Shown here: one piece after another, positions 1 to 64,000 of the stretch
Numbering within the stretch: position 1 is the first letter of the stretch
How the letters are laid out: every line of letters starts with the position of its first letter
From: Nitrospinaceae bacterium
GTDB lineage: Bacteria; Nitrospinota_A; UBA7883; JAJDBK01
Assembly: GCA_029261405.1 (NCBI GenBank)
Contig: JAJDBK010000068.1
Location: 1 to 64,000, forward strand
DNA length: 64,000 nucleotides
Direction: 5' to 3'
Program-made: the position numbers and the translations under genes
Notes under the pieces: model-generated
What the model was told of the DNA's origin: nothing
Seen by the model: the letters and a program-made list of their open reading frames with translations, nothing else
Database searches by the model: none

Positions 1-298
1 CCGGTAGCTTGAATCCGTTTCCAAACGGTCCGGTAATGTCGATGCTATCTCCCGCATTAAGGCGGGATAACGCCTTGCTGACAAGCCCGACAACCTGCAC
101 GAGCAGACCGAAACTTTTTCCGTCGAGAGAAAAATCGGCGATGCTAAAGGGTCTTCGAAGAAAAGGGTCACTCCCGTTCCCGGCCCTGACCATGACGAAC
201 ATACCGGGAGTGATCGGCCCCAAACCGGTGTCGGCCGTAAGAGCGAGATGGAAAAATCCCGGAGCCAGAGGTGTGTTGCGCGTTACATGGCAAAGCAT
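1..298 (-). CDS. pyrK: Dihydroorotate dehydrogenase electron-transfer subunit, 3' end cut by window
   Basis: PyrK is the FAD and [2Fe-2S] subunit that passes electrons from dihydroorotate dehydrogenase (PyrD type 1B) to NAD+. Only the N-terminal 99 codons are inside the window. The visible part has the ferredoxin-reductase-type FAD domain: PGMFVMVR at about residue 33, then the FAD-binding RRPFSI motif, and ITGPFGNGF, which begins the nucleotide-binding turn. The ATG at 298 is the first possible start, because an in-frame stop lies three codons upstream. An AAGG about 10 bases upstream, inside the end of the preceding gene, serves as ribosome binding site. It starts 2 bases after the transglutaminase-like gene, as the seventh gene of the pyr operon. 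pyrD would be expected just beyond the edge. The FAD motif and operon context make the assignment firm despite truncation. Confidence 0.88.
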   Translation of the reverse strand, partial: MLCHVTRNTPLAPGFFHLALTADTGLGPITPGMFVMVRAGNGSDPFLRRPFSIADFSLDGKSFGLLVQVVGLVSKALSRLNAGDSIDITGPFGNGFKLP

Positions 299-300
299 GT

Positions 301-1758
301 TTAATTAACCTTAAGGCTTATACGCCCAATATATTTTACAAGTTTCAGGCTGTTTCCTATTCCCCCCTCAATCAACTTGATATGGGTGACATCCGCCACA
401 TCCTGCCCAAGGGTCGGGTCGATAGCGATCCACTCCCCCACATGTATTTCGGGCCAGGCGTGATATAAAAATCCTTTCTGGATTCGGCTGTAGACGAGGC
501 CGGACGCGATCCTCGTCGGGATGCCAACGCTCCGCGCCATGGCGGTGAAAAGATTGGTGTGGGCCTGGCACTCCCCCTCTTTTGCCTTCAGCACATCGAC
601 CGCCGTGAAAGAATCGACCAGTTTTTTGTCAAGATTTTCAAATACCCAGAAATTGAGTCTCTGCGCCGCATTCCAGGTCTCTTTCTCCTTGCCTACTATT
701 TTCAGCGCAGTGTAACGTATTAATCCATGGTCCGACTGCGCTTCCGGTGTCGATTCAAGGTATTGTCCGAAACCCTTTCCAGCTTTTGCCAGGGGGATAC
801 TCCTCTTCGGCCTGATCTTCGTTATCGTAACCGGAAGGCTCATCACCCGCTCACCACCGCTGTTGCTGGACCATGATGGAGACCCGGCGCTCTGCCTGTT
901 GTCCCGGGGAATATCCTTGGGGCTTTTAAGTCCACCTATGAGAAACTTCATAGTTTTAGCGTTATCTGGATCGTGGACCGGTTTATCCGGTTTTACGAGG
1001 CTGAAAGTTATAAGGCTCGAAACCGAAACCGAAGTTTCAGGGAAGGTAAGGGCCTGCTTTTCGGTGCTTTTCCGGGTGGTGACACCTAACATATTGTCCT
1101 TCTCACGAACCGAAATCCCGTTTTCAGTAACGAGCATCGATGTTGAAAAACCGTGCATGCTGGTCTGGATATGGGAAACGGCTGTTTTCACGCCATCCAC
1201 CATAATCTCATCTGAACCGAGGAAAGTGACGGTGAGACTATCGACTGCCCGTAGCGATGCCAGAAATACCGGGAAGGTCTTTTTATAACCCTCCTTGAAC
1301 CGATCCGCATTCTGGAAAACGAAAGTTTCGATAAACCCGGTCCCGTCCGGAATCTTTTTAACCACCCGCTGTGAGCCGCCCGCTCCCGAAATCTCAAGCT
1401 CTATCCTGCCTGGAAACAGTTTGCCGAAAGTGGTCATCCGCTGGGCGCCGATCTTCTGCACGTTAATAAACGAAGTGACGTTGCGTTGTTTGTCGAGCAG
1501 AAAAGTCTGGAAGAATGAGAGGTCCTGTTTGGTATCCATGACCGACATCCGCATCATGGCCCGACCGGTTATCTTATATCCCTCCGGCCCCGATTCGATC
1601 TTCTGGAACGAAAAGCCGATCTTTTTATTGGAGAAGAGAACTTCGCTCCACGACTCGGAGATAACCGTATCGTAAACAGGTTCTTCTGCGGCTATGGCGC
1701 CATTTGCGAAGGTGAGAGCAAATACCAGGGTGAATAACAAAAACCTGTTGATGGTCAT
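301..1758 (-). CDS. Secreted transglutaminase-like (cysteine protease fold) protein
   Basis: The 485-residue protein begins with a clear signal peptide (about residues 1-23, ending in AIA-AEE), so it should act in the periplasm or be anchored outside. The C-terminal 100 residues are a transglutaminase core with the expected triad in order: Cys397 (KEGECQAHT), His433 (FLYHAWPE) and Asp447 (AIDPTLGQD). The N-terminal 300 residues are beta-rich and I do not recognise them. The start codon overlaps the carB stop by four bases (ATGA), so it is translationally coupled to carB and followed 2 bases later by pyrK. Such domains act as peptidases or amide-bond enzymes; the substrate here is unknown. Finding it inside a pyrimidine biosynthesis operon is unusual. 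The domain call is firm; the function is open. Confidence 0.85.
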
Positions 1759-4700
1759 TTGGTTTCCGGGAAATATTCTTGTAACGAGCGGACCTCAAGC
1801 TCGTTGTTAACCCGTTCTTCGATGGCGGTAACGGTAGCTGACGCGCCTTGAATAGTGGTCTGGTATGCGACGTTAAGGTTTAACGCCGTTCTTCTGATGG
1901 TGTACGAATCTTCAATCGATCTTTTTATGGAAGTTGTGTTGATTACCAGCGTGACGTGGCCTTCTTCGATACTATCGACACAGGTGGGGCTTCCTTCACC
2001 AACCTTATGCACCTTTTCTACAGGCAGACCGGCTTTCTTAAGCTCTCTGGCGGTGCCACTGGTGGCGATCAGGGAGAAACCGAGCTTTACCAGACGAGTG
2101 GATATCTCCACCGCCTGCTCCTTGTCTCCATCCGCAACCGAGATGAAAGCTACGCCGTCCGTGGGCGGATAAAACCCCGCCGCCATGGAAGCTTTGTGGA
2201 ACGCTTTTCCAAACGTTGTGTCTATTCCCATAACTTCGCCGGTCGATTTCATTTCAGGACCGAGGATCGTATCGACGTTCGGAAATTTTATAAAGGGGAA
2301 GACCGACTCCTTAACCGATATATGCTTTGGAATGATCTCCTGCGTAAACCCGAGTTCGGTAAGTTTCTTGCCCGCCATAACCCTGGCGGCCACCTGCGCC
2401 AACGGTACGCCGATGGCTTTTGCTACAAAAGGAACAGTGCGCGACGCTCGCGGGTTAACCTCCAGTATGTAGATCGCGCCATCCTGGATGGCGAACTGGA
2501 TATTTATAAGTCCAACAGTCTCAAGCTCGATAGCCATCGCTTTTGTCTGACGTTTCACCTCTTCGATCAGTTCGGGGCTGACACTTCTCGGCGGCAAGGA
2601 GCAGGCCGAATCACCCGAGTGCACACCCGCCTTTTCGATATGCTCCATCACGGCGCCTATGACAACCATTTCACCATCCGATACAGCGTCCACGTCAAGC
2701 TCGATAGCGTCATTTAAAAAACGGTCGATAAGAACAGGATGATCCGGGGACGCTTTTACAGCGTGGGTCATGTAATAAGCGAGTTCATCATCATCGTAGA
2801 CGATCTCCATCGCCCGTCCGCCCAGAACATATGAAGGTCGAACCACTACCGGATATCCAATTCTACCCGCAATGACCAGCGCTTCCTCTTCGCAGGTCAC
2901 TGTGCCGTTCGGCGGTTGTTTGAGGCCGAGTTTTTCGATCATCTGTTTAAAACTTTCACGATCCTCAGCCCGGTCTATCGCTTCAGGTTTGGTGCCGAAT
3001 ATCGGAGCGCCAGCTTTTTGTAACGATTTTGCGAGATTAAGCGGAGTCTGACCGCCGAACTGGACTATTACCCCGGTCGGTTTCTCTTTTTCGATGATCG
3101 ACATTACATCCTCGAAAGTGAGCGGTTCAAAATAGAGCCGGTCGGATGTGTCGTAATCGGTGGAGACGGTTTCTGGATTGCAGTTGACCATGATGGTCTC
3201 GAAGTTGTCTTTCTTAAGCCCCTTGGCGGCGTGAACACAACAGTAGTCAAACTCAATGCCCTGACCAATCCTGTTGGGGCCACCCCCCAGAATCATAACT
3301 TTTTTACGATCAGTCGGCGCCGCTTCACACTCCTCTTCGTAAGTAGAATAGAGATAAGGGGTAAACGCCTCAAACTCCCCGGCGCATGTATCGACCATCT
3401 TGTACACAGGGATTACCCCTTTGCTCAAGCGAAGTTCCCGAATTTTCTCCTCAGGAGTCCGGGTAAGGTCGGCTAAGCGCCTGTCGGCGAATCCAAGCTC
3501 CTTTAACTCCCGCAGATACTCTTCGTCATCCAGTTTTTCGCGGGTGACAGATTTCTCGGCGTCTATAATCGCTTTAATATTTTCGAGAAACCAGGGGTCT
3601 ATCTTCGACAGGTCAAATACCTTCGTAACACTCCACCCCCGTCGCAACGCCTCCCCCACATACCAAAGCCTGTCCGAAGATGGATTTACAAGTTTGCTCT
3701 CGATCTTCGAGTCGGCCGCCTCTGTCCTCTCCTCGAACCCGAAAGAGCCGACTTCCAGCGACCTGATAGCCTTTTGGAGCGCTTCGGTAAAAGTACGGCC
3801 AATGCTCATCACCTCCCCGACAGATTTCATCTGGGTGTTTAAAATCTTGTCAGCTTTCGGGAATTTCTCGAAGGCGAACCGGGGAATTTTCGTGACAACG
3901 TAATCTATTGATGGCTCAAACGACGCCGGAGTGACTTTTGTTATATCGTTTTTTATCTCGTCGAGCGTAAAACCGACGGCAAGTTTGGCGGCTATCTTGG
4001 CTATGGGAAAACCGGTCGCTTTGGAGGCTAACGCGGATGATCTCGAAACCCTCGGATTCATCTCGATAATCACAAGCTCCCCGTTTTCGGGATTGAGGCC
4101 GAACTGGATATTCGATCCGCCGGTATCGACACCGATCTCCCGAATAATAGCCAGGGCCGCGTCCCGCATGATCTGGTATTCCTTGTCGGTAAGCGTCTGG
4201 GCCGGGGCGACGGTGATCGAGTCGCCCGTATGTACACCCATCGGATCGAAATTTTCTATGGAGCAGATGATGACAACGTTATCGTTAAGGTCGCGCATCA
4301 CCTCAAGCTCGAACTCTTTCCATCCTGCGATAGACTGTTCGATCAGAATCTGGGAGACGGGACTTGCGGCAAGCCCCCTTCGGCATACTTCTTCATATTG
4401 ACGGGCAGTCTCGGCGGACGCGCCGCCTGTACCACCAAGGGTAAACGCTGGACGCACGATAGCAGGAAGCCCCACAGTATCGAAAGCGGCCATCGCCTCT
4501 CCCATATTGGTGGCAAGGCGTGATATCGGTACTTTGAGGCCGATTTTGAGCATCGCCTTTTTGAAAAGGTCACGATCCTCCGCTTTTCTGATAGCGTCGA
4601 GCTTCGCGCCGATAAGCTCCACACCATGTTTTTCCAGAACACCAAGCTCCGCAAGGGCCACCGCAACGTTAAGCGCAGTCTGCCCCCCCACCGTCGGTAA

Positions 4701-4958
4701 TATTGCGTCTGGTTTTTCCCGTTCGATAACTTTTTCAGCGGCTTCCGGGGTCACAGGTTCTATATAAGTTCGGTGAGCCATCTCAGGATCGGTCATGATG
4801 GTGGCCGGATTCGAGTTGATAAGGCAGACTTCGTATCCCTCCTCCATAAGGGCCTTGCACGCCTGCGCCCCGGAGTAGTCGAATTCACACGCCTGCCCGA
4901 TTACAATCGGCCCGGCGCCGATAATCATGATCTTCTTAATATCTGTCCGTTTAGGCAT
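1755..4958 (-). CDS. carB: Carbamoyl-phosphate synthase large subunit
   Basis: CarB makes carbamoyl phosphate from bicarbonate, ammonia supplied by CarA, and two ATP, for pyrimidine and arginine synthesis in the cytoplasm. At 1067 residues it has the usual full length. It shows the internal duplication of two ATP-grasp halves, each opened by a preATP-grasp loop ([19 protein letters not shown] near residue 13 and [16 protein letters not shown] near 560). A C-terminal MGS-like allosteric domain contains ATSGTA near residue 985. Metal and ATP-site signatures such as [18 protein letters not shown] and [12 protein letters not shown] are intact. It lies 3 bases after carA and overlaps the next gene by 4 bases, consistent with one polycistronic message. 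Nothing appears broken. Very high confidence. Confidence 0.98.
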
Positions 4959-4961
4959 CTG

Positions 4962-6080
4962 TCAGGCTTCTCCCATCATAGCGACGAAGCGCCCGAAAAG
5001 GTGGTTTGCGTCGTTCGGCCCGGGAGCGGCCTCAGGATGGTACTGGACCGAGAAGAAGTTTTTGGACTCAGACCTGATCCCCTCAATTGTATTGTCGTTC
5101 AAGTTTTTATGGGTTATCTCAACATCGTCGGGAAGGCTATCCTCCCGGACGGCGTAGTTATGGTTTTGCGAAGTAATCTCGATCTTTCTGGTGGCAAGGT
5201 CGATGACAGGCTGGTTGCCGCCGTGATGGCCAAACTTCAGCTTGTACGATTCACCACCCAAAGCGATGCAAAGGATCTGGTGGCCGAGACAAATGCCAAA
5301 AATCGGCAGTTTACCGATAAGACCTTTGACCGTAACAGCCACACCCGGAACCGCCGACGGATCGCCGGGACCGTTGCTTATGAATAGACCATCCGGGTTA
5401 AGCGCCAGAATCTCTTCAGCCGTCGTTTGCGCGGGTACAACTGTGACATCGACGTTCGAGCTTTTAAGGTTGCGAAGGATATTAAGTTTGACGCCAAGAT
5501 CGATAGCGACGACCTTATACTTACCATGATCGATCGCAGAATAACCGTTTGTTAAATCCCAGGTCCCTTCGTTCCAGTCAAAACTCTTTTCGCAGGTGAC
5601 TTGCGATACCAGATCGCGCCCTTCGGTCCCGGCAAGTTTGCTGGCCCGTTCCTTCAACTCACCTATATCAGCGCCGCCATCGGAAGAGATGATTCCGGGC
5701 ATGGAACCAGACTCCCTGATTCTTCTTGTCAAAGCCCGTGTGTCGATACCTTGTATACCGACGATGTTATGTTTCCTGAGGTAATCGCCAAGAGACATGG
5801 TGGAGCGCCAGTTGCAAGGTATCCTGCTCTCTTCCTTGATGATAAAACCTTTAGAGGCTATCGCTCTCGATTCCACATCCTCTTCGTTAACACCGTAGTT
5901 GCCGATAAGCGGATAAGTCATGGTCACCATCTGTCCTGCGTAAGACGGGTCGGTCAGGATCTCCTGATAACCTGTAAGCGAGGTATTAAAAACCACCTCT
6001 CCCTCCGACTCGCCGATGGCGCCGAGAGGTTTACCACGGAATACCTTGCCATCTTTTAATACGAGATACGCTCTTGTCAT
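4962..6080 (-). CDS. carA: Carbamoyl-phosphate synthase small (glutaminase) subunit
   Basis: CarA hydrolyses glutamine and channels ammonia to CarB. The 372-residue protein has the N-terminal CPSase small-subunit domain ([17 protein letters not shown], then [20 protein letters not shown]) and a C-terminal class I glutamine amidotransferase domain. The catalytic triad is visible: Cys264 in FGICLGHQ, and His348 and Glu350 in QYHPEA. It starts at ATG 6080, three bases after the pyrC stop, and is followed 3 bases later by carB. The carAB pair therefore sits inside the pyr operon, where PyrR could control it together with the pathway-specific genes. Length and motifs are standard. Confidence 0.98.
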
Positions 6081-6083
6081 TCC

Positions 6084-7358
6084 TCAACACTCATAAACAA
6101 TCTTTCCTTTGACTATGGTCATGACCGCTCTCCCTTTGACACGCCATCCGGCGAACGGGGTATTACGCCCTTTGCTTGCAAAATTTTCGGGATCGACCGT
6201 CCATTCGGAGTTGGGGTCGATGATCGTAACGTCCGCCACAGCTCCTTCAGATAACGTTCCCCGGTCGATTCCGATGATACCCGCTGGCGCACAAGTCATG
6301 GTTTCGATAAGTTTCTCTTCACTCATAACACCCTCCCGCGCCAGGGCGAGACTCAGCGGAACCGCAGTTTCAAGGCCGGAAATACCGAAGGCCGCAAGCT
6401 CAAACTCAAGCTCTTTTTCGTTTACCGCATGGGGGGCGTGATCGGTGGCGATACAGTCGATGGTACCATCGGCCAATCCTTCCCTGATTGCCGCTACGTC
6501 TTCGTCTGTGCGCAAGGGAGGCGCCACTTTCGCCATAGTATTGAAGTTATCACACGTTTCGTCGGTGATACTGAAATGGTGAGGCGCCGCTTCGGCTGTG
6601 ATCCTTACGCCACGCTCTTTCGCCTCCCGGATAGCCCGGACGGCGCCTTTGCTCGATACATGCGCGATATGGATATGAACATCAAGGTATCCGGCCAGAA
6701 CCGCGTCCCGCGATACAATGACCTCCTCCGACGCTGTCGGATTGCCGGGCAGACCAAGTTTCAGAGAGGTAAACCCCTCGTTCATCACTGTTCCAAGGCT
6801 CAAGCCGGGATCTTCAGCGTGTTCTATAATCGGCAGGCCGAACATGCCCGCATACTCCATCGCGGAGCGCATGACAGACAGGGCGCCAACACATTTTCCG
6901 TCATCAGATAGAGCCACGATCCCCGCCTCTTTCATATCCCCGATGTCAGCAAGCTGTTTTCCGTTCAACCCTTTTGTAACAGCGCCGATGACGTATATGT
7001 TCGCCACAGCTTCTCTTTTTGCGGTCTCGATAATCAGTCTGGTCACCTCGGCGTTATCGTTAACAGGGTTGGTGTTGGCCATACATGCGATCGACGTGAA
7101 ACCGCCAGCCACCGCCGCCATTGAACCTGTGGCGATGGTCTCTTTATATTCGTATCCCGGTTCCCTTAAATGGGTGTGTATATCTATAAGACCGGGCGTG
7201 ACCCATTTTCCGGTTGCGTCGATAACAGTGGCGGTCTCCGATTTCATATCCTCGGCAACCTGGACAACAAGACCATCGATCAGCAGAAGATCAAAAATCC
7301 CGTTTATCCCGTTGGACGGATCGATTACCCGCCCCCCCTTGATAAGAAGTTCGCTCAT
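6084..7358 (-). CDS. pyrC: Dihydroorotase
   Basis: Dihydroorotase cyclises carbamoyl-aspartate to dihydroorotate. From the chosen start the protein has 424 residues, typical for the long PyrC type found in Bacillus and many other bacteria rather than the 350-residue E. coli type. The amidohydrolase metal motif HTHLREPG lies near residue 62, further metal-ligand histidines fall in EHAED and HIAHVSS, and the DHAPH motif sits near residue 308. The reading frame stays open upstream into pyrB, but the family's usual beginning (MSELLIKGGRVIDP) and the TGATG junction, where the pyrB stop shares one base with this ATG at 7358, fix the start. It lies between pyrB and carA in the pyr operon. Confidence 0.96.
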   Translation of the reverse strand: MSELLIKGGRVIDPSNGINGIFDLLLIDGLVVQVAEDMKSETATVIDATGKWVTPGLIDIHTHLREPGYEYKETIATGSMAAVAGGFTSIACMANTNPVNDNAEVTRLIIETAKREAVANIYVIGAVTKGLNGKQLADIGDMKEAGIVALSDDGKCVGALSVMRSAMEYAGMFGLPIIEHAEDPGLSLGTVMNEGFTSLKLGLPGNPTASEEVIVSRDAVLAGYLDVHIHIAHVSSKGAVRAIREAKERGVRITAEAAPHHFSITDETCDNFNTMAKVAPPLRTDEDVAAIREGLADGTIDCIATDHAPHAVNEKELEFELAAFGISGLETAVPLSLALAREGVMSEEKLIETMTCAPAGIIGIDRGTLSEGAVADVTIIDPNSEWTVDPENFASKGRNTPFAGWRVKGRAVMTIVKGKIVYEC

Positions 7359-8302
7359 CAGTTTTGCCGGACCCCGCCGGTCATCAGGTAGAGAATCGCC
7401 ATCCTCACCGCGACACCATTGGTTACCTGCTCCAAAATAGACGACCATGGACCGTCCGCCACTTCGGGTGAGATTTCAACTCCACGGTTGATCGGGCCGG
7501 GATGTAATAACAGAACATCTTTTCGCGCCTTCTCCATCACCTTCAGGTTTAAGCCGAAGTGTTTTGAGTATTCGCGGAGCGAAGGAAATTTGGCCTGACC
7601 GATCCGCTCCCGCTGAATTCGCAAAGTCATAATCACATCCGCATCTTTTACAGCCGTTTCACGACAGGTCGTAACCTGGTCCGCAAACTTCTCGATCTTT
7701 CTGGGTAGCAGGGTCGCCGGGCCGCATACAGTGACATTACAGCCGACGGTTTTCATGGCTGTAAGATTAGACCTTGCAACCCTTGAATTTAAAATATCCC
7801 CGATTATTGAAATATTCAGGCCGGAGAGTTTTCCTTTGGTTTCTTTGATTGTCATCAGATCGAGCAAGGATTGTGTCGGATGTTCGTTTCTTCCGTCACC
7901 TGCGCTTACAATCGGACAGTCGATCCAGCCTGCAACCTGTAGTGGCACACCAGAATGAGCTGATCTTATGACCAGCAGGTCAGGTTTCATAGCTTCAAGG
8001 TTCTCCATCATATCTTTTATGGATTCCCCTTTGGTGAGCGAAGAGCCGGAACCACTTATATTTATTACGTCTGCGGACAACCGCTTGCCTGATATTTCAA
8101 AGCTTGTACGAGTTCTGGTGGAGGGTTCCATGAAACAATTTATTACAGTTCTACCCCGTAGTGTAGGCGCTTTTTTAACCTCTCGCTCCGAAATACCTTT
8201 CATGGCTTTCGCTGTATCAAGAATAAGATCGATATCGGCGACAGATAGTTCAGACATTGAAACGATTCGTTTTGCTGAAAGATTATGCCCGGAAAGGTCC
8301 AT
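7358..8302 (-). CDS. pyrB: Aspartate carbamoyltransferase catalytic subunit
   Basis: PyrB condenses carbamoyl phosphate with aspartate, the committed step of pyrimidine synthesis. The 314-residue protein carries the carbamoyl-phosphate loop PSTRTRTSFE at about residues 56-65, GDGRNEHPTQSLLD in the middle and HPGPINRGVEI near the C-terminus that closes the aspartate domain. No regulatory subunit gene (pyrI) occurs in the window, which fits an organism that uses PyrR for control. It begins 2 bases after pyrR and overlaps pyrC by one base. Length and motifs match the family. Confidence 0.97.
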   Translation of the reverse strand: MDLSGHNLSAKRIVSMSELSVADIDLILDTAKAMKGISEREVKKAPTLRGRTVINCFMEPSTRTRTSFEISGKRLSADVINISGSGSSLTKGESIKDMMENLEAMKPDLLVIRSAHSGVPLQVAGWIDCPIVSAGDGRNEHPTQSLLDLMTIKETKGKLSGLNISIIGDILNSRVARSNLTAMKTVGCNVTVCGPATLLPRKIEKFADQVTTCRETAVKDADVIMTLRIQRERIGQAKFPSLREYSKHFGLNLKVMEKARKDVLLLHPGPINRGVEISPEVADGPWSSILEQVTNGVAVRMAILYLMTGGVRQN

Positions 8303-8304
8303 TT

Positions 8305-8904
8305 TTACGCCTCCCCTTCTGCCGGTTGCTCACCCAGGCCACTTAAGACCATCTCTGTGCCGTCCGACTCCTGAAACCGGACCCGAATTTTTTCCACATA
8401 CTGGGTCGGCACGTTCTTTCCACAGTAGTCGGGCCGAATCGGCAGTTCCCTGTGACCTCTGTCGATGAGGACCGCAAGCTGAATAGATTTTGGTCGGCCA
8501 AGATCGAAGATATTGCGAATGGCGGCGTTAACGGTTCGCCCTGTGAAAAGCACATCATCGACCAGAAGGATCGTTTTACTCTCGAGCGCAAATGGGATGT
8601 CGGTATCCTTGACCTCGGTTACGGGTCCTTTCCGGTGGTAATCGTCCCTGTAGAGGGATGTGTCCACGGAGCCTGTGGGGATGTCGATATCGGCGATTTT
8701 TTTCAGTTCGGCGGAAATCCTGTTGGCGAGGACAGCTCCCCTTGTAATGACTCCGATGATGGCGAGGTTTTCGAGATCGCGGTTTCTTTCGACCACCTCA
8801 TGGGAGATACGGGTGATGATCTGGCTTATTTTTGTGGCGGTGAGGATGACGGGAGTCGCGGAATCTACTCCTTGCGGATCGCCTGTCAGATCGGAACTGG
8901 CCAA
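8305..8904 (-). CDS. pyrR: PyrR bifunctional regulator / uracil phosphoribosyltransferase
   Basis: PyrR proteins bind pyr mRNA in a UMP-dependent way to attenuate the operon, and many also make UMP from uracil and PRPP. The type I phosphoribosyltransferase PRPP loop is visible as ILLVDDVLFTGRTVNAA, preceded by family blocks such as ISHEVVERN, GVITRGAVLA and DTSLYRDD. The frame is open to 9009, but the best start is TTG at 8904. It has an AAGGAG six bases upstream and gives 199 residues, close to the usual 180; a longer start would add an uncharacteristic arginine-rich leader. A strong hairpin lies just upstream (8928-8955). It is the first gene of the operon. Function firm, start fairly firm. 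Confidence 0.93.
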   Translation of the reverse strand: MASSDLTGDPQGVDSATPVILTATKISQIITRISHEVVERNRDLENLAIIGVITRGAVLANRISAELKKIADIDIPTGSVDTSLYRDDYHRKGPVTEVKDTDIPFALESKTILLVDDVLFTGRTVNAAIRNIFDLGRPKSIQLAVLIDRGHRELPIRPDYCGKNVPTQYVEKIRVRFQESDGTEMVLSGLGEQPAEGEA

Positions 8905-8927
8905 AAAACACTCCTTGCGCAGTGAGC

Positions 8928-8955
8928 GCGATTGACCGTTCAAGCGGTTAATCGC
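8928..8955 (-). promoter_or_regulatory. Hairpin in the pyrR leader
   Basis: Read on the minus strand, GCGATT-A-ACCG pairs with CGGT-C-AATCGC around the six-base loop CTTGAA. That gives ten base pairs with one A-C mismatch. It ends about 18 bases before the pyrR ribosome binding site (AAGGAG). A PyrR-responsive leader is expected here, but I do not find the conserved PyrR-binding-loop consensus or a U-run. Transcription attenuation, translational control or chance all remain possible. Structure seen; role inferred. Confidence 0.4.
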
Positions 8956-9041
8956 GGTTTTTGAGCCGGGATTGTTAACCACAAAGAGCGACGATCTTTC
9001 TAGCCTCACAGAGCTAAATTAAAGATATTGCCGGACAATGT

Positions 9042-9075
9042 AATGTATCAATTTAGACGGCGCCTTGGCAAGCGC
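9042..9075. repeat. 34-bp element shared with the IS481-like remnant
   Basis: This stretch matches 12767-12800 at 28 of 34 positions. The first 14 bases (AATGTATCAATTTA) and the last seven (CAAGCGC) are identical. At the second site it abuts a truncated IS481-like transposase. The simplest reading is a solitary end of a related insertion sequence left between pyrR and the TauE/SafE gene. No transposase coding sequence accompanies this copy. Confidence 0.5.
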
Positions 9076-9147
9076 TCTCGCGTTTTGGGATTGCATCTAT
9101 TTTGTGAATGTCCGCTTCGTCTGGCCGAAGCGCGCCATGTCAGGCTC

Positions 9148-9858
9148 CTACACAGCTAACAACACTCCGGCAATCAGGATCATTGCATAGACAATCTTTT
9201 TAAAAAGCGCCTGATCGAGCGAGTGATAATATCTCGCGCCGATATATGAGCCGACCGCCACAAACGGAGCGCAGATGGCAAAATAGCCAATAACCTCATG
9301 GGTGATAACACCAGTGCAGGCAAACGCAATGTTCATCACCAGACTGTTAAGCAAAAAGTATGAGGTGAGAACGCCCTTGAACCGCAAACCTTCAAAACCT
9401 TTCACCGCTAGATAAACAATCACCGGCGGTCCACCTGTGCTGAATGCGCCGGAGAGCAGACCGGAGAGAAAACCAACCGCGTAAGAAAACCTCTCTGGCA
9501 GGTTTAGTCTGATCTCGTTTTTAAACATGGAGTAGAACGAAAAGATAATAAGGAAAATCCCGAGCGCCAGCTTTAACAGCCAGTCGTCACCGTATTTTAA
9601 AAACCATATGCCGAAAGGAATGCCGATGATCGACGAGATGAATATCGGAATAGCGTATTTAAAATCAAGATCGTCTCTTAGCTGGTAAGCCACAATCGCA
9701 AGTAATACAAACCCGCACATCGCCGCCATAGGTATCGCAGTCTTTATGGAGATGACAAAAGCCAGGACCGGGATAGCGATCATGCCAAACCCGAAACCGG
9801 ATAATCCCTGAATGAACCCGGCGATAAAAGTGACGGTTGCGATGGCGATGTATGTCAT
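9148..9858 (-). CDS. TauE/SafE-family membrane permease
   Basis: This 236-residue, very hydrophobic protein belongs to the TauE/SafE (DUF81) family of putative anion exporters, whose studied members move sulfite, sulfoacetate or related organosulfur anions. About seven or eight membrane spans can be drawn. The two family half-repeat signatures are visible: GFIQGLSGFGFGMIAIP near residue 14 and GFLSGLLSGAFSTGGPPVIVY near residue 128. It lies alone between the pyr operon and the YcjF/YcjX pair, with 222 bases before it that could hold its promoter. Downstream, CGCTTCG...CGAAGCG (about 9113-9132) could form a hairpin but has no U-run. The family call is firm; the substrate is unknown. Confidence 0.88.
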   Translation of the reverse strand: MTYIAIATVTFIAGFIQGLSGFGFGMIAIPVLAFVISIKTAIPMAAMCGFVLLAIVAYQLRDDLDFKYAIPIFISSIIGIPFGIWFLKYGDDWLLKLALGIFLIIFSFYSMFKNEIRLNLPERFSYAVGFLSGLLSGAFSTGGPPVIVYLAVKGFEGLRFKGVLTSYFLLNSLVMNIAFACTGVITHEVIGYFAICAPFVAVGSYIGARYYHSLDQALFKKIVYAMILIAGVLLAV

Positions 9859-10080
9859 GGGGCGATTATATCCGATAGCTCAGAACAAACCGTATCATCA
9901 GGTGGTTATATCTTTACCCTATAACATGACGAGGTTATTGTGTCGGAATAAAAAATTTCGGAACAATATTCAACCTGGGGATAAGGTGTGGATGTAAATT
10001 CAATTACAGTAGGCGTTAATTGTGCGTTACACGCTGTAGCTTAAACTATAACACCGCAATAATGTTTCCCTGAACGGCGC

Positions 10081-11268
10081 TCAGTCTCTCGTAGGTTGTA
10101 GCATTGCTATGGCTCGTTTGCCGAGGCGTGATACCAGAAATCCGTTAAGCGCCGCTTCGGTTGTTCTGGCGCTTAATGTTTTTCCGAGACTGCTACTCAT
10201 GACAGCCGCAAAATCTCCGCTCCAGTCTCCAAAAGCGCCAGCCAACGAATCGGCCGCCGAGTCTGAGACATCGGTAATCATGCCGCTCAAATAGGCGTGC
10301 ACCACACCTCTGGCAAGGATAACCGCCGTCTGGCCGATGGCTGGCCTGAAATGGTATATGGTCATCAGGTCTTTCACCATCGCCGCGCTTGAGTAGAGGA
10401 CTATCATCTGGTCAATCATCTGAATCGGGGAGATGGCCGCGCCAACACCTGTGCGCATGGCGTACTGTTTCACCCGACGTCGGGCCAGATTGTCAATAAT
10501 CGACTGGAACGATCGCCTGTATTCTACAAGCCAGCGATGAGCGTCCATCGGTAGCGAATCGTCGAGTAGCATATTTCTGGCGCTGGACAGCTCGGAAAGC
10601 TCCTCCGCCGTCAGTCCCATAGCCAGAAGCTTCCGGCCTTTTACTCCCTCCGGCTTGTAACTTTTCAGGCTAGCAAGTAGTTCGGCCTTGGCCTCGTCCA
10701 CTTTTTCGGTCGCCAGTACCTGCCACCGGCGTCTTTCAGCCAGCAGAGTCAAAGCTCCGATTGGCGTTGATGGTGACCGGTTAAAACGGCGCATCAGAAG
10801 CAGGAGTTTAAGCGCCAGTAACGCAAGTATTGCCGAGAAGAGCGCCATACCGCCGGTAGCTATTTCTTTGAACGGGGTACTCAATAAAGCGACATCCGAC
10901 GCAAATCGTGTCCCCTCGACCACCAGAAGCAAACCTAAAGATGCAGAGACTCCGGCAAGCGTCCAGGTAAAGAGAGTGCGAACCTGATCGGGTAACCGCC
11001 ACGAATCCGCAGGGGCCAACTCCCGTAACTTCTCCTCGAACCGTTCTTTTAATTCGGCATCGATCTTCTCTCGCGATTCCCTGCTCTCACTTTCGGAAAG
11101 ATCCCGGCTTAGCGCTGGTTCAAAGTCCGGGGCCCCAAGGCCTGAGTCACCGGTACGTTGTGTTGAGCCAGAAGAGAGAGGTGGAACCGAAGAATCTGAG
11201 GTATGGTTGATATCCGCTGAGAGTGGATCACCGAGGCGAGGTTTCTCTGCGTTGTTATCCTGATTCAT
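10081..11268 (-). CDS. YcjF/DUF697-family inner membrane protein
   Basis: The 395-residue protein resembles YcjF: a polar N-terminal tail rich in Ser, Asp and Glu (about residues 1-95), two membrane spans (about 105-125 and 135-160), then a cytoplasmic helical region. The C-terminal part is a DUF697-type domain with GVGAAISPIQMIDQMIVLYSS and AIGQTAVILARGVVHAYLSG. It follows the YcjX-like gene by 19 bases on the same strand. The ycjX-ycjF pairing is conserved in proteobacteria and is induced by envelope or heat stress in E. coli. It probably works as a membrane partner of the GTPase. Biochemical function is unknown. Confidence 0.85.
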   Translation of the reverse strand: MNQDNNAEKPRLGDPLSADINHTSDSSVPPLSSGSTQRTGDSGLGAPDFEPALSRDLSESESRESREKIDAELKERFEEKLRELAPADSWRLPDQVRTLFTWTLAGVSASLGLLLVVEGTRFASDVALLSTPFKEIATGGMALFSAILALLALKLLLLMRRFNRSPSTPIGALTLLAERRRWQVLATEKVDEAKAELLASLKSYKPEGVKGRKLLAMGLTAEELSELSSARNMLLDDSLPMDAHRWLVEYRRSFQSIIDNLARRRVKQYAMRTGVGAAISPIQMIDQMIVLYSSAAMVKDLMTIYHFRPAIGQTAVILARGVVHAYLSGMITDVSDSAADSLAGAFGDWSGDFAAVMSSSLGKTLSARTTEAALNGFLVSRLGKRAIAMLQPTRD

Positions 11269-11287
11269 GGCGTATCTCCCTCTCTCA

Positions 11288-12607
11288 TCAATCGGAGGTT
11301 ATGAAATCGAAGATGTCGTTTAGACCCAGATGTTTTGGTGGAATCTGGATATTGCGGGATACTTCGGGCCAGACCGGGTGGAACCTGAACGTTCCCGCCT
11401 CCCACTCCTCCGGCCATCTTTCCGGTAGCGGCACGATGGAAAATTCCTTCTCCTTACGGCCAGGGTTGTCCCGCGTCAATTTGCCTACAAGAGTTCCGCT
11501 CCCTTTTCCAGGACGTGTGGAGTGGCACGCGCTTGCTATGAACCAGTCGAATTTTACATCTGGCAACATGCTCTTTGTCTGAAACGTCATCTGTTTAAGA
11601 AGTGATTCCAGTTTCCCGTTTTTCACGTCGTCCGGGTGAACCATATCCGCCTTGACCGCCACAAACGCCACTCGATCAAGTGGTTCAGCCCAAAAGTTGA
11701 GCAGATTCAAAAGTTTTCCTCCCAGGGTGGAGTCGGGCCGTAAAGAATCGAAGAGGTCGAGTACGATCCGCCGGTTATCGTTATATCGACCCACTCCGCC
11801 GACAAGGAGCGATGGAATATCGACCAGAACGATCAACCTCCGGCACTCCCCCAACTCCCCGAAGAGAGGCAAGGCGACCTCGTTTCGGTAACGGGTAAAG
11901 GCGATTTTCATATCGGGGAACCGCCTAATCAGTCTGGCTGGCAGTGGGACAAACTCAGAAGAGGGGAGACCCGATAACCGGGTGGCGGCCAACTCCTCTA
12001 CGTCGAGGTATGGAGCAGGATTACCTGCCGTATCAAGCAGGAAAGTTGATGGTGAGATCATCGGTTTATAACCATGAACCAGTCGCGCAAGAGTCCGTTT
12101 ATACTCGGTCAGTAGCTCCGCTTCCTTCGGATTTGGCTTTTCGATCAGTTCAAAATAGGGGAGAGCGGCGTTCCGGTATTCGGCCCGGTCGCGCCAATGT
12201 TTAAGCAGATTATCGGACCATTGCAGGTAATCTTCGTTGGCGCTGATAGCCGCGTCTGCGATCCGCTCCCCCGGAAAATCGAAAAAACGGAGCCGCTGAT
12301 TAAAAATCCTCCAGTCTGACCGGGAATATTCACAAGCGTAACTTAAGCAGTCGGCGGTTTTTTCGGGCCAATTCCCCTCGTGAGCCAGCGTATCACGAAA
12401 CCGGTCGAGAGGAAATGTTTGTCCAATAGCAAGGTCCAGTTTCGTCTCGCGGAACCCTTCTATAGAGACACGATTCGCCAGAGTGAACTGCGCATGGGAA
12501 ATTTCCGACAATTGCCATAGCAACGACGTAAGGAAGACCGTCTTGCCGCCACCGGCGATACCGGTGACAGCTATTTTCGTATCGAATGGCCAGAGCCGGT
12601 CGAACAT
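11288..12607 (-). CDS. YcjX-like (DUF463) P-loop GTPase
   Basis: YcjX proteins are P-loop NTPases with a GTPase-like core, linked to stress responses. The 439-residue protein has the Walker A loop GIAGGGKT at about residues 17-24, a switch-II-like DFPGE near 124, and VAFVAVKADMVHPDD near 333 that may be the guanine-specificity region. The start ATG 12607 gives MFDRLWPFDTKIAVTG, as expected for the family. It is the first gene of a two-gene operon with the YcjF-like membrane protein. A long inverted repeat lies only 48 bases upstream of the start, so its promoter must lie in or beyond that repeat. Family call firm. Confidence 0.88.
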   Translation of the reverse strand: MFDRLWPFDTKIAVTGIAGGGKTVFLTSLLWQLSEISHAQFTLANRVSIEGFRETKLDLAIGQTFPLDRFRDTLAHEGNWPEKTADCLSYACEYSRSDWRIFNQRLRFFDFPGERIADAAISANEDYLQWSDNLLKHWRDRAEYRNAALPYFELIEKPNPKEAELLTEYKRTLARLVHGYKPMISPSTFLLDTAGNPAPYLDVEELAATRLSGLPSSEFVPLPARLIRRFPDMKIAFTRYRNEVALPLFGELGECRRLIVLVDIPSLLVGGVGRYNDNRRIVLDLFDSLRPDSTLGGKLLNLLNFWAEPLDRVAFVAVKADMVHPDDVKNGKLESLLKQMTFQTKSMLPDVKFDWFIASACHSTRPGKGSGTLVGKLTRDNPGRKEKEFSIVPLPERWPEEWEAGTFRFHPVWPEVSRNIQIPPKHLGLNDIFDFITSD

Positions 12608-12654
12608 TTACGCCTCGTCCAATGTGGTGAAATAGTCCAGTCAGGTTTTGTTGC

Positions 12655-12734
12655 GCGTGTGGGCTACACAAAACCAGTTGTTGAGCCTGAAACGCGATGT
12701 ACGCTCAACAACGAATTTTGTGTAGCCCACACGC
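12655..12734. repeat. Long imperfect palindrome (two 32-bp arms)
   Basis: The arm at 12655-12686 and the arm at 12703-12734 are reverse complements at 29 of 32 positions: 19 bp and 10 bp perfect blocks separated by a 3-base mismatch, with a 16-base loop. The outer sequence GCGTGTGGGCTACACAAAA is perfectly repeated. It lies upstream of ycjX and beside the IS remnant. It could be a terminator or insulator, a palindromic repetitive element, or the ends of a collapsed small transposon. There is no U-run on either side. Confidence 0.9.
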
Positions 12735-12766
12735 TAAGCAAAATATCTTCTGAACCAGACTACGCC

Positions 12767-12929
12767 AATGTATCAATTTAACCGACACATTGACAAGCGC
12801 CGCCTTGATATCGTAGTAATGCTGACGGCTGACACCGGGATTTCCGCACGCCTTCGTAATGTTGCCAAGCTTTTCGGCGAGTTCAACAATGTTGAGTTTA
12901 CGGTTGATGATATACTGCTGTCGAGTCAT
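12767..12929 (-). pseudogene. IS481-like transposase remnant (N-terminal fragment plus element end)
   Basis: From ATG 12929, preceded by AAGGAG, a frame begins MTRQQYIINRKLNIVEL and continues through a helix-turn-helix (NITKACGNPGVSRQHYYDIKAAL). This closely resembles the N-terminus of IS481-family transposases. After about 45 residues the similarity stops and the reading runs into the 34-bp element at 12767-12800, which is also found at 9042-9075. The catalytic DDE domain is absent. The copy therefore looks internally deleted, with start and one terminal sequence kept. The frame stays open to 12705, but the tail is probably meaningless. Non-functional as a transposase; the HTH fragment might still be translated. 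Confidence 0.7.
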
Positions 12930-13148
12930 GGGCTCTCTCCTTGAGTTAAAGTAATTGTGCAAAATCATTTTAACCGGGAGACCATGACTCATCTACACAT
13001 AAAACAAGTCACGTTCTGGCAACGCTTTTTGTGACTAGGCCAGATACCCTTTCCGTAGTTCAAAACACATACTTTCATCCAGGGTTTGTCAGACGTTGAA
13101 AGATTTATACGATTTGTTGCCTCAACAAGACAGAACCTTCCCGATATT
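12930..13148. other. Non-coding gap between IS remnant and Res gene
   Basis: I see no coding sequence, tRNA or convincing terminator in this stretch. It follows the 3' end of the Res gene (minus strand) and contains the ribosome binding site of the transposase fragment at its lower end. Short minus-strand readings here have no recognisable similarity. Confidence 0.5.
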
Positions 13149-16139
13149 TTACCCATTTTTCAGCATGTCATCGACACTGGTGGCTTTGATGTACCTGGCC
13201 GGGTTGTCGCCTTCGGCCAGCACGGCGAAGTGTTTTTCACCGCATTTGATCTTGGCCCCTTCCTTGTGCCGCAGATCATCCAACCAGACGCTACCCTTGG
13301 TCTCGACAACGAAATAGAGCTTTTCCTGCCCGTCAATTTCCACCAGCACCGCCCAGTCAGGGTTATATGTGCCAAGGGGTGTAGGTACTTTGAACCAGCC
13401 GGGTAGTTTAGCGTAAACCTTGACCGCCTCGTTTCGTTCCAAATCTTCGGCAAAGCGCTTTTCAACACCGGCGGAGTCGTAAATGACACGCTCAAAAACG
13501 GACTTTGAAGTTTCCAATGTATTCTTAAGGTAGCCGGTCAGCTCTTCCTTCTGAAAAAGCTCCTGGGCGTAGTAGTGATCGTCACCGACACGTTGATATC
13601 GAATACCATCAACAAGCGCGAGGCGTTTGGTCCTGTTGATCGCCTCCGTTGCCAGTTCGATGAATTCCTGCGGGTTCTTCTTGAAGTCGTTCAAGCGATG
13701 GCAACCGGTGAGAATTTCGACCAGGCTCCGCCGCTTCAGGCTCGTCTTGTCCTGCAAATCCGTTAGCAAATCCGGTAGCTCGATATCGGTTTCGTTGATC
13801 GATGTAAATCCCGACGTAGCGGTTTCTTTAGCCTCCACCCCACCCTTTCCAATAGCAATATCCGCCATACGGAATTGTGCTCGGGTTTTGGTTATTGGTG
13901 GACCATCTTGAATGGCTTTCGCACAATCCTCGATCAGCTTTCCATTGTCGAATTCGACCCGATAGGTCGTCTTGTGCTTGATGCGATCACATAGAGCCTT
14001 GAACTCTTCACTCTCCAACACCGCTTCGCGTGTGCGGACGGGAACTCGCTCATCCGCATTCTTGATATCGAGCTTCCCGGCAAGTTTGCGCAGAATGCTT
14101 TTGATCCCCGCTTCATGCTCTTTAAATTCCTCTGGTAGCTTAAGGGCATCTTCCTTCAGCGCAGTACGCAGGCTGTCCTGGACCTTCCCCCGATTGTCGA
14201 GGAAGTCATTTACCTTCAGAAAGTCCCAAACCTTCTCGGAATTCTCCACCCCAAGGGGTTGCGTTGTACCATCTTCGACAGTCACGGGAAGTGTGGCGAA
14301 CTGGTGTGGCTCTACGATTCCGAACCGGATGCCGGTATCCTGCTCGATTTCCTTCTGGAGGTTATCTGCAAATTGCTCATAGCTCTCGGTTGCGATGACA
14401 GTAAGCGTATTAATGTCAAAACCACGGAGCCGAAGTCCTTCCTGATTGACGCATAACCGAAGGCCGCGCCCAATGGTTTGCCGTCGTTCGCGCTCCGATC
14501 CCATATCTCTAAGCGCGCATATCTGGAAGACGTTCGGATTATCCCACCCTTCTTTCAGGGCCGAGTGGGAGAATATGAACTTGAGTTTGGATTCAAAGCT
14601 GAGTAGCTTTTCCTTCTCTTTCATAATCAGGTTATAGGCGCGTTCAGCATTGTCGCGGTTTGACTGGTTATTCTCCGCTGTTTCCGTCCACCCGCCTTTT
14701 TTGTCGATTGAGAAGTAGCCATTGTGAACATCACTGGCGTCGGTTTCGAGATCTATCTTTTCAAACAGCGTGTGGTAGTCGGGGTGTTTTGCCAGCTTGC
14801 GGTATTCCTCTTCAAACATCAGGGCGTATTTCCCCTTCACCGCGTTTCCGTCTTCATCGTAGCTTCGGTAATATTCCACGCTATCTATGAAGAACAGGCT
14901 AAGCGCTTTCACTTCCCGTTTCTGTGCCGCAAAGCGTATTTCCTTGTCCAGGTGCTCCTTGATCGTGCGACGGATCATCAGTCTCTTAAGTTTATCGGGA
15001 TTGACACCGCCAACCTCCCCGCCAGGTTGCATGGTCTGTTCACCGCCAGGCATACTGATTTCCATCGACTGATTACCGGCTCCGCAAGTGATTGTCCCGA
15101 TACGGAAATTCTCATAGATGGCTCGGCCAGTTTCCTGCTCAAGATCGTCTCCATCCTCGACGGTCACTACGTCTCGCCGGATGTTCTTTCCCCGCCTGAC
15201 ATCCAGCTCCACCTTGGCTGTGATCGAGCCACGCTTGTTGTGGGTTGAGAGTAGCTTTACATATGCTTTGTTGTGCCCACCTTCCACTTCCAGGGCGGCC
15301 ACTTCTATCTGCTTAACCAGCTCGCGATCATATGCGTCCACGGCGTCAAGCCGATAGAGCATATGGTGTTTATCTGCATGGGTTGCCGAATAGCGTAACG
15401 TGCAGAGCGGGTTCATGGCTTCGAGAGCTTTTTTCCCTTGCCCTTTCATGCCGCCATCCACACTTTGCGGTTCGTCAACAATGATGATCGGATTCGTCGC
15501 CCGGACCAGGTCAATCGGCTTTTCGCCACCGGTCTTCTCGCTATCCTTGTAAAGGTTGTTCACGTCCTTTTTATTGATCGCGCCCACGGTCACAACCATG
15601 ATCTGGATATTCGGGCTGGTGGCAAAGTTGCGCACCTGCCCAAGCTTGCCAGAGTCGTAGAGGAAATATTCGTAGCCCTTGGCTATCGGGTAGAGGTTTT
15701 CAAAATGCTCCCTCGTGATCTGGAGCGTCTTGTAGGTTCCCTCCTTGATGGCGACAGAAGGCACGACAATAACGAATTTGGTAAAGCCGTATCGCTTGTT
15801 CAGCTCAAATATGGTGCGCAGATAAACATAGGTCTTGCCGGTTCCGGTTTCCATTTCAACGGTAAAGTCGCCATTGGCAAGCGAGTCCGATGGGCGCAAT
15901 CCGTTGCGAAGTTGAATGCCGTGCAAATTCTCCAGAATTTCATCATCCAGGAGTTGAAGACGGTTGCCAATACCTAGCTCATTTCCATGTGAATGATAAT
16001 AAGAACCTTTTCGACCCGCATCTGTTTCGGAAACTACGGTAAATTCCGTGCGGCAAATATCCTGCCCGCTAAACAGGTCGGCGACGGCCTCTATGGCCGC
16101 ATGCTGATATTCCAGATTGTCTTCAAAGTGGAGTTTCAT
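13149..16139 (-). CDS. Type III restriction-type endonuclease/helicase subunit (Res)
   Basis: The 996-residue protein is a Res-type subunit: an SF2 helicase motor fused to a nuclease. Walker A is METGTGKT (residues 96-103), motif II is VDEPQS, and motif VI is RRQTIGRGLRL. A C-terminal PD-(D/E)xK nuclease site is visible as P927-D928 ... E946-T947-K948 (NPDWAVLV, VVETKG). In type III systems Res needs Mod for recognition and cuts about 25-27 bp from unmethylated sites after ATP-driven travel along DNA. Its ATG overlaps the stop of the DinD gene by 4 bases, so it is the last gene of the operon. All motifs are intact, so it should be active. Confidence 0.92.
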   Translation of the reverse strand: MKLHFEDNLEYQHAAIEAVADLFSGQDICRTEFTVVSETDAGRKGSYYHSHGNELGIGNRLQLLDDEILENLHGIQLRNGLRPSDSLANGDFTVEMETGTGKTYVYLRTIFELNKRYGFTKFVIVVPSVAIKEGTYKTLQITREHFENLYPIAKGYEYFLYDSGKLGQVRNFATSPNIQIMVVTVGAINKKDVNNLYKDSEKTGGEKPIDLVRATNPIIIVDEPQSVDGGMKGQGKKALEAMNPLCTLRYSATHADKHHMLYRLDAVDAYDRELVKQIEVAALEVEGGHNKAYVKLLSTHNKRGSITAKVELDVRRGKNIRRDVVTVEDGDDLEQETGRAIYENFRIGTITCGAGNQSMEISMPGGEQTMQPGGEVGGVNPDKLKRLMIRRTIKEHLDKEIRFAAQKREVKALSLFFIDSVEYYRSYDEDGNAVKGKYALMFEEEYRKLAKHPDYHTLFEKIDLETDASDVHNGYFSIDKKGGWTETAENNQSNRDNAERAYNLIMKEKEKLLSFESKLKFIFSHSALKEGWDNPNVFQICALRDMGSERERRQTIGRGLRLCVNQEGLRLRGFDINTLTVIATESYEQFADNLQKEIEQDTGIRFGIVEPHQFATLPVTVEDGTTQPLGVENSEKVWDFLKVNDFLDNRGKVQDSLRTALKEDALKLPEEFKEHEAGIKSILRKLAGKLDIKNADERVPVRTREAVLESEEFKALCDRIKHKTTYRVEFDNGKLIEDCAKAIQDGPPITKTRAQFRMADIAIGKGGVEAKETATSGFTSINETDIELPDLLTDLQDKTSLKRRSLVEILTGCHRLNDFKKNPQEFIELATEAINRTKRLALVDGIRYQRVGDDHYYAQELFQKEELTGYLKNTLETSKSVFERVIYDSAGVEKRFAEDLERNEAVKVYAKLPGWFKVPTPLGTYNPDWAVLVEIDGQEKLYFVVETKGSVWLDDLRHKEGAKIKCGEKHFAVLAEGDNPARYIKATSVDDMLKNG

Positions 16140-17008
16140 TTCGATTCCTGATTACCCTTTCCTTCAGGGAAAACTCCTGACTTTTTAGCTATTTTCTTTT
16201 CTTCCGATTTCACACGTCGTTCAAGCTTTTTGATATCTTCCGCCGGAGGGAGTTTTTCAGGTTTGATTCCACGCTCACCAAGCATCTGCCGGACACTCTT
16301 GTTATTCTGGATATGCTCGCCTGTTATGTCAGGTTCACCTTGCAAGTCTTCCTGCTGAACATTGTGGTTCGTAATTTCCGTGGCCAGATTCTTTGCCGCA
16401 ATGGTTAATGTAGGGAGAAAGTCCGCCAATGGCCGTGTTTGGGTAATACCATATTTTGTTTTCATCGCTTTTGTTGTGCTTCCACCGAACAAGGCGGCAT
16501 CACCTTTTGAACGAATCCTGCCAAAACCAGCATCATCCACACCACGTTCATATATATTTTGCGAAAGAGCCTTTTCAGATTCCTTGAGTCGGTCGCGGGT
16601 TTCCATACGGGCGATCAACTGCATACGATCTTCCAGAAGCTCCTGCTTGCGGGTTTGCAGGGCAAAATAGCTTTGGGCAAACGCTATCGGTTCTTTGCGG
16701 GGGTCACCGTTTTGAGCAATAAGATAACAGGCGTAACGGGTGAGCATAAAATCTTCGATAGGCCGCTCCGCTCCACTTCCCAAAGATACCATTTTCGTGA
16801 CGCCACGAAAATGGTCGTCTGGTTCATAACCTGTTGTTTTACAAGATGATATTGCGCGATTTATGGCGGTGAGGAAATTCTCCCACCGGGCATATCCCAA
16901 CGGTTCCTGCAAGTCCCTGGCAAACCAGAACTCTACATTATCTTCCGGCATGTTCTGAGCCAGAGAATCAAACCGATTTTGCATTTTTTCGATCGTATTT
17001 TTATCCAT
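16136..17008 (-). CDS. dinD: DinD-like DNA-damage-inducible protein
   Basis: The 290-residue protein resembles E. coli DinD: the BRO-N-like start (EFWFARDLQEPLGYARWENFLTAI), a central GVDDAGFGRIRSKGDAALFGG block, and the C-terminal half with PLADFLPTLTIAAKNLATEITNHN. DinD inhibits RecA filament activity in E. coli, and relatives are often embedded in restriction-modification operons. Its role there is not established. ATG 17008 has an AAAGGAA site 6-7 bases upstream. It sits between Mod (51-base gap with a perfect hairpin) and Res (4-base overlap). I see no LexA-type box directly upstream, so damage induction as in E. coli is not supported here. Confidence 0.87.
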   Translation of the reverse strand: MDKNTIEKMQNRFDSLAQNMPEDNVEFWFARDLQEPLGYARWENFLTAINRAISSCKTTGYEPDDHFRGVTKMVSLGSGAERPIEDFMLTRYACYLIAQNGDPRKEPIAFAQSYFALQTRKQELLEDRMQLIARMETRDRLKESEKALSQNIYERGVDDAGFGRIRSKGDAALFGGSTTKAMKTKYGITQTRPLADFLPTLTIAAKNLATEITNHNVQQEDLQGEPDITGEHIQNNKSVRQMLGERGIKPEKLPPAEDIKKLERRVKSEEKKIAKKSGVFPEGKGNQESK

Positions 17009-17023
17009 GATTCATTTCCTTTG

Positions 17024-17053
17024 GATCAATTTCCCAACGCCGGGAAATTGATC
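17024..17053 (-). promoter_or_regulatory. Perfect 12-bp hairpin in the mod-dinD gap
   Basis: GATCAATTTCCC (17024-17035) pairs perfectly with GGGAAATTGATC (17042-17053) across a six-base loop. It sits between the mod stop codon and the dinD ribosome binding site, without a U-run on the minus strand. It could slow ribosomes, protect an mRNA end after processing, or serve as a protein-binding palindrome that lowers expression of dinD and res relative to mod. Confidence 0.65.
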
Positions 17054-17059
17054 GTCTGT

Positions 17060-18931
17060 TTACAGACTACGCACATGAGCGATGCCGTTCTGTTCAAGAA
17101 TGGCTGTCATGTTGGTTTTTGCTATGTCATCGGCGAATGCGCTGTCCCGGAAGACCACCTGTGTATCACTTTCCGGTTTCAGCTCTTCATGCCAAGCGAC
17201 GATGCCCTGGGCAAGGCTTTCCACTTCGTCTCGACTGATGGAGGTATCGAGGCAAGCGAACAACACTCCATAACCGATGCTATAAACAGACTTGTCGGAT
17301 ATTTCCTTTTGCTCGATGGGTACAGTCAGATCAACGCCACGTTTCAGGAGCAATTCATAGAGAACGTCCTCTTCGCTCCGCCCTTCCACAAGATGATTCG
17401 CATGATCCAACAGCGTTTGCTCCAGATCATTCCTGTCCGGATTCCACGTTTGGATGTTGCTACTATCCAGCTTGAATACTTTGAATCCAAGATCACCCTG
17501 GTATAACGGAGTTTCTTCCTTGATTTTGGCGGCGGCGCGACGGATGCGTTCCTTGCCGATATCTGCAATGGTTTTAAAACCTGCCTTGAATGCTTCCGAT
17601 TTCTCGTCGCATGGTTCAGGAAGTTGAACCATTATAAAACTACTGTTGCTATTATTTTCTTTATTTAGTTCATAGGTAGCTTGGGCTGTAGTGCTTGAGC
17701 CTGCAAAGAAATCAAGAATCACATCTTCCTCCTGCAAGCCGCAAGTAAGCAGCTTTTTCATTAATTTTACAGGCTTGGGGAACTCGCTTACATCAGTACC
17801 GAATAAATGTTTTATTTCTTTTGCAGAGTCTTGCGAGAAACCTCCATCATTAATAATGGTTGGAAGAGTTGAGCCTTGACGGACTTCACTTGCATACCGC
17901 TTAAGATAGGGAGTGCCAGACTTTTCTCTAAACCCAATTCTTCCTTCAGATCGTAGCTGATCGACCTTTTCTTTATTATAGAGCCAACATTTATTTGTTG
18001 GAGGGTAGTATTCTTTGTTGTTATTTGGATTAACAATCGCGAAAACACAACTCTCAACCAATCTACCTCCTTTCCCATTTGCTGATAGGTCAGACGCCAC
18101 CCATGAACCTTTAGGATCACTATCAGGATTTTTATATCTTGCTAATACTCTTTCGCTCTTAGGCTGTAGCGAAATATTCAACCTATCAATATTTTTTGCG
18201 TAAGATAGAACATATTCATGATTCCTGCCAATTACTCTATCGTTTGGGGCCGTGGCACGCCTTTTCCACACAAGTGTTTCTATGAAGTTTTCCTCTCCGT
18301 AAATTTCGTCACATAAGTTGCGTAAACTGTTCACTTCATAATCATCAATTGAAATAAAGATAGCACCCTCATCTCTTATTAGATTCCTTGCCAGTTTCAA
18401 CCTCGGATACATCATGTTCAGCCAGTTAGTGTGGTATCTGCCTGAGCTGTCCGTATTGGAGCTGATCTTGAATCCTTCTTCATCTTTCTGGCCGGTGTAT
18501 TTCAAATAAGTATCAAGATTGTCCTGAAACTTGTCTGGATAGATGAACTCTTTCCCCGTGTTGTAGGGCGGGTCGATATAGATCATCTTGACCTTGTTGG
18601 CATAGCTTTTCTGCAAGAGTTTTAAAACTTCCAGATTGTCCCCTTCGATAAAGAGGTTCTGCGTGGTATCCCAATCAACGCTTTCTTCCTTGCATGGCCG
18701 GAGCGTGCCAAGAGAAGGGGTCAACGCTATCTGACGAGCCTTCTTCTTGCCATGCCAGTTGAGACCATACTTCTCCTCGCCTTCGGCCACTTCATCACCC
18801 AATAGCTGGCGGAGCGTTTCAAAGTTCACCCCGTCTTCTGTGAAAGCTTCCGGAAAAATGGCCTTTAAGGCCTCCAGATTTTCTTTCACCATATCGAGGC
18901 TTTTGCCATCCTGCTTTGTCATTTTTTCCAT
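17060..18931 (-). CDS. Type III-like DNA adenine methyltransferase (Mod)
   Basis: The 623-residue protein is a beta-class N6-adenine methyltransferase: motif IV DPPYNTG (residues 120-126) precedes the AdoMet motif I region (DVILDFFAGSSTT). An N-terminal Mod-type leader includes LFIEGDNLEVLKLLQKSY. It should methylate the host's recognition sites and supply specificity to Res. The chosen ATG 18931 has GAGGGA about 7 bases upstream and follows the DUF4391 stop by 10 bases; the longer frame would overlap that gene. The middle of the gene (about 17640-18420) is strikingly AT-rich compared with both ends, which marks the probable target-recognition domain as recently exchanged. Function firm; target unknown. 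Confidence 0.93.
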   Translation of the reverse strand: MEKMTKQDGKSLDMVKENLEALKAIFPEAFTEDGVNFETLRQLLGDEVAEGEEKYGLNWHGKKKARQIALTPSLGTLRPCKEESVDWDTTQNLFIEGDNLEVLKLLQKSYANKVKMIYIDPPYNTGKEFIYPDKFQDNLDTYLKYTGQKDEEGFKISSNTDSSGRYHTNWLNMMYPRLKLARNLIRDEGAIFISIDDYEVNSLRNLCDEIYGEENFIETLVWKRRATAPNDRVIGRNHEYVLSYAKNIDRLNISLQPKSERVLARYKNPDSDPKGSWVASDLSANGKGGRLVESCVFAIVNPNNNKEYYPPTNKCWLYNKEKVDQLRSEGRIGFREKSGTPYLKRYASEVRQGSTLPTIINDGGFSQDSAKEIKHLFGTDVSEFPKPVKLMKKLLTCGLQEEDVILDFFAGSSTTAQATYELNKENNSNSSFIMVQLPEPCDEKSEAFKAGFKTIADIGKERIRRAAAKIKEETPLYQGDLGFKVFKLDSSNIQTWNPDRNDLEQTLLDHANHLVEGRSEEDVLYELLLKRGVDLTVPIEQKEISDKSVYSIGYGVLFACLDTSISRDEVESLAQGIVAWHEELKPESDTQVVFRDSAFADDIAKTNMTAILEQNGIAHVRSL

Positions 18932-18941
18932 ACCTGTTCCC

Positions 18942-19700
18942 TCACAATTCGCTTTTGATCGCCTCGATATTCTCTGCAATCTGCTTGATCCGTGTGTTCA
19001 GTTGAACCTGTGTTCCCAAATTCTTTTCTTTCTTCAGTTTGTTACTGGTCTCGACCCGTTCCTGCTGTAGTTTTTCCATCTGCCGTAAAGCTTCCACCCT
19101 ATCAACGCTTGTACCTAGCGAATATTGACCGGTATGACAGGCGCAGTTCAGGGCGATGATCCGTTTCACTATATCTATATAGAAATCATAGAAGTTGCGA
19201 AAGGAATAATTCGTGGCTTTAAAATCATTGAGAAAATCAGTCTGCCATTGTTCCGGTTCCTGTAAGGATATCCAGCCAGTGTCGTGTACGGTTTCCACAA
19301 CGATCTTGTTGCTATCAGAGCGATTGATCCGCTTTTCAGCCACGTTAAGCGCGAGCTGGCCGCCGCAAACAAAAATTATCAGAACAGGATAAGGAATGGC
19401 TTTCTGCATGGCCATGGCGATGCGTGCGCTTCTCCCTGAGGCCGTAAGCAGAACCTGAAGGATGGCCACTTCCAGATATTCATGGGTTTCGTCTTCCAGC
19501 TTAGGGATATTAATCGTTGAAGGCTTTAGCGTGTACCGCCATTCGATGCTTTCTATATCCTCGACAAACGCCTTCTTGTCGGTGGCGTTGAGCTGGCCGT
19601 TATCGTAAAACTGCTTTTTATATATCCGCTTTCCAAGGGCGCAGGCTTCCGGCAGGGCCATATTCTGGTAGAACTGATCGAGCGTGATAGCTGTGGTCAT
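18942..19700 (-). CDS. DUF4391-family protein
   Basis: The 252-residue protein matches what I know of DUF4391: an N-terminal FYQNMALPEACALGKRIYKKQF region, a central strand-rich part (RYTLKPSTINIP, YPVLIIFVCGG) and a C-terminal coiled coil (about residues 205-252, LRQMEKLQQERVETSNKLKKEKN). The biochemical function is unknown. Members are typically found next to helicases and Mod-type methyltransferases. Its ATG overlaps the helicase stop by four bases and the mod gene follows 10 bases later, so it is made together with both. The coiled coil suggests that it bridges the helicase and the methyltransferase; that is inference. Confidence 0.75.
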   Translation of the reverse strand: MTTAITLDQFYQNMALPEACALGKRIYKKQFYDNGQLNATDKKAFVEDIESIEWRYTLKPSTINIPKLEDETHEYLEVAILQVLLTASGRSARIAMAMQKAIPYPVLIIFVCGGQLALNVAEKRINRSDSNKIVVETVHDTGWISLQEPEQWQTDFLNDFKATNYSFRNFYDFYIDIVKRIIALNCACHTGQYSLGTSVDRVEALRQMEKLQQERVETSNKLKKEKNLGTQVQLNTRIKQIAENIEAIKSEL

Positions 19701-22700
19701 GGCACGCTCACAATCATGTAGCTGATAACTTCGAAGTCTTCCATTCCCTGAAAGCTCTCTTTGGTCAGGTTGGTTCCCCCACGGGTGAACAGGCTTTCTA
19801 CGCCCTTCTCCTCCGACTTGCCAATGATACTGCTGACGGCGGTCTCCAACAGCGAGCGGTAATGGCTCATGTCCTTGCCATTTTTGGTTCGGTTGTTCAT
19901 ACGCTCAATGGCCTTGGCGTCTACTTGTTTTTGTCCATGGCCATGCTTTTTCAGAATGTCGAGAATGCGCTTTGACTGGGTGAAGGTCTGTTTCACCTGG
20001 CCATCATCAGTGATGTAGACAAGGTAATAGGGAGCAAGCGCGTAGCCTTCCTCTACCGCGACCTGTTTGCCAATGTTCTTCAGGCAAAAGATCACACCAG
20101 GCTCCAATTCTTCCTTTTGCAGTTCGGTATCCAGCGTCGTGGCCGCATATAGCCCGGTGGGTGATTGCTCCAGTTCGCCCAGGTGTTCTTTCATGAATGC
20201 GGACAAGTCCATCCGGAAGTCGTTCAAGGTAAGATCGGTGATCGAAACGCCACCCGATATATCTTCCAGATCAATGACGGTATCCTTGAGCTGTTGAAGT
20301 TGTTTCCTCCGATACTCAAGATCGTTCATCTTGCCAGTGGTGTCCTGCTCGATTACGTTTTCCTCACCAGTGGCGGAAATATCGAGAAGTACCATGCGAC
20401 CGCTGACCCGCGCTTCCAGATTGATATATTCGTCCAACTCCATGTTGGGCCAGAAGTTGACGAGCTGGATAGCCTTGTTCTTGGAGCCAAGGCGGTCTAT
20501 CCGGCCAAAGCGTTGAATAATGCGGACTGGATTCCAGTGGATATCGTAATTGATCAGATAATCACAGTCCTGAAGGTTCTGCCCCTCCGATATGCAATCC
20601 GTGGCGATCAGGAGGTCAATTTCATCAGTTGCCCTTTCGTCTATTTTGCCCCGCTCCTTTGAGATTGGAGAAAAGGAAGCGAGAAGAGTATCGAAGTTGC
20701 TCCCCATGTCTGGCATTGTAGTCTTGTTGGCGCCGCTTCCTGTGATTTTAGCCGAGTATACGCCCAAGGTCTCTTTAGCCCACTCGGCAAGATGCTCATA
20801 TAAATAATTGGCGGTATCGGTAAAAGCTGTAAAGACGATGATTTTGCGGTTACCATCATTGATAGGGTTCTGGCATTTCCCCTCGATCATGGCGCGTAGC
20901 CGGTGCAGTTTGGCATCTCGCTTCGCCTCGATGTCTCGGGCTTCGGATAGCAATTCGGTCAGTTTATCGTGGTCATCCTCTAGGTCTTGCTTCCATCGAA
21001 CTTCATCCATATCCTTGATTAGCGCCTTTACCTTTTTACCGATAAGGAAAGCGTCAAATTCAGGCTCATCGACCTCAATATCCTCGATCCCCAGTTCCTC
21101 GATGTCATCGCTACTGTGGTTTTCAAGTTTTTCCATCAGGCGATCCACCTCTCCCAGGAGCTTTTCCAAAGTGAGACTGAAGGAATTTATCGAGCTTTCC
21201 ATGCGCTTGAGCAGGTTCACTCGCATAAGGTGGATCAGACTTTGTTCCCGGTCTACCTGCCGGAATACCGATGCGCCACCTTTAACCTGAATGTCGTATT
21301 TGCGGTTATACTCCTCGCGCTTATCCGTACGCACATATTTAAGCGGTGAATATGCGCTGAGGTTTAGCTTGCGAATTGTGCGGTTGATCTCCACCAAGGG
21401 CGGAAACTCCCCTCCCCTATCGATATCTTCCTTAATGTTGATCGGTTTCAGGCGTTCTGGAAAGTCGCCTATTTCCGCTATGTCGTAATATTTCTCAATG
21501 TGCTTACGCGACCGGGCGATTGTCAGAATATCCAGAAGCTTGAAGTAATCGAAGTTCATGCTATCTAGCAGTCCTTCGACCGACCGGTTTTCATCGTCCA
21601 GCCGGAGCCATAGATTGAACCGGGTTTGCGCTTTCTTCAGGGTCTGCTCAACGCTCCCGACGCCAAAGTCGCTGTAGGCATCATCCCGGCCTTCAGCTAT
21701 AAAAGCGACCTGATTCTTCAGGTCGTTCATTCGGTTATTAACGGGAGTGGCGGAAAGCATCAGGACTTTGGTTTTTACGCCAGACCGGATGATTTCATTC
21801 ATCAGGCGGGAATAACGGGTGAGACCTTCCTTCGATGAGGAACTGCTATTGCGGAAATTATGAGACTCATCGATCACAACCAGATCGTAGTTACCCCAAT
21901 TCAGGGTTTCGAGATTGATTTCACCAGAGCGGCCTTGCAGGCGGGTCAGGTCAGTATGATTGAGTACGTCGTAGTTGAACCGATCCTTGGCAAGCAGGTT
22001 ACGCTTATCGTTTACCGTATAAACTGTCCAGTTGTCTCTTATCTTTTTCGGGCAAAGTACAAGTACACGATCATTGCGCAACTCGTAATATTTGATAACG
22101 GCCAGAGCCTCGAATGTCTTACCCAGGCCTACGCTGTCCGCGATGATACAGCCATTGTACTTTTCTATCTTGTCTATTGCGCCAAGAACACCGTCTCGCT
22201 GAAATTTATAGAGCTTTTTCCAAACGAGCGTTTCCTTGAATCCTGTTTTGGTTTTAATGATGTTGTCTTCGTCAATGTCTTGAAGGAAATCCTTGAACAG
22301 ATTGTAGAGGGTAAGAAAGTAGATAAATTCTGGCGATTGATCCTTGGTGAGGTTATCGAGCTGTTTCAGGAGTAGCTCCTTAGCGTCCTGAACAGCCGAT
22401 GGATCGTTCCATATGTCCACAAACCACTCCAGCATTGCCACCGTACTCATCTTGTCCGTGGTACAAGTGTTCATGTGGTATCGGTCAGTTTCGGTGTATC
22501 CGAAACCGGCGCTGGTGAACTCGGAACTACCTTGTATCGCTATTGCTTCCCCGTTCCCATCCTGAGCGTGAAAGAGGTTTTGGCTTATGGTCATGGGATT
22601 AGTTGCTTTGCGTATTTCCGCTTTGTTTTTAAGCCAGTCAGCGCATTCTTTGGCGACCTGCGCCTGATTGAGCTGGTTTTTGAACCGAAGCTCAAAACAA

Positions 22701-22921
22701 TCTCCGCCTAGTGATGTAAAACCTTCTTCCGGTGAACTGCTATTCACCTGATACTGCGACAGGACAAGGCGCAGACTGTCGATATGGAGCAATTCCTTTT
22801 TGAGAGATTCAAAGCCGTAGATCGAAAACAGACCAGATATGATGGACAGTTTCGAGCCGTTGGTTAAATGCTTCCGCAGTTCGTCACCGACTTTTCCGTT
22901 CTTTCTGTTATCAAGTAACAT
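19697..22921 (-). CDS. SNF2/DEAD-like helicase with degenerate PLD-like N-terminal domain
   Basis: This 1074-residue protein starts with a phospholipase-D-like domain (about residues 1-180) in which the HxK motif reads HAQ and is followed by QGSSEFTSAGFG, so the nuclease site looks inactive. The SF2/SNF2 motor follows: Walker A DSVGLGKT, motif II VIDESHNF, motif III MLSATPVNNR, motif VI QRFGRIDRLGS. Such PLD-SNF2 helicases occur in anti-phage loci including DISARM-like systems. It is the first gene of the five-gene operon. The ATG at 22921 has no good ribosome binding site; an eight-codon leader frame overlaps it (see findings). Function as DNA translocase is inferred. Confidence 0.88.
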   Translation of the reverse strand: MLLDNRKNGKVGDELRKHLTNGSKLSIISGLFSIYGFESLKKELLHIDSLRLVLSQYQVNSSSPEEGFTSLGGDCFELRFKNQLNQAQVAKECADWLKNKAEIRKATNPMTISQNLFHAQDGNGEAIAIQGSSEFTSAGFGYTETDRYHMNTCTTDKMSTVAMLEWFVDIWNDPSAVQDAKELLLKQLDNLTKDQSPEFIYFLTLYNLFKDFLQDIDEDNIIKTKTGFKETLVWKKLYKFQRDGVLGAIDKIEKYNGCIIADSVGLGKTFEALAVIKYYELRNDRVLVLCPKKIRDNWTVYTVNDKRNLLAKDRFNYDVLNHTDLTRLQGRSGEINLETLNWGNYDLVVIDESHNFRNSSSSSKEGLTRYSRLMNEIIRSGVKTKVLMLSATPVNNRMNDLKNQVAFIAEGRDDAYSDFGVGSVEQTLKKAQTRFNLWLRLDDENRSVEGLLDSMNFDYFKLLDILTIARSRKHIEKYYDIAEIGDFPERLKPINIKEDIDRGGEFPPLVEINRTIRKLNLSAYSPLKYVRTDKREEYNRKYDIQVKGGASVFRQVDREQSLIHLMRVNLLKRMESSINSFSLTLEKLLGEVDRLMEKLENHSSDDIEELGIEDIEVDEPEFDAFLIGKKVKALIKDMDEVRWKQDLEDDHDKLTELLSEARDIEAKRDAKLHRLRAMIEGKCQNPINDGNRKIIVFTAFTDTANYLYEHLAEWAKETLGVYSAKITGSGANKTTMPDMGSNFDTLLASFSPISKERGKIDERATDEIDLLIATDCISEGQNLQDCDYLINYDIHWNPVRIIQRFGRIDRLGSKNKAIQLVNFWPNMELDEYINLEARVSGRMVLLDISATGEENVIEQDTTGKMNDLEYRRKQLQQLKDTVIDLEDISGGVSITDLTLNDFRMDLSAFMKEHLGELEQSPTGLYAATTLDTELQKEELEPGVIFCLKNIGKQVAVEEGYALAPYYLVYITDDGQVKQTFTQSKRILDILKKHGHGQKQVDAKAIERMNNRTKNGKDMSHYRSLLETAVSSIIGKSEEKGVESLFTRGGTNLTKESFQGMEDFEVISYMIVSVP

Positions 22922-23207
22922 TACGCATGGTCATGTTTGTCACCCCTGTATCACATCAGCTATTTCACTAAGGATTTGGAGGTAGTTATTATAGACGAAC
23001 AGCCTACTTCGTTTCCGCCTAATAACTTGCGCCCGATAGCAAATGAAAATCAGATTGTCGTGAGGAAAGATGGAGTATTTTGTCGATTACGGCTGGTGAA
23101 TCGCCAAAAACAGATGGTCAGAATCAGATCGTTTTTTGAGTCCAGCGCCTACTGTACGCCTATTAATTCGATGTGCAAATTTGCCAGAATCATAAGTGGT
23201 TGATTAC
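22922..23207. promoter_or_regulatory. Upstream region of the defence operon, with TATAAT box
   Basis: This 286-base gap between the helicase start and tRNA-Arg should hold the operon promoter. On the minus strand a perfect TATAAT lies at 22988-22993, about 65 bases before the helicase start, but no good -35 sequence lies 16-18 bases upstream of it. An AGGGGTG ribosome-binding-type sequence (22941-22947) precedes a tiny leader frame. An 88-codon plus-strand frame (22937-23203) has no recognisable similarity and I do not call it. Confidence 0.45.
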
Positions 23208-23284
23208 TGGTGCGCCCGACAGGATTCGAACCTGTGACCTTCGGAACCGGAATCCGACACTCTATCCAACTGAGCTACGGGCGC
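23208..23284 (-). tRNA. tRNA-Arg (anticodon CCG), CCA encoded
   Basis: On the minus strand the acceptor stem GCGCCCG pairs with CGGGCGC, and is followed by A and an encoded CCA (23208-23210). The D arm is GCTC...GAGT and the T arm is ACAGG-TTCGAAT-CCTGT. The anticodon stem TCGGA/TCCGA encloses the loop TTCCGGT, giving anticodon CCG, which reads the arginine codon CGG. All four arms fold cleanly. Its 3' end faces the defence operon, which makes it a natural integration boundary, but I see no direct repeat of this end at the far side. Confidence 0.95.
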
Positions 23285-23354
23285 AAACCCGGCTTAACAA
23301 ATCTTAACATCAAGATTCTAGCATACGCGCTACAGTCCGTGATAATTTATACTG

Positions 23355-24698
23355 ATGTTAAATTTCAGTAGCTATAAAACTTTCGCATTCGCATTCGCAT
23401 TGCTGGCGTTTTTGACCGTTGCAGGATACACAATGGCCGAAGAGCGGGATAGTGGTGTTGTAAAGCTGACTATCGAAGACGCTGTAAGGATGGCGCTTGA
23501 GAAAAACAGTTCCATACTCAGAGCCGGGAACGAACTGCAAAGGGCCAAAAGCGTCCGGGATGAAGCGATCAGCCTCGCGTTGCCTGACATCGATCTTACT
23601 GCGTCATATACCCATTTCGGGAACATTCCTAAAGCGGAGTTATTCGGCGAAACCATTAAATTATCACCGGACGAAATAACTACGGTAAACCTCGGTGTTT
23701 CACAAAGACTCTATTCCGGCGCTGTCATGGCTGGGCTCAGGGGAGCGAAACATCTGGTGGCCTCCGCTGAATCGGAGCGATATGTGCGGATAAACGATAC
23801 ATCCGCCAATGTACGGATACTCGCATACACCCTTCTGCTTGATAAGGAAATCATAGCGGCGCAGGAAGAGTCGGTTATAAGGTTAAGTTCCCATGTGAAA
23901 GATTCAAGGGAACGACAAGAGGTGGGGCTGAACACTTCTTACGACACACTCCGGTTTGAGACAAGCCTGGCCGAGGCGACACCGAAACTTATTCAAGCCA
24001 GAAACAACTACGCCTCCACAATGACAAGACTGCTCGATCTGATCGGAGCGGACCCGACTGGCGATCTGGAGTTGTCAGGAAAACTGGAATTCACGCCGAC
24101 AGAAGTATCCCTGTTTAACGCCCTCGAAACCTCCCTGCAAAAAAGGCCGGAGATAATATCGGCCAGGGAAAACTTTCAGGTGGCGCACGAATATCTGATG
24201 GCCGCCTACAGCGAATCGATGCCATCTGTAAGGGCGTTCGGTGATTTCATCTACACCGACTCGGCCGGAGACATAAGTGGAGGCAATGAGTGGCGGGATG
24301 AATGGAACGCCGGAATCAAACTTGAGATGAACCTTTATGATGGTGGAGGTCGCTCTTCAAGAGAAAAGCAAAAACTGCTCGATAAAAGTAACGCCGATAT
24401 AGAGTTCGAACGGGTGGAACGGATGGTAAAACTTGAGACCAGAATCGCCTACGACGAAATGAAAAGAGCGACAGAGTTGATAAAATCGCAGGAGAAGAGT
24501 GTGGAATACGCAACAGAGACGTTTCGCATAGCAAAAGAGCGGCATGGAATCGGGATGTTGACCCAGCTCGAACTACTCGACACGGAGTTATCCCTCACCA
24601 ACGCGAAGATAATCCGTAGCCGGTCACTATATGAATACCTGGTGGCGAAAGTTAAACTGGAGCGGGCCATGGGCGTTTTGGAAGAGAGTATTCAATGA
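23355..24698 (+). CDS. TolC-family outer membrane efflux factor
   Basis: The 447-residue protein has a signal peptide (hydrophobic stretch about residues 9-28, ending YTMA-EE) and the long alternating helical pattern of TolC-type channels. The two homologous halves each contain an ARENF/ERQEVG-like helix pair (VKDSRERQEVGLNTSYDTLRFET and AKERHGIGMLTQLELLDTELS). It forms the outer-membrane duct for the pump encoded next: its stop overlaps the adaptor start by 4 bases (ATGA). ATG 23355 has no obvious ribosome binding site, and TATACT ends only one base before it, so the message may be nearly leaderless or start further upstream. Family firm; substrate unknown. Confidence 0.93.
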   Translation: MLNFSSYKTFAFAFALLAFLTVAGYTMAEERDSGVVKLTIEDAVRMALEKNSSILRAGNELQRAKSVRDEAISLALPDIDLTASYTHFGNIPKAELFGETIKLSPDEITTVNLGVSQRLYSGAVMAGLRGAKHLVASAESERYVRINDTSANVRILAYTLLLDKEIIAAQEESVIRLSSHVKDSRERQEVGLNTSYDTLRFETSLAEATPKLIQARNNYASTMTRLLDLIGADPTGDLELSGKLEFTPTEVSLFNALETSLQKRPEIISARENFQVAHEYLMAAYSESMPSVRAFGDFIYTDSAGDISGGNEWRDEWNAGIKLEMNLYDGGGRSSREKQKLLDKSNADIEFERVERMVKLETRIAYDEMKRATELIKSQEKSVEYATETFRIAKERHGIGMLTQLELLDTELSLTNAKIIRSRSLYEYLVAKVKLERAMGVLEESIQ

Positions 24699-25729
24699 AT
24701 AACAGAATCATAGTTCTTTTCTCTACAGCGGCGCTTTTGCTGTTGCAGGTATGCGCTACGCAGACAAGCTTCGCATCCGATTTGAAAAAGCGTGTGCGGG
24801 TGAAGGTGATGGATATCAAACCATCGACCTTCTCCCAGAAACTGATATTGCCCGCTTCCGCCAAAGCGAGTAAAGAGGTGAACATATCCACCGAGATCGC
24901 AGGCAGGGTCGTAAAGATCGGGTTTGAAAAAGGGGATTTCATAAACGAAGGGACTCCCCTGCTTTGGCTCGACGACAACGCTATCAAGGCCGAACTTGCC
25001 GGAGCAATGGCGCAAAAAGAGCTGGCGGAACTTGATTATCGGAAGCTGAAAACCTTGTCGGAGAGGAAAGCGAACGTTTCTGAATTCGAACTGGAAAAAG
25101 CGAGACTGAATGTAACTGTCGCAACAGCTCGGATAGAGGGAATAACAGACACCCGCAACAAAAGCGTTGTCAAAGCGCCATTTTCAGGGAGGATCGTTAC
25201 CCGGAATATCGAGGTCGGCGCCATCGTCTCCCCCGGTTTCATCGTTTCGCGTATGGTCTCCACCATACCGATAAAGATCCGGGTGGGAGTGCCGGAGACT
25301 GCGTTGGCCGATTTTGCCATCGGTAAAAACGGGTCGCTTCTGTTTGACGCATATCCCGGAAAGACGCAAGAAGGAAAAATAACCTTCATCTCCCCCGAAG
25401 TTAACGAACGGGACCGGACATTTGATTGTGAACTTACCTTGCCAAACCGGAACGGCGCAATATACCCGGAGATGAGCGCGAGAGTTACGTTCATCAGGAA
25501 AAAGATCGAAAACTCGACCCTCATACCGCAGACAGCCATCATTGAGCTTGCGGATGGACACGCGGTCTTTGTTGTCGAAGGTGAAATTGCTCGCCAGAAA
25601 CGGATCGAAACCAGTGATAACTCCGAGGAGATGGCCCTTGTAAGTTCAGGCTTGAAAGCTGGTGAAAGACTGGTTATCGTCGGACAAAGAGGGCTTCTCG
25701 ACGGCGATCTCGTCAAGATAGAAGATTAG
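24695..25729 (+). CDS. RND efflux periplasmic adaptor (membrane fusion protein)
   Basis: The 344-residue protein has an N-terminal export signal (about residues 1-28) and the adaptor order: beta-barrel strand, lipoyl half-motif (AGRVVKIGFEKGDFINEGTPLLWLDD), a short helical hairpin, the second lipoyl half (VVKAPFSGRIVTRNIEVGAIV), then the barrel and membrane-proximal domains. It links the TolC-like channel to the RND permease in the periplasm. It overlaps the tolC-like gene by 4 bases and precedes the permease by 4. A short hairpin fits pumps of the HAE-1-like group rather than AcrA. Firm. Confidence 0.93.
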   Translation: MNNRIIVLFSTAALLLLQVCATQTSFASDLKKRVRVKVMDIKPSTFSQKLILPASAKASKEVNISTEIAGRVVKIGFEKGDFINEGTPLLWLDDNAIKAELAGAMAQKELAELDYRKLKTLSERKANVSEFELEKARLNVTVATARIEGITDTRNKSVVKAPFSGRIVTRNIEVGAIVSPGFIVSRMVSTIPIKIRVGVPETALADFAIGKNGSLLFDAYPGKTQEGKITFISPEVNERDRTFDCELTLPNRNGAIYPEMSARVTFIRKKIENSTLIPQTAIIELADGHAVFVVEGEIARQKRIETSDNSEEMALVSSGLKAGERLVIVGQRGLLDGDLVKIED

Positions 25730-25733
25730 CCTT

Positions 25734-28700
25734 ATGTGGCTGACCGATTTTTCCATAAAAAACTATATGGCGGTCTTCGCGATGATCGTCATCATCACCA
25801 TTGCGGGAACCTACTCCTATGTCAACCTGCCGAGGGAAGCCAACCCCGATATCACAATTCCGGTTGTCATAATAACGACCACCTACAGCGGTGTCTCCCC
25901 GTCCGACATGGAGACCCTCGTCACCCGCGAGATAGAAAAAGAACTTAAAAATATCGCCAACATCAAGGAGATGCGATCCTCTTCAAAAGAGGGGGTTTCA
26001 GCCATTACGGTAGAGTTCGATCCTTCGGTCGATATTGACGAGGCGGTACAGAAAGTCCGCGACAAGGTGAATATCGCCAAACCGAAACTCCCGGAAGACG
26101 CTGATGAACCGATGGTGGACGAAATCAACTTCTCCAACATCCCGATAATGATAGTCAATATCTCTGGCAAATACGGACTTGTACGGCTTAAAAAGGTGGC
26201 TGAAAACCTCGAAGAGCTTCTCGAACAGGTACCCGGAGTTTTGAAGGTTGACCTTATTGGCGGTTTGGAACGGGAGGTTAAAGTCGATGTCGATCCATCG
26301 AAACTGCTCAACTACAACGTCTCCTTACAGGATGTGGTCGATACCATAAGGCAGGAGAACGTCACCATACCGGGTGGTTCCATCGACATAGGCGACTACA
26401 AATACCTGGTCAGGGTGCCGGGGGAATTCAAGGACCCGCTGGAGATCAAGGATCTCATCATCAAATCGAAAACGAGGAACCCGGTATATATAAGGGACGT
26501 GGCGAAGGTGGCTTTCGGGTTCAAGGAGGTCTCCTCATTTGCAAGACTCGACGGGGTTGATTGCATCTCGCTTTCGGTAACAAAACGCTCCGGCGAAAAC
26601 ATCATAGAGGTGACCGATGGCGTAAAAAAAATTCTGGATGATGAACTGCCGAACCTGCCCCGCTCCACCGAGTTTGCCATAACATCTGACCAGAGCAAAG
26701 ATACCCGTAACCTGTTGCGTGAGCTTGAGAACAACGTCATATCGGGGCTGATTCTTGTTCTGGTGGTTCTATTCTTTTTCCTCGGTCCACGGGTGGCGGT
26801 ATTCGTGGCTTTATCGATCCCTTTTTCGATGCTTATATCGTTTCTGGTTCTCTCCGCCATCGGCTTCACCCTGAACATGGTGGTCCTCTTCTCCCTTATT
26901 CTGGCGCTGGGAATGCTTGTGGACAACGCCATTGTCATTGTGGAGAACGTATACCGGCATATGGAGGAGGGTTATAAACCTGTCGAGGCGGCCCATATCG
27001 GCACGCAGGAGGTGGCGAAACCTGTCATCTTCTCCACCTTGACGACATTATGCGCCTTTTTCCCGATAATCTCGTGGCCCGGTATCATGGGGGAGTTCAT
27101 GGCTTACCTCCCCTACACCCTGATTATTACTCTGGCCTCCTCCCTTTTTGTGGCTCTTGTCATCAACCCGACCCTATGCGCCACTTTGCTGAAGGTCAAA
27201 AAAAGAGAGAAAAATATCAGGGATGCGGAGGCGTCCGATTTGAGTCTATCCCTCCGAATGTACAAGGGTCTGCTCTCCTTTGCGCTCAGGTGGCGGGTTT
27301 TTACATTCTCAATGTCCGTTCTATCGCTTGTGGGCGTTATGTACATCTATGGCATTGTCGGTAAAGGGGTTGAATTCTTCCCGAAGATCGATCCACCGAA
27401 GATATTCGTCGATATAGAAGCGCCCTCCGGCACTACCGCAGTGGCGTCGGACCGGCTTGCGACAAAGGTTGAGAAAATTGTCGGCAAATATGAAGATGTA
27501 ACCACTTATGTGACCAACGTTGGTGTCTCCACGAGTCAGTTCGACTTTACAGGGCAGGGGGACGCTGGCCCTTCGCATAAAAGCAGGATCGCCATCGATT
27601 TCAAGGATAGGGAACTCCGGTCACAGTCGAGCGCCATCACAGAAGACAAAATTCGAAAAGAGGCGATGGATGCGATATATGGCGCCAAGGTGAAAATTAA
27701 AGCCCAGGATATGGGGCCACCCACCGGGGCGCCGGTAAATATCGAGGTGTCGGGCAAGGATTTTTCCGTATTGGCGGAGCTGAGTCGAGAGATTGAAAGC
27801 CTGCTCGAAAAAATTCCGGGTCTCGTCGATGTGGAGAACGACTACTCCGCAGGGAGACCGGAGCTTAATATACGGATCGACCGGGAGATGGCGGCGAGGT
27901 ATGGTCTTCTGACCGAAGATATAGCGATAAACTTGCGAACCGCCATATATGGGTCGAAAGCCTCCACCTACCGGGAAGGTGAAGACGAATACGATATAAG
28001 GGTAAGGTTTGAGGAGTCCGCCAGGAATCGGATGGAGAAGCTGGAGGGGTATTTCGTTCGCCACGAAGGGAAAACCATCCCCCTCACATCTTTCGCCAAT
28101 ATAAGCACCTCGGCGGGCTACTCCGATATCTCCCATATAGACCAACGACGGGTTGTGACAGTCTCCGCCGAAGTGGCGCCGGGCCTCAACGATAACGAAA
28201 TGCTCGCCAAAGCGCAGAAAGAGCTGTCGGCGAAAATCAAGATTCCGGAAGGATACCGGATAGAGTATACCGGTCAGAACAAAGAACAGGAAGAGTCGCA
28301 AAAATTCCTGACAGAAGCTTTTATGGGAGCGATATTCCTGATCTCGTTCGTTCTGATACTCCAGTTCAACTCGTTCGCCACCCCGACTATCATCATGAGT
28401 TCTGTCATCCTCTCGATGATCGGTGTTCTTGTGGGGCTGATGGCGACCTCAACCCCGTTCGGCGTAATCATGACGGGTATCGGCGTAATCTCCCTGGCCG
28501 GAGTCGTGGTCAATAACTCCATAGTGCTACTCGACTACATTATCCAGTTGCGTGAACGGGGAATGGAGAAAAATAAAGCGATCATCAGCGCCGGTATGAC
28601 CCGTCTGCGCCCCGTACTGCTCACCGCCGTCACCACCATCCTCGGCCTGCTACCAATGGTACTCGGAGTTAGCTACGACTTCCACGAGTTTCGATGGATA

Positions 28701-28871
28701 ACAGAATCAGACTCCACCGACTGGTGGCGCCCAATGGCGGTAGCGGTTGTCTTCGGCCTCGGTTTTGCCACAGTACTGACCCTGGTAGTGGCGCCAACCC
28801 TCTACTCAATCCTCGACAGCGTAACCTTCCGCCTTACAGGCTCCTCCCTGACCCACGATGGGTCCAGATAG
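25734..28871 (+). CDS. RND-family inner-membrane efflux permease
   Basis: The 1045-residue protein is a full-length RND permease with the expected duplicated topology (one span, large periplasmic loop, five spans, repeated). N-terminal FSIKNYMAVFAMIVIITIAGTYSYVNLPREANPDI is typical. The TM4 relay region reads GMLVDNAIVIVEN and the TM10 region GVVVNNSIVLLDY: relative to AcrB, the second Asp of the DD pair is Asn and the TM10 Lys is Asn, leaving one acidic residue. This variant occurs in other pump subgroups, so it is probably active. It follows the adaptor by 4 bases; the histidine kinase starts 8 bases after it. Substrate unknown. Confidence 0.93.
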   Translation: MWLTDFSIKNYMAVFAMIVIITIAGTYSYVNLPREANPDITIPVVIITTTYSGVSPSDMETLVTREIEKELKNIANIKEMRSSSKEGVSAITVEFDPSVDIDEAVQKVRDKVNIAKPKLPEDADEPMVDEINFSNIPIMIVNISGKYGLVRLKKVAENLEELLEQVPGVLKVDLIGGLEREVKVDVDPSKLLNYNVSLQDVVDTIRQENVTIPGGSIDIGDYKYLVRVPGEFKDPLEIKDLIIKSKTRNPVYIRDVAKVAFGFKEVSSFARLDGVDCISLSVTKRSGENIIEVTDGVKKILDDELPNLPRSTEFAITSDQSKDTRNLLRELENNVISGLILVLVVLFFFLGPRVAVFVALSIPFSMLISFLVLSAIGFTLNMVVLFSLILALGMLVDNAIVIVENVYRHMEEGYKPVEAAHIGTQEVAKPVIFSTLTTLCAFFPIISWPGIMGEFMAYLPYTLIITLASSLFVALVINPTLCATLLKVKKREKNIRDAEASDLSLSLRMYKGLLSFALRWRVFTFSMSVLSLVGVMYIYGIVGKGVEFFPKIDPPKIFVDIEAPSGTTAVASDRLATKVEKIVGKYEDVTTYVTNVGVSTSQFDFTGQGDAGPSHKSRIAIDFKDRELRSQSSAITEDKIRKEAMDAIYGAKVKIKAQDMGPPTGAPVNIEVSGKDFSVLAELSREIESLLEKIPGLVDVENDYSAGRPELNIRIDREMAARYGLLTEDIAINLRTAIYGSKASTYREGEDEYDIRVRFEESARNRMEKLEGYFVRHEGKTIPLTSFANISTSAGYSDISHIDQRRVVTVSAEVAPGLNDNEMLAKAQKELSAKIKIPEGYRIEYTGQNKEQEESQKFLTEAFMGAIFLISFVLILQFNSFATPTIIMSSVILSMIGVLVGLMATSTPFGVIMTGIGVISLAGVVVNNSIVLLDYIIQLRERGMEKNKAIISAGMTRLRPVLLTAVTTILGLLPMVLGVSYDFHEFRWITESDSTDWWRPMAVAVVFGLGFATVLTLVVAPTLYSILDSVTFRLTGSSLTHDGSR

Positions 28872-28879
28872 GTAGATAA

Positions 28880-31800
28880 GTGGATAAAACTGGCACCTAT
28901 AACGCCTCCCTCGCCACATGGAAGCTCCTTTCCGGTACCGCTCTCCTCTATTTTCTTGCGGGGAAATTCGCTTTACTCCTTGCGGTTCCACCCGGTTACG
29001 CCACTCCCATCTGGCCTGCGGCGGGTATTGCCATGGTGTCTGTATTACTCTTTGGAAGAGGTGTATGGCCAGGGATCGTTATAGGGCATTTCCTGGTAAA
29101 CGCGGGAACATCCCTCGATATTTCGACAATTGACGCGGCGGTAAAATCGGTTATTATCCCGATTGGAATCGGTCTTGGTGGAGCGGCTCAGGCGATTCTT
29201 GGGGTGTCTCTTATACACCGTTTTGTTGGTTGGCCCAATTCTCTTGTCAGTGAGAGGGAGATACTCCGGTTTTTCCTGCTCGGTGGCCCCATAAGTTGTC
29301 TGGTCAGCTCGACAATCGGAGTAAGCATTCTCACAATTGCTGGAATAGTCGAATATGATCAGATCGCTTTTAACTGGTTTGTGTGGTGGTTCGGCGACAC
29401 TCTCGGAGTGTTTCTGGCCCCTCCCCTTCTGCTGGTCTGGTTCGCAAAACCGGAAGCGCTCTGGATCAGGAGGCGCAAATTGCTCCTTCTCCCTCTTGTC
29501 GGAGCAATGGTGGCGTCAATACTTTTATATTTGAATGTAACCCACTCCGAACAAAGCCGTATAGAATCGGAGTTCAGGAACAGCTCGATTCATATGGCGA
29601 GCGCCATCATAACAAACCTCAATGCGACCAGAGATATCGCAGAAACCGTTGCGGACTTCATAAAACACTCAAATGAGTTCACACGTGAGGAATTCGGCAG
29701 GTTCGTTACTCCTTTACTTGCGCGGTATCCATACATCAAGGCGATATCGTGGGAGCCCATCCTGCGCCACGCAGACAGGATAGAACATGAGAACGCGGCG
29801 AGAAGGGATGGATTTGCACAATACAGGATATGGGAAAAAAAAGCTGACGGTGACGTGATGGAAGCCCCGGTCAGGAACGATTATATCCCTGTCTATTATC
29901 TGGAGCCATATGTAAGCAATGAGCGGGCTCTTGGTTTTAATCTGGCATCTGAGCCGAAGAGGTTGAAAACCCTCATGCGCGCCACCAAAACCGGACAGTC
30001 GGCGGTTTCTGAAAGGCTTGTGTTGGTGCAGGACAACACAGAACAACATTATAGCGTTATACTTTTTCACCCTGTCCAGAACAATCAGGAAACCGGTAAA
30101 ACCACCAAAGGGTTTATATCCGTTGTCATTTACACCGGGACAAACGTTCATGCGGCGCTGAAGGATATTAACAAATCAGATTACATAATTACTCTCAAAG
30201 ACCTATCCACAAACGAGGGGGATCAGCTTCTCGCCACTTTTGGAACATCTCATAACAATTCTTCAGGAACTGACACCACTGCGAACCCCACGATTTTCTA
30301 CCATGTTTCCCTGGAAATGGGGGGCCGGAAATGGGCGATCGAGATATCACCAACAAGAAAATATCTCGACACCCGTTATTCATGGACTTCATGGGCGTCG
30401 CTTACCATAGGCGCCCTGTTTTCCGGCCTTCTGGCCATTTTCCTGCTGAGCGTGACCGGAAAGTCGACCGAAATGGAGCGAACTGTCGAGGAACGTACAA
30501 GGGAGATGACGGACCTGTATAACAACGCCCCCTGCGGTTACCATTCCCTGGATGCAAACGGTGTTTTCGTCAAGATAAACGATACGGAATTAAAATGGCT
30601 GGGGTATTCGCGCGAGGAAGTCATCGGAAGAATGAAAGCTTCGGATTTAATGACTGAAGGCAGCAAAAAGATTTTCCGCACGAATTTTCCTCTATTTCTC
30701 GAGAAGGGGGAGATACATGACATCGAATTCGAATTTTTACGCAAGGATGGGAGTGTTTTTAACATTCTCCTCAGTGGAACATCCATCAGGGATAAACAGG
30801 GTGAGATTGTTCAATCCCGTTCAACAATATTCGATATCACTGAACGAAAAGAGGCGGAAAAGGCGCTAAAAGAGGCCGAGCAATATAACCGGCTTATTCT
30901 CGAGTCAATTGTGGAAGGAGTCTATGGTATTGATATTGAGGGCAGATGCGCTTTTGCCAACAGCTCCTGCCTGAAATTGCTCGGTTATACCGATATCTCC
31001 CAGCTATTGGGCAAAAATATGCACCAACTAATGCACCACACCAGAAAAGACCTGACCCCCTATCCCAATAGGGAATGCAGGATATTAGCGGCTTTCCGGG
31101 AAAATTCGGCCACAAGTGTGGAGGATGAGGTGTTTTGGAGGGCTGACGGAACGAGTTTTCCCGTTGAATACTGGTCCCACCCTGTAGTGCGCGATGGCAA
31201 GTCTATCGGGACTGTTGTCAGCTTTGTAGATATAACGGCGCGGGTGCGGACTACAGAAAAACTGAACGAAGCAAAAGAGCAGGCTGAAAAGGCTACACAA
31301 CTAAAGGATAAATTCGTTTCCCTCGTATCGCACGACCTCAAAAGCCCTCTGGCTACGATGATTGGTTATTTACGGTTATTCAGGCATGACAAGACTTCTC
31401 CGCCAAGTGAAAGCTCAAGGATGTTACTGGACGCCGGACTGAAGTCAGCGGATCATATGGTCAATATTATTGAAGACATTTTGAATCTCTCCAGGATCAA
31501 GTCTGGAAAGATTCAACTCCGGTCCGGCTTCATGGACGCCTTTCTTGTGACGATTAATATCCTGAGCGGTCTGGAGCCGATGGCAAGGGAGAAGGGTATA
31601 AAGATCGTAAACAACATTCAGGAAAATACCCGAATTTACGCAGACTCGGGCCTGATTTATGAAGTTATTCAAAACCTTGTTGCAAACGCCATAAAGTTTT
31701 GCAGAAAAGGCGATACAATCACGATATCGGTTTCAAACGATGAGTTTTCCACGATAACCATTTCTGATACCGGTGTCGGAATAGACCCGGATATCATCGG

Positions 31801-32338
31801 CAAGCTATTCGACTATGCTGAAAAAACCTCAACGGCAGGCACATCAGGGGAAGTAGGAACCGGTTTTGGCCTTCCCCTCTGTCATGACATCATGGGCGCC
31901 CATGGAGGCGAACTTGTTGCCGAGTCAACGAAGGGGAAAGGCTCTACGTTTTATGCAAAACTCCCATTTGTAAAACCAAAGGTTCTTGTTGTGGAGGATG
32001 AAAAAACAGCGAGAACATTGTATGCGCTCCATCTTAAGAAACTTGGCGCCGAGGTAGTTGAAGCAGAAAACGGCAGAGAGGCGTTTGATTTTATTGAAAA
32101 CGGCGGCGCCCCCCACCTGGTTATCACAGACCTCAAAATGCCAGAGATGGACGGCTTTGAGCTTATCGAGCGGATTAAACAGAATTACAAAACCGCGTCA
32201 ATTCCGGTGATTCTCCTTACAGCCGACAACAGCATTAAAATCAGGGACAAAGCGTTTCAGCTGAAAACAGAAGACTATATGTCCAAGTCGATTGATCTGA
32301 ACGATTTCATACCCCGCGTACGAAGGTTTATCGGTTAA
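28880..32338 (+). CDS. MASE1-CHASE-PAS-PAS hybrid histidine kinase
   Basis: The 1152-residue protein has, in order: an MASE1-type membrane domain with about eight spans (residues 10-230), a CHASE-type periplasmic domain (about 255-500; LLARYPYIKAISWEP), another span near 515, two PAS domains (about 545-660 and 670-795), a coiled linker, HisKA with His818 in FVSLVSHDLKSP, a HATPase_c domain (NAIKFC, DTGVGID, GTGFGLPLC) and a C-terminal receiver with Asp1084 in ITDLKMPEMDG. In the receiver the usual Lys-Pro is Lys-Ser (MSKSID). GTG 28880 lies 8 bases after the RND gene, preceded by AGG. It probably senses an extracellular ligand and reports on the same condition as the pump. No output regulator is encoded nearby. 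Confidence 0.93.
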   Translation: MDKTGTYNASLATWKLLSGTALLYFLAGKFALLLAVPPGYATPIWPAAGIAMVSVLLFGRGVWPGIVIGHFLVNAGTSLDISTIDAAVKSVIIPIGIGLGGAAQAILGVSLIHRFVGWPNSLVSEREILRFFLLGGPISCLVSSTIGVSILTIAGIVEYDQIAFNWFVWWFGDTLGVFLAPPLLLVWFAKPEALWIRRRKLLLLPLVGAMVASILLYLNVTHSEQSRIESEFRNSSIHMASAIITNLNATRDIAETVADFIKHSNEFTREEFGRFVTPLLARYPYIKAISWEPILRHADRIEHENAARRDGFAQYRIWEKKADGDVMEAPVRNDYIPVYYLEPYVSNERALGFNLASEPKRLKTLMRATKTGQSAVSERLVLVQDNTEQHYSVILFHPVQNNQETGKTTKGFISVVIYTGTNVHAALKDINKSDYIITLKDLSTNEGDQLLATFGTSHNNSSGTDTTANPTIFYHVSLEMGGRKWAIEISPTRKYLDTRYSWTSWASLTIGALFSGLLAIFLLSVTGKSTEMERTVEERTREMTDLYNNAPCGYHSLDANGVFVKINDTELKWLGYSREEVIGRMKASDLMTEGSKKIFRTNFPLFLEKGEIHDIEFEFLRKDGSVFNILLSGTSIRDKQGEIVQSRSTIFDITERKEAEKALKEAEQYNRLILESIVEGVYGIDIEGRCAFANSSCLKLLGYTDISQLLGKNMHQLMHHTRKDLTPYPNRECRILAAFRENSATSVEDEVFWRADGTSFPVEYWSHPVVRDGKSIGTVVSFVDITARVRTTEKLNEAKEQAEKATQLKDKFVSLVSHDLKSPLATMIGYLRLFRHDKTSPPSESSRMLLDAGLKSADHMVNIIEDILNLSRIKSGKIQLRSGFMDAFLVTINILSGLEPMAREKGIKIVNNIQENTRIYADSGLIYEVIQNLVANAIKFCRKGDTITISVSNDEFSTITISDTGVGIDPDIIGKLFDYAEKTSTAGTSGEVGTGFGLPLCHDIMGAHGGELVAESTKGKGSTFYAKLPFVKPKVLVVEDEKTARTLYALHLKKLGAEVVEAENGREAFDFIENGGAPHLVITDLKMPEMDGFELIERIKQNYKTASIPVILLTADNSIKIRDKAFQLKTEDYMSKSIDLNDFIPRVRRFIG

Positions 32339-32602
32339 CAGACAGTGGTGTGGAACGCCCCCTGCTCACTAATATCGCTGTGGTCGCACCACCTCGTTAC
32401 GATCACTCATGAATTATCCGGGCTGGAGCTTGCCAATAATGTATCCACGTTTCTCAACTGCGCAAGGTATGGGCGCGGACGTAAAAAGCAGGGAGCGTAG
32501 CGAGCGCTATCGGAGCGAACTTAATCTGGCCCTCAGTTCCTGGCGACAGCGAAAGCGGCAGTGCGCCACGCATTTGGCAGTGCGCCACGCACCTGGCCAC
32601 CA
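32339..32602. other. Intergenic region between convergent genes with a short tandem repeat
   Basis: This 264-base gap separates the hybrid kinase and the FN3 gene, which converge. It contains two copies of the 16-mer GGCAGTGCGCCACGCA (32557-32572 and 32576-32591, period 19) and, overlapping the FN3 stop codon, CCACCAC...GTGGTGG (7-bp stem, six-base loop, about 32597-32616) that could help termination. No coding sequence is recognised. Confidence 0.6.
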
Positions 32603-35600
32603 CTATTTGGTGGTGGTTATCGTTACCGGTCCTGAGGGGGCGCTCATCAGGCCGTCCTTGTCCATGGCTGACACTACAAACGTATACGCTGTTCCTGAAT
32701 TCAGTTTTGTCACTTTGTGGCTGTTTTGTTTCGATTCCCCGGCTTTCTCTTTTCCGAAAAAGCCGACAACATAGATGACGTATTTCTGGATATCCGGTTC
32801 CGGGTTTTTCTCCCAGGAGAGGGACACCGAATTGGCGCTGGCATCGGCGAAAACCCCTATCGGTTTTACCGGGGCCGGTTTTGTCCTGGAGCTTACCGGT
32901 GAAGACTGCTCACCTAGGAGGCCGTCCTTATCGAGCGCCTGAATCTTGTAATAATAGATCGATCCATTTTTCAGACCGGTATCGGTGTAGGAGGTTGTTT
33001 TAACAGATGTGGCGATCGACTTGAACTTGGAGCCGGATTCTTCTGACCGTATAACTCTATAGCTATCGATATCCCGCTCTGGATTCGCCGACCAGGTAAT
33101 GGTGGTTTTACCCGCCTGTAACTGGGAGGCGGAGAGTCCGGTAGGCGCCATCGGCACCGGTTTTGTAGTCGCCGTTACCGGAGCGCCGGGCTCGGGGCTT
33201 TTCACGTTGACGCTGTTAAAGGAGCGGACGGTGTAATAATAATCGGCGCCGTCCTCCAATCTTGCGCCCCATTTGCCGGTATCCATAAAGCTTACGATCC
33301 CCGCATCACGAATCGATTTTATCTCCACAAGTTTATCCGTGGTATCGCCGCGATATATCTTGTAACCGGTAATCTCCGGGTCGGAAGGTGGCTCCCAGGT
33401 AACCATAACCTGTTTGACGAGACCGGAGGCCGCCCTGACTTTTAAAGGTGGTTTTGGTGGCCCGAAGGTTGAACCGAATACTGCTGGTGAGAGTTCCGAC
33501 TCGGCTCCACCACTGTTCAAAGCGGTCATCCTGTAAAAATATACCTTGCCATCTTCTATCTTTTCGCCGCTTTTGTCCTGGTCGGAAAATTCTGTAACGG
33601 TCCTGTCCCTGATCTCCTTGATGAGTTCGTACTTACCGTCGGATGTCAGGGAGCGGTAGATACGGTATTTTTCGATTTCAGCTTCGGGACTCATGCCCCA
33701 GTTTAAACTTACGGTGCGAACGCCGGAGGATACTACTGAAAGGCCGGATGGAGGAGCTGGTTTGGCTCTTGTCTGGGCCGAAACAGGTTCCGTTGGGTTT
33801 CCGAACTTGCCTGCCTTGTTGAAAGAGACCAACCGGTACCAGTAAACTTTGGCGTCCGCGACTTCGTGCCCGAGTTTCGGTTCTGGCTTGTCGATATATT
33901 TATGGGTTTCGGAACTGCGTAACTCTGCGATCTCCTTGTAGGTTCCTTTCTCTTCCTCTGATCGAAAAATCTTGTAACCTTTAGCCTCTTCATCGTCACT
34001 TCGGGTCCAGGTAAGGGGAATATGTCTGATTTCGCCCGGAAAAGCCTTGAGCAGGGTTGGAGGGTTCGGTCCCCCTTTTGCCACAACAAAACCGGTTTCC
34101 GAGGAGTCGGACTCCAGCTTTTCGTCATTAAAGGCGCGGACCCGGTAGTAATATCTTTTTCCATCCACCAGTCGGTTTTTACGGTTACCCTTGTCGATAA
34201 CCTCCACCATTTCTCGACCCTTGACCTTTGCCATCTCTTCAAAAGGCCCTTCCGGTGTTTCCGAGCGATAAACCAGGTAGCCTTTTACTTCCGGCTCCGG
34301 GCTCATAGACCAGGTGACGGTATTTTCCCTGTATTTGGCAGAATAACCACCAACTCCTTTTGGAGCGCTGGTTCTGAGCCTTATGAGGTTACCGGCGCGA
34401 ATGGCGAATTTTCCCTCTTCACGCGTAATCTTTGCCCTCGACGAAGCCGGACCCGGAATGGTTATTCTGATTTTGCCGGTTTTCTTCTGATTGACGGCTA
34501 GCACCATGCCGGTTTCCGGGTCAATAATCTCTTCTGACGCATCGAAAACTGTAAAGACCTGATCTTTTTTATAACCTTTTCTGGCGCCGACGTTAACCAG
34601 AACCTCACGGGTAAGATCGCCATCGGAGTCTTTTTTCCGTTCCACGATAAAACCGTGTTTGAAAGGCAACACCTGATCAACGATGATCGAGTGAGGCGCG
34701 TCAGCCCGACCAGATTTGCTGATGTTGCCCGATGCGTCTATAGCCTCGATATAGTAGTGAATATTCCTGGCGGAGAGGAAGACATCAGGTATGTTGATCT
34801 CATACTCGCCTGAGCCACCCTTGTCTTTCATAACCTCTTCAATAAAGGATTTATCGGTATCCTTTTTATAATAGGCTTTGACCGACGTGAGTTTTTTGTT
34901 GTCCTTGACGTTCGCCGTGAGTTTTAGTTTCGTGGCGTCGGAGGTGGAGACCAACGGTTCATGGAATACCCGTGGCGGTTCCTTGTCAAGCTCGGTAATC
35001 CTGACAATAAACGGATTGCCGATATCGCCATCATTGGTTACGTTGTTCCCGATATCGGTGGCTGTTATGTAGTAGTTAAGGCCCTTGACGCTGACAACTT
35101 CACGAGCGATAACCCCTTCAAAGATACTCTTCTGCACCTGCTCCATCTCGGTGGTCAGGAAATCACCCGACTTTCCTACACGATAGTGCAAGGTGACTTT
35201 CGTAACATCCTTGTTGTCGGTGACCTTGGCTTTTATACGGACGCTTCTACCTTCGATAGCGGTCTGGAGCGGTTTGTGAACAATTAAAGCGGGCTGTTCG
35301 TCGAGTACGTCCAGGTCGAGGTAGAATTCGCTTCGCTCCGATTCCCGGACAGTTATCTCTCTCTCTTCTATTTTATAATCGGGTTTGACGATTCTGATAA
35401 GATGTTTTCCGGCCAGCAGGTCGCCAACCTGTACCGGAGTCAGTCCTACCAGGGCGCCATCTATATAGACCTCGGCGTCGGACGGGTTGGTCTGGACAGA
35501 AACGGCCCCCAGGGTCATGGCTCTGGCCTGATCGTAGAGTTGCACTACGTTCGGCGGAAATTCACGAGCCGAGAGTTTGTTTTGCGGGTGGAGCGACACC

Positions 35601-35914
35601 GCCCAGCGGAACTGCTCCTCCGCCTCTTCTTTCTGACCGCCAGCTAAAGCGACCATTCCGAGGTAGAGGTGGGCTTTCGATTTGAGAATATCGTTCGACA
35701 GGTTCTCAACGGCGGATAGAAGCGCCGACCTGGCCGCGTCCAGTTTGCCCTGCAGGTAGAGGGTCTCCCCCCGTTTCAGGACGGAACTATCCTGTCCGGC
35801 GACAGGCCCCGCCAGGATTGAAACCATGAAGATTGCCAGGATGACGCAGTTAATAAAAACAGGGAGGCGAGCTATAATGGTTTTAAGGCTGCGCATAACG
35901 CGGTCAAGCTCCAT
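32603..35914 (-). CDS. Exported TPR-PEGA-FN3 multidomain protein
   Basis: The 1103-residue protein has a signal or anchor segment (about residues 18-38), TPR-like repeats (40-125), one PEGA domain (SVQTNPSDAEVYIDGALVGLTP, near 140-200), two Ig-like repeats (about 210-400), a region resembling a flagellar FlgT-type C-terminal fold (about 420-520), and six fibronectin type III repeats to the end, each with an xTWxxxP or xSWxxNP core and a YxYxVxAxN-like strand. It should be periplasmic or surface-located and serve as a binding scaffold. It lies 54 bases downstream of the PEGA kinase gene and is probably co-transcribed. An internal ATG at residue 7 has GGAG upstream and may be the true start. 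No enzymatic domain is recognised. Confidence 0.82.
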   Translation of the reverse strand: MELDRVMRSLKTIIARLPVFINCVILAIFMVSILAGPVAGQDSSVLKRGETLYLQGKLDAARSALLSAVENLSNDILKSKAHLYLGMVALAGGQKEEAEEQFRWAVSLHPQNKLSAREFPPNVVQLYDQARAMTLGAVSVQTNPSDAEVYIDGALVGLTPVQVGDLLAGKHLIRIVKPDYKIEEREITVRESERSEFYLDLDVLDEQPALIVHKPLQTAIEGRSVRIKAKVTDNKDVTKVTLHYRVGKSGDFLTTEMEQVQKSIFEGVIAREVVSVKGLNYYITATDIGNNVTNDGDIGNPFIVRITELDKEPPRVFHEPLVSTSDATKLKLTANVKDNKKLTSVKAYYKKDTDKSFIEEVMKDKGGSGEYEINIPDVFLSARNIHYYIEAIDASGNISKSGRADAPHSIIVDQVLPFKHGFIVERKKDSDGDLTREVLVNVGARKGYKKDQVFTVFDASEEIIDPETGMVLAVNQKKTGKIRITIPGPASSRAKITREEGKFAIRAGNLIRLRTSAPKGVGGYSAKYRENTVTWSMSPEPEVKGYLVYRSETPEGPFEEMAKVKGREMVEVIDKGNRKNRLVDGKRYYYRVRAFNDEKLESDSSETGFVVAKGGPNPPTLLKAFPGEIRHIPLTWTRSDDEEAKGYKIFRSEEEKGTYKEIAELRSSETHKYIDKPEPKLGHEVADAKVYWYRLVSFNKAGKFGNPTEPVSAQTRAKPAPPSGLSVVSSGVRTVSLNWGMSPEAEIEKYRIYRSLTSDGKYELIKEIRDRTVTEFSDQDKSGEKIEDGKVYFYRMTALNSGGAESELSPAVFGSTFGPPKPPLKVRAASGLVKQVMVTWEPPSDPEITGYKIYRGDTTDKLVEIKSIRDAGIVSFMDTGKWGARLEDGADYYYTVRSFNSVNVKSPEPGAPVTATTKPVPMAPTGLSASQLQAGKTTITWSANPERDIDSYRVIRSEESGSKFKSIATSVKTTSYTDTGLKNGSIYYYKIQALDKDGLLGEQSSPVSSRTKPAPVKPIGVFADASANSVSLSWEKNPEPDIQKYVIYVVGFFGKEKAGESKQNSHKVTKLNSGTAYTFVVSAMDKDGLMSAPSGPVTITTTK

Positions 35915-35968
35915 AAACTTTTGTGAACCAGATTTTTTTTGAACGCTTCTGGAAATAGCGCTCTTTCG

Positions 35969-38455
35969 TTATTCTACCGCAATTCTTGTTACCATGCCCT
36001 TCACGATGGTAACTTTCCTCCGGTAATTTTTCACTCCCGGTCGTTTAATGATAACGGAGTGGACCCCCGCCACTAAATCATTCACGACAATAGGCGTTTT
36101 TCCCAGAAGTTTACCGTCTACAAATACAACACCCTCTGGCTTGGAAGTTATCTTGAGACCGCCATAACCGCGCTGAGCGGAGTTCCTTGACTTGTCCGTC
36201 CCGTTCGATACCGCTTCGGCGGCGGTGAAAACGTGGGAGACGCTTACAGTTTCATTCTTTTTGAGGTCGATGGTGGTCTCAAACGGTTTAAAGGAGGGAT
36301 TGACCAGTTTTATCTTTATCTTCCCTTCAGTTACGTCATTGAGCCGCTTGGGAGTGGCGCCCATCTCTTCGTTATTCAGATAGATCGTAGCCCACGGTAT
36401 GGCCGATACGCTCAGGACACCCTTGCCAAGCTCTACGAGTATCGGCGAAACGATTTTCGGGCTATCGGCGTTGATCACTATTTTTGTTTCGTATTTCCTG
36501 AAGCCAGGTTTTATCACCTTAAGTCTGTATGTTCCGGGGGCCATTCCTTTGCTCAATGGGGCGACCCCGATTTTCCGACCGTCCAGATAGATATCGGCGC
36601 CCTTTGCGCTGTTGGTTATACGAAGTTGGCCTTCCAGCTTTTTCAGGTTACCTGCAACCGCGACACTCCTGTCGAGGGAGACTGTCACTGTGGTGGTATA
36701 AGGAGAGTAACCGTCTCGTGTCAGTTTCACCTTGCGCTCGCCGGGAAGGGTAGAGACAGTCATGGGTGTAACACCGATCTTTTTCCCGTCGAGATAAATT
36801 GTGGCGGTTCCGGATGTACTGGTTATTTTCAGTTCCCCTTTTTTCTGGACAAGACTGGCTGATACTTTCTCCGGTTTATCTCCGGTAACGGTAACTGTTG
36901 AGGTCAGAGGTTCGTAACCCGGCTTTTCCAGCCTGACTGTATGCGGTCCCGGCGCGATGGAGTATTTCATCGGTGATACGCCAACCCAATCGTTGTCCAC
37001 ATAAACGTTCGCTTCGAGAACAGGGCCGGAAATGACAATTACCCCCTTTATAAGGACAAGTTCGGTGTTCACTTTGACTCTCTTGCCCGGCATGGCCACG
37101 ATCTCTTTTTCCCATTTCATGTAACCTTCGGCTTCTACTCGGAGCGAATGGGTTCCTGGCTCGATTTCTATATCCCTCATGGGGGTTATCCCGAGCGGTG
37201 TATTGTCTATGAAGACGTTACCTTTAACAGGGGAGACGATAGAAACCATCGCAGGCTCTGGTTCTTTTTCGACAATGGCTGGAACCGGGACCGCTTCAGG
37301 CGAAACCTGTTCCTTTGTTGTCGGCGGCGCCACAGCCGGTATTGGCGCCTTTTCGGTTATATCTTGCGGTTCCTCGACTTGCTGACTCCGTTGTGGCTCC
37401 ACAATTTCCGTTTCGAGTAGTGGCCCGGCGACCTTTCTGATTTCATTCTCCATTAAGAACCATACGCCACTCATTGCGGCGAAAAACAGCAGAATGGCGC
37501 TTGCGAATCTGACAAATTTTGTTTTGCGAGCCGCCAGCGCCGCAGAAGAGCTGTCAAAGTCGATGGTGACGGCGTCCCTGTGTCTTTTATCGATAACCTC
37601 CTTGCTCAGGTTGGGATTTATTTCGGTTTCGTCGAGGAGAGGTTTTATAGCGGAGACCACATCCTTTAGCGACCTGTATCTATCGGCGGGATCCTTCTGC
37701 AACATCTTGAGGACAATATGGTCGGCGTCCTTGTCGAGTGTCTTGATTAGCCTGCTGGGCGGAACAGGGTGTTCCTGAATGATCTTGTAGATAACGGTGG
37801 TTATCGACTCCCCCTCGAAAGGCCGTTTGCCTGTGAGAAGTTCGTAGAACATTACACCGAGGCTGAACTGGTCGGAGTGACCTGCGACCTTGCCCCCCTG
37901 TACCTGCTCTGGCGACATATAGGAGGGGGAACCTACGGCGTGACCTGTCTGTGTAACCGATCCGGAGGCCTGAAGCCGGGCGAGACCGAAATCGGTGATT
38001 TTTACATGGTCATTTTTCTCGACGAGGATATTTCCAGGTTTAATATCCCGGTGAATGATCCCCCTGGAGTGGGCGAAGGCGAGTCCGTCGGCAACCTGGG
38101 AAACAAGGTTGGCCGAGCGGCGAAAAGGCATCGGACCGGTAGCGACGAGAATCTCGGCCAGATCTTTACCCTCCACGAACTCCATGGCCATGAAGCTCTT
38201 CCCCTCCTCTTCCCCCACATCGTAGATGGTGACGATATTCGGATGGGTAAGTTTGCCTGCCGCCTTGGCTTCGATGTAGAACCGCTCCAGCAGTTCCTCG
38301 TTAGCCATACTGCCGCCCATCTCTTCGAGTTTGATGATCTTCAGGGCGATTATCCGGTCTATCCTGGGGTCGCGGCCTTTCAGGACGATTCCCATGCCAC
38401 CCTGTCCCAACTGCGCAAGGATCTCGTAACGACCGAGGGTCTTGTAATTCACCAT
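35969..38455 (-). CDS. Membrane Ser/Thr protein kinase with six PEGA repeats
   Basis: The 828-residue protein opens with a complete Hanks-type kinase domain: glycine loop GQGGMG (residues 17-22), Lys39, HRD with Asp137, DFG at 155-157 and YMSPEQ. A membrane span follows near residues 315-340, then a Pro/Glu-rich linker and six PEGA repeats to the C-terminus, each carrying an IYLDGKKIGVTPM-like core. The expected topology is kinase inside and PEGA array outside the inner membrane, so the repeats may sense envelope or surface contact. A perfect TATAAT lies on the minus strand 167 bases upstream. It is divergent from motA. The partner downstream also carries PEGA. Catalytic residues are intact; targets unknown. 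Confidence 0.92.
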   Translation of the reverse strand: MVNYKTLGRYEILAQLGQGGMGIVLKGRDPRIDRIIALKIIKLEEMGGSMANEELLERFYIEAKAAGKLTHPNIVTIYDVGEEEGKSFMAMEFVEGKDLAEILVATGPMPFRRSANLVSQVADGLAFAHSRGIIHRDIKPGNILVEKNDHVKITDFGLARLQASGSVTQTGHAVGSPSYMSPEQVQGGKVAGHSDQFSLGVMFYELLTGKRPFEGESITTVIYKIIQEHPVPPSRLIKTLDKDADHIVLKMLQKDPADRYRSLKDVVSAIKPLLDETEINPNLSKEVIDKRHRDAVTIDFDSSSAALAARKTKFVRFASAILLFFAAMSGVWFLMENEIRKVAGPLLETEIVEPQRSQQVEEPQDITEKAPIPAVAPPTTKEQVSPEAVPVPAIVEKEPEPAMVSIVSPVKGNVFIDNTPLGITPMRDIEIEPGTHSLRVEAEGYMKWEKEIVAMPGKRVKVNTELVLIKGVIVISGPVLEANVYVDNDWVGVSPMKYSIAPGPHTVRLEKPGYEPLTSTVTVTGDKPEKVSASLVQKKGELKITSTSGTATIYLDGKKIGVTPMTVSTLPGERKVKLTRDGYSPYTTTVTVSLDRSVAVAGNLKKLEGQLRITNSAKGADIYLDGRKIGVAPLSKGMAPGTYRLKVIKPGFRKYETKIVINADSPKIVSPILVELGKGVLSVSAIPWATIYLNNEEMGATPKRLNDVTEGKIKIKLVNPSFKPFETTIDLKKNETVSVSHVFTAAEAVSNGTDKSRNSAQRGYGGLKITSKPEGVVFVDGKLLGKTPIVVNDLVAGVHSVIIKRPGVKNYRRKVTIVKGMVTRIAVE

Positions 38456-38621
38456 TTACAGTAGATATTTTTCCTGCGACGGGGCGTGGACAAAAGCGAA
38501 ACCACCGGTAATTTTCCGAACCCGCCCCCGCAAAAAGCCACCCGGAACAAACCGTCAACACCAAACCACACGGTTTTGAAGTATATTCCATCGCCCGACC
38601 TGTGTCTACGGGCCGGACCCG

Positions 38622-38646
38622 ATTATATAGAGCTGTAATTGTAATT
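38622..38646 (-). promoter_or_regulatory. Putative sigma-70 promoter of the PEGA kinase gene
   Basis: On the minus strand a perfect TATAAT (38622-38627) is preceded by TAAACA at 18 bases (4 of 6 matches to TTGACA). Transcription would begin near 38615, giving a leader of about 160 bases before the kinase ATG. The remainder of the 386-base divergent gap (38456-38841) holds the sigma-54 site for motA and no other gene. Confidence 0.5.
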
Positions 38647-38778
38647 GTTTATCCTCACCCTTGCTGTGTCTTTCGGTCGATCCGGCTTGCGAAGGCTTTG
38701 ACTCCTTGGGAGATAAAGGAAATACATTTACGAGCTTTGCAATCGTCAAGGATTTGACGAATTTGACCAAAAGTCGCT

Positions 38779-38794
38779 TTGGCACGTCTTTTGC
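38779..38794 (+). promoter_or_regulatory. Sigma-54 promoter upstream of motA
   Basis: TTGGCACG-TCTT-TTGC matches the -24/-12 sigma-54 consensus at every conserved position, with the invariant GG and GC exactly 12 bases apart. Transcription should start about 12 bases after the GC, near 38806, leaving a 36-base leader before the motA ATG at 38842. Two ATTTGAC repeats lie just upstream. An enhancer-binding activator would be required and is not encoded in the window. This supports class-II-like control of the stator operon. Confidence 0.85.
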
Positions 38795-38841
38795 CCTTTA
38801 CGGTCTGAAAAACTACTGCAGTCGGCTTTTGGATCAAAAAT

Positions 38842-39603
38842 ATGGATATTGCTACCGTAATAGGTATTGTCGGAGGTCTGGGAATAATCGCGTTCGCCAT
38901 CGGACCGGCCCAACTGGGTATCTTCATCGACGTTACCTCGTTTCTTATCGTTGTACTCGGTACTTTCTCGGCGGTATTTGTGAGTTACCCGATGCCCGAT
39001 GTTATCGCCATGGTCGGGGTTTTGAACAAAACCCTCTTCTATCAGACGAAATCGCCCGATGAAGTAATACCGCAACTCCTCGAATACGCCGGGACAGCCC
39101 GCCGTGACGGGATTTTGGCGTTGCAACCTGTCATGTCGTCGGTGGACGATCCGTTCATGAACCTTGGGCTTCAGCTTGCCATCGATGGCGCGGAACCGCA
39201 GGCGATAATGAAAATCCTCGAAACCGAGATCGAATATGTAAGAGAGAGACATAAAACGGGGATGGATATGGCGATGAACCTTGCTACACTCTCCCCGGCT
39301 TTTGGAATGATAGGAACTCTGGTTGGCCTGGTTCTGATGCTCCAGAAACTTGACGATCCGTCATCTATCGGCCCGGCCATGGCCATTGCCCTTATAACAA
39401 CATTTTACGGCGCCCTTATGGCCAACCTGCTCTTCATGCCGATGGCCGGAAAGCTGAAAAAACGGAGTACCGACGAGATGCTGGTAAAGGAGATCATGCT
39501 TGAAGGCATCAGCTCCATAGCGTCGGGGGATAACCCGCGAATGATCGAGCAGAAACTCAATGCGTTCCTGATCCCGAAAATGCGAAAGACCGTTTTTGAT
39601 TAA
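38842..39603 (+). CDS. motA: Flagellar stator proton-channel subunit MotA
   Basis: MotA forms the ring around MotB and couples ion flow to rotor movement in the inner membrane. The 253-residue protein begins with two spans (about residues 3-22 and 30-50), has the cytoplasmic loop with charged residues (EIEYVRERHKTGMDMA near residue 135), and two further spans with the family motif LSPAFGMIGTLVGLVLML (about 150-170) and IALITTFYGALMANLLFMP (about 180-200). The start ATG has GGA eight bases upstream. Its end overlaps the degenerate MotB-like frame. Ion type cannot be told from the sequence alone. Firm. Confidence 0.96.
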   Translation: MDIATVIGIVGGLGIIAFAIGPAQLGIFIDVTSFLIVVLGTFSAVFVSYPMPDVIAMVGVLNKTLFYQTKSPDEVIPQLLEYAGTARRDGILALQPVMSSVDDPFMNLGLQLAIDGAEPQAIMKILETEIEYVRERHKTGMDMAMNLATLSPAFGMIGTLVGLVLMLQKLDDPSSIGPAMAIALITTFYGALMANLLFMPMAGKLKKRSTDEMLVKEIMLEGISSIASGDNPRMIEQKLNAFLIPKMRKTVFD

Positions 39604-40321
39604 GCCAGGTCAGGCGGGCGCCGTTTTGAATAGAGCGATAATAAACAATATCCGGGGCGACAGCCTCCGGGTTATGAACGTTACCCTGATGATGCTCATA
39701 CTGGCGTTCTTCATAGTTCTGACCTCCCTCTCCGTCCCGGCGGAGGACAGACGAAAGGCGGCGTTGGGCTCCCTGGCCGGAACGCTGGGGCTGATGCCAG
39801 GAGGTGGATCGGCCATGCAATCGGATTCAAAGAGCCTCCAGTTGCGGGCCGGTTATATGTATAGCGAAGATATGATGAAGACGATCATGGTGAGCAAATT
39901 CGAGGAGTATCTGCTGGAAAGAAAGACCGACGAAGCTGTCCGTACATTGGCGAAGGCTGGCGCCCTTGAGCTATCGATCGAAACCCGCCTGCTTTTCGAG
40001 CCGGGATCGGCGAAGATCAGGAAGTCGGCCGCCGAATTCATGGAACGACTGGGAGAGATGCTGGTGAATATCCCCGGTCACTTCGTGGTCGAAGGGCATA
40101 CTTCAAGCGTAAAGATAAACAGCGCCAGATATCCGAACAACATAGCCTTCTCCATTGCCAGGGCTGGCGCCATATTGCGGTATCTGGTAGAGAAAGCGGA
40201 GGTCAAAAAAGAGAGGATCTCTCTCTCCGGGTACGGCTCCCTTAAACCGCGGGTGAAAGGGAAGACGAATAAAGCGGCTACCATGAACAACTATATAAAA
40301 ATCGTCTACAGGCGCCACTAG
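39596..40321 (+). CDS. Degenerate MotB-like OmpA-family protein
   Basis: The 241-residue protein aligns with MotB: a single span near residues 26-47 and a C-terminal OmpA-like domain (FEPGSAKIRKSA, VVEGHT, LSGYGSLKP). The proton-carrying Asp of MotB is Thr30 here (compare FGDLLSLLLTFF of the next gene with MNVTLMMLILAFF). In the OmpA domain the HTD motif reads HTS, and the NRR peptidoglycan-binding arginines read NNY. It therefore should neither conduct protons nor bind peptidoglycan in the usual way. It lies in the stator operon between motA and the intact motB. The TTG at 39596 overlaps motA by 8 bases; TTG 39626 is an alternative start. Family firm, role unknown. Confidence 0.85.
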   Translation: MIKPGQAGAVLNRAIINNIRGDSLRVMNVTLMMLILAFFIVLTSLSVPAEDRRKAALGSLAGTLGLMPGGGSAMQSDSKSLQLRAGYMYSEDMMKTIMVSKFEEYLLERKTDEAVRTLAKAGALELSIETRLLFEPGSAKIRKSAAEFMERLGEMLVNIPGHFVVEGHTSSVKINSARYPNNIAFSIARAGAILRYLVEKAEVKKERISLSGYGSLKPRVKGKTNKAATMNNYIKIVYRRH

Positions 40322-40332
40322 AGAGCAATACA

Positions 40333-41151
40333 ATGAGTGTCGCCAGAGGACAGAAAAAAAAGAAGGGTGAGGAGGAGGAAGAAGCCGACACTACCGTATG
40401 GATGGTGACTTTCGGCGATCTGCTCTCCTTGTTGCTTACCTTCTTTGTTCTGATGTTTTCAATGAACACACTGGATGACCAGGTGGTAAAAGACATGTTT
40501 TCAACTTTTTCAGGAGGGTCGGGCGTACTTTCGTTTCATGAAAGTTTTCCCGTGGAGTCGCCCAGGTATCAGAAGATAAACATGACCAAAATCATGACGG
40601 TAAAGGATTTCCTCGATTTTCTGGAGGAGGCTTCAAAAAAAGAGGAAAGAACCATTAAAGTCAAGGCGGCAGGACTGGCCAACGCCCTGTTCATCAACGA
40701 GGTGAAGTTGAAAAGGAGGGGGCCGTCCTTTGTTGTGTCGTTTCCAGCAAGAAAAATGTTCGAGCCTGGATCGGCTAAAATAAACGAAGAGTTCTACCCG
40801 GCGTTCAGACAACTGGGTGAAACGTTACGCTATTCGGACAGCTATATTGTAATTGAGGGGCACACTGACGACATCCCGATATCGACACCGAGCTACCCTT
40901 CAAACTGGGAACTGTCGGCGGCCAGAGCCTCGAACGTGATGGCCTTTTTCGCCGCCAACACACCCATAGAGGTCGAAAGGTTATTTTCGGTCGGGTACGC
41001 AGATACAAGAAATGTGGTAAGAAACATTGGCGAAGGGTATCGTATAAGGAATCGACGGATAGATATTGTTATTAAACAGGCGCCAGAAACGCCAGTGGAT
41101 TTAAAATTTGCGCCGTTGGACCAGTATATAAACTTTACCCTTACGAATTAA
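40333..41151 (+). CDS. motB: Flagellar stator peptidoglycan-anchoring subunit MotB
   Basis: The 272-residue protein has a lysine- and glutamate-rich N-terminus, then one membrane span with the essential Asp29 (VTFGDLLSLLLTFFVLM), a plug/linker region and a C-terminal OmpA-like peptidoglycan-binding domain with EGHTDDIPI and NRRIDI. All functional positions missing from the preceding paralogue are present here. It begins 11 bases after that gene and fliL follows 29 bases later. It should assemble with MotA as the force-generating stator. Firm. Confidence 0.96.
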   Translation: MSVARGQKKKKGEEEEEADTTVWMVTFGDLLSLLLTFFVLMFSMNTLDDQVVKDMFSTFSGGSGVLSFHESFPVESPRYQKINMTKIMTVKDFLDFLEEASKKEERTIKVKAAGLANALFINEVKLKRRGPSFVVSFPARKMFEPGSAKINEEFYPAFRQLGETLRYSDSYIVIEGHTDDIPISTPSYPSNWELSAARASNVMAFFAANTPIEVERLFSVGYADTRNVVRNIGEGYRIRNRRIDIVIKQAPETPVDLKFAPLDQYINFTLTN

Positions 41152-41180
41152 CAGATCGAAGATAGGAAGGATAATCCGAA

Positions 41181-41687
41181 ATGGCCGATGAAGAGGAAGT
41201 AAAAGAGGGAGGCGGTAACAAGATGATAGTCATCATCCTTATCGCCATAATTGTCCTCCTGCTTGCAGGTGGCGGAGCTTTCTTCTTTATGCAACAATCA
41301 GCGCCTCCGCCGGCGGCGGTGGAAGGGGAGACAGGCGCCGAGGGGGGTGACGCAACCGAAGCGGCCCTCGACAAGGCCTCTCTGGGAGAGAGCATGGAAC
41401 TCGATCCGTTTATCGTAAACCTTACCTCAACCACCGGGGTGGATCGTTATCTCAAGGTGGTGCTGGTTCTGGTGGTGTCGAACGAAAAAGTGAAGGAAGA
41501 AGTTGTCAACAAGACACCTCAACTAAAGGATTCGATCATCACTGTGCTCTCTAGCAAAAGCCCGGATGAGGTTTTGACCATACAGGGAAAACACGACCTG
41601 AAAATCGAGTTGGTAAAAAGGATAAACACTGTAGTAACAACAGGTGTGGCGCGTGAACTATTCTTCACAGAGTTCGTGGTACAATAG
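41181..41687 (+). CDS. fliL: Flagellar basal-body-associated protein FliL
   Basis: FliL surrounds stator units and supports torque and motor output. The 168-residue protein has an acidic cytoplasmic tail, one membrane span (about residues 16-36, MIVIILIAIIVLLLAGGGAFFF), an Ala/Glu-rich linker, and the FliL periplasmic domain (LDPFIVNLTSTTGVDRYLKVVLVLVVSN, then FFTEFVVQ at the end). An AGGAAGGA site precedes ATG 41181. It is the last gene before a 205-base gap containing a stable hairpin. Family length and end are standard. Confidence 0.93.
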   Translation: MADEEEVKEGGGNKMIVIILIAIIVLLLAGGGAFFFMQQSAPPPAAVEGETGAEGGDATEAALDKASLGESMELDPFIVNLTSTTGVDRYLKVVLVLVVSNEKVKEEVVNKTPQLKDSIITVLSSKSPDEVLTIQGKHDLKIELVKRINTVVTTGVARELFFTEFVVQ

Positions 41688-41736
41688 CGGCGCGGCCACA
41701 GCGAATAACGCTACCGCGCCGGTTGAATCCCTTTTT
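41688..41736 (+). terminator. Hairpin with T-run after fliL (terminator or attenuator)
   Basis: CGGCGCGG (41688-41695), directly after the fliL stop codon, pairs perfectly with CCGCGCCG (41714-41721). An inner AGCG/CGCT stem extends the structure, and TTTTT follows at 41732-41736. The ten-base gap before the T-run makes it less than textbook. It could end or reduce the motA operon transcript before fliM. Confidence 0.6.
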
Positions 41737-41892
41737 CAATACGCTCCGGTAGCTTTCGCTTCGCTCTCCGCCTCCGGCTTTTTTACGGATGATTAGGAAT
41801 ATGTATCCCTTGGGTTTGATGGTAATTAGAGTCGTAAACGACGTTCTAATACAAACCGTTACAAAAAATCCGGGTTTCGAGGCCAGGAATAA
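41737..41892 (+). promoter_or_regulatory. Region upstream of fliM with an inverted repeat
   Basis: ATTAGA-GTCGT (41825-41835) and ACGAC-G-TTCTAAT (41838-41850) form an inverted repeat with small asymmetry, 43 bases before fliM. I see no sigma-54 or sigma-28 consensus here and no clear sigma-70 promoter. It may be an operator, or fliM may depend on read-through past the hairpin after fliL. Confidence 0.35.
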
Positions 41893-42933
41893 ATGAGTCA
41901 GGTTCTATCTCAGGAAGAAGTTGACGCTCTTCTGCGCGGAGTGTCGGACGGAGAGATCGAAACCGAGGTTGAGTACTCCGGTGACGAATCGGGTATCGTA
42001 ACCTACGACCTGACAAGCCAGGAGCGTATTATCCGTGGCAGGATGCCGACACTGGACATTATCAACCAGCGTTTTTCCAGGCTGTTTCGAAACGCTCTTT
42101 CGGCGGCCCTTCGCAAGGTTCTCGACGTGGCCGCAGTCTCGACGGACACGGTAAAGTTCGGTGAGTTTGTAAAGTCGTTACCTGTGCCAGCCTCCCTGCA
42201 TATATTCAAGATCGAGCCTCTGCGTGGATTCGCCCTGCTGGTGGCCGAATCGAAACTTGTATTCGCTCTGGTGGACACCTTTTTCGGCGGCACCGGGGAG
42301 GGCAAGATGAAGATCGAAGGGCGCGATTTCACCACCATCGAACAGAGGATGATTAAAAAGGTTGTTCTGATGGTGCTAGAAGATCTTGAGTCGGCGTGGA
42401 AACCGGTCCACAATGTCAAGATGAGTTTCGTCCGCTCTGAGGTCAACCCGCAGTTCGCCGCCATAGTGCCACCTACCGACGTGGTGGTGGTTGTTATGTT
42501 CGAAATTGAGCTTGACTCCATAAGTGGCACCCTTACGGTCTGCCTCCCTTATTCGACTATTGAACCGATTATCGGCAAGCTGAGAGCCGGATTCCAGAGT
42601 GACCAGCTCGAAGTTGACCAGGCGTGGATAAAACGACTAAGGGACAGGCTCTCCGAGGCTGTCGTGGAAGTTGTCGTGGAGCTTGGTGAAACATTAATTC
42701 CGAGCGCCACTCTCGTGAACATGAAACCGGGGGATGTTATCCCGCTGGACAGCGATGTCGATTCCGAACTTACCATCCGGGTCGCCGGAATTTCGAAATT
42801 CAGAGGAAAACCTGGCGCTGTAAAAGGGAATCGAGCGGTAAGGATTACCGATAAAATCAGAAGGGTCGGTAGCCTGAATAGAAATCCGGATGAAACGAAT
42901 TTCCCCGGTGAATCGTCAGACTCTGGCAAATAA
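41893..42933 (+). CDS. fliM: Flagellar motor switch protein FliM
   Basis: FliM is the middle C-ring protein that binds phosphorylated CheY and sets rotation direction. The 346-residue protein has the N-terminal CheY-binding-like peptide LSQEEVDALLRGV (residues 4-16, also typical of FliM starts), the CheC-like middle domain (TLDIINQRFSRLFRNALS, FALVDTFFGGTGE) and the C-terminal SpoA domain (VELGETLIPSATLVNMKPGDVIPLD). AGGAATAA precedes ATG 41893. fliN follows 22 bases later. Complete and intact. Confidence 0.97.
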   Translation: MSQVLSQEEVDALLRGVSDGEIETEVEYSGDESGIVTYDLTSQERIIRGRMPTLDIINQRFSRLFRNALSAALRKVLDVAAVSTDTVKFGEFVKSLPVPASLHIFKIEPLRGFALLVAESKLVFALVDTFFGGTGEGKMKIEGRDFTTIEQRMIKKVVLMVLEDLESAWKPVHNVKMSFVRSEVNPQFAAIVPPTDVVVVVMFEIELDSISGTLTVCLPYSTIEPIIGKLRAGFQSDQLEVDQAWIKRLRDRLSEAVVEVVVELGETLIPSATLVNMKPGDVIPLDSDVDSELTIRVAGISKFRGKPGAVKGNRAVRITDKIRRVGSLNRNPDETNFPGESSDSGK

Positions 42934-42955
42934 ATAATTTTGGATAGGTACGACT

Positions 42956-43423
42956 ATGATCGATGATGCGCTGAACGCCGAAAACGAAGAAGACCTGTGG
43001 GCGGCGGCGGCGGAGGACCTTGTAAAACAAAAAGAGATGCTTCGTGACGAAGCGGCGGGCGGCCAGGAAGAGCAACCGGTGGCCGTTCAGTCCGTCGAGG
43101 CGGCGGCCCCTCCCTCCCCTGTAGCCGAAAGCCCCGTCCCCGCCGGAGCCACCGTTACCACCGACGGCGCTATGGGGAGAATTCTGGACCTCCCGCTAAA
43201 GATCACTGTCGAGCTGGGACGAACGAAGATGTTGATAAACGATCTTATGCAACTGGGGCAAGGGTCGGTAATAGAATTATCGAAACTAGTTGGGGAGCCA
43301 CTTGAAATTCTTGTAAATGAAAAACTGATCGGCAAAGGGGAAGTCGTTGTCATAAACGAGAAGTTCGGTGTCCGGCTGACAGAGGTTGCAACACCAGAAA
43401 AGCGGATAGAAAATTTGGGGTAA
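42956..43423 (+). CDS. fliN: Flagellar motor switch protein FliN
   Basis: FliN forms the lower part of the C-ring and helps dock export substrates. The 155-residue protein has an acidic, Ala/Pro-rich N-terminal extension (about residues 1-70) and the C-terminal SpoA domain (LPLKITVELGRTKMLINDLMQLGQGSVIELSKLVGEPLEI in pieces, then GEVVVINEKFGVRLTEV). The N-terminus is longer than in E. coli but ordinary for other phyla. AGG precedes ATG 42956. A sigma-54 promoter begins about 150 bases after its stop, so it ends the fliM-fliN unit. Confidence 0.95.
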   Translation: MIDDALNAENEEDLWAAAAEDLVKQKEMLRDEAAGGQEEQPVAVQSVEAAAPPSPVAESPVPAGATVTTDGAMGRILDLPLKITVELGRTKMLINDLMQLGQGSVIELSKLVGEPLEILVNEKLIGKGEVVVINEKFGVRLTEVATPEKRIENLG

Positions 43424-43560
43424 CCGCCCCCCCTTTCCCTCTCAAATAAAACTGTCAAATAATCGCCCATCTTGCGGTTCGTCAAAAATCCGGCGCCAGG
43501 AAATTGATGTAAAATTACCCGCTTTCTATCGATATATTCAAAGATATCAGTTGGTTTAAC

Positions 43561-43590
43561 ACACCCTTCCGGGTGTGGCACACCCTTTGC
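43561..43590 (+). promoter_or_regulatory. Sigma-54 promoter upstream of fliO with overlapping palindromes
   Basis: TGGCAC-ACCCT-TTGC (43576-43590) is a full sigma-54 -24/-12 match with correct spacing. Transcription should begin near 43602. Three arms overlap it: ACACCC (43561-43566), GGGTGT (43571-43576) and ACACCC (43580-43585), so the middle arm can pair with either neighbour across the -24 element. This favours the GTG at 43663 over one at 43606 as the fliO start, since the latter would leave almost no leader. Confidence 0.8.
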
Positions 43591-43662
43591 TCTATCCTGT
43601 TCTAAGTGGTTAATTCAAGTGGCAAGCGTCAATTTTCAATCTCGACCTGGAGCAAAAGGATA

Positions 43663-45063
43663 GTGAAAAGAATTGCGGTTTTTCTCCTCTACACGACCGG
43701 TGTTCTCGCCCTCATGACAATCACGGCGAGGCAGGCGCACGCAGGAGCCGACCTTTCCAACCTTAACAAGCTAACGGATGTGGCAATCCATGAAACGGAT
43801 GGCACAGCCAGGGTTGTGATCAGCTTTGAAAAACCTGTGGCTAAAGAGATATCTCCCCTGTTTTTTGAAAAATCGGTACAGATAGAACTGCCCGCAACAT
43901 ACATTACCCCTGCGAAAAGAAAATTCAGCCTGACATCAGAATTCGCTCCCACGGCCGCCGCCTACCAGATGGATCAGGGGAGTGTGAGGTTACGATTTTT
44001 TCCCGCCACTGATGGTCGCAAATTTGCCGACAAATATACAGCGTCGGTGGACGGAAATCTGCTTGTTTATACATTCAACACCTCTAAACCGGCCCCCCGG
44101 GCGAAAACCCCCGATCCGGTTTCGGGACTTGAAAACCTTGTTGTGGCAAAAGAGGTAAGCCATGCCAAAAAACCTGAAAAGAGAAGAACGGAAAAATCGG
44201 CCAGGACTTCTTCACCAAAGAGGGTTGAGGAAAAGAAAGAAAAAGATAACAGCGGTGAGGATCGGTTGGCCCAGCGTTTCGGATCGCTTTTCAGGAAAGC
44301 TGAAGCCGCCGAATCGGTAAAAGAAAAAAGAGGGGAAAAGAGACGATCCTCAGCCACTTCAAAAAAGTTAGCCAACGAAAAGGGGTCTATACCCGGTTAT
44401 GAAGATCCAGTGGCGCCCGAACCCCCAAGCATGACCGCGGCGGCTGTAAAGATGGTGGCCGCCTTGAGCCTGGTTCTTGGCTTCATTTTACTCGTTACGT
44501 GGCTGGTGAAAAAATACCAGAAAAAATTTGGCGGAGGGTTTGGTGGCGGAGGGCTGGTAACAATTCTTGGCACAGGCGCCATCGGCGTGAAAAAACAGAT
44601 AACGATTGTCGATGTGGCTGGAGAAATCCTGGTGCTCGGTGTTGCTGGCGAGAACATTTCAATGTTGTCCCGGATCAACGATCAAGAGACGGCAGCCCGG
44701 CTTCGCAGGGTGAAATCGAGCAATTTGCAAAATAAAATCGACCGGAATTACGAACTCGACTCCGTACTCGAGGAGAAAAGGGAAGACGATACCGAATCGC
44801 TTTTGAAAAAAACAGCGGGCGCATTGCGGATAGGGAGAGTCAAACCTTCTTCCAAAATTCCACCGGCCCTGATAGACGAGACGGACGAGGATACCTTCGC
44901 GGGAAAACTGGCCGCCATGGCGGAGCGCGACTCGGATCAATATTCACCCAGGTTGCACGGTATAGAAGTTCGCGGTGAAAAGAAAAAGGTCGGCAAGGAG
45001 CAACTGCTAAAGCAGGTGACAAACGCCATCCGCGACAGGAACAGGAACCTTAAACCGGCGTAA
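43663..45063 (+). CDS. fliO: FliO-like flagellar export protein with N-terminal AMIN-like domain
   Basis: FliO helps assemble the FliP/FliQ/FliR export gate. From the GTG at 43663 the protein has 466 residues. It has a signal-like span (KRIAVFLLYTTGVLALMTITARQAHA), an AMIN-like beta domain (about 30-140; VAIHETDGTARVVISFEKPV), a charged linker, and a second span (AAVKMVAALSLVLGFILLVTWLVKK). Next come the FliO cytoplasmic domain (ILGTGAIGVKKQITIVDVAGEILVLGVA) and a charged tail of about 140 residues. Usual FliO proteins have about 100-200 residues, so both extensions are unusual. GGAG lies 10 bases before the GTG. It precedes fliP by 3 bases. The FliO part and gene order make it convincing. 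Confidence 0.83.
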   Translation: MKRIAVFLLYTTGVLALMTITARQAHAGADLSNLNKLTDVAIHETDGTARVVISFEKPVAKEISPLFFEKSVQIELPATYITPAKRKFSLTSEFAPTAAAYQMDQGSVRLRFFPATDGRKFADKYTASVDGNLLVYTFNTSKPAPRAKTPDPVSGLENLVVAKEVSHAKKPEKRRTEKSARTSSPKRVEEKKEKDNSGEDRLAQRFGSLFRKAEAAESVKEKRGEKRRSSATSKKLANEKGSIPGYEDPVAPEPPSMTAAAVKMVAALSLVLGFILLVTWLVKKYQKKFGGGFGGGGLVTILGTGAIGVKKQITIVDVAGEILVLGVAGENISMLSRINDQETAARLRRVKSSNLQNKIDRNYELDSVLEEKREDDTESLLKKTAGALRIGRVKPSSKIPPALIDETDEDTFAGKLAAMAERDSDQYSPRLHGIEVRGEKKKVGKEQLLKQVTNAIRDRNRNLKPA

Positions 45064-45066
45064 AAA

Positions 45067-45846
45067 ATGGCTGATACCAAAACAGTGAATAGACTATTGG
45101 TCACTGGGCTTACCCTTATCGCCCTCTTTGTGGCGCCCGAAACGGCTATCGCCCAGTCGGTGTCGTCCGGATTGCCGTCTCTCAACATCAGCGTGGAGGA
45201 AGCGACCGGTGGCGCCCAGATCGCCACCGGCATGAAGATAATGATCCTCCTGACGGTGCTTAGTTTAGCGCCGTCGATATTCATAACCCTGACATCTTTC
45301 GTGCGAATCATCGTGGTTCTGCACTTCCTGCGTCAGGCGATGGGAACCCAGACCATGCCTCCCAACCAGGTGATGGCGGGACTGGCGCTCTTCATGACAA
45401 TATTCATAATGCACCCGGTATTCAACGCCATCTATCAGGACGCTTTCATTCCCCTTACGAAAGAGGAGATCAGCGCTGAACAGTTTTACGAAAAGGCCTC
45501 AGGGCCACTTCGCAAGTTCATGCTAGCCCAGACCCGTGAAAAGGATCTCGGCCTTTTTATCAACATGTCGAACATAGAACAGCCAGAAACTATAGACGAT
45601 GTTCCCCTTCATGTGATCATACCCTCTTTCCTTATATCGGAGATGCGGGCGTCGTTTACCATCGGTTTTCTTATTTACATACCGTTCCTTGTGCTCGACA
45701 TGGTTATAGCCTCGGTCCTGATGAGTATGGGTATGATGATGTTGCCTCCGGTAATGATATCGCTCCCTTTCAAGATAATGATGTTCGTTCTGGTTGATGG
45801 CTGGTACCTGATAGCCGGCTCCATGATGAAGAGCTTCAACATTTAA
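45067..45846 (+). CDS. fliP: Flagellar type III export gate protein FliP
   Basis: FliP is the main component of the export-gate complex in the MS ring. The 259-residue protein has a cleavable-signal-like N-terminus (ending TAIAQS), the conserved SLAPSIFITLTSFVRIIVVLHFLRQAMGTQ region, a periplasmic loop, and the C-terminal spans with IPFLVLDMVIASVLMSMGMMMLPPVMISLPFKIMMFVLVDGW. These are family hallmarks. It starts 3 bases after fliO and is followed by fliQ after 20 bases. Firm. Confidence 0.97.
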   Translation: MADTKTVNRLLVTGLTLIALFVAPETAIAQSVSSGLPSLNISVEEATGGAQIATGMKIMILLTVLSLAPSIFITLTSFVRIIVVLHFLRQAMGTQTMPPNQVMAGLALFMTIFIMHPVFNAIYQDAFIPLTKEEISAEQFYEKASGPLRKFMLAQTREKDLGLFINMSNIEQPETIDDVPLHVIIPSFLISEMRASFTIGFLIYIPFLVLDMVIASVLMSMGMMMLPPVMISLPFKIMMFVLVDGWYLIAGSMMKSFNI

Positions 45847-45866
45847 TTCAGAGACCACTTTAAATC

Positions 45867-46139
45867 ATGATAACTCCTGATTTCGTCGCCAATATCACCG
45901 CTGACGCGCTGAAAATAGCCATTCTCATTGCGGCGCCGATGCTCGGCCTGGGTCTGTTGGTGGGACTAGCCGTGTCGATATTCCAGGCTGTAACGTCGAT
46001 CCAGGAGATGACACTGACTTTCATACCAAAAATCCTGGCCGTTATGTTGGCGATACTGGTCTTCGCTCCATGGATGATGCAGACAATGATCAGCTATACG
46101 GCCAAAATCATTATTGATATTCCACTTTATGTGAGATAG
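45867..46139 (+). CDS. fliQ: Flagellar type III export gate protein FliQ
   Basis: The 90-residue protein has two membrane spans (about residues 15-38 and 52-75) separated by the conserved FQAVTSIQEMTLTFIPK turn. That is the standard FliQ length and pattern. FliQ packs around the FliP/FliR ring in the export gate. It lies between fliP and fliR; fliR begins 2 bases after its stop. Confidence 0.96.
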   Translation: MITPDFVANITADALKIAILIAAPMLGLGLLVGLAVSIFQAVTSIQEMTLTFIPKILAVMLAILVFAPWMMQTMISYTAKIIIDIPLYVR

Positions 46140-46141
46140 AC

Positions 46142-46924
46142 GTGGGGATCGACTTTTTACCATTCACGGTTGAGACAGTTCAGTCGTTCACCCTTGTATT
46201 CACTCGTGTGTCGGCTTTCATAGCTTTCATGCCGGTACTCGGAGGAAAGGTTCCGAAACAGGTACGCGCCGGTCTCGGTTTTTTTACTTCACTGGTTGTA
46301 TTTCCGATGGTGGACGACAGTCTGGTTTCCCTTGATGTCGATGTTTTCACTATGGCGTTGCTGATAGTCGGGGAGGCGATGATCGGCCTCATCGCCGCTT
46401 TCATAGTCAGTCTGGTTTTCGCCGGTGTCCAGCTGGGTGGTTCGATCATGGGTTTCCAGGTCGGTTTCGCCATCGTTAACGTTATGGACCCTACGACAAA
46501 CCAGCAGGTATCCTTGCTTGGACAGTTTATGAACATCATAGCCATCCTGATTTTTCTCACCCTTGATGTTCACCATCACCTTTTGATGGTTTTAGCGGAG
46601 AGCTTTACCCTGATTCCCCTTACTGGATTTACCTTTGATCTTGATATGGGAGACACGCTACTTCACGCCGTTTCCATGGTCTACTACACCGGAATGCAGA
46701 TTGCCGCTCCGGTGACCATTACGCTTCTTCTCAAGCAGGCGGCCATGGGGCTTATCGCAAGAACGGTCCCCCAGATGAACATTATGATCGTCGGAATGCC
46801 CCTTACCATAGCTGTGGGGCTTTTCACTCTCTCCCTGACACTGCCTACATACACAAGGGTCATGGCCAACATCTTCTCAAGAAGTGTAGAGCGGGTTTCG
46901 ATGATTTTTCATTTCATGACCTAA
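46142..46924 (+). CDS. fliR: Flagellar type III export gate protein FliR
   Basis: The 260-residue, very hydrophobic protein has FliR motifs: FTLVFTRVSAFIAFMPVLGGKVPKQVRAGL near the N-terminus, GEAMIGLIAAFIVSLVFAGVQLGGSIMGFQVGFAIVNVMDP in the middle and LLLKQAAMGLIARTVPQMNIMIVGMPL near residue 210. It starts with GTG 46142, two bases after fliQ, so translation is probably coupled. FliR completes the export-gate core. Firm. Confidence 0.96.
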   Translation: MGIDFLPFTVETVQSFTLVFTRVSAFIAFMPVLGGKVPKQVRAGLGFFTSLVVFPMVDDSLVSLDVDVFTMALLIVGEAMIGLIAAFIVSLVFAGVQLGGSIMGFQVGFAIVNVMDPTTNQQVSLLGQFMNIIAILIFLTLDVHHHLLMVLAESFTLIPLTGFTFDLDMGDTLLHAVSMVYYTGMQIAAPVTITLLLKQAAMGLIARTVPQMNIMIVGMPLTIAVGLFTLSLTLPTYTRVMANIFSRSVERVSMIFHFMT

Positions 46925-46941
46925 CGAGAAAGAACTAACAT

Positions 46942-48024
46942 ATGGCTGAATCAGCAGACAAAAATTCAAAAACAGAAGACCCTACCGATAAAAGAATCAG
47001 TGAAACCAGAGAGAAGGGACAGACCGCCAAAAGTATCGAGGTTAACTCTTTTGTTATTCTGCTTACCACCCTCCTGTTTTTCACTTTTTTCGGCATGTGG
47101 ATGTTCCACAGGTTAGAGCTTGTTGGTGTGGAAATCTATTCCAACTCGGCCCAATATGAATTAACAACCGATTCAGTCATCTATATCTTTTCCATGGCCA
47201 TGAGCCAAGTGGGGTTGATTCTCCTCCCGTTTATGATGACCCTGGCCCTTATGGGGGTGATATCGAACTACTGGCAGAACGATGGATGGATCTTCTCCTG
47301 GACACCACTTGCGCCGAAATTCAACAAGGTCAGCCCTCTATCCGGCTGGAAAAAAATTATAGGCAAGGAGGGTTTGATGAAACTCATGACTTCGCTTGCC
47401 AAGATATCGATAATCTCCTTTGCTGTATATCAATCACTCTTCGATGAATGGGAGAAAGTCCCGTTTTTCATGGAGCTTCCTTTAGAGCAGATGCTTATGG
47501 TGTTGGGCGACGAGGTTTTCTGGTTGGTAGTTCGCGTTCTGTTCGCCATCCTTGTCATTGCCGTCATCGATTTCATCTACCAGAAGCATCAGTACAAGGA
47601 GAACATGAAGATGACCAAGCAGGAGGTGAGGGACGAACGTAAGCAACAGGAGGGAGATCCATTAATCAAACAGAGGATAAGGCAGAAACAGTTTGACGCG
47701 TTTCGCTCCAGAATGATGTCCGCTGTGCCGGAGGCTGAGGTGATAATAACCAACCCGACTCATCTTTCCGTTGCGCTTCGATACGATCGTGGCAGGGATA
47801 TGTCGCCGGTGGTGGTGGCAAAAGGAGCGGGTCATGTGGCCATGAGAATCAGGGAAATCGCAAAGGAGAACGATATCACTATGGTGGAAGACAAGCCGTT
47901 GGCACGAACATTGTTTAAGACAGTGGATATAGGCGGCGCAATACCCGAGTCACTCTACAAGTCGGTGGCCGATGTTCTGGCGTATGTTTATAGATTGAAA
48001 AGGAAAATTATTCAAGTCTCCTGA
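46942..48024 (+). CDS. flhB: Flagellar export switch protein FlhB
   Basis: FlhB switches export specificity from hook to filament after self-cleavage. The 360-residue protein starts with the family signature KTEDPTDKRISETREKGQ, has four membrane spans (about residues 30-210), and a cytoplasmic domain with the autocleavage motif NPTH (Asn271-Pro272), followed by VALRYDRGRDMSPVVVAKG. It starts 17 bases after fliR. The 131-base gap to flhA that follows is the longest break within this run. Firm. Confidence 0.97.
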   Translation: MAESADKNSKTEDPTDKRISETREKGQTAKSIEVNSFVILLTTLLFFTFFGMWMFHRLELVGVEIYSNSAQYELTTDSVIYIFSMAMSQVGLILLPFMMTLALMGVISNYWQNDGWIFSWTPLAPKFNKVSPLSGWKKIIGKEGLMKLMTSLAKISIISFAVYQSLFDEWEKVPFFMELPLEQMLMVLGDEVFWLVVRVLFAILVIAVIDFIYQKHQYKENMKMTKQEVRDERKQQEGDPLIKQRIRQKQFDAFRSRMMSAVPEAEVIITNPTHLSVALRYDRGRDMSPVVVAKGAGHVAMRIREIAKENDITMVEDKPLARTLFKTVDIGGAIPESLYKSVADVLAYVYRLKRKIIQVS

Positions 48025-48155
48025 TAACAGTCAGTTAGCATGAGACTACCGAACATTTCCAGAAAACCGCTCAAGAGGCGGTAAATATGACGCTCCGTCA
48101 AGGTGTTGACGTTTGTGCGCCAGTATATTGACGATGAGACCGGAGAACCATTTTA

Positions 48156-50234
48156 GTGTCTACTGCCCGGAATACTAAAGCGAGCATTCTAGAGCACGCC
48201 AATATCGGTGTAGCCATAGCTGTGCTCGGCACGCTGATGGTGATGGTTATTCCGGTACATCCGGGATTTCTGGACATCCTTCTGGCCACTTCGATTACTT
48301 CCGGGCTTGTTGTACTGCTGGTTTCCATATATATAACCTCCCCGTTGCAGTTCTCCGTATTTCCGGCATTGCTTTTACTTCTGGCCATATTCCGTCTTTC
48401 ACTCAACGTGGCGACAACCAGGAATATTCTGTTGCATGGAGACTCGGGGCCCGACGCCGCAGGAAAGGTGATCGAAGCGTTCGGGCAGTTTGTTGTAGGG
48501 GGTAACTATATCGTCGGAATCGTCATATTCGTAATACTCGTTATCATCAACTTCAAGGTTATAGTCTCCGGTTCGACCCGCGCATCTGAAGTCGCCGCAA
48601 GATTCACGTTGGACGCCATGCCTGGTAAACAGATGAGCATCGACGCCGACCTGAACGCGGGTTATCTTACGGAAGAAGACGCCAAGTCTCGCAGAAAAGC
48701 TCTGGAAGATGAAGCGAGCTTCTTCGGATCGATGGACGGCGCCTTGAAATTTGTCAAGGGTGACGCCGTGGCCGGTATCATCATCACCGTTGTCAACATT
48801 GTCGCCGGTTTTGCTATCGGAGTTTTCCAGCGGGAGATGGAGATTGCCGAGGCGGCCCAGGTCTATACGATCCTGACCATAGGGGATGGACTGGTCTCCC
48901 AGCTCCCTTCACTGCTGATCTCCACAGCCTCCGGTCTTGTCATAACAAGGGCCACCGGAGCCTCCGATTTCGGGCGCGAGATCTCCGAACAGCTGATGGT
49001 CAACTCCAGGGCTTTTGCCGTCGCGGCGGGGTTCCTTGTTCTTCTGGCCGTCATACCCGGAATGCCCACGTTCGCTTTCCTCACTCTCGGAGTAGGGGCC
49101 GGAGCCCTCGCCTACATGCTCTATTCGGTTGACGAGTCGGTCGCCCAGGACACAAAGGACGCGGAGGAGAAAGCCGCCGACACGCCTGCGCCGGAGAAAG
49201 TTGAAGCGTTACTGCCTCTCGACACGATGGAGCTTGAAATCGGTTACGAACTGATTCCGCTGGTCGATTCCGCTCAGGATGGGGAGTTACTCGAACGAAT
49301 AAAATCGATAAGGCGTCAGTTCGCCCTGGAGATGGGAATTATCGTTCCACCTCTGCATATCAGGGATAACCTGCAATTAAAATCGAATGAATACCAGGTT
49401 CTTATCAAAGGGGTCGAGGTGGCTCACGGTGAGCTTTGGATGAACCATCATCTTGCTATTAATCCGGGCGCCGGAGTCTCGAAGGTTCCGGGAACCGAAA
49501 CCCGCGATCCGACATTCGGTCTACCGGCCCTCTGGGTCACCGAGGCTAACAAGGAGAAAGCGAAGATGTCCGGTTATACGGTAGTCGATACAGCCACGGT
49601 CATAGCCACTCACGTCAAGGAGATCATCAGGCAAAGCGCCCACGAGCTTCTGGGACGACAGGATACGCAGAATTTGATCGACACCTTCAAGGAGACAAAT
49701 CCGAAAGTTGTCGAGGAGCTTATACCCGGCATGCTCTCTCTTGGACAGGTACAAAAAACCCTTCAGAACCTGTTGCGAGAGCAGGTGTCGATCCGCGACC
49801 TGCAGAGCATTCTCGAGACCCTCGCAGATAACGCCAACATAACAAAAGACACCGACGCCCTGACCGAATATGTCAGAGCGGCCCTGGCCCGGCAGATCAG
49901 CAAGCAGTTCAGGGGGGATGACGGATCGATGCCACTGATCACCCTGGCGCCTAACATCGAGCAGTCGGTGGCCAAGGCGGTCAAAAGGACTGAGCATGGC
50001 GCCTATCTCGCTCTAGACCCTGAGCTTGCCAGAAAAGTGGTGGAGGCGTTGCAGGAGCAACTGCCTATTTTTGATGTCCGGAACGCCGCTCCGATACTCC
50101 TTACGGCTCCGGCCATAAGAACCCATGTCAGAAAGCTAACGGAAAGGTTCCTGCCTAATCTGGTGGTCCTTTCCCACAATGAAATATCGAAGGACACCAA
50201 CATCCAGAACCTTAAAGTTGTAACCGCGACATGA
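48156..50234 (+). CDS. flhA: Flagellar export apparatus protein FlhA
   Basis: FlhA is the large export-gate subunit that binds chaperone-substrate complexes and uses the proton gradient. The 692-residue protein has about eight membrane spans in the N-terminal half, including the FHIPEP-type conserved loop (ARFTLDAMPGKQMSIDADLNAGYLTEEDAKSRR in segments near residues 146-178), and a large cytoplasmic C-terminal domain with ELIPLVD and GLPALWVTE. It begins with GTG 48156; GGAG lies about 10 bases upstream. It heads the flhA-flhF-flhG-orf79 group. Confidence 0.96.
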   Translation: MSTARNTKASILEHANIGVAIAVLGTLMVMVIPVHPGFLDILLATSITSGLVVLLVSIYITSPLQFSVFPALLLLLAIFRLSLNVATTRNILLHGDSGPDAAGKVIEAFGQFVVGGNYIVGIVIFVILVIINFKVIVSGSTRASEVAARFTLDAMPGKQMSIDADLNAGYLTEEDAKSRRKALEDEASFFGSMDGALKFVKGDAVAGIIITVVNIVAGFAIGVFQREMEIAEAAQVYTILTIGDGLVSQLPSLLISTASGLVITRATGASDFGREISEQLMVNSRAFAVAAGFLVLLAVIPGMPTFAFLTLGVGAGALAYMLYSVDESVAQDTKDAEEKAADTPAPEKVEALLPLDTMELEIGYELIPLVDSAQDGELLERIKSIRRQFALEMGIIVPPLHIRDNLQLKSNEYQVLIKGVEVAHGELWMNHHLAINPGAGVSKVPGTETRDPTFGLPALWVTEANKEKAKMSGYTVVDTATVIATHVKEIIRQSAHELLGRQDTQNLIDTFKETNPKVVEELIPGMLSLGQVQKTLQNLLREQVSIRDLQSILETLADNANITKDTDALTEYVRAALARQISKQFRGDDGSMPLITLAPNIEQSVAKAVKRTEHGAYLALDPELARKVVEALQEQLPIFDVRNAAPILLTAPAIRTHVRKLTERFLPNLVVLSHNEISKDTNIQNLKVVTAT

Positions 50235-50256
50235 AGGTCAGGGAACGGGTAACGCA

Positions 50257-51507
50257 ATGACGATAAAAAGATATACGGCGATGGATATGAACCACGCCCT
50301 GAAGATGATCAAGGAGGATATGGGATCGGACGCGGTCATCATCTCCTCCCGACCCGTCACCCAGGGTGGCGGGCGGTTTGGGCTTTTCAGCAGGAAAGTT
50401 CTGGAGGTGACTGCGGCGCCGGCCAATCACTTCCCGAAGAAACCCCCGGCTCTGAATCTTGGAGGTCTCGTCACAAGCCAGAGGGAGGCGGAACGGTCGA
50501 GAGCTTATCAGGAGGCGGAACGAACCGTCGTGGCCATGGAGCCTGTGATCGACGAGATCAGCGAGATGAAACATACCCTGGACGAAATGATCCACTCACG
50601 CGATCGTCCAGATAAATCGGCGGACCGTATCGCCGAAGATGTCCGTGAAATGAAATCGATGATGTCGTACCTGCTCGACCAGTCGGGCGTTGAGAAGAAA
50701 GAAGGGTTACCCCGGCAATTTATTGCGTTGGCGAGGATTCTTGAGGAGCGAGGGGTCGCTCCCAAATATGTGGAGACCCTCATTGACGAATTGCGGGATG
50801 GTGTAGAGGGTCATGCTGTACCAGACACGAAAACCCTCGTAAAACTCGCCGCCGTCAGGATGCGCGATACCCTGACGTTTGGAGGCGCTATGGAAAAACC
50901 GGGGCGTGGCGACAAAAAACCGAGAGTGATTGCTATCGTCGGACCCACCGGTGTCGGCAAAACCACTACAGTTGCAAAACTCGCCGCTAACCTCGTTACC
51001 CAGGGCGCCAGCGTAGCTCTCGCTACCATTGACACCTACCGGATTGCGGCGGTAGAACAGTTGAAAATCTACGCCGGTCTGCTGAATGTTCCATTGGAGG
51101 TTATTATCAACCCGGGCGACATGGCCTGGGCGTTGAACCTTAACCGGGACAAGGATGTGGTTTTTATCGATACGGCGGGCAGAAGCCAGCGCGACCTGAG
51201 TCAGATCGAGGATTTAAGACGTTTTCTGGGAGGGTCAAACGATATCGAGATTCAGTTGGCTCTCGCCGCCCCATCTTCGGAGAGACAGCAGGAGGAGGCG
51301 ATCAAGAATTTTTCGCCCCTCGGTTTCTCATCCATTATCTTCACCAAACTTGATGAAGCCGCAACGCTGGGGCCGGTGTTCAACCAGAACGTGCGCACCG
51401 GAACTCCCATTTCATATTTTACAGTAGGACAATCAGTCCCCGAAGATATAGAAGAAGCCACCGCTAAAAGGCTTTTGAACGGAATATTCAGGGCCGATAC
51501 CGCATAA
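50257..51507 (+). CDS. flhF: Flagellar SRP-like GTPase FlhF
   Basis: FlhF is a signal-recognition-particle-type GTPase that places flagella at the pole. The 416-residue protein has the N-terminal FlhF region (MTIKRYTAMDMNHALKMIKEDMGSDAVIISSR in segments), a variable B domain, then the NG domain with P-loop GPTGVGKTTTVAKLAA (about residue 228) and downstream GTPase motifs DTYRIAAVEQLKIY, DTAGRSQRD and TKLDE. It follows flhA by 22 bases and flhG follows by 20 bases with AAGGAG before it. Firm. Confidence 0.97.
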   Translation: MTIKRYTAMDMNHALKMIKEDMGSDAVIISSRPVTQGGGRFGLFSRKVLEVTAAPANHFPKKPPALNLGGLVTSQREAERSRAYQEAERTVVAMEPVIDEISEMKHTLDEMIHSRDRPDKSADRIAEDVREMKSMMSYLLDQSGVEKKEGLPRQFIALARILEERGVAPKYVETLIDELRDGVEGHAVPDTKTLVKLAAVRMRDTLTFGGAMEKPGRGDKKPRVIAIVGPTGVGKTTTVAKLAANLVTQGASVALATIDTYRIAAVEQLKIYAGLLNVPLEVIINPGDMAWALNLNRDKDVVFIDTAGRSQRDLSQIEDLRRFLGGSNDIEIQLALAAPSSERQQEEAIKNFSPLGFSSIIFTKLDEAATLGPVFNQNVRTGTPISYFTVGQSVPEDIEEATAKRLLNGIFRADTA

Positions 51508-51527
51508 CCTAAGGAGCCAGAGAAAAC

Positions 51528-52403
51528 ATGGGCGATCAAGCCGAAGGATTGAGAAAACTATTACGAAAAAACCGTTCCAAAGCGTTTGAAACGCCTGCGG
51601 CAAAAACGGGGGGAGTAATATCGGGTATTGCCATCGCCTCAGGAAAAGGGGGGGTCGGAAAAACCAATGCTGTGGCCAATATCGCCTACGCCATACAGCA
51701 AATGGGCAAAAAAGCTCTCGTCTTCGATGCGGACATGGGGCTGGGCAACGTCCATATCCTTCTGGGACTGGCTCCCCGATACAACATTCAACATGTCATG
51801 GACGGCCAGAGAAAGATGGAGGAGATCATCATCAAGGGGCCGGGGGGTATCGATATCCTGCCAGCGGGGTCAGGCCATCGCAGTTATTCGGAACTTAACA
51901 GGGACGAAATGCTAACCCTGAAGACGGAACTGGAGGCGCTGGAGGATAAATACGACGTTATACTTTTCGATATCGGCGCCGGGATCTCCGCCAACGTTAT
52001 GTATTTCTGCTCGGCGGCAAGCGACATTGTGGTCATAACCACTTCGGAGCCGACCGCTTTCGCCGACGCCTACGCTCTGATGAACGTGCTGTCCAAAGAG
52101 TATAATCAGACAGACTTCAAGCTGATAGTAAACTCCGTGAAGAGCGCCAAGGAAGCCTCCAACGTGCATAACCGGTTACAGCAGGTGGCGGAGCGGTTCA
52201 ACGCCAACTACAGAATCGAGTTGCTCGGGCATATTCATGACGACGAACTGGTGCCTCAGGCGGTTCGGCAACAGAACCTATTTCTGGAGCGATATCCCGG
52301 TTGCAAAGCTTCAAAATGTATTAAAGCCATAGCGACCACAATCCTTCAGTCGATGAAAACCCCTACATCGGGGATAGAGTGGCGCAAAGTATTCAGCGCC
52401 TGA
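51528..52403 (+). CDS. flhG: MinD-like ATPase FlhG (FleN), flagellar number regulator
   Basis: FlhG counteracts FlhF and limits flagellar number. The 291-residue protein carries a deviant Walker A ASGKGGVGKTN (about residue 35), the MinD-type FDADMGLGNVHILLGL, and the switch-II region ILFDIGAGIS. The N-terminal QAEGLRKLLRK segment resembles the FlhF-activating DQAxxLR motif (here GDQAEGLRKL), so stimulation of FlhF GTPase is likely conserved. An AAGGAG lies upstream of ATG 51528. It follows flhF directly. Confidence 0.95.
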   Translation: MGDQAEGLRKLLRKNRSKAFETPAAKTGGVISGIAIASGKGGVGKTNAVANIAYAIQQMGKKALVFDADMGLGNVHILLGLAPRYNIQHVMDGQRKMEEIIIKGPGGIDILPAGSGHRSYSELNRDEMLTLKTELEALEDKYDVILFDIGAGISANVMYFCSAASDIVVITTSEPTAFADAYALMNVLSKEYNQTDFKLIVNSVKSAKEASNVHNRLQQVAERFNANYRIELLGHIHDDELVPQAVRQQNLFLERYPGCKASKCIKAIATTILQSMKTPTSGIEWRKVFSA

Positions 52404-52418
52404 TTCGGCAATACGAGC

Positions 52419-52658
52419 ATGAATGACTTTAAATGGCGAATATGCGCCTCTCTCGGCATTCTGGGGTTTGGAATAGCCGGGTTTTCCGCGTTGTTTATGG
52501 GTTCGGAAGTCCTTACGGCGATCAAACGCGCCACTATAACCGGTGGTGTTTTTTTCTTCGCGGGCATTTTCATCTCCCATGCGCTGTTCCAGGGATATAT
52601 AGAGCTTCCAAAGGCTCCAAACATCGGCAAGGGGAAAGAAGAAGAGAAAAAACCGTAG
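52419..52658 (+). CDS. Small two-span membrane protein after flhG
   Basis: The 79-residue protein has two hydrophobic segments (about residues 8-28 and 40-58) and a lysine/glutamate-rich C-terminal tail (GKGKEEEKKP). It begins 15 bases after flhG on the same strand, so it is probably the last gene of the flhA-flhF-flhG operon. I do not recognise a family. Small membrane proteins in this position could help polar placement of the motor, but nothing in the sequence shows it. Confidence 0.65.
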   Translation: MNDFKWRICASLGILGFGIAGFSALFMGSEVLTAIKRATITGGVFFFAGIFISHALFQGYIELPKAPNIGKGKEEEKKP

Positions 52659-53056
52659 CGGTCTTTCCCCTGTTTACATCTTGACAATCCATTAACGACC
52701 TTCCCTTTTTCCGTCCGGCCTTCTTCCGTTATAGCCGGGTTTGTCGGGAATGGGGGGGGGTGGCGCTGACCGCCGGTTTCAGGGTAAGAAACTGAAGGAA
52801 AATTGGTTTAATCTGCCGAATTAGAGAATAATAAAGGCTGTCTGATGAGAAATATGCTGAATCTAATTGGCAAAGCAGGTTGCTTTTGGTAAGATTACGC
52901 CGATTTATTGAAATAGTCCATCTTGGACATATTGTTTAAAGTCGCTTGCAAAGAGATGTCATTTTGATAAATGGAGAGGCCATTTTGATAAATAACAAGG
53001 AACCGCAAGGCGGATAATTGCTACTTTATTTAACTATTTGAGGGAGGGTTTTATAT
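52659..53056 (+). promoter_or_regulatory. Region upstream of the porin: 13-bp direct repeat and promoter-like boxes
   Basis: The 398-base gap contains two copies of CATTTTGATAAAT (52960-52972 and 52981-52993) exactly 21 bases apart, two helical turns. The same bases also read as TTGATA-N17-GATAAA (52964-52969, 52987-52992), a plausible sigma-70 promoter. A strong AGGGAGGG ribosome binding site follows before ATG 53057. No gene is seen in the rest of the gap; a sigma-54-like string at 52867 has wrong spacing. Confidence 0.5.
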
Positions 53057-54328
53057 ATGCGATTCAAGCTGTCAATTCTAGCAGGAGCGCTGGCTTTGGC
53101 TGTAGCGACGCCTGCGTTCGCCGCGGACATCGACGTTTCCGGCCATATCAGGTTTCGTCCTGAAATGCGGGATAATAGCGATTTCAACGGCGACAATGAC
53201 GACAAGCAGGCTTTTATCGGAAGCCGCACACGCGTGACGGTCAATGGTACTGTGGATGAGGATATCTCCGCCAAAATAACCTTTCAGGACGTGAGGGTAT
53301 GGGGTCAAGAGAGCAATGTTAACACCTCCATGGAAGGCGCATCAATACAGGCTGTTGATATCTTCGAGGGTTATTTTCTCGTGAAAAACATCTGGGACGC
53401 ACCGGTGGCCGTCAAGGCCGGTCGCCAGACACTGGTCTACGGAGACCAGAGACTCTTGGGACACTTGGGCTGGAAGGATCAGGCGCGAACCCATGATGCA
53501 TTGAAAGTCATGGTTAACGTTGGCTCCACGCAGATCGACTTCATCGCCTCCAAGGAAGACGAGTCTGGCAAACCATCCGACGAAAAGAACGACGCCGATA
53601 TCCTGGGCGCGTACTCCGTCACGCAGATCAATGACGATATCACTCTTGATGTATACGCTCTTAACTGGAAAACCGCTGGCTCCGATAGCGACGGAAATGC
53701 AATCAAGGGTCACGACTACCTGACCTACGGTTTGAGAGGCAAGGCCGTTCTTGGCTCCTTTGATGTAACCGCTGAAGCGGCATTCCAGTCTGGCGACTGG
53801 TCTGAGGGAGTAACACAGTCCGCTAACGCTTTTGCAGTCAGGGCCGGATATAAACTGGGTGTGATGGGCGCCAGAATCGGTGTCGAGTATGATCACGGCT
53901 CCGGTGACGATGATCCGTCTGACAGCGAGCACAAAACCTTCGTTTTCCCGTATCACACAAACCACGGGAAATACGGTTACATGGACTATTTCAGTTGGGG
54001 CAACATGAACGACATCCAACTGAACCTGTCCGCCAAACCTGCGGAAAACGTGATTGTCAAACTTGACTTCCACTCTTTCACACTCGCCGAAGGGAACGAC
54101 GACTGGCTTAACGTTGTTGGGACCAAAACCTTCCTCGCCGCAACCTCCGCCGGGAACAGCACCGATGCGGGTACCGAGATTGATCTGACCGCTATCTATA
54201 AAGCGGCCAAGAACATCAAGCTGGTTGCGGGATACTCAGTATTCCAGCCGGGTAAAGCGGTCAAGGAGCGCGCAGGTAAAGACGACCAGTCGACATGGGG
54301 TTATTTCATGACGATTTTCAACTTCTGA
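53057..54328 (+). CDS. Outer-membrane beta-barrel porin, alginate-export/porin type
   Basis: The 423-residue protein has a classical signal peptide (residues 1-22, ending TPAFA-AD) and a regular alternation of amphipathic strands, starting IDVSGHIRFRPEMRDN and ending with an aromatic-terminated strand TWGYFMTIFNF, as required for outer-membrane insertion. The region KAGRQTLVYGDQRLLGHLGWKDQARTHDALKV resembles the alginate-export family of porins. It sits alone between the flagellar operon and fliA, with a strong ribosome binding site and a terminator downstream, and looks like a highly expressed gene. The exported or imported substrate is unknown. Confidence 0.83.
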   Translation: MRFKLSILAGALALAVATPAFAADIDVSGHIRFRPEMRDNSDFNGDNDDKQAFIGSRTRVTVNGTVDEDISAKITFQDVRVWGQESNVNTSMEGASIQAVDIFEGYFLVKNIWDAPVAVKAGRQTLVYGDQRLLGHLGWKDQARTHDALKVMVNVGSTQIDFIASKEDESGKPSDEKNDADILGAYSVTQINDDITLDVYALNWKTAGSDSDGNAIKGHDYLTYGLRGKAVLGSFDVTAEAAFQSGDWSEGVTQSANAFAVRAGYKLGVMGARIGVEYDHGSGDDDPSDSEHKTFVFPYHTNHGKYGYMDYFSWGNMNDIQLNLSAKPAENVIVKLDFHSFTLAEGNDDWLNVVGTKTFLAATSAGNSTDAGTEIDLTAIYKAAKNIKLVAGYSVFQPGKAVKERAGKDDQSTWGYFMTIFNF

Positions 54329-54401
54329 TCTTCTAGGTACTTTCCGGTGGAAGTCCATTTCGGGGGGAATGGCGCCTTCCATATACCGGTCTGACGTATG
54401 G

Positions 54402-54451
54402 GCCAGAAACGCTTAGCCCTGCAAGAGGCGGCGTTTCTGGCTTACGTTTTT
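54402..54451 (+). terminator. Rho-independent-type terminator after the porin gene
   Basis: GCCAGAAACGC (54402-54412) pairs perfectly with GCGTTTCTGGC (54431-54441) across an 18-base loop, and a TTTTT run follows a few bases later (54447-54451). It lies 74 bases after the porin stop and upstream of the fliA promoter. Confidence 0.75.
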
Positions 54452-54537
54452 CTGGAATTAACGTCATTGCAGAATATGTATTCCGGCAATTCCCTCTTTT
54501 TAGCCATTTTCGAGGGAAAGGGATTGTAAATCACCAC

Positions 54538-54567
54538 TTTACACGCTCGCCGCCATAATTCTATAAT
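54538..54567 (+). promoter_or_regulatory. Sigma-70 promoter upstream of fliA
   Basis: TTTACA (54538-54543, 5 of 6 consensus bases) is followed after 18 bases by a perfect TATAAT (54562-54567). Transcription would start near 54574, about 37 bases before the fliA ATG. This suggests housekeeping transcription of fliA rather than sigma-54 dependence. Confidence 0.7.
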
Positions 54568-54610
54568 TAAAGGGTTTTAATCAGCACATGGCGATAAGGT
54601 AATTTTCTTG

Positions 54611-55390
54611 ATGAAAAAGGCGTACTATTCCGAGCCGCCCCCCCAGGGGATCAAACTTGGGACCCCTGAGTCTGACAAGCTGATTATCGAATATTCGCCC
54701 CTGATAAAATATATCGCGCTTCGTCTCGCGGTCCGCCTCCCGCCGCATATTGAACTTGATGATCTTATTTCGTCGGGTGTTCTGGGCCTTATCGACGCAA
54801 TTGAGAAATTCAATCCGAACAAGGATACGCAGTTCAAAACCTATGCGGAGATCAGGATTCGCGGGGCCATGCTCGACGAACTCCGGTCCCAGGATTGGGT
54901 GCCACGCTCCGTTCGCCAGAAAGCCACTCAGATATCATCAGCATACGCCAGACTGGAGCAGACCCTCGGCAGGGCGGCGGAGGATGAAGAGATAGCCAAT
55001 GAGCTGGAACTATCGATGGACGAATTTTACGAACTGCTCCAGCAATCGGCCGGTCAGACCATTATTTCCGTCGAGGATCTGGGTGGTGTTGATAAGGATG
55101 GTGAGAAACGGGATGTCATGGAGGTGCTGGCTGGCACCAAAGCCACCGACCCGGAAACTCTGGCGCGGGTAGGTGAGATCAGGAACATCATCGCGCAATC
55201 GATCGACATGCTTCAGGAGAAAGAGCGTCTCGTAGTTTCGTTATACTATTACGAAGAGCTGACAATGAAAGAGATAGGCGAAGTCCTCGGCATCACGGAG
55301 AGCCGTGTGTCGCAGATACACACCAAATGCGTATTACGCCTGCGCGGTAAACTCCGCAAGTTCATCCATAACGAAGAAGAACTCGATTAA
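54611..55390 (+). CDS. fliA: Flagellar sigma factor FliA (sigma-28)
   Basis: FliA directs RNA polymerase to late flagellar genes. From ATG 54611 it has 259 residues, with region 2 (YSPLIKYIALRLAVRLPPHIELDDLISSGVLGLIDAIEKF in segments), KTYAEIRIRGAMLDELRSQDWVPRSVR, region 3, and region 4 helix-turn-helix (YYEELTMKEIGEVLGITESRVSQIHTK). These are the FliA/WhiG hallmarks. A TTG one codon earlier is in frame, but AAGG spacing fits the ATG better. It is monocistronic, with a sigma-70-type promoter upstream. No anti-sigma flgM is visible in the window. Confidence 0.96.
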   Translation: MKKAYYSEPPPQGIKLGTPESDKLIIEYSPLIKYIALRLAVRLPPHIELDDLISSGVLGLIDAIEKFNPNKDTQFKTYAEIRIRGAMLDELRSQDWVPRSVRQKATQISSAYARLEQTLGRAAEDEEIANELELSMDEFYELLQQSAGQTIISVEDLGGVDKDGEKRDVMEVLAGTKATDPETLARVGEIRNIIAQSIDMLQEKERLVVSLYYYEELTMKEIGEVLGITESRVSQIHTKCVLRLRGKLRKFIHNEEELD

Positions 55391-55722
55391 CCTCCTAACT
55401 TTCTTCTTTATTTGATTAATGACAGAAAACGCGGGTATGTGTTCCCCACATGTTTACTTGCAGAGCTAAAAACGATCTTTTCAAGCCCTCTCGTTCTTCC
55501 CTGGCTGTAATAAACGGATAACTTTATCATGGAACTTTCATAACGGGGCCGGAATAAAAGCTCCGGGTAACCTTCGATCACCTGTTAAAACAGTTCTTAC
55601 CTGAAAAGGAGTACTAATTTATTAGGGCTAAGCGCTATAATAACGCTTGCGACTGGTGGTTATCAATTTGGTGGGTTGCGCGCTTACGCTTGCACGCTTG
55701 TTATTAAGAAGGGTTGTTTCTT
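55391..55722 (+). promoter_or_regulatory. Intergenic region with TATAAT inside an inverted repeat
   Basis: The 332 bases between fliA and the corrinoid gene hold no recognised gene. AAGCG (55630-55634) and CGCTT (55644-55648) flank a perfect TATAAT (55636-55641), so a repressor bound to the repeat would cover the -10 box; no good -35 is present. I looked for the conserved boxes of a cobalamin riboswitch and do not see them. ATGTG-TTCCC-CACAT near 55436 is a weak hairpin after fliA. Confidence 0.5.
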
Positions 55723-56379
55723 ATGGGGCATGTCCTGAACCAGCAGGAGGAGTTCGAGCAGGCTATTCTCTCCATGGATACCTTTGCGGCCAGAAAAATC
55801 ATTGAAAACCTCCTTGAATCCTTACCCGATTCTGAACACCGGCAATCTATCGAAAAACTCGTTGTCCACACCATGGAGTGTATCGGCGTTGGTTGGGAGA
55901 GCGGAGAGGTGGCGTTGTCCCAGGTCTACATGGGAGGGCGTATATGCGAAAAACTTCTCTCCGATATAACTTTTAGCGACACCACCTCCCATACGAACCA
56001 GCTCAATACCGCCCTCGTGGTTCTCGAAGACCGGCATATGCTCGGGAAAAGGATTGTTAGCTCATCCCTGATCTCCGCAGGTCTCGATTTTGCCGATTAC
56101 GGGAGTATGCAAGCCGATGATCTGGTGGGGAAAGTCGCGCAAGACGAGATTGAGGTTCTTCTGATCTCCGCACTGATGTTACCCTCCGCCCTGAGAGTCG
56201 AGAAAGTCCGGGAGCTGTTGGAGGCCAGGGGGATCAAAGCGCATATCGTGGTTGGTGGCGCCCCGTTCCGGTTTGACAAACAACTCTGGAAACAGGTTCG
56301 CGCCGATTGCATGGGAGAAACCGCTTCCGACGCGGTTGCGATACTGAAAAAATTAAACGATGAGAAGAAAAATGCCTGA
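55723..56379 (+). CDS. Corrinoid (cobalamin)-binding protein, methyltransferase-associated type
   Basis: The 218-residue protein has the two-domain build of MtbC/MtmC-type corrinoid proteins: an N-terminal helical cap (about residues 1-85) and a Rossmann B12-binding domain. The base-off ligand motif DxHxxG is present as D103-R-H105-M-L-G108, followed by ISALMLPSA and VVGGAPF, which line the cofactor pocket. It should carry a methyl-corrinoid. ATG 55723 has AAGGG upstream; the longer TTG start at 55714 is less likely. It overlaps the next gene by 20 bases. No substrate-specific methyltransferase (MtaB/MttB type) lies nearby, so the methyl source is unknown and a sensory role is possible. Confidence 0.88.
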   Translation: MGHVLNQQEEFEQAILSMDTFAARKIIENLLESLPDSEHRQSIEKLVVHTMECIGVGWESGEVALSQVYMGGRICEKLLSDITFSDTTSHTNQLNTALVVLEDRHMLGKRIVSSSLISAGLDFADYGSMQADDLVGKVAQDEIEVLLISALMLPSALRVEKVRELLEARGIKAHIVVGGAPFRFDKQLWKQVRADCMGETASDAVAILKKLNDEKKNA

Positions 56380-57415
56380 GAGTGAAATGACATCGCTTGA
56401 GCGGGTATTAACAACTCTCTCCCATAAGGAACCGGACCGTGTTCCCCTCTTCTTGCTTCTCACCATGCACGGAGCAAAAGAAGTGGGCCTCTCGATAGAG
56501 GAGTATTTCTCCAGGTCGAAAAACGTAATTGAAGGTCAAGTCCGAATGCTCGAGAAATACGGGCACGACTGTTATTACAATTTCTACTACGCGCCTCTGG
56601 AGGTGGAGGCGTTTGGAGGAGAGGTAAAATATATAGAAAACGGACCGCCAAACTCCGGTAGGCCAATTATAAGTTCGATAGATGAAATCAGAAACCTCGA
56701 ACCTCCCGATGTGAAAAACTCTCCAGTCCTCCGAAAGGTTCTGGAATCGGCCAGCGGCCTGCAAGAGAAAGCGGACGGCAAGGTTCCGGTTATCGGAGTG
56801 GTGATGTCGCCTTTCTCCCTGCCGGTAATGCAACTTGGTTTCGATAAATATATCGAACTCATTTATTCCGAGCCGGAGCTTTTTACAAAACTGATGGATG
56901 TGAACACCACATTTTGCATAGATTGGGCGAACGCGCAACTCGAAGCCGGTTCCACCGCCATAGTATATTTCGACCCGGTCTCATCCCCCGGAATTATTCC
57001 TCGCGAGAAATATCTTGAAACCGGTTTCAAGATTCAAAAAAAGGTTATCTCAGCGGTAAACGGTCCTGTCGCCATACATTTGGCGTCGGAGAGGTGTCTG
57101 CCCATTTCAGAAGACCTTTGCGAAACCGGCGCGGTAGGTGTCGGCATAAGCGCCATGGAGGATCATGACAAACAAAAATCGGCTTTTAAAGGAAAAATGT
57201 CGCTCGTTGGCCCGTTAAACGGTATCGAAATGGCCCGATGGAGCGCCGAAGAGGCTGAGAATGTTGTCAAGGAAACGATAACAAAGCTGGGACCGGGCGG
57301 TGGATTTATACTGTCAGACAACCATGGCGAAATACCGTGGCAGGTACCATCCGAAGTACTACACGCCATCACCGACGCGGTTCGCAAATGGGGCCGATAC
57401 CCTGTAAGGGGATGA
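56360..57415 (+). CDS. UroD/MtbA-family protein with altered zinc-site residues
   Basis: The 351-residue protein belongs to the uroporphyrinogen-decarboxylase/MtaA-MtbA superfamily, whose corrinoid-linked members move a methyl group between a corrinoid protein and a thiol using a zinc site (HxC plus a later Cys). Here the first motif reads H240-L-A242, and the usual C-terminal PGC reads DNH with H322, so two zinc cysteines are replaced, though Cys246 and Cys254 lie close by. Overall fold signatures (EPDRVPLFLLL, TGAVGVGISAMED, GPLNGIE) remain. Start may be ATG 56360 or 56372. It overlaps the corrinoid gene, which strongly suggests a working pair. Enzymatic activity is uncertain. Confidence 0.82.
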   Translation: MRRKMPESEMTSLERVLTTLSHKEPDRVPLFLLLTMHGAKEVGLSIEEYFSRSKNVIEGQVRMLEKYGHDCYYNFYYAPLEVEAFGGEVKYIENGPPNSGRPIISSIDEIRNLEPPDVKNSPVLRKVLESASGLQEKADGKVPVIGVVMSPFSLPVMQLGFDKYIELIYSEPELFTKLMDVNTTFCIDWANAQLEAGSTAIVYFDPVSSPGIIPREKYLETGFKIQKKVISAVNGPVAIHLASERCLPISEDLCETGAVGVGISAMEDHDKQKSAFKGKMSLVGPLNGIEMARWSAEEAENVVKETITKLGPGGGFILSDNHGEIPWQVPSEVLHAITDAVRKWGRYPVRG

Positions 57416-57418
57416 TCC

Positions 57419-57985
57419 ATGTCGAAGAAGTCCGCCATAGTTATCTGCGATAAATTCGTTAATGAAGTTAAGGAAGTTATCAAAGGTAAAGAAGAAGAGT
57501 ATGATCTTATAGTCTATGAAGCCAAATGCCACCTTCCCAGAAAAATGAACTGCACTGTGTTTTGTCACGATATTCACCGTAAGAAATATAAGAGCGTGCA
57601 TGTCTTCAGCAGTGGATGTATAAAGGATAAAGAAGAACATAGCGAACTGTGTAAGACATGCTCCTTTCACCCAAGGGATATGTGTCTTAACATGATCGCA
57701 AGGATGGATCGAGTTAACGAACATCTGCGTCAAGGGGCTTTCCTGGTCTCCCCCGGCTGGCTTGCAAAATGGCGAACTCACCTTGAGGACTGGGGTTTGG
57801 CGGACGAACTTGCGGAGGAGTTTTTCAATGAATCCGCTAACAAAATCCTGCTCCTGGATACACAAGTCGATCCGGAAAGCCTGCAAAACCTTAAAGATAT
57901 TTCCGAGGCGGTAAAACTGCCGTATGAAGTAGACTCCGTGGGGCTTGCCCATTTCCGTGAATTCGTGATTGGTAGTGTCCACTGA
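57419..57985 (+). CDS. Cysteine-rich DUF1638-like protein
   Basis: The 188-residue protein resembles DUF1638 proteins, which occur beside corrinoid methyltransferases: a CxxxxHxxP-like start (YEAKCHLP), a GC turn (VFSSGCI) and FLVSPGWLAKW near residue 110. It is unusual in holding eight cysteines in the first 89 residues (10, 37, 45, 49, 67, 78, 81, 89), with CKTCSFHPRDMC at 78-89, which suggests a metal or iron-sulfur site. No membrane span or signal is present. It begins 3 bases after the UroD-like gene and the kinase starts 27 bases after it. DUF1638 similarity is my reading and moderate; the function is unknown. Confidence 0.65.
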   Translation: MSKKSAIVICDKFVNEVKEVIKGKEEEYDLIVYEAKCHLPRKMNCTVFCHDIHRKKYKSVHVFSSGCIKDKEEHSELCKTCSFHPRDMCLNMIARMDRVNEHLRQGAFLVSPGWLAKWRTHLEDWGLADELAEEFFNESANKILLLDTQVDPESLQNLKDISEAVKLPYEVDSVGLAHFREFVIGSVH

Positions 57986-58012
57986 ATACTTTCCAGAACG
58001 ACGAGTCAGAAG

Positions 58013-59617
58013 ATGGCTACTGATATATCCAGAAAACTGGCCGATTACGGATTAGCGTTCGATCTGATCTCTAACATCACAGCCGTAAAGAGTGAAAAAG
58101 AGGCGATTGATTCAATTTTTGAAGTTTTTGACGCCATCTGCGCCCCCGCAAGATCTTTCTATCTGCCGTTTCGGGGAAGCGAAACGGGTGATATTTATGT
58201 TAATCCACCGGGGACGGTTTGTGACGAGACTGTAAAAGACTCAATGACCACCTACGATGGTGAACAACTTTGGAAAGAAGAGAAGGCCGGATTCATTTTC
58301 CGGGTTATGCACAACGAAGAAACGTTAGGCGTATTTCAACTCGAAGAAGTTCCCTTTCCACAATACAAAGAACATTACCTAAGCCTTGCATCAAATATAA
58401 ACAGCGTACTGGGCCTTGCCATCTCGAACGCCAGGGTATATCAGAATCTAGAGAGCCTGGTGGAGGAGCGGACCGAAGAGCTGGCGAATACGAATAAAAG
58501 CCTTGTAAAAGAGATCAAGGAGCGTAAAAAGACAGAAGTTCTGCTGGTGAAAGCAAAAGAACACGCTGAAAACGCCACAAAGCTAAAAGACAAATTTGTT
58601 TCTTTCGTTTCGCACGACCTGAAATCTCCCCTTACCGTTGTCCAGGGTTTCCTGAAAATGATTCGGCTGGAAGTATTCGCGTTGTCAAGTGACAGAGTAA
58701 AAGCGATGATTGACGCCGCTATAAAATCATCAGATGAAATGATGGCTCTGATAGAAAACCTTCTGAGCATCAGCAGGCTGAAGACAGGTGTCCTCACACC
58801 GCAGTACGAATTCCTGAGCCTCGCCCTCATTGGGTCAAGGACAGTCGCTGATTTCAAGTCACTGGCCGATGGTAAGGGGATTGATTTGCGTCTTGAGATA
58901 ACGGATGGGGGGAGGATATACGCCGATGAAACCCTTTTTACCCAGGCGGTTCAGAACATCGTGGCCAACGCCATCAAATTTTGTGGCGCCGGAGATACCA
59001 TAACGATCTGCACCCCTCCAGAAGAGCAAGCGACCTTATGTGTGAAAGATACCGGCCCTGGTATCGGAGAGGATGTGATCGAAAAAGTGTTCCAGTACGG
59101 GAGCAATGTTTCAACTACAGGAACCGCTGGAGAAACAGGTACCGGACTCGGTCTGCCATATACCAAAGAGATTATGGAGGCGCACAATGGATCGGTAACC
59201 ATCGAATCAAAAATGGGGCAAGGTTCATTATTCAGCCTCAAAGTCCCTCACGTCAGGCCGAAAATCCTCGTTGTGGACGACAATTCAAGTTTCCGGATGG
59301 TTCAAAAACAGTTTATGAGCTACCTTGGTGTCGATATCGTGGAGGCTGTAAATGGTAAAGAGGCATTGGAGCTTATTGAAAATATGGAGTTTCACCTGTT
59401 AATTACCGATATAGAAATGCCGGAAATGGATGGGCTGGAACTCCTGAAAACCATAAAAGCCTCCATCAAAACAAAATCGTTACCAGTAATAGTGATTACG
59501 GGTAAGTATGGGATGGAGATTCGCGAAAAGGTATTTCAACTTGGGGCGGATGATTTTTTGACTAAGCCGTTAGATAATGAGGATTTCATTCCCAGGGTTA
59601 GAAGGTTTATTTCCTGA
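58013..59617 (+). CDS. Soluble GAF-like hybrid histidine kinase with receiver domain
   Basis: The 534-residue protein has no membrane span. A GAF-like sensor fills about residues 1-150, a coiled coil (VEERTEELANTNKSLVKEIKERKK) leads to HisKA with His201 in FVSFVSHDLKSP, then HATPase_c (NAIKFC, DTGPGIGED, GTGLGLPYT) and a C-terminal receiver with Asp466 in ITDIEMPEMDG and an intact Lys-Pro. The kinase-receiver part is clearly paralogous to that of the MASE1 kinase at 28880-32338, including the tail FIPRVRRFI. It is the last gene of the corrinoid module and may read its methylation or ligand state. No DNA-binding output is encoded nearby. Confidence 0.9.
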   Translation: MATDISRKLADYGLAFDLISNITAVKSEKEAIDSIFEVFDAICAPARSFYLPFRGSETGDIYVNPPGTVCDETVKDSMTTYDGEQLWKEEKAGFIFRVMHNEETLGVFQLEEVPFPQYKEHYLSLASNINSVLGLAISNARVYQNLESLVEERTEELANTNKSLVKEIKERKKTEVLLVKAKEHAENATKLKDKFVSFVSHDLKSPLTVVQGFLKMIRLEVFALSSDRVKAMIDAAIKSSDEMMALIENLLSISRLKTGVLTPQYEFLSLALIGSRTVADFKSLADGKGIDLRLEITDGGRIYADETLFTQAVQNIVANAIKFCGAGDTITICTPPEEQATLCVKDTGPGIGEDVIEKVFQYGSNVSTTGTAGETGTGLGLPYTKEIMEAHNGSVTIESKMGQGSLFSLKVPHVRPKILVVDDNSSFRMVQKQFMSYLGVDIVEAVNGKEALELIENMEFHLLITDIEMPEMDGLELLKTIKASIKTKSLPVIVITGKYGMEIREKVFQLGADDFLTKPLDNEDFIPRVRRFIS

Positions 59618-59810
59618 ACTTATTTACGGGGGTATTCGTTAGGTAATGTAATTCAATTATTGTATTTATTTGGCGATATTATCAGTCAGGAAATAGTCTC
59701 TATGAAGCAACGCAATGAGGGGGCTTGAGGAGACGCAAGATAATGGAATGGAACGGAAACCTGGGAAGAAAAATCAAATTAGTTCAACATTAGGATTTAT
59801 TTAGAGCTGT

Positions 59811-59827
59811 TATAACAAGTGGTTATA
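59811..59827. terminator. Weak hairpin between convergent genes
   Basis: TATAAC (59811-59816) and GTTATA (59822-59827) form a six-base-pair stem with a five-base loop, followed on the plus strand by GGGTTTTATT. It lies in the 249-base gap between the hybrid kinase and the GspE-like gene, both ending here, and may help terminate the kinase transcript. The rest of the gap shows no gene. Confidence 0.4.
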
Positions 59828-59866
59828 GGGTTTTATTAACTACCTGCAGGATGTGTCGCGCATGGG

Positions 59867-62161
59867 TCAGACGGAGCAGACTGTCCTTACCTGCTCGATA
59901 GTAGTATCTCCTTTCAGAACTTTAAAAATGCCGTCCTGTTTTAAAGTTCTCATTCCCGCCGCAATCGCGCTTTTCCGAATATCGTCCACAAGCGCTCTCG
60001 ATTGAACCAGTCGTTTCGTTTCGGGGTCCATCGTCAGAACTTCGTGTAGCCCCGTTCTGCCCCGGAATCCGGTGTCGTTGCATTTGTCGCAACCTTTCGG
60101 TTTGAACATTGTGACAGTGTCGGGAGTAGCGGAAAGTTCAGGCCAGAATTCCGTGCTATATTCTTGCGCCATAAGATCAAGCTCTTCGATGGTTGGCTTA
60201 TATTGTTCCTTGCAATCCTTGCACAATGTGCGGACAAGACGTTGAGCGAGAACCATCAGAAGCGCATCGGCAAAATTGAACGGGTCAATGCCAAGGTCGA
60301 TGAGTCGGGTAATGGTTTCCGGGGCAGAGTTTGTGTGCAGGGTAGAGAAAACCAGGTGACCTGTGAGGGAAGCCTCGATTCCCATGGAGGCGGTCTCCTC
60401 GTCCCGCATTTCGCCGATCATTATAACATCGGGATCAGCCCGGAGGAACGCGCGCAGTGCGGATGCGAAAGTGAGGTTGATGGCAGGGTGCATCTGAACT
60501 TGTCGGAGTCCGTTCTGGGTTATTTCGATAGGATCCTCGGCTGTCCAAATCTTTCGTTCCGGTGTGTTGATATAACCGAGAGCGGAATGCAGGGTGGTCG
60601 TTTTACCCGAACCGGTAGGTCCAACGACCAGAATAATGCCGTATGGGGTTTTTACCTGTTGTTTGAAAGCGTCTTCATTACGTTTTGAGAGGTTCATCTT
60701 GTCGAGCGGAATCGGCTCTGAGGCGGCCAGGATACGCATAACAGCGTCTTCGTTACCGCCGTATGTGGGAACTGTCGCCACCCGAAGTTCGATGGTTTTG
60801 GAAGGTCCGAGTTTTAGCTGGATTTTTCCGTCCTGGGGCAATCGTCTTTCGGCGATATTCAGGTTCGACATGATTTTTATTCTGGCCATAAGAGCCTTTT
60901 TCCAGTTAGCCGGAATTTGTTTATATTCCTGGCAGACACCGTCGATCCTGATTCTTATAATGGTGTTTTGTTTACCCGGGTAAGTTTCTACATGGATATC
61001 GGAAACGCCTTTGTTGTAGGCGTCGATGATAATCTGGTTGGCCAGTTTCACTATCCCGGAATCCGATTCCGATACCGACATGCCGGTATCATCAAATTCC
61101 GCCTCAGTGATATCGCTATCCTCTTCGATATCGGCCAGAACAGCGTCGAAATCCCCTCCACTTGTGACCGATTTACCTGAAAGTTTGGCGATAACTCTCA
61201 GAATGTCTGACCTCATTCCAACGGCCAGTTCGAATTTTCCGTTTTTAACGATCCTTTGCAGATCGGAAACCTTGTTCTGGTCGGTAGGATCCTCACAAAT
61301 TATGAGCATCTTATCCTTTTCCATCTTGTAAGGTGACCAGCCGTTGGCTTCCATGAACTTGAATGGGTTTTTCATCCTCAGTTGGTCGAGTAGCTCCAGG
61401 GGGGGGGTGTAGCTATCGTCGTAGTCGATGAAACGAAGGTTGTAATATGCGGAGAGCGACCTGCCTATCATCTGTTTTTGAATATTGTAGACTTTCATCA
61501 GAACATCGGCCAGTTCCCATTTCCGGGCGCGGGCCTCTTCCATCGCTTTTTCGAGGTCAGCTTTGGAGATGACATTCTGCCTGATAAGGAAATCGAATCT
61601 TGACTTGTATTTTACCGAACGTTTCTGATGATTATAGAAAGCCAGGCCGAGAACATCGGTAATCTCCTGCAGGGCGCTTCTGTCCATAGGAGAGAAGGAG
61701 CCTCCCCCCTTCTTGTTGATTATCTGGATGACACCCAACAGATATTTTTCGTACATCAACGGTTGAGCCAGAACCTGTTTGGTCCGGTAACCGGTTTTTT
61801 TATCCCACGATTTGTCGAATTTAAGGTCGGGATATATAGCCAGCAGTTCTATATCGTTATAAGCGTCGTTAACGGAAATCTGGGCGCCGGTGGAGGCTAC
61901 GTATCCTGCCACGGAGAGTTTATCTATAGGGACACGTATTTCGTAGGAATTGTCCCCCGCCATATATTTTGAGAAGATTTCCCTTTTGTTTTTATCAACC
62001 GCGTAGATGGTGATCCGGTCGGCGTCGAAGAGTGAGGCGATGGAGTCTTTGAGGTGAATGAGGATCTCGTCAAGATTTTCCGCTGAGTGGATCTGGTGAG
62101 TAATGCTTTTGAGCCGCTCAAGGAACTGGAGGCGAATATCGCTTTCTGTTTGTTCAGCCAT
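59867..62161 (-). CDS. GspE/PilB-family assembly ATPase with N-terminal GAF domain
   Basis: The 764-residue protein combines a GAF domain (about residues 20-185; DADRITIYAVDKNKREI, LAQPLMYEKYLLGVIQIINKKGG), an MshEN/T2SSE N-terminal domain (about 195-330, including FDFLIRQNVISKADLEKAMEEA and AYYNLRFIDYDD) and a hexameric secretion ATPase core. Walker A is GPTGSGKTTT, the Asp/Walker B region reads LRADPDVIMIGEMRDEETA, and the zinc tetracysteine is LCKDC...GCDKC. It would power type IV pilus or type II secretion assembly, with the GAF domain adding ligand control. No pilus or secretion genes lie nearby, so its partner machine is elsewhere. Residues for activity are intact. Confidence 0.9.
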   Translation of the reverse strand: MAEQTESDIRLQFLERLKSITHQIHSAENLDEILIHLKDSIASLFDADRITIYAVDKNKREIFSKYMAGDNSYEIRVPIDKLSVAGYVASTGAQISVNDAYNDIELLAIYPDLKFDKSWDKKTGYRTKQVLAQPLMYEKYLLGVIQIINKKGGGSFSPMDRSALQEITDVLGLAFYNHQKRSVKYKSRFDFLIRQNVISKADLEKAMEEARARKWELADVLMKVYNIQKQMIGRSLSAYYNLRFIDYDDSYTPPLELLDQLRMKNPFKFMEANGWSPYKMEKDKMLIICEDPTDQNKVSDLQRIVKNGKFELAVGMRSDILRVIAKLSGKSVTSGGDFDAVLADIEEDSDITEAEFDDTGMSVSESDSGIVKLANQIIIDAYNKGVSDIHVETYPGKQNTIIRIRIDGVCQEYKQIPANWKKALMARIKIMSNLNIAERRLPQDGKIQLKLGPSKTIELRVATVPTYGGNEDAVMRILAASEPIPLDKMNLSKRNEDAFKQQVKTPYGIILVVGPTGSGKTTTLHSALGYINTPERKIWTAEDPIEITQNGLRQVQMHPAINLTFASALRAFLRADPDVIMIGEMRDEETASMGIEASLTGHLVFSTLHTNSAPETITRLIDLGIDPFNFADALLMVLAQRLVRTLCKDCKEQYKPTIEELDLMAQEYSTEFWPELSATPDTVTMFKPKGCDKCNDTGFRGRTGLHEVLTMDPETKRLVQSRALVDDIRKSAIAAGMRTLKQDGIFKVLKGDTTIEQVRTVCSV

Positions 62162-62256
62162 GACTTATCCGTATTAAAGACCCCAAATCATCGAACCCCT
62201 GAGTCCGACAGGCTCCTGGTCAGGAAACTGATGATATCCCATAACCACTCTTCTTT

Positions 62257-63099
62257 TCAAGAACCGGCTTCACCGCGAGGGGAAGTGAGCGTTCCATTCA
62301 TGCTTCCCTGTCGGTACCCGGCGATATCTACCGCAACGTATTTAAAGCCGAATTCAGTAAGGCGCTTATTTATTTTCAGTGAGATTTCTTTTTCTATAAG
62401 TCGTGAAATATCTTCGGGTGGAATTTCTATTCTTGCGATATCACCATGATGCCGAACCCTGACCTGCCTGAATCCGAGAGATTTTATGAAAGTCTCCGCG
62501 TTTTCGATCTGGAATAATTTTTCTTCGGTGACTTGAGAGCCGTAGGGGAGACGGGAAGCGAGGCAGGCGAATGCCGGTTTATCCCAGGTTGGAAGGGAAA
62601 GCTCTTTTGAAAGCTCCCTGATCTCATTTTTCGTAAAACCACACTCCTTTAGCGGGCTTGATACGCCGAACTTAAAAGCCGCCCTGGAGCCGGGGCGATA
62701 ATCAGCTGAGTCGTCGAAATTGGCGCCATCCAGCACGGTATCGAATCCTCTCTCTCCGGCAATGATAGAGAGTCTGTCGAAAAGTTCGGATTTGCAGTAA
62801 AAACAACGATCTGGAGGATTATCGGTATATTGTTTATCCTGCATCTCCGCAGAATCAACCAGCAGATGTTCGACTTTTATCAGTCTGGCGATTTTAACTG
62901 CGTCTTCAAGCTCGGTTGCCGGAAATGAAGGTGATTTTGCGGTGACGGCAAGAACCGAATCGGCGCCTACCGCGTCGCAGGCCGCTCTGAGCAGAAAGGA
63001 ACTGTCAACGCCTCCTGAAAAGGCGACAAGGGGTCGCCCAAGCTCTTTTATTCGTCGCTTGAGCGAATCATACTTTGCAGTCGATAGCGCAATGTTCAT
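62257..63099 (-). CDS. larE: LarE, ATP-dependent sulfur transferase for nickel-pincer cofactor
   Basis: LarE activates the pyridinium carboxylate precursor with ATP and transfers sulfur, making the pincer nucleotide used by lactate racemase and related LarA enzymes. The 280-residue protein has the PP-loop SGGVDSS (residues 28-34), the DRCFYCK motif (C99, C102), and FACLASRLPYG with Cys179 at the place of the sacrificial or sulfur-carrying cysteine. It is close to the usual LarE length. It is alone: larA, larB and larC are not in the window. It diverges from dnaN; 95 bases separate it from the downstream GspE-like gene. Good confidence from motifs. Confidence 0.9.
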   Translation of the reverse strand: MNIALSTAKYDSLKRRIKELGRPLVAFSGGVDSSFLLRAACDAVGADSVLAVTAKSPSFPATELEDAVKIARLIKVEHLLVDSAEMQDKQYTDNPPDRCFYCKSELFDRLSIIAGERGFDTVLDGANFDDSADYRPGSRAAFKFGVSSPLKECGFTKNEIRELSKELSLPTWDKPAFACLASRLPYGSQVTEEKLFQIENAETFIKSLGFRQVRVRHHGDIARIEIPPEDISRLIEKEISLKINKRLTEFGFKYVAVDIAGYRQGSMNGTLTSPRGEAGS

Positions 63100-63187
63100 G
63101 ATTCCAAGATATCACAGCGGAAGTCAGGTTGAGAGGTTCTTTATTTTGAATAGCATTTGGTTTAGAATATAGCGGCACAGCAACCAA

Positions 63188-63216
63188 TTGGTTATCGTAG
63201 ATTTACATATTAATAT
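63188..63216 (+). promoter_or_regulatory. Putative sigma-70 promoter upstream of dnaN
   Basis: TTGGTT (63188-63193) and TAATAT (63211-63216) are separated by 17 bases; each matches consensus at four positions. Transcription would start near 63223, about 40 bases before the dnaN ATG. The divergent gap (63100-63261) contains no DnaA-box-like TTATCCACA sequence that I can see. Confidence 0.45.
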
Positions 63217-63261
63217 TTCAGTAACCGTCAGGTCATCTGGAATTTTGGGGAACAAATATAG

Positions 63262-64000
63262 ATGGAATTTACAATTGAACGGAGTGAACTCTACAAAGGC
63301 CTTCAAAGAGCTCAAGGGGTCGTGTCGGCCAAGGGGGCAAAGCCGGTCCTCGCCAACGTACTGATAGAGGCGGATGAAAACGGTGTCACCCTGTTTACCA
63401 CTAACCTCGACATAGGTTTGAGGGGAGTCTACAACTCCAACGTCAAAACACCGGGCAAAGCTACAACCCAGGCGAAAAATTTCCACGACATTTTACGCGA
63501 GCTTGCCGATGGGGAAGTGACCATCAAAGTCGATGACGATGGAAGGTTGAGGATTTTCAGTGGTAAATCGAAGTTCACTCTCGCAACCATCCCCGCAGTG
63601 GAGTTTCCGGCGTTCCCGGGTTACGATGAATCTAAACTGGTAAACCTCGACTCCGCCATGGTCAGTACCATGATAAAAAAGACCAGCTACGCCATCAGTC
63701 AGGATGAAACCAGGCTTACATTAAATGGAGCGTTCTTCGAAATCTCCCCGGAGAAGGTGCGCATGGTTGCAACCGACGGGCACCGACTCGCCCTCATAGA
63801 GCGTGACGGCGCGTTCAAGGTTGAGGAGACGATAAAATCGATAATATCGAGAAAAGCGGTCCAGGAGCTTGCAAAACTGTTAGGCGAGGGGGACGAGCCG
63901 CTCAAGTATATGAAACAGGACAACCATATGATGTTTCAGAAGACCAACCTGACCATGGTAGTCCGGCTTATCGATGGCGCTTTTCCAAACTACGAACAGG
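63262..64000 (+). CDS. dnaN: DNA polymerase III sliding clamp (beta subunit), 3' end cut by window
   Basis: DnaN is the ring clamp that tethers DNA polymerase III to DNA. The first 246 codons, about two of three clamp domains, are present: MEFTIERSELYKGLQRAQGVV, KPVLANVLIEAD, LDIGLRG in domain I, then ISQDETRLTLNGAFFEI and VATDGHRLALIER in domain II, which are strong family signatures. ATG 63262 follows GGGG at about 13 bases; the next in-frame ATG would remove conserved sequence. It runs off the window. No dnaA, recF or gyrB is seen alongside, so origin proximity cannot be judged. Firm. Confidence 0.95.
   Translation, partial: MEFTIERSELYKGLQRAQGVVSAKGAKPVLANVLIEADENGVTLFTTNLDIGLRGVYNSNVKTPGKATTQAKNFHDILRELADGEVTIKVDDDGRLRIFSGKSKFTLATIPAVEFPAFPGYDESKLVNLDSAMVSTMIKKTSYAISQDETRLTLNGAFFEISPEKVRMVATDGHRLALIERDGAFKVEETIKSIISRKAVQELAKLLGEGDEPLKYMKQDNHMMFQKTNLTMVVRLIDGAFPNYEQ

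Follow-up and report, generated by a model that had tools for sequence, protein, structure and literature searches.

A type III restriction-modification operon of a Nitrospinaceae bacterium with a conserved helicase-DUF4391 pair and a DinD passenger gene

The type III restriction-modification (RM) enzyme EcoP15I (Mod2Res1) is encoded in Mod-Res order, with a Mod that carries N6-adenine beta-class methyltransferase motifs and a Res that joins an SF2 helicase to a PD...ExK nuclease. SF2 motors are combined with PLD-fold domains in the type IV enzyme SauUSI and in NgoAVII/CglI, which are active nucleases; the SauUSI motif is 119-HxK(x)4E-126 (PMC7913695). DISARM class 1 holds an SNF2 helicase (DrmD) and an adenine methylase (DrmMI) in one locus. 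In a BREX-related type 2 system that also encodes DUF499 and DUF3780, an HKD-Swi2/Snf2 fusion, whose HKD part is a predicted active nuclease, stands beside an N6-methyltransferase and a small protein of unknown fold (PMC12839542). Accessory genes lie inside type I RM operons as well, among them prrC in EcoprrI (PMC12707154) and dinD, which is fused to hsdS in Bibersteinia (PMC4996451). According to the passage of PMC4457935 that cites Uranga 2011, E. coli DinD inhibits postsynaptic RecA filaments.

The operon described here lies in a window of 64,000 nucleotides, the whole stretch of DNA that was analysed, from a Nitrospinaceae bacterium (GCA_029261405.1 JAJDBK010000068.1:1-64000). It is probably an extended type III RM operon with a core of helicase, DUF4391, Mod and Res, in which the helicase-DUF4391 pair would be a dedicated accessory to Mod-Res and DinD an interchangeable second-line gene. 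Loci used for comparison are labelled L with a number.

The operon and its proteins

Five minus-strand open reading frames (ORFs) and their junctions were read from the sequence, in the order helicase, DUF4391, Mod, DinD, Res. The features are as follows.

23208-23284, minus strand: tRNA-Arg(CCG), 3' end towards the operon
19697-22921, minus strand: helicase, SNF2/RapA-like, 1074 aa, with an N-terminal PLD-fold domain lacking HxK (SNF2-rel_dom, Helicase_C, PADLOC C3a139)
22217-22921, minus strand: PLD-fold domain of the helicase, aa 1-235 (structure model, PDB fold matches and motif)
18942-19700, minus strand: DUF4391 protein, 252 aa, an alpha/beta domain with a C-terminal helical hairpin (231 bits; model)
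17060-18931, minus strand: Mod, type III DNA adenine methyltransferase and specificity subunit (N6_N4_Mtase; PADLOC MTase_III, 743 bits)
17720-18262, minus strand: target-recognition region of Mod, swapped relative to the sister operon (alignment with L011)
17024-17053, no strand assigned: perfect 12-bp inverted repeat, an RNA hairpin in the Mod/DinD gap (-19 kcal/mol, z -3.3)
16136-17008, minus strand: DinD (Bro-N), passenger gene in the Mod/Res slot (NF008573, 379 bits)
13149-16139, minus strand: Res, type III restriction helicase-endonuclease (RE_endonuc and ResIII; PADLOC REase_III, 1237 bits)
13215-13505, minus strand: RE_endonuc nuclease domain of Res, PD...ExK (PF19778, aa 879-975)

Helicase and DUF4391 overlap by 4 bases, as do DinD and Res, while gaps of 10 bp and 51 bp separate DUF4391 from Mod and Mod from DinD. 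ORF calls and junction reads confirm the five-gene layout beside a tRNA given in a preliminary description of this DNA, and profile searches, including PADLOC models, bear out its family names for Res, DinD, Mod, DUF4391 and the SNF2 helicase. Mod starts at an ATG; its longest ORF opens at a TTG at 18979. The nearest relative of the operon, here called the sister operon, lies in another Nitrospinota genome, of the same taxonomic order, and has a Res that is 92% identical.

No minus-strand ORF of at least 60 aa lies upstream of the helicase in the window; in relatives, a small HTH or WYL regulator gene is often found just upstream of it (L016, L023, L024, L027). Attachment repeats were looked for around the operon and none were found. 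Elsewhere in the window, a YcjX/DUF697 gene pair is flanked by copies of a 34-bp repeat that are 82% identical; the second copy lies inside a 95-aa ORF and adjoins a 41-bp inverted repeat (9042-9075, 12646-12743 and 12767-12800). This ORF resembles the remnant of a transposase helix-turn-helix. The YcjX-like gene is absent from the other Nitrospinota (24 genomes searched). Directly downstream of the sister operon stands a gene for an 840-aa SMC/AAA ATPase (L078:12545-15067), which is absent at the window's operon.

By every testable feature of its sequence, the locus is a type III RM system. In an alignment of 35 sequences, the DPPY and FxG motifs of Mod are intact and enclose an internal target-recognition domain, and the protein matches the type III Mod structures 6k0w and 4zcf (EcoP15I). 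Compared with the Mod of the sister operon (L011), identity is 13-33% inside the target-recognition region and about 90-100% on either side. Because this region has been swapped, the recognition sites of the two operons very likely differ. Res contains the SF2 helicase motifs and a C-terminal endonuclease domain; its motifs TGTGKT, DEPQ, SAT and QxxGRGxR are invariant, the P-D and E-T-K residues of the nuclease are invariant in 31 sequences, and it matches the EcoP15I Res structure.

The helicase falls into the PADLOC group C3a139 'HKD+Snf2' (443 bits) and has RapA and SNF2 enzymes as its nearest solved helicases. With its motifs GLGKT, DESH, SATP and QRxGRxxR intact, it is apparently an active SNF2-class ATPase. 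The model of its N-terminal 235 residues (pLDDT 80) has the fold of PLD-superfamily nucleases, and its best PDB fold matches are SauUSI (7clg, E 1.7e-6) and the NgoAVII R protein (4rct). The 'PLD-like' label of the preliminary description therefore holds for the fold; no PLD Pfam family was matched, and the catalytic motif is absent. Where SauUSI has HxKx4E, the window's protein has H118-x-Q120-x4-E125, and across the family the catalytic HxK of PLD nucleases is missing, with the lysine at +2 in 0 of 34 helicase sequences and the histidine in 14. An active PLD nuclease in the helicase was thus rejected on motif. As HxK is absent from all 34 sequences, the domain is probably devoid of nuclease activity, which the loss suggests while falling short of proof; it would probably be a non-catalytic platform for dimerisation or DNA binding.

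The model of the DUF4391 protein is a confident one (pLDDT 91), yet it matched nothing in PDB or BFVD at E<=0.001. A sequence profile search of PDB also gave no significant match, and none of the PADLOC models matched the protein. Without a recognisable fold, any role given to it is a guess. In the literature searched, which excluded most subscription papers, preprints and REBASE, no prior description of the four-gene unit was found under DUF4391, PLD/SNF2 with type III, or DinD with type III, and DUF4391 is mentioned only incidentally.

Conservation of the helicase, DUF4391, Mod and Res genes

All 14 plasmid loci recovered with DUF4391 as bait carry helicase, DUF4391, Mod and Res in the same order and orientation as the window, in Pseudomonadota, Desulfobacterota, Actinomycetota and the archaeon Methanomethylovorans; two of them have a Res that is cut short or carries an IS insertion. 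DUF4391 is present in 23 of 399 Pseudomonadota species (about 6%), and a strong RE_endonuc match (E<=1e-30) occurs in 22 of these 23 genomes versus 35 of the 399 overall. Among the DUF4391 loci excised from this sample, 16 hold the complete four-gene set and three more lose only the helicase, wholly or partly, to a contig end. The remainder comprise four that are cut inside the operon and are consistent with the order, one decayed locus (L072) and one exception (L062). All Pseudomonadota loci of testable length show the order except L062, which lies at a contig start, and the fixed order is also present in Nitrospinota. Of 5,426 complete genomes of E. coli, only 10 contain close relatives of a plasmid-borne E. 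coli version of the operon, and almost all of these lie on plasmids.

These gene orders define a conserved unit of four genes, SNF2 helicase, DUF4391, Mod and Res, whose order is fixed. The fixed order across distant lineages marks a composite system rather than Mod and Res with neighbours. The composite system proposed in the preliminary description accordingly stands for the helicase and DUF4391, which are built into the Mod/Res operon, and not for DinD; likewise, that the five genes rarely co-occur is true of DinD and false of the other four. The four genes seem to make up an extended form of type III RM that is widespread and has no name.

Pairwise distances of the four proteins are correlated (0.79-0.88 over 25 loci, Mantel p=0.001), and the four genes thus have a phylogenetic history in common. 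Rows of the Res tree that are linked to helicase and DUF4391 occur in two deep branches, and unlinked rows are interspersed within these, a pattern that fits an old association followed by repeated loss and would also allow repeated gain. The close Mod-Res relatives L163, L167 and L170 are without the helicase-DUF4391 pair, which is hence not essential for the persistence of a type III system.

These observations bear on a rather unlikely alternative, in which two defences lie side by side and the pair is an independent anti-phage module that shares with Mod-Res the operon and only the methyl mark, as a DISARM-like second arm. The relation of the helicase to DrmD and other defence SNF2 helicases would agree with such a module, as would the survival of Mod-Res without the pair in the three relatives and the several gains or losses required by the labels on the Res tree. 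However, L062 apart, the pair is never found away from Mod in loci of testable length; it keeps a fixed order with typical start/stop overlaps and co-varies with Mod and Res, and no other DISARM gene is present.

Two type III Mod-Res operons lie behind a different SNF2 helicase that has no PLD-fold part and no DUF4391 partner (L161:8112-10961, L173:8068-10998), which is another, independent helicase recruitment. Some cores have been inactivated by mobile elements: Mod by a Mutator transposase (L060:10360-11616) and Res by IS1380 (L021:10338-11723), and in L016 (14667-15137) Res is truncated.

DinD and other cargo at the Mod junctions

The DinD of the window scores 379 bits against the NF008573 cut-off of 242, is a PADLOC candidate (PDC-S13) and is the only NF008573 copy in its genome. 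Its membership in a five-gene system, as first proposed, did not survive the survey, where the window has the only intact core with DinD and L072 has one decayed DinD fragment. The five genes as one conserved unit were thereby ruled out. In the sister operon, which lacks DinD, 14 bp separate the Mod stop from the Res ATG; the window has 51 bp and dinD there. The 12-bp inverted repeat in this gap is unique in the genome, and its hairpin may modulate the expression of DinD and Res or have been left behind by the insertion.

Other genes occupy the Mod/Res or DUF4391/Mod junction in related operons: GmrSD in L014 and L065, RhuM in L058, L059 and L068, an OLD-like ATPase with DUF2130 in L023 and DUF2130 alone in L067, Schlafen/AlbA in L026 and L071, and Fic in L056 and L180, with a zeta-toxin-like kinase in L056. 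RhuM and Fic recur between Mod and Res (L056, L058, L059, L068, L163, L167, L180), including in operons without the pair, and type III loci may generally bear cargo at these junctions.

DinD itself is found in other company. Among 20 DinD regions surveyed in Pseudomonadota, 10 are part of a type I or type III RM operon. In most of these, DinD sits between hsdM and hsdS or next to them; one has the order Mod-DinD-Res, two have DinD-Mod-Res, and one places DinD beside a large N6_N4 methylase. Since it occurs in both type I and type III operons, DinD is a general accessory of RM loci, and in the present operon, judged by these comparisons, it occupies a cargo slot as a passenger that can be exchanged. 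That it is instead the built-in effector of a true five-gene composite is highly improbable. Such a composite could account for the in-frame position of DinD and its overlap with Res, and for the recurrence of Mod-DinD-Res in L117, which has the DinD most similar to that of the window (73%) and loses its upstream side at a contig end, but not for the want of DinD in the sister and every other intact four-gene core, nor for its being equally at home in type I operons.

The GmrSD, RhuM, Fic, AlbA/Schlafen and OLD-like genes at the junctions point to interchangeable second-line defence cargo rather than to a dedicated safety element. This weighs on another, quite unlikely explanation, that the pair serves safety or maintenance: its SNF2 motor would strip Mod-Res or other proteins off host DNA and limit self-cleavage at replication forks, and DinD would add control of RecA. 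A RapA-like helicase without a nuclease motif would suit that task, as would the modulation of RecA by E. coli DinD in the account cited by PMC4457935. Ordinary type III systems, however, live without the pair, and DinD is dispensable and replaced by genes that look like defence or toxin genes rather than safety genes.

Proposed function and relation to known systems

In the favoured reading of an extended type III operon, Mod would read and adenine-methylate a short asymmetric site, and Mod-Res, once sites had communicated at the expense of ATP, would cut incoming DNA that lacks the modification. The helicase and DUF4391 would be a dedicated accessory that acts on the same DNA that Mod marks. 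The non-catalytic PLD-fold domain would most likely provide the dimer or DNA-binding platform, the SNF2 motor would track along or remodel DNA, and DUF4391 may couple the motor to Mod-Res. With the pair, restriction could thus extend to DNA that escapes Mod-Res alone, such as DNA with few or badly oriented sites or blocked by protein. DinD would be a second-line gene that can be exchanged for others; among its relatives, the one studied best modulates RecA filaments. A bolder proposal, possible but doubtful, treats the pair as an undescribed immune module in its own right: it would bring a new protein fold and a motor with a pseudo-nuclease part, and a type III Mod would serve it as reader of self and non-self; the four-gene system would then be widespread, cleavage by Res only one of its outputs, and the Mod junctions docking sites for exchangeable second-line effectors.

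Of the 35 genomes in the sample whose type III Res match is strong, 22 carry DUF4391, and a large share of annotated ordinary type III RM systems may therefore hold the conserved pair, made up of a helicase and a partner of unknown fold, which textbook models and defence-finding libraries ignore. DinD-free, plasmid-borne versions in E. coli, such as the pCPWW7-IncF locus at L025:8662-18002, make the role of the pair directly testable, and the variable junctions are a place to seek new defence genes.

By the features and cut-offs tested, the four-gene locus is not DISARM, BREX or a PLD-helicase anti-phage protein. Like DISARM class 1, it joins an SNF2 helicase and an adenine methylase, but its Mod and Res are of type III, the helicase scores 168 bits against the DrmD model, far below the cut-off of 610, and the operon proteins include no DrmA, DrmB or DrmC, with neither DUF1998 (DrmB) nor another DISARM core domain among them. 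The BREX-related type 2 system likewise places an HKD-Swi2/Snf2 fusion beside an N6-methyltransferase and a small protein of unknown fold (PMC12839542); in the window the HKD is degenerate and accompanied by DUF4391 and a type III Res, and PglZ, DUF499 and DUF3780 are absent among the operon proteins. Against the PLD_Helicase anti-phage model NF042964, the helicase reaches 131.5 bits where the cut-off is 1100. It shares with SauUSI and NgoAVII/CglI a PLD-fold domain on a SF2 motor, but theirs are active nucleases, whereas the window's family never has the lysine and leaves the nuclease to a separate Res. Type I loci such as EcoprrI with prrC (PMC12707154) and those with hsdS-dinD (PMC4996451) also embed an accessory inside an RM operon, DinD included; the window differs in its type III core and helicase pair. 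In Mod-Res order, in the methyltransferase motifs of Mod and in the SF2 helicase and PD...ExK nuclease of Res, the locus is like EcoP15I, to which the window adds the conserved upstream helicase, DUF4391 and slots for accessory genes around Mod; the helicase-DUF4391 pair is outside the textbook type III system.

Follow-up and report, generated by a model that had tools for sequence, protein, structure and literature searches.

What role can a MotB-like protein have in a flagellar stator when the ion-binding Asp is missing? This Asp has been called universally conserved in MotB and is thought to be indispensable for ion-driven rotation. At least one survey kept only sequences with FAD, YAD or LAD, i.e. 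used the Asp as a filter (PMC7787011), and would thus have discarded Asp-less MotB proteins. The window (the whole stretch of 64,000 nucleotides analysed here, from contig JAJDBK010000068.1 of a Nitrospinaceae bacterium) comprises a flagellar operon that starts at motA and has the order motA-X-motB-fliL-fliM-fliN (Table 1). In a preliminary description, X was taken for a MotB paralogue between motA and motB with Thr30 in place of the Asp. This was confirmed by BLASTP, Pfam and an alignment of 82 rows, in which Thr30 shares a column with Asp29 of the following motB. The changes from HTD to HTS and from NRR to NNY noted in the OmpA-like domain of X are likewise real, and the following motB keeps all three features.

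Table 1. Positions in the window of the genes of the flagellar operon and of features within X and motB.
Feature	Position	Strand	Basis or remark
motA, 253 aa	38842..39603	+	PF01618 E 1e-27; no other A subunit in the cassette
X, Asp-less MotB paralogue, 241 aa	39596..40321	+	between motA and motB
X, single transmembrane helix, residues ~22-46	39659..39733	+	AlphaFold2 helix 21-46; alignment to MotB membrane helix
X, codon ACC = Thr30, column of MotB ion-binding Asp	39683..39685	+	82-row alignment
X, plug-like helix after membrane helix, residues 50-64	39743..39787	+	conserved KxALGSLxGTLG; AlphaFold2
X, OmpA-like periplasmic domain, residues ~133-241	39992..40318	+	PF00691; Foldseek
X, His-Thr-Ser replacing HTD	40097..40105	+	not conserved among X proteins
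X, Asn-Asn-Tyr replacing NRR	40286..40294	+	not conserved among X proteins
motB, 272 aa	40333..41151	+	Asp29, HTD, NRR all intact; passes OmpA and MotB_plug cut-offs (Pfam)
motB, codon GAT = Asp29, ion-binding residue of partner MotB	40417..40419	+	82-row alignment
fliL	41181..41687	+	first gene after motB in the flagellar operon
fliM	41893-42933		downstream of fliL
fliN	42956-43423		downstream of fliM

X and the window motB are 25% identical over 228 columns (BLASTP, E 8e-21). The match of X to the Pfam OmpA family (PF00691) reaches 56.4 bits with a cut-off of 27.2 (E 4e-15), and that to MotB_plug (PF13677), at 20.7 bits (E 3e-4), is below the curated cut-off of 24. The open reading frame is complete, with a TTG start that overlaps the motA stop; starting instead from the in-frame TTG at 39629 would bring the length closer to that of the X orthologues, which makes the start position unsure. 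AlphaFold2, run with 13 sequences, predicts a MotB-like build for X (mean pLDDT 75.6, low at the N-terminus and at residues 60–88), with an ordinary MotB-like plug segment following the membrane helix. The top Foldseek matches of the modelled periplasmic domain are those of MotS, PomB and MotB, with MotS and PomB nearest. X is thus homologous to MotB, PomB and MotS in sequence and predicted fold, has the same order of domains (short N-terminus, membrane helix, plug, linker, OmpA-like domain) and is encoded directly after motA. It differs from them in that no member of its family has the ion-binding Asp, in the sub-threshold plug match of the window protein, and in being followed by an Asp-bearing motB. 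A scan for promoters and terminators gave no signal beyond that of shuffled sequences, and a search of the genome contigs for related loci returned a single weak match in an unrelated setting. Divergent from the flagellar operon, at 35969–38455 on the minus strand, lies a gene whose 828-aa product resembles a Ser/Thr protein kinase carrying PEGA-like repeats in a long tail.

The distribution of X was studied by profile searches of 24 genomes of the window's phylum and of about 385 genomes sampled across bacterial families, a protein being called X when it scored higher against the X profile than against the MotB profile. This wider census of roughly 400 genomes samples few genomes per family and includes many draft assemblies. 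It recovered 17 X-type proteins in five phyla: eight in the window's own phylum (G000, G002, G003, G004, G010, G012, G018 and G023), and others in 4/4 genomes of the phylum of G057, 1/3 of that of G236, 3/7 of that of G337 and 1/1 of that of G071. In the phylum with the MotB nearest to X (that of G114), the search found only single, Asp-bearing MotBs. The setting of X is constant: motA lies directly upstream at 16 of the 17 loci, the remaining one (G002) being cut off by a contig edge, a second MotB gene adjoins X downstream at all 17, and every operon seen whole has one motA for two B genes. Asp was sought in close homologues, where its presence would have refuted the preliminary interpretation, and was found in none of the 17; the column holds Thr in seven, Ser in seven and Ala in three. 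The partner MotB has Asp in 16/16 aligned cases. In G004 the partner motB (L008:1949-2959, G004:C10) has its Asp and is split by an in-frame TAA soon after the membrane helix, either by an assembly error or by a real nonsense change; the adjoining X is intact.

In a maximum-likelihood tree of 82 proteins, computed without the Asp column, one branch (support 97/85) sets all 17 X proteins apart and another (98/97) sets apart 12 of the partner MotBs; the genomes branch in a similar order within the two groups. X and its partners thus form two old clades, and X is best viewed as an old paralogue. An origin of X by recent copying of the adjacent motB is rejected, because X is not the sister of the window motB. 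On this comparative evidence, the motA-X-motB arrangement is old and conserved. Within the window's phylum, X is present in 8/18 genomes with FliM and in 0/6 without it. Five FliM-bearing genomes without X were opened (G001, G006, G009, G013 and G016); they have kept fliL-fliM-fliN, and motA, X and motB are all absent upstream of fliL. The three genes seem to be gained or lost jointly, as a cassette.

A second Asp-less lineage occurs in another phylum (G230, G360, G409 and G410, with G089 from a second family). Here, the order is motA-motB(Asp)-motB'; four of the genomes have Asn at the Asp column of motB', the fifth has Thr. The two B genes are sisters that arose by duplication within the phylum (100/96 in the 82-protein tree), so that this loss of the Asp was an independent event, affecting another gene position. 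When G410 was compared with each of the three remaining members of its family, dN/dS was 0.17–0.22 for motB' and 0.20–0.22 for motB(Asp); these are the more distant pairs, as the closer ones differ at too few sites for a reading. By this measure motB' is under purifying selection as strong as that on its partner. Downstream of the motA-motB(D)-motB'(N) cluster in this phylum (L179–L182) are several large proteins resembling the product of window positions 58013–59617, and not fliL-fliM. As far as sequences can tell, the combination of one Asp-bearing and one Asp-less B subunit has evolved at least twice.

One rival account of X is a decaying duplicate of motB retained by chance, as might be read from the variability of the HTD and NRR motifs among relatives. 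We reject it. The frame is open at all 17 loci, nine positions are invariant among 13 X proteins of four phyla, the clade is old and spread over five phyla, and the analogous second lineage is under purifying selection; decay is largely refuted and we give it hardly any credence. The argument in the preliminary description that a full frame in a tight operon is unlikely to be simple decay is borne out by the open frames and the conservation.

The same description had treated the three motif changes as one package, and this did not hold. Only the loss of the Asp is family-wide (17/17), whichever residue replaces it; even near relatives differ in the Ser and Asn-Tyr changes, and HTS and NNY are not conserved in motA-X-motB operons. 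The Asp of HTD is retained in ten X proteins and absent in seven, the window X included, mainly inside the window's own class. Of NRR, the first Arg is retained in 10/17 and the second in 15/17. The changes in the window X resemble what drift of the cell-wall-binding domain in its own lineage would give. Among the X proteins of the window's phylum, mean identity is 62% in the membrane helix, 50% in the plug-like segment and 29% in the periplasmic domain, the folded part that has diverged most.

This pattern bears on the idea that X acts outside the MotA ring, with its OmpA-like domain helping to assemble, anchor or scaffold the stator or the FliL ring. The lost Asp, the conserved site ahead of motB-fliL and the Arg of the peptidoglycan-binding motif LSxxRA, which is invariant (17/17), would all fit such a factor. 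However, a better conserved membrane helix and plug, with a less conserved periplasmic domain that has lost the HTD Asp in 7/17 proteins, is the reverse of what a pure wall anchor would show. Moreover, no part of X is better conserved than its membrane helix, and it would be unexpected for such a helix to leave the ring. We consider an accessory role unlikely.

Since the operon encodes a single MotA together with two B subunits, of which one has the Asp and the other lacks it, the most economical machine would be a MotA pentamer around a heterodimer of MotB and X. In such a stator, one pentameric MotA ring would surround one MotB helix and one X helix, and the only ion-binding Asp would be provided by MotB. 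The X side would behave like a permanently neutralised site, since Thr, Ser or Ala, all small and neutral, stands at the Asp position, and X would add a second plug and periplasmic arm. In the turnstile model of 5:2 rotary motors, two alternating ion sites give ten ions per turn (PMC9389320); with a single site, the MotA ring would pass five per turn, in cycles of 72 degrees rather than 36. We infer both the pairing in one ring and the count of five. Mixed stators were among the options raised in the preliminary description and are the option that we rank first: X as the second axle helix of a heteromeric MotA5-MotB1-X1 stator with a single ion site has, in our estimate, an even chance of being correct. 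In its favour we count the strict division of the Asp between X and its neighbour, the well-conserved membrane helix, the single motA for two B genes, the joint presence or absence of the trio, the matching order of the X and partner clades, and the independent second lineage. That heteromeric, single-site stators occur naturally, arose at least twice and pass five ions instead of ten per ring turn is a wider claim, which we put somewhat below even.

Studies of point mutants and of the A subunit bear on the heteromer from both sides. Asp-to-Asn variants of MotB or PomB still assemble, as seen from a stable complex (PMC6677748) and from about seven stators per motor (PMC6663468), and a neutral residue is thus compatible with the ring. 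Against the heteromer, the same change in the sole MotB of laboratory species abolishes motility (PMC6663468, PMC6677748), and the turnstile model has two working sites. The window MotA retains T159, T186 and T187, which correspond to T158, T185 and T186 of PomA in an alignment to the solved structures of PomA (8bri) and MotA (8ucs), and the MotA core is conserved across X operons. In PomA these threonines are required together with the Asp of the B subunit, and Thr side chains contribute to the Na+ site (PMC6677748); by retaining them, the MotA of the cassette is expected to need at least one Asp in the pore. MotA residue ~95, aligned with the rotor-interface charge Glu96 of PomA, is Gln in six X operons of the window's class and in G071, and Glu in the other X operons. 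In E. coli, Asp-to-Asn MotB mutants are dominant, so that a one-site ring likely works poorly there.

The contribution of Thr to the PomA site raises the possibility that X conducts ions by another residue, i.e. its Thr/Ser pair or an acid elsewhere in the membrane helix, giving two unlike ion sites. Thr or Ser is often found at the Asp column and one residue ahead of it. Yet three lineages have Ala at the column, no acid is conserved in the X membrane helix across the family, and in PomB D24N the Na+ signal is lost even though PomA has its threonines (PMC6677748), making a second conducting site in X very improbable.

Separate homodimers are possible, as the linker and plug differ between X and MotB. 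X might pair with itself in MotA5-X2 units that conduct no ions and take up places in the motor, hold MotA in reserve or restrain rotation. X has all the domains of MotB, and the Asp-to-Asn proteins form complexes and dock at ~45% occupancy without driving rotation (PMC6663468, PMC6677748). Such units would be a costly design, namely a stable dominant inhibitor maintained beside its target in five phyla and lost together with the active subunit, and nothing specific speaks in their favour; we regard them as decidedly unlikely. X could conceivably act as a plug or as a limiter of active units.

Under the preferred heteromeric reading, the conserved Asp-less B subunit points to motors that work with a single ion site rather than two. 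An operon that naturally encodes one axle subunit with the Asp and one lacking it allows direct tests, in a laboratory strain, of whether a stator has one site or two and whether its axle is a homodimer or a heterodimer. A motA-X-motB operon with an Asp-less X is not described in the literature searched, and no Asp-less MotB was found there; the search covered open papers and few of the subscription papers and preprints.

Related arrangements are known. In Aquifex aeolicus, too, a single motA precedes two motB genes of the same operon, but the membrane regions of its MotB1 and MotB2 are 97% identical and each drove rotation as a chimera (PMC4525482); in the Aquifex-type operon of G033 both B subunits have the Asp, in the window only the second. 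The gliding motor of Myxococcus resembles the cassette in combining one A-type subunit (AglR) with two B-type subunits (AglQ and AglS), for which the question of a heterodimer is likewise open. In contrast to X, both AglQ and AglS have the membrane Asp, their periplasmic domains are TolR-like rather than OmpA-like, and the motor is non-flagellar (PMC9389320). Tandem motB genes served as a control: at least four lineages have pairs with Asp in both copies (the Aquifex type, G033; G211; G311/G173; and, in the window's phylum, a second stator set), and loss of the Asp is thus not a trivial outcome of duplication. A further MotB-like gene (loci L002 at G000:C11:60822-64454, L027 and L080) occurs in the window's own genome, G000, where it has the Asp, no adjoining motA and two N-terminal CxxC motifs resembling a zinc ribbon (CPSCKTKAK...CPNCKTKIR). 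Its orthologue in the relatives G009 and G010 belongs, as the second B gene, to a separate motA-motB1-motB2 stator with Asp in both.

Follow-up and report, generated by a model that had tools for sequence, protein, structure and literature searches.

Corrinoid methyltransferase systems such as MtaABC, MtbABC, MtgBC and CdmBCA are composed of MT I, a corrinoid protein, MT II and a RamA or RACo activator. Zinc-free methyl-donor transferases are known in the UroD superfamily, namely CdmB and the Moorella O-demethylase (PMC13222342). MtaA-like UroD proteins also occur with a corrinoid protein outside methanogens in the Type 1 mlp clusters, which contain several Mlps and RACo with no kinase mentioned, and whose Zn site was used to infer S/Se chemistry (PMC10418091). 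The DUF1638 proteins Phaeobacter PGA1_c13340 and Ruegeria SPO2162 are stand-alone, metabolic accessory proteins; in Phaeobacter, DUF1638 and a RamA-like protein are both needed for B12-dependent methionine synthesis (PMC5764234), and in Ruegeria on N-osmolytes DUF1638 is more abundant, together with RamA (PMC12478193). Regulation through a B12-binding domain is represented by the photoreceptors CarH/LitR (PMC11796333), in which a single light-driven protein carries B12 and DNA-binding domains.

The window analysed here is a stretch of 64,000 nucleotides from a Nitrospinaceae bacterium (contig JAJDBK010000068.1). At 55723-59617 it contains a plus-strand run of four co-directional genes for a corrinoid protein, a UroD-like protein, a Cys-rich protein and a hybrid kinase. 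The first two genes overlap by exactly 20 bases (56360-56379), and gaps of 3 and 27 bases precede the Cys-rich and the kinase genes, respectively. These coordinates and the Pfam domains agree with an earlier note on this DNA, which had described four consecutive plus-strand genes with a 20-base first overlap and proposed that they form a sensory system. The corrinoid gene starts with ATG, and an alternative TTG start is possible at 55714. No cobalamin riboswitch was found in the window with Rfam, and promoter and terminator scans gave chance-level results only. The features are as follows.

55723..56379, plus strand: corrinoid (B12) binding protein, MtbC/MtgC-like, 218 aa (Pfam PF02607 and PF02310)
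56029..56046, plus strand: DRHMLG, the predicted DxHxxG lower-ligand motif with the cobalt-binding His (D103, H105 and G108 invariant in 71/71)
56360..57415, plus strand: UroD-superfamily protein, MtaA-like fold in the AlphaFold model, 351 aa (PF01208, 9.6e-56)
57419..57985, plus strand: Cys-rich DUF1638 protein, stand-alone in the window, 188 aa (PF07796)
57446..57448, plus strand: Cys10, first putative metal or cluster ligand (Cys in 58/60 sensor-type and 17/17 stand-alone DUF1638)
57527..57529, plus strand: Cys37, sensor-subfamily-specific putative ligand (Cys in 59/60 sensor-type and 0/17 stand-alone DUF1638)
57617..57619, plus strand: Cys67, third putative ligand (Cys in 52/60 sensor-type and 17/17 stand-alone DUF1638)
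57683..57685, plus strand: Cys89, fourth putative ligand (Cys in 52/60 sensor-type and 17/17 stand-alone DUF1638)
58013..59617, plus strand: soluble hybrid histidine kinase with GAF, HisKA, HATPase_c and receiver, 534 aa (Pfam)
58037..58462, plus strand: predicted GAF domain, kinase residues 9-150 (profile match to the post-DUF1638 region in relatives)
58586..58789, plus strand: HisKA dimerisation/phosphoacceptor domain, SHDLKSP (PF00512, 3.1e-13)
58925..59251, plus strand: HATPase_c domain (PF02518, 1.5e-21)
59264..59599, plus strand: receiver domain, Response_reg (PF00072, 1.1e-27)

As in corrinoid methyltransferase systems, where DUF1638 is sometimes linked, a UroD-fold protein and an MtbC-type corrinoid protein are encoded together, but the module has no adjoining MT II, activator or substrate pathway. 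The corrinoid protein has the organization typical of MtbC/MtaC/MtgC-type proteins, with a helical cap (B12-binding_2, PF02607) and a B12-binding domain (PF02310), both scoring over the cut-off, and the DxHxxG motif. In the alignment, DxHxxG, SxL and GG are invariant across 71/71 homologues. Its scores stay below the cut-offs of the substrate-specific subfamilies (pyl_corrinoid, 64 vs 215.3; MtbC, 59.9 vs 350).

The AlphaFold model of the UroD-like protein (pLDDT 95.2) has the UroD TIM barrel, and its best match among solved structures is the M. mazei methylcobamide:CoM methyltransferase 4ay7/4ay8 (TM 0.86/0.88 and rmsd 2.3 to 4ay8). It scores below the MtaA/CmuA family cut-offs (TIGR01463, 121 vs 235.4 bits; NF040654, 81.5 vs 400), and it also scores below the TIGR01464 cut-off for uroporphyrinogen decarboxylase HemE (59.4 vs 302.95 bits). 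Among 68 UroD-like proteins, the His of the MtaA zinc motif His-X-Cys is kept in 66, while the first zinc Cys is changed to Ala in 65 and to Gly in 3, so that HxA replaces HxC. The C-terminal zinc Cys is absent at 318-326 in all 68, a position that was placed by eye, the profile alignment to 4ay7 ending before it. Unlike the corrinoid methyltransferase systems, the module has a UroD protein without the zinc cysteines of MtaA and is wired to a GAF-kinase or GGDEF output. The UroD-like protein is also the most conserved member of the module, mostly with 53-63% identity to the window protein and with 28 invariant columns, and its HGEIP segment is near-invariant.

The Cys-rich protein matches PF07796 with 36.4 bits (gathering cut-off 27). 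It belongs to the same Pfam family as the Phaeobacter and Ruegeria accessory proteins and shares three Cys and a corrinoid partner with them; in contrast to those proteins, it belongs to a branch fused to signalling domains in most relatives. The putative ligand set consists of four near-invariant Cys in sensor-type DUF1638 and of Cys/His/Cys/Cys in the 17/17 stand-alone members compared, where the His occupies the column after Cys37 (H38); the window protein has both C37 and H38. Judged from this alignment, sensor-type DUF1638 is a sensor-specific, divergent subfamily. Foldseek and VIA-align matches of a DUF1638-GAF model fell on the GAF half, solved structures yielded only chance-level matches when searched by profile with DUF1638, and PHROGs contained no match for it.

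The kinase carries HisKA, HATPase_c and receiver domains and is therefore a hybrid kinase; Pfam assigned no sensor domain to its N-terminal part. A profile built from residues 9-150 matches the region right after DUF1638 in fused relatives, and this region of one fused homologue (L010) was modelled with a GAF fold (Z 15.5 to the PDE5A GAF, 3mf0; Z 13.6 to the KdpD GAF, 4y2f). On the basis of this model, the N-terminal region of the window kinase is predicted to be a GAF domain, as in other soluble GAF-input hybrid histidine kinases. Unlike in those kinases, this GAF would receive its input from DUF1638, which is a separate protein in the window (input in trans) and part of the same polypeptide in most relatives (input in cis).

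A protein search of genome contigs with the window DUF1638 returned no relative because the sequence is too divergent, and the UroD alignment was therefore used to find relatives. The resulting linkage survey used the UroD protein as its only key. It covered 72 usable loci, mostly in MAGs and spread over about 16 phyla, and in 64 of them enough downstream sequence was available for counting downstream genes. The corrinoid gene adjoins the UroD gene in 71/72 loci. The next downstream gene encodes DUF1638 and/or GAF in 60/64 loci, compared with a background of 23/319 for such domains among the remaining plus-strand ORFs at these loci, and both are fused in one polypeptide in 52/64. Among the 58 loci with GAF, the output is a histidine kinase in 41, GGDEF in 12 and both in one, and a small Cys-motif tail represents a third output type. 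Pfam assigned DUF1638 to 48, HATPase_c to 40 and GGDEF to 13 of 63 third-gene proteins. In the window, as in two other Nitrospinota, DUF1638 and the GAF-kinase are encoded by two neighbouring genes, and the same kinase gene lies downstream of DUF1638 in L004 and L005. DUF1638 occurs without GAF in two loci (L062 and L064), and only GAF is present in four (L014, L024, L074 and L076). By profile, neither domain is found downstream in 4/64 loci (L012, L052, L061 and L071), although L071 has a downstream kinase whose GAF-like start was missed by the profile. Since some loci lack a downstream DUF1638, this domain is not strictly required.

The pairwise distances of the UroD, corrinoid and DUF1638 proteins correlate with each other (r 0.66-0.77), and none of 2000 permutations gave values as high. 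The output label on the UroD tree needs at least 10 changes, an approximate count since the tree is weakly resolved with 25/65 inner branches open. These two observations indicate that the input was kept together while the outputs were swapped. As far as gene order and domain content can tell, the corrinoid and UroD-like proteins are a constant pair whose usual partner runs from DUF1638 through GAF to an interchangeable output. The sensory proposal of the earlier note is strongly supported by the DUF1638-GAF-output fusions beside the corrinoid and UroD genes, and the survey of genomes that it had called for showed that the kinase or an equivalent output co-occurs with the other genes.

Based on these comparisons, we suggest that the products of the four genes probably work together as a single soluble sensory module that depends on a corrinoid, and that this is a widespread three-gene module in split form. 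Its sensory nature is well supported by comparative sequence analysis, whereas the signal itself may be the methylation or redox state of the corrinoid. In the best reading, a ligand would act on the UroD/corrinoid pair, DUF1638 would read the result and GAF would relay it to varied outputs. The UroD-like protein would bind a small molecule, in the most likely case a donor or acceptor of methyl groups with which it deals in the absence of MtaA-type zinc, and would alter the state of the corrinoid-bound cobalt (methylated Co(III), Co(II) or Co(I)). DUF1638 may dock the corrinoid protein via a four-Cys metal or Fe-S site and read this state, and the GAF domain would hand the change to the HisKA/HATPase core, from which phosphate would pass to the receiver domain of the same kinase and then to a partner outside the window. 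Since DUF1638 and the GAF-kinase are separate polypeptides in the window, the relay there would depend on contact between two proteins, where relatives have a covalent link. The invariant cobalt-ligand motif and the role of DUF1638 alongside corrinoid proteins in Phaeobacter and Ruegeria also speak for this reading.

Here, we need to consider that the UroD and corrinoid proteins might instead demethylate a substrate, with DUF1638 reactivating the corrinoid and the kinase only controlling the pathway. Such a metabolic operon agrees with the role of DUF1638 in Phaeobacter and with the zinc-free transferases of the UroD superfamily, and the UroD-like protein could itself be a transferase of this kind, like CdmB. 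For this reason, the earlier note may be mistaken in stating that a substrate-specific methyltransferase is lacking. MTTB is absent from 34/44 genomes, the source genome among them, so that constant linkage to a donor-specific methyltransferase, which the note had named as contrary evidence, was not observed. Its further statement that a corrinoid activator is lacking holds for the window but not for the genome, which encodes one RACo/RamA activator on another contig, as part of a second corrinoid-kinase operon. Of 50 module-bearing genomes, mostly MAGs, 20 lack RACo, no locus flank examined contains a RACo-like gene, and no recurring metabolic neighbour that could name the ligand was found among the module loci, which together with the variation of the output between kinase and GGDEF further supports a sensory system. 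The fusions in 52/64 loci and the absent activators demote the metabolic operon as the main reading, the retention of the input while outputs swap and the frequent absence of MTTB also argue against it, and we regard it as rather improbable.

It is also conceivable, though on balance unlikely, that a redox or gas signal (O2, CO or NO) acts at the corrinoid cobalt or the DUF1638 Cys site with no methylated ligand, the UroD protein being a scaffold or cobalamin loader. The four-cysteine site and the loss of the zinc cysteines from UroD are in line with this explanation, and since RACo is absent from 40% of the genomes tested, catalytic Co(I) cycling may be dispensable. The structural neighbours of the L010 GAF region include the gas/redox-sensing DosS GAF domains, but this is a common fold that proves nothing on function. 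The conservation of UroD with its near-invariant HGEIP segment is more suggestive of a particular ligand or reaction than of a scaffold function. Light sensing via alkyl-corrinoid photolysis seems very improbable, although B12-binding domains of the same fold are the photoreceptors of CarH/LitR and likewise serve regulation. The CarH model gave only 17.6 bits against a cut-off of 400, Pfam found no DNA-binding domain in the corrinoid protein, and the module distributes its functions over a separate corrinoid protein, UroD and DUF1638, of which the latter two play no part in the chemistry of CarH. According to sequence-record titles, several hosts belong to groundwater or anaerobe lineages. A grouping of unrelated neighbours by chance is ruled out for practical purposes, as the order recurs in two other Nitrospinota and the module recurs and fuses in about 16 phyla, and nothing was found in its favour.

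The sensory module described above is apparently a widespread bacterial and archaeal sensor kit undescribed so far; no publication on signalling by such a module was found in the open-access literature searched, where DUF1638 is rarely mentioned. A more tentative extension, to which we give somewhat less than an even chance, is that it represents a general mobile enzyme-based chemosensor of bacteria and archaea, in which a methyl-donor-specific UroD protein would load or unload the corrinoid cobalt and four-Cys DUF1638 would read the organocobalt state directly into kinase or c-di-GMP signalling. If so, it would be, to our knowledge, the first class of corrinoid signal transduction that does not depend on light. 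If the sensory reading is right, the corrinoid methyltransferase machinery, which is known from metabolism, would also provide the input to a soluble sensor whose outputs, kinases and diguanylate cyclases, can be exchanged, and the uncharacterised DUF1638 family would gain a concrete role as a Cys-ligated site meeting the corrinoid protein. Cells may thus sense something through B12 chemistry, which would raise the question of what is sensed in this way in anoxic habitats. The hosts of the module include Bacteroidota, sulfate reducers, Chloroflexota, Nitrospirota, Nitrospinota, Beggiatoa relatives, cable bacteria and methanogens.

The earlier note had proposed that four genes form a sensory system, in which corrinoid methylation or redox state is read through a Cys-rich protein into a kinase, and the gene coordinates in the window bear out the positions that it gave.

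54608-55390, sigma-factor gene (flagellar, by sequence), bounding the module on one side
55723-56379, corrinoid protein (Pfam B12-binding_2 and B12-binding)
56360-57415, UroD-like protein (Pfam URO-D), overlapping the corrinoid gene by 20 bases
57419-57985, Cys-rich protein (Pfam DUF1638)
58013-59617, hybrid kinase (Pfam HisKA, HATPase_c and Response_reg)
59867-62161, minus strand, ATPase gene (named from sequence), bounding the module on the other side

The module lies isolated between the sigma-factor and ATPase genes, and none of the corrinoid, UroD-like and DUF1638 proteins scored above a functional cut-off in NCBIfam. The upstream region, 46942-55390, resembles a cluster for flagellar export and its regulation (FlhB, FlhA, FlhF, FlhG and the flagellar sigma factor, by sequence).

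Loci were gathered by scanning with a UroD alignment, and neighbouring genes played no part in their selection. The scan returned 75 loci, 72 with the family at a useful score, and the corrinoid gene adjoins the UroD gene in 71 of these 72. When we examined the 64 loci with at least 1500 bases 3' of UroD, DUF1638 was found downstream in 56, a GAF domain in 58 and at least one of them in 60, and both were joined in a single polypeptide in 52. The outputs of the 58 GAF loci were a kinase (40), GGDEF (11), both (1) or a small CxxCKxI tail (4), with two unassigned; among the 319 remaining plus-strand ORFs of these loci, only 23 carry a kinase or GGDEF domain. Pfam assignments for 63 of the downstream proteins agreed (DUF1638 48, HATPase_c 40, HisKA 28, GGDEF 13). 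The hosts, judged by record title, belong to 16 groups at phylum rank, methanogens among them, and all-against-all comparison of flanking ORFs revealed no metabolic family common to several loci. A survey for the four-gene order, suggested in the earlier note, found it recurring: window-type DUF1638 occurs in three of the phylum's 24 genomes in our collection, and all three show the order corrinoid, UroD, DUF1638 and GAF-kinase. The two matching contigs (L015 and L034) are Nitrospinota by record title; identity between the window and the other two is 62-63% for UroD and 37-44% for the kinase.

The distance matrices of the proteins are correlated (UroD-corrinoid r = 0.75, UroD-DUF1638 r = 0.66, corrinoid-DUF1638 r = 0.77), with 0 of 2000 permutations as high, and the output label requires at least 10 changes on the UroD tree, which is poorly resolved. 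The module is one unit with swapped outputs, and the four genes very probably constitute a dedicated sensory module. Several loci show further arrangements. In two Nitrospirae loci (L045 11071-14102 and L059 2612-5363), DUF1638-GAF-GGDEF is directly followed by a second GAF protein, a kinase in L059, so that one input may feed two outputs. A short CxxCKxI...CxxC tail stands at the end in place of an enzyme in L014, L023, L024, L030 and L074, and in relatives of cable bacteria (L055, L057, L058 and L067) two more kinases follow the module in conserved order, another on the plus strand and one on the minus strand.

The DxHxxG, SxL and GG motifs of the corrinoid protein, which are needed for His-on cobamide binding in this family, are invariant in 71/71 sequences. 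The UroD model (pLDDT 95.2) is closest to the methylcobamide:CoM methyltransferase of M. mazei (4ay8, TM 0.86/0.88). The zinc-site His is kept in 66/68 sequences, the following Cys is replaced by Ala in 65/68 and Gly in 3/68, and no Cys is found at the C-terminal zinc position, which, placed by eye, falls inside a near-invariant HGEIP segment. As judged from these alignments, the zinc site of that methyltransferase is gone from the module UroD. Since zinc-free UroD-fold methyl-donor transferases exist, such as CdmB (PMC13222342), the module UroD may still be catalytic.

In sensor-type DUF1638, mostly fused to GAF and output, Cys at window positions 10, 37, 67 and 89 is present in 58, 59, 52 and 52 of 60 sequences, and the 17 stand-alone proteins of other genomes (drawn from L093-L121) all carry Cys10, His38, Cys67 and Cys89, an invariant set that is likely a metal or cluster site in this function-unassigned family. 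The model of L010, a fused protein, puts Cys7, 35, 65 and 87 at or just past the points where its first four strands end (7, 31, 62 and 83), a predicted placement as expected for one shared site. In Phaeobacter, B12-dependent methionine synthesis requires both stand-alone DUF1638 and a RamA-like protein (PMC5764234), and when Ruegeria grows on N-osmolytes the abundance of DUF1638 rises along with that of RamA (PMC12478193). DUF1638 is thus a corrinoid-protein partner. In the module its output is the GAF domain: the stretch linking DUF1638 to the output models as GAF (L010 pLDDT 90.4 overall; matches PDE5A, Z 15.5, and KdpD, Z 13.6). Since the window kinase has this domain at its start, the window carries the equivalent of the fused protein, divided into two genes at the boundary of DUF1638 and GAF.

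With the parts, order, fusions, motifs and folds of the module established, we suggest that a ligand would act on the UroD protein, the cobalt of the corrinoid protein would change state, DUF1638 would read that state, and GAF would relay the signal to the kinase as output. We consider this explanation probable as stated; that the organocobalt state itself is the message has roughly an even chance. The outputs and parts are known families, and we found no description of the module in the open-access papers searched. If the corrinoid chemistry holds, the input itself would form a new class.

No RACo-like protein (ATP-dependent corrinoid activator) was found in the fetched flanks of module loci. 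RACo is missing in 20 of 50 module genomes tested, many of them Bacteroidota, and the donor-specific methyltransferase family MTTB in 34 of 44, the window's genome included; most of the genomes are MAGs with no completeness values, but the absences track lineage. The single RACo of the window's genome is on another contig, fused to a second UroD within the operon listed next.

L089 3460-9610 (minus strand of G000:C1), a further corrinoid two-component operon of the window's genome: NtrC-type regulator, corrinoid protein, UroD/RACo fusion, PAS histidine kinase

Its corrinoid protein carries DVHDLG, and the UroD-[2Fe-2S]-RACo fusion has 953 aa; full-length fusions were found in this phylum only, among 289 genomes searched. 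Of ten further loci of this phylum that were fetched whole, nine have all four genes, and the tenth is cut off by its contig end short of NtrC. That corrinoid and UroD proteins are linked a second time to a two-component pair within one phylum supports the sensory reading, or at the least shows that it is no one-off. Next to the second operon, the same strand carries a gene resembling cytochrome bd oxidase subunit I (PF01654, L089 821-2761).
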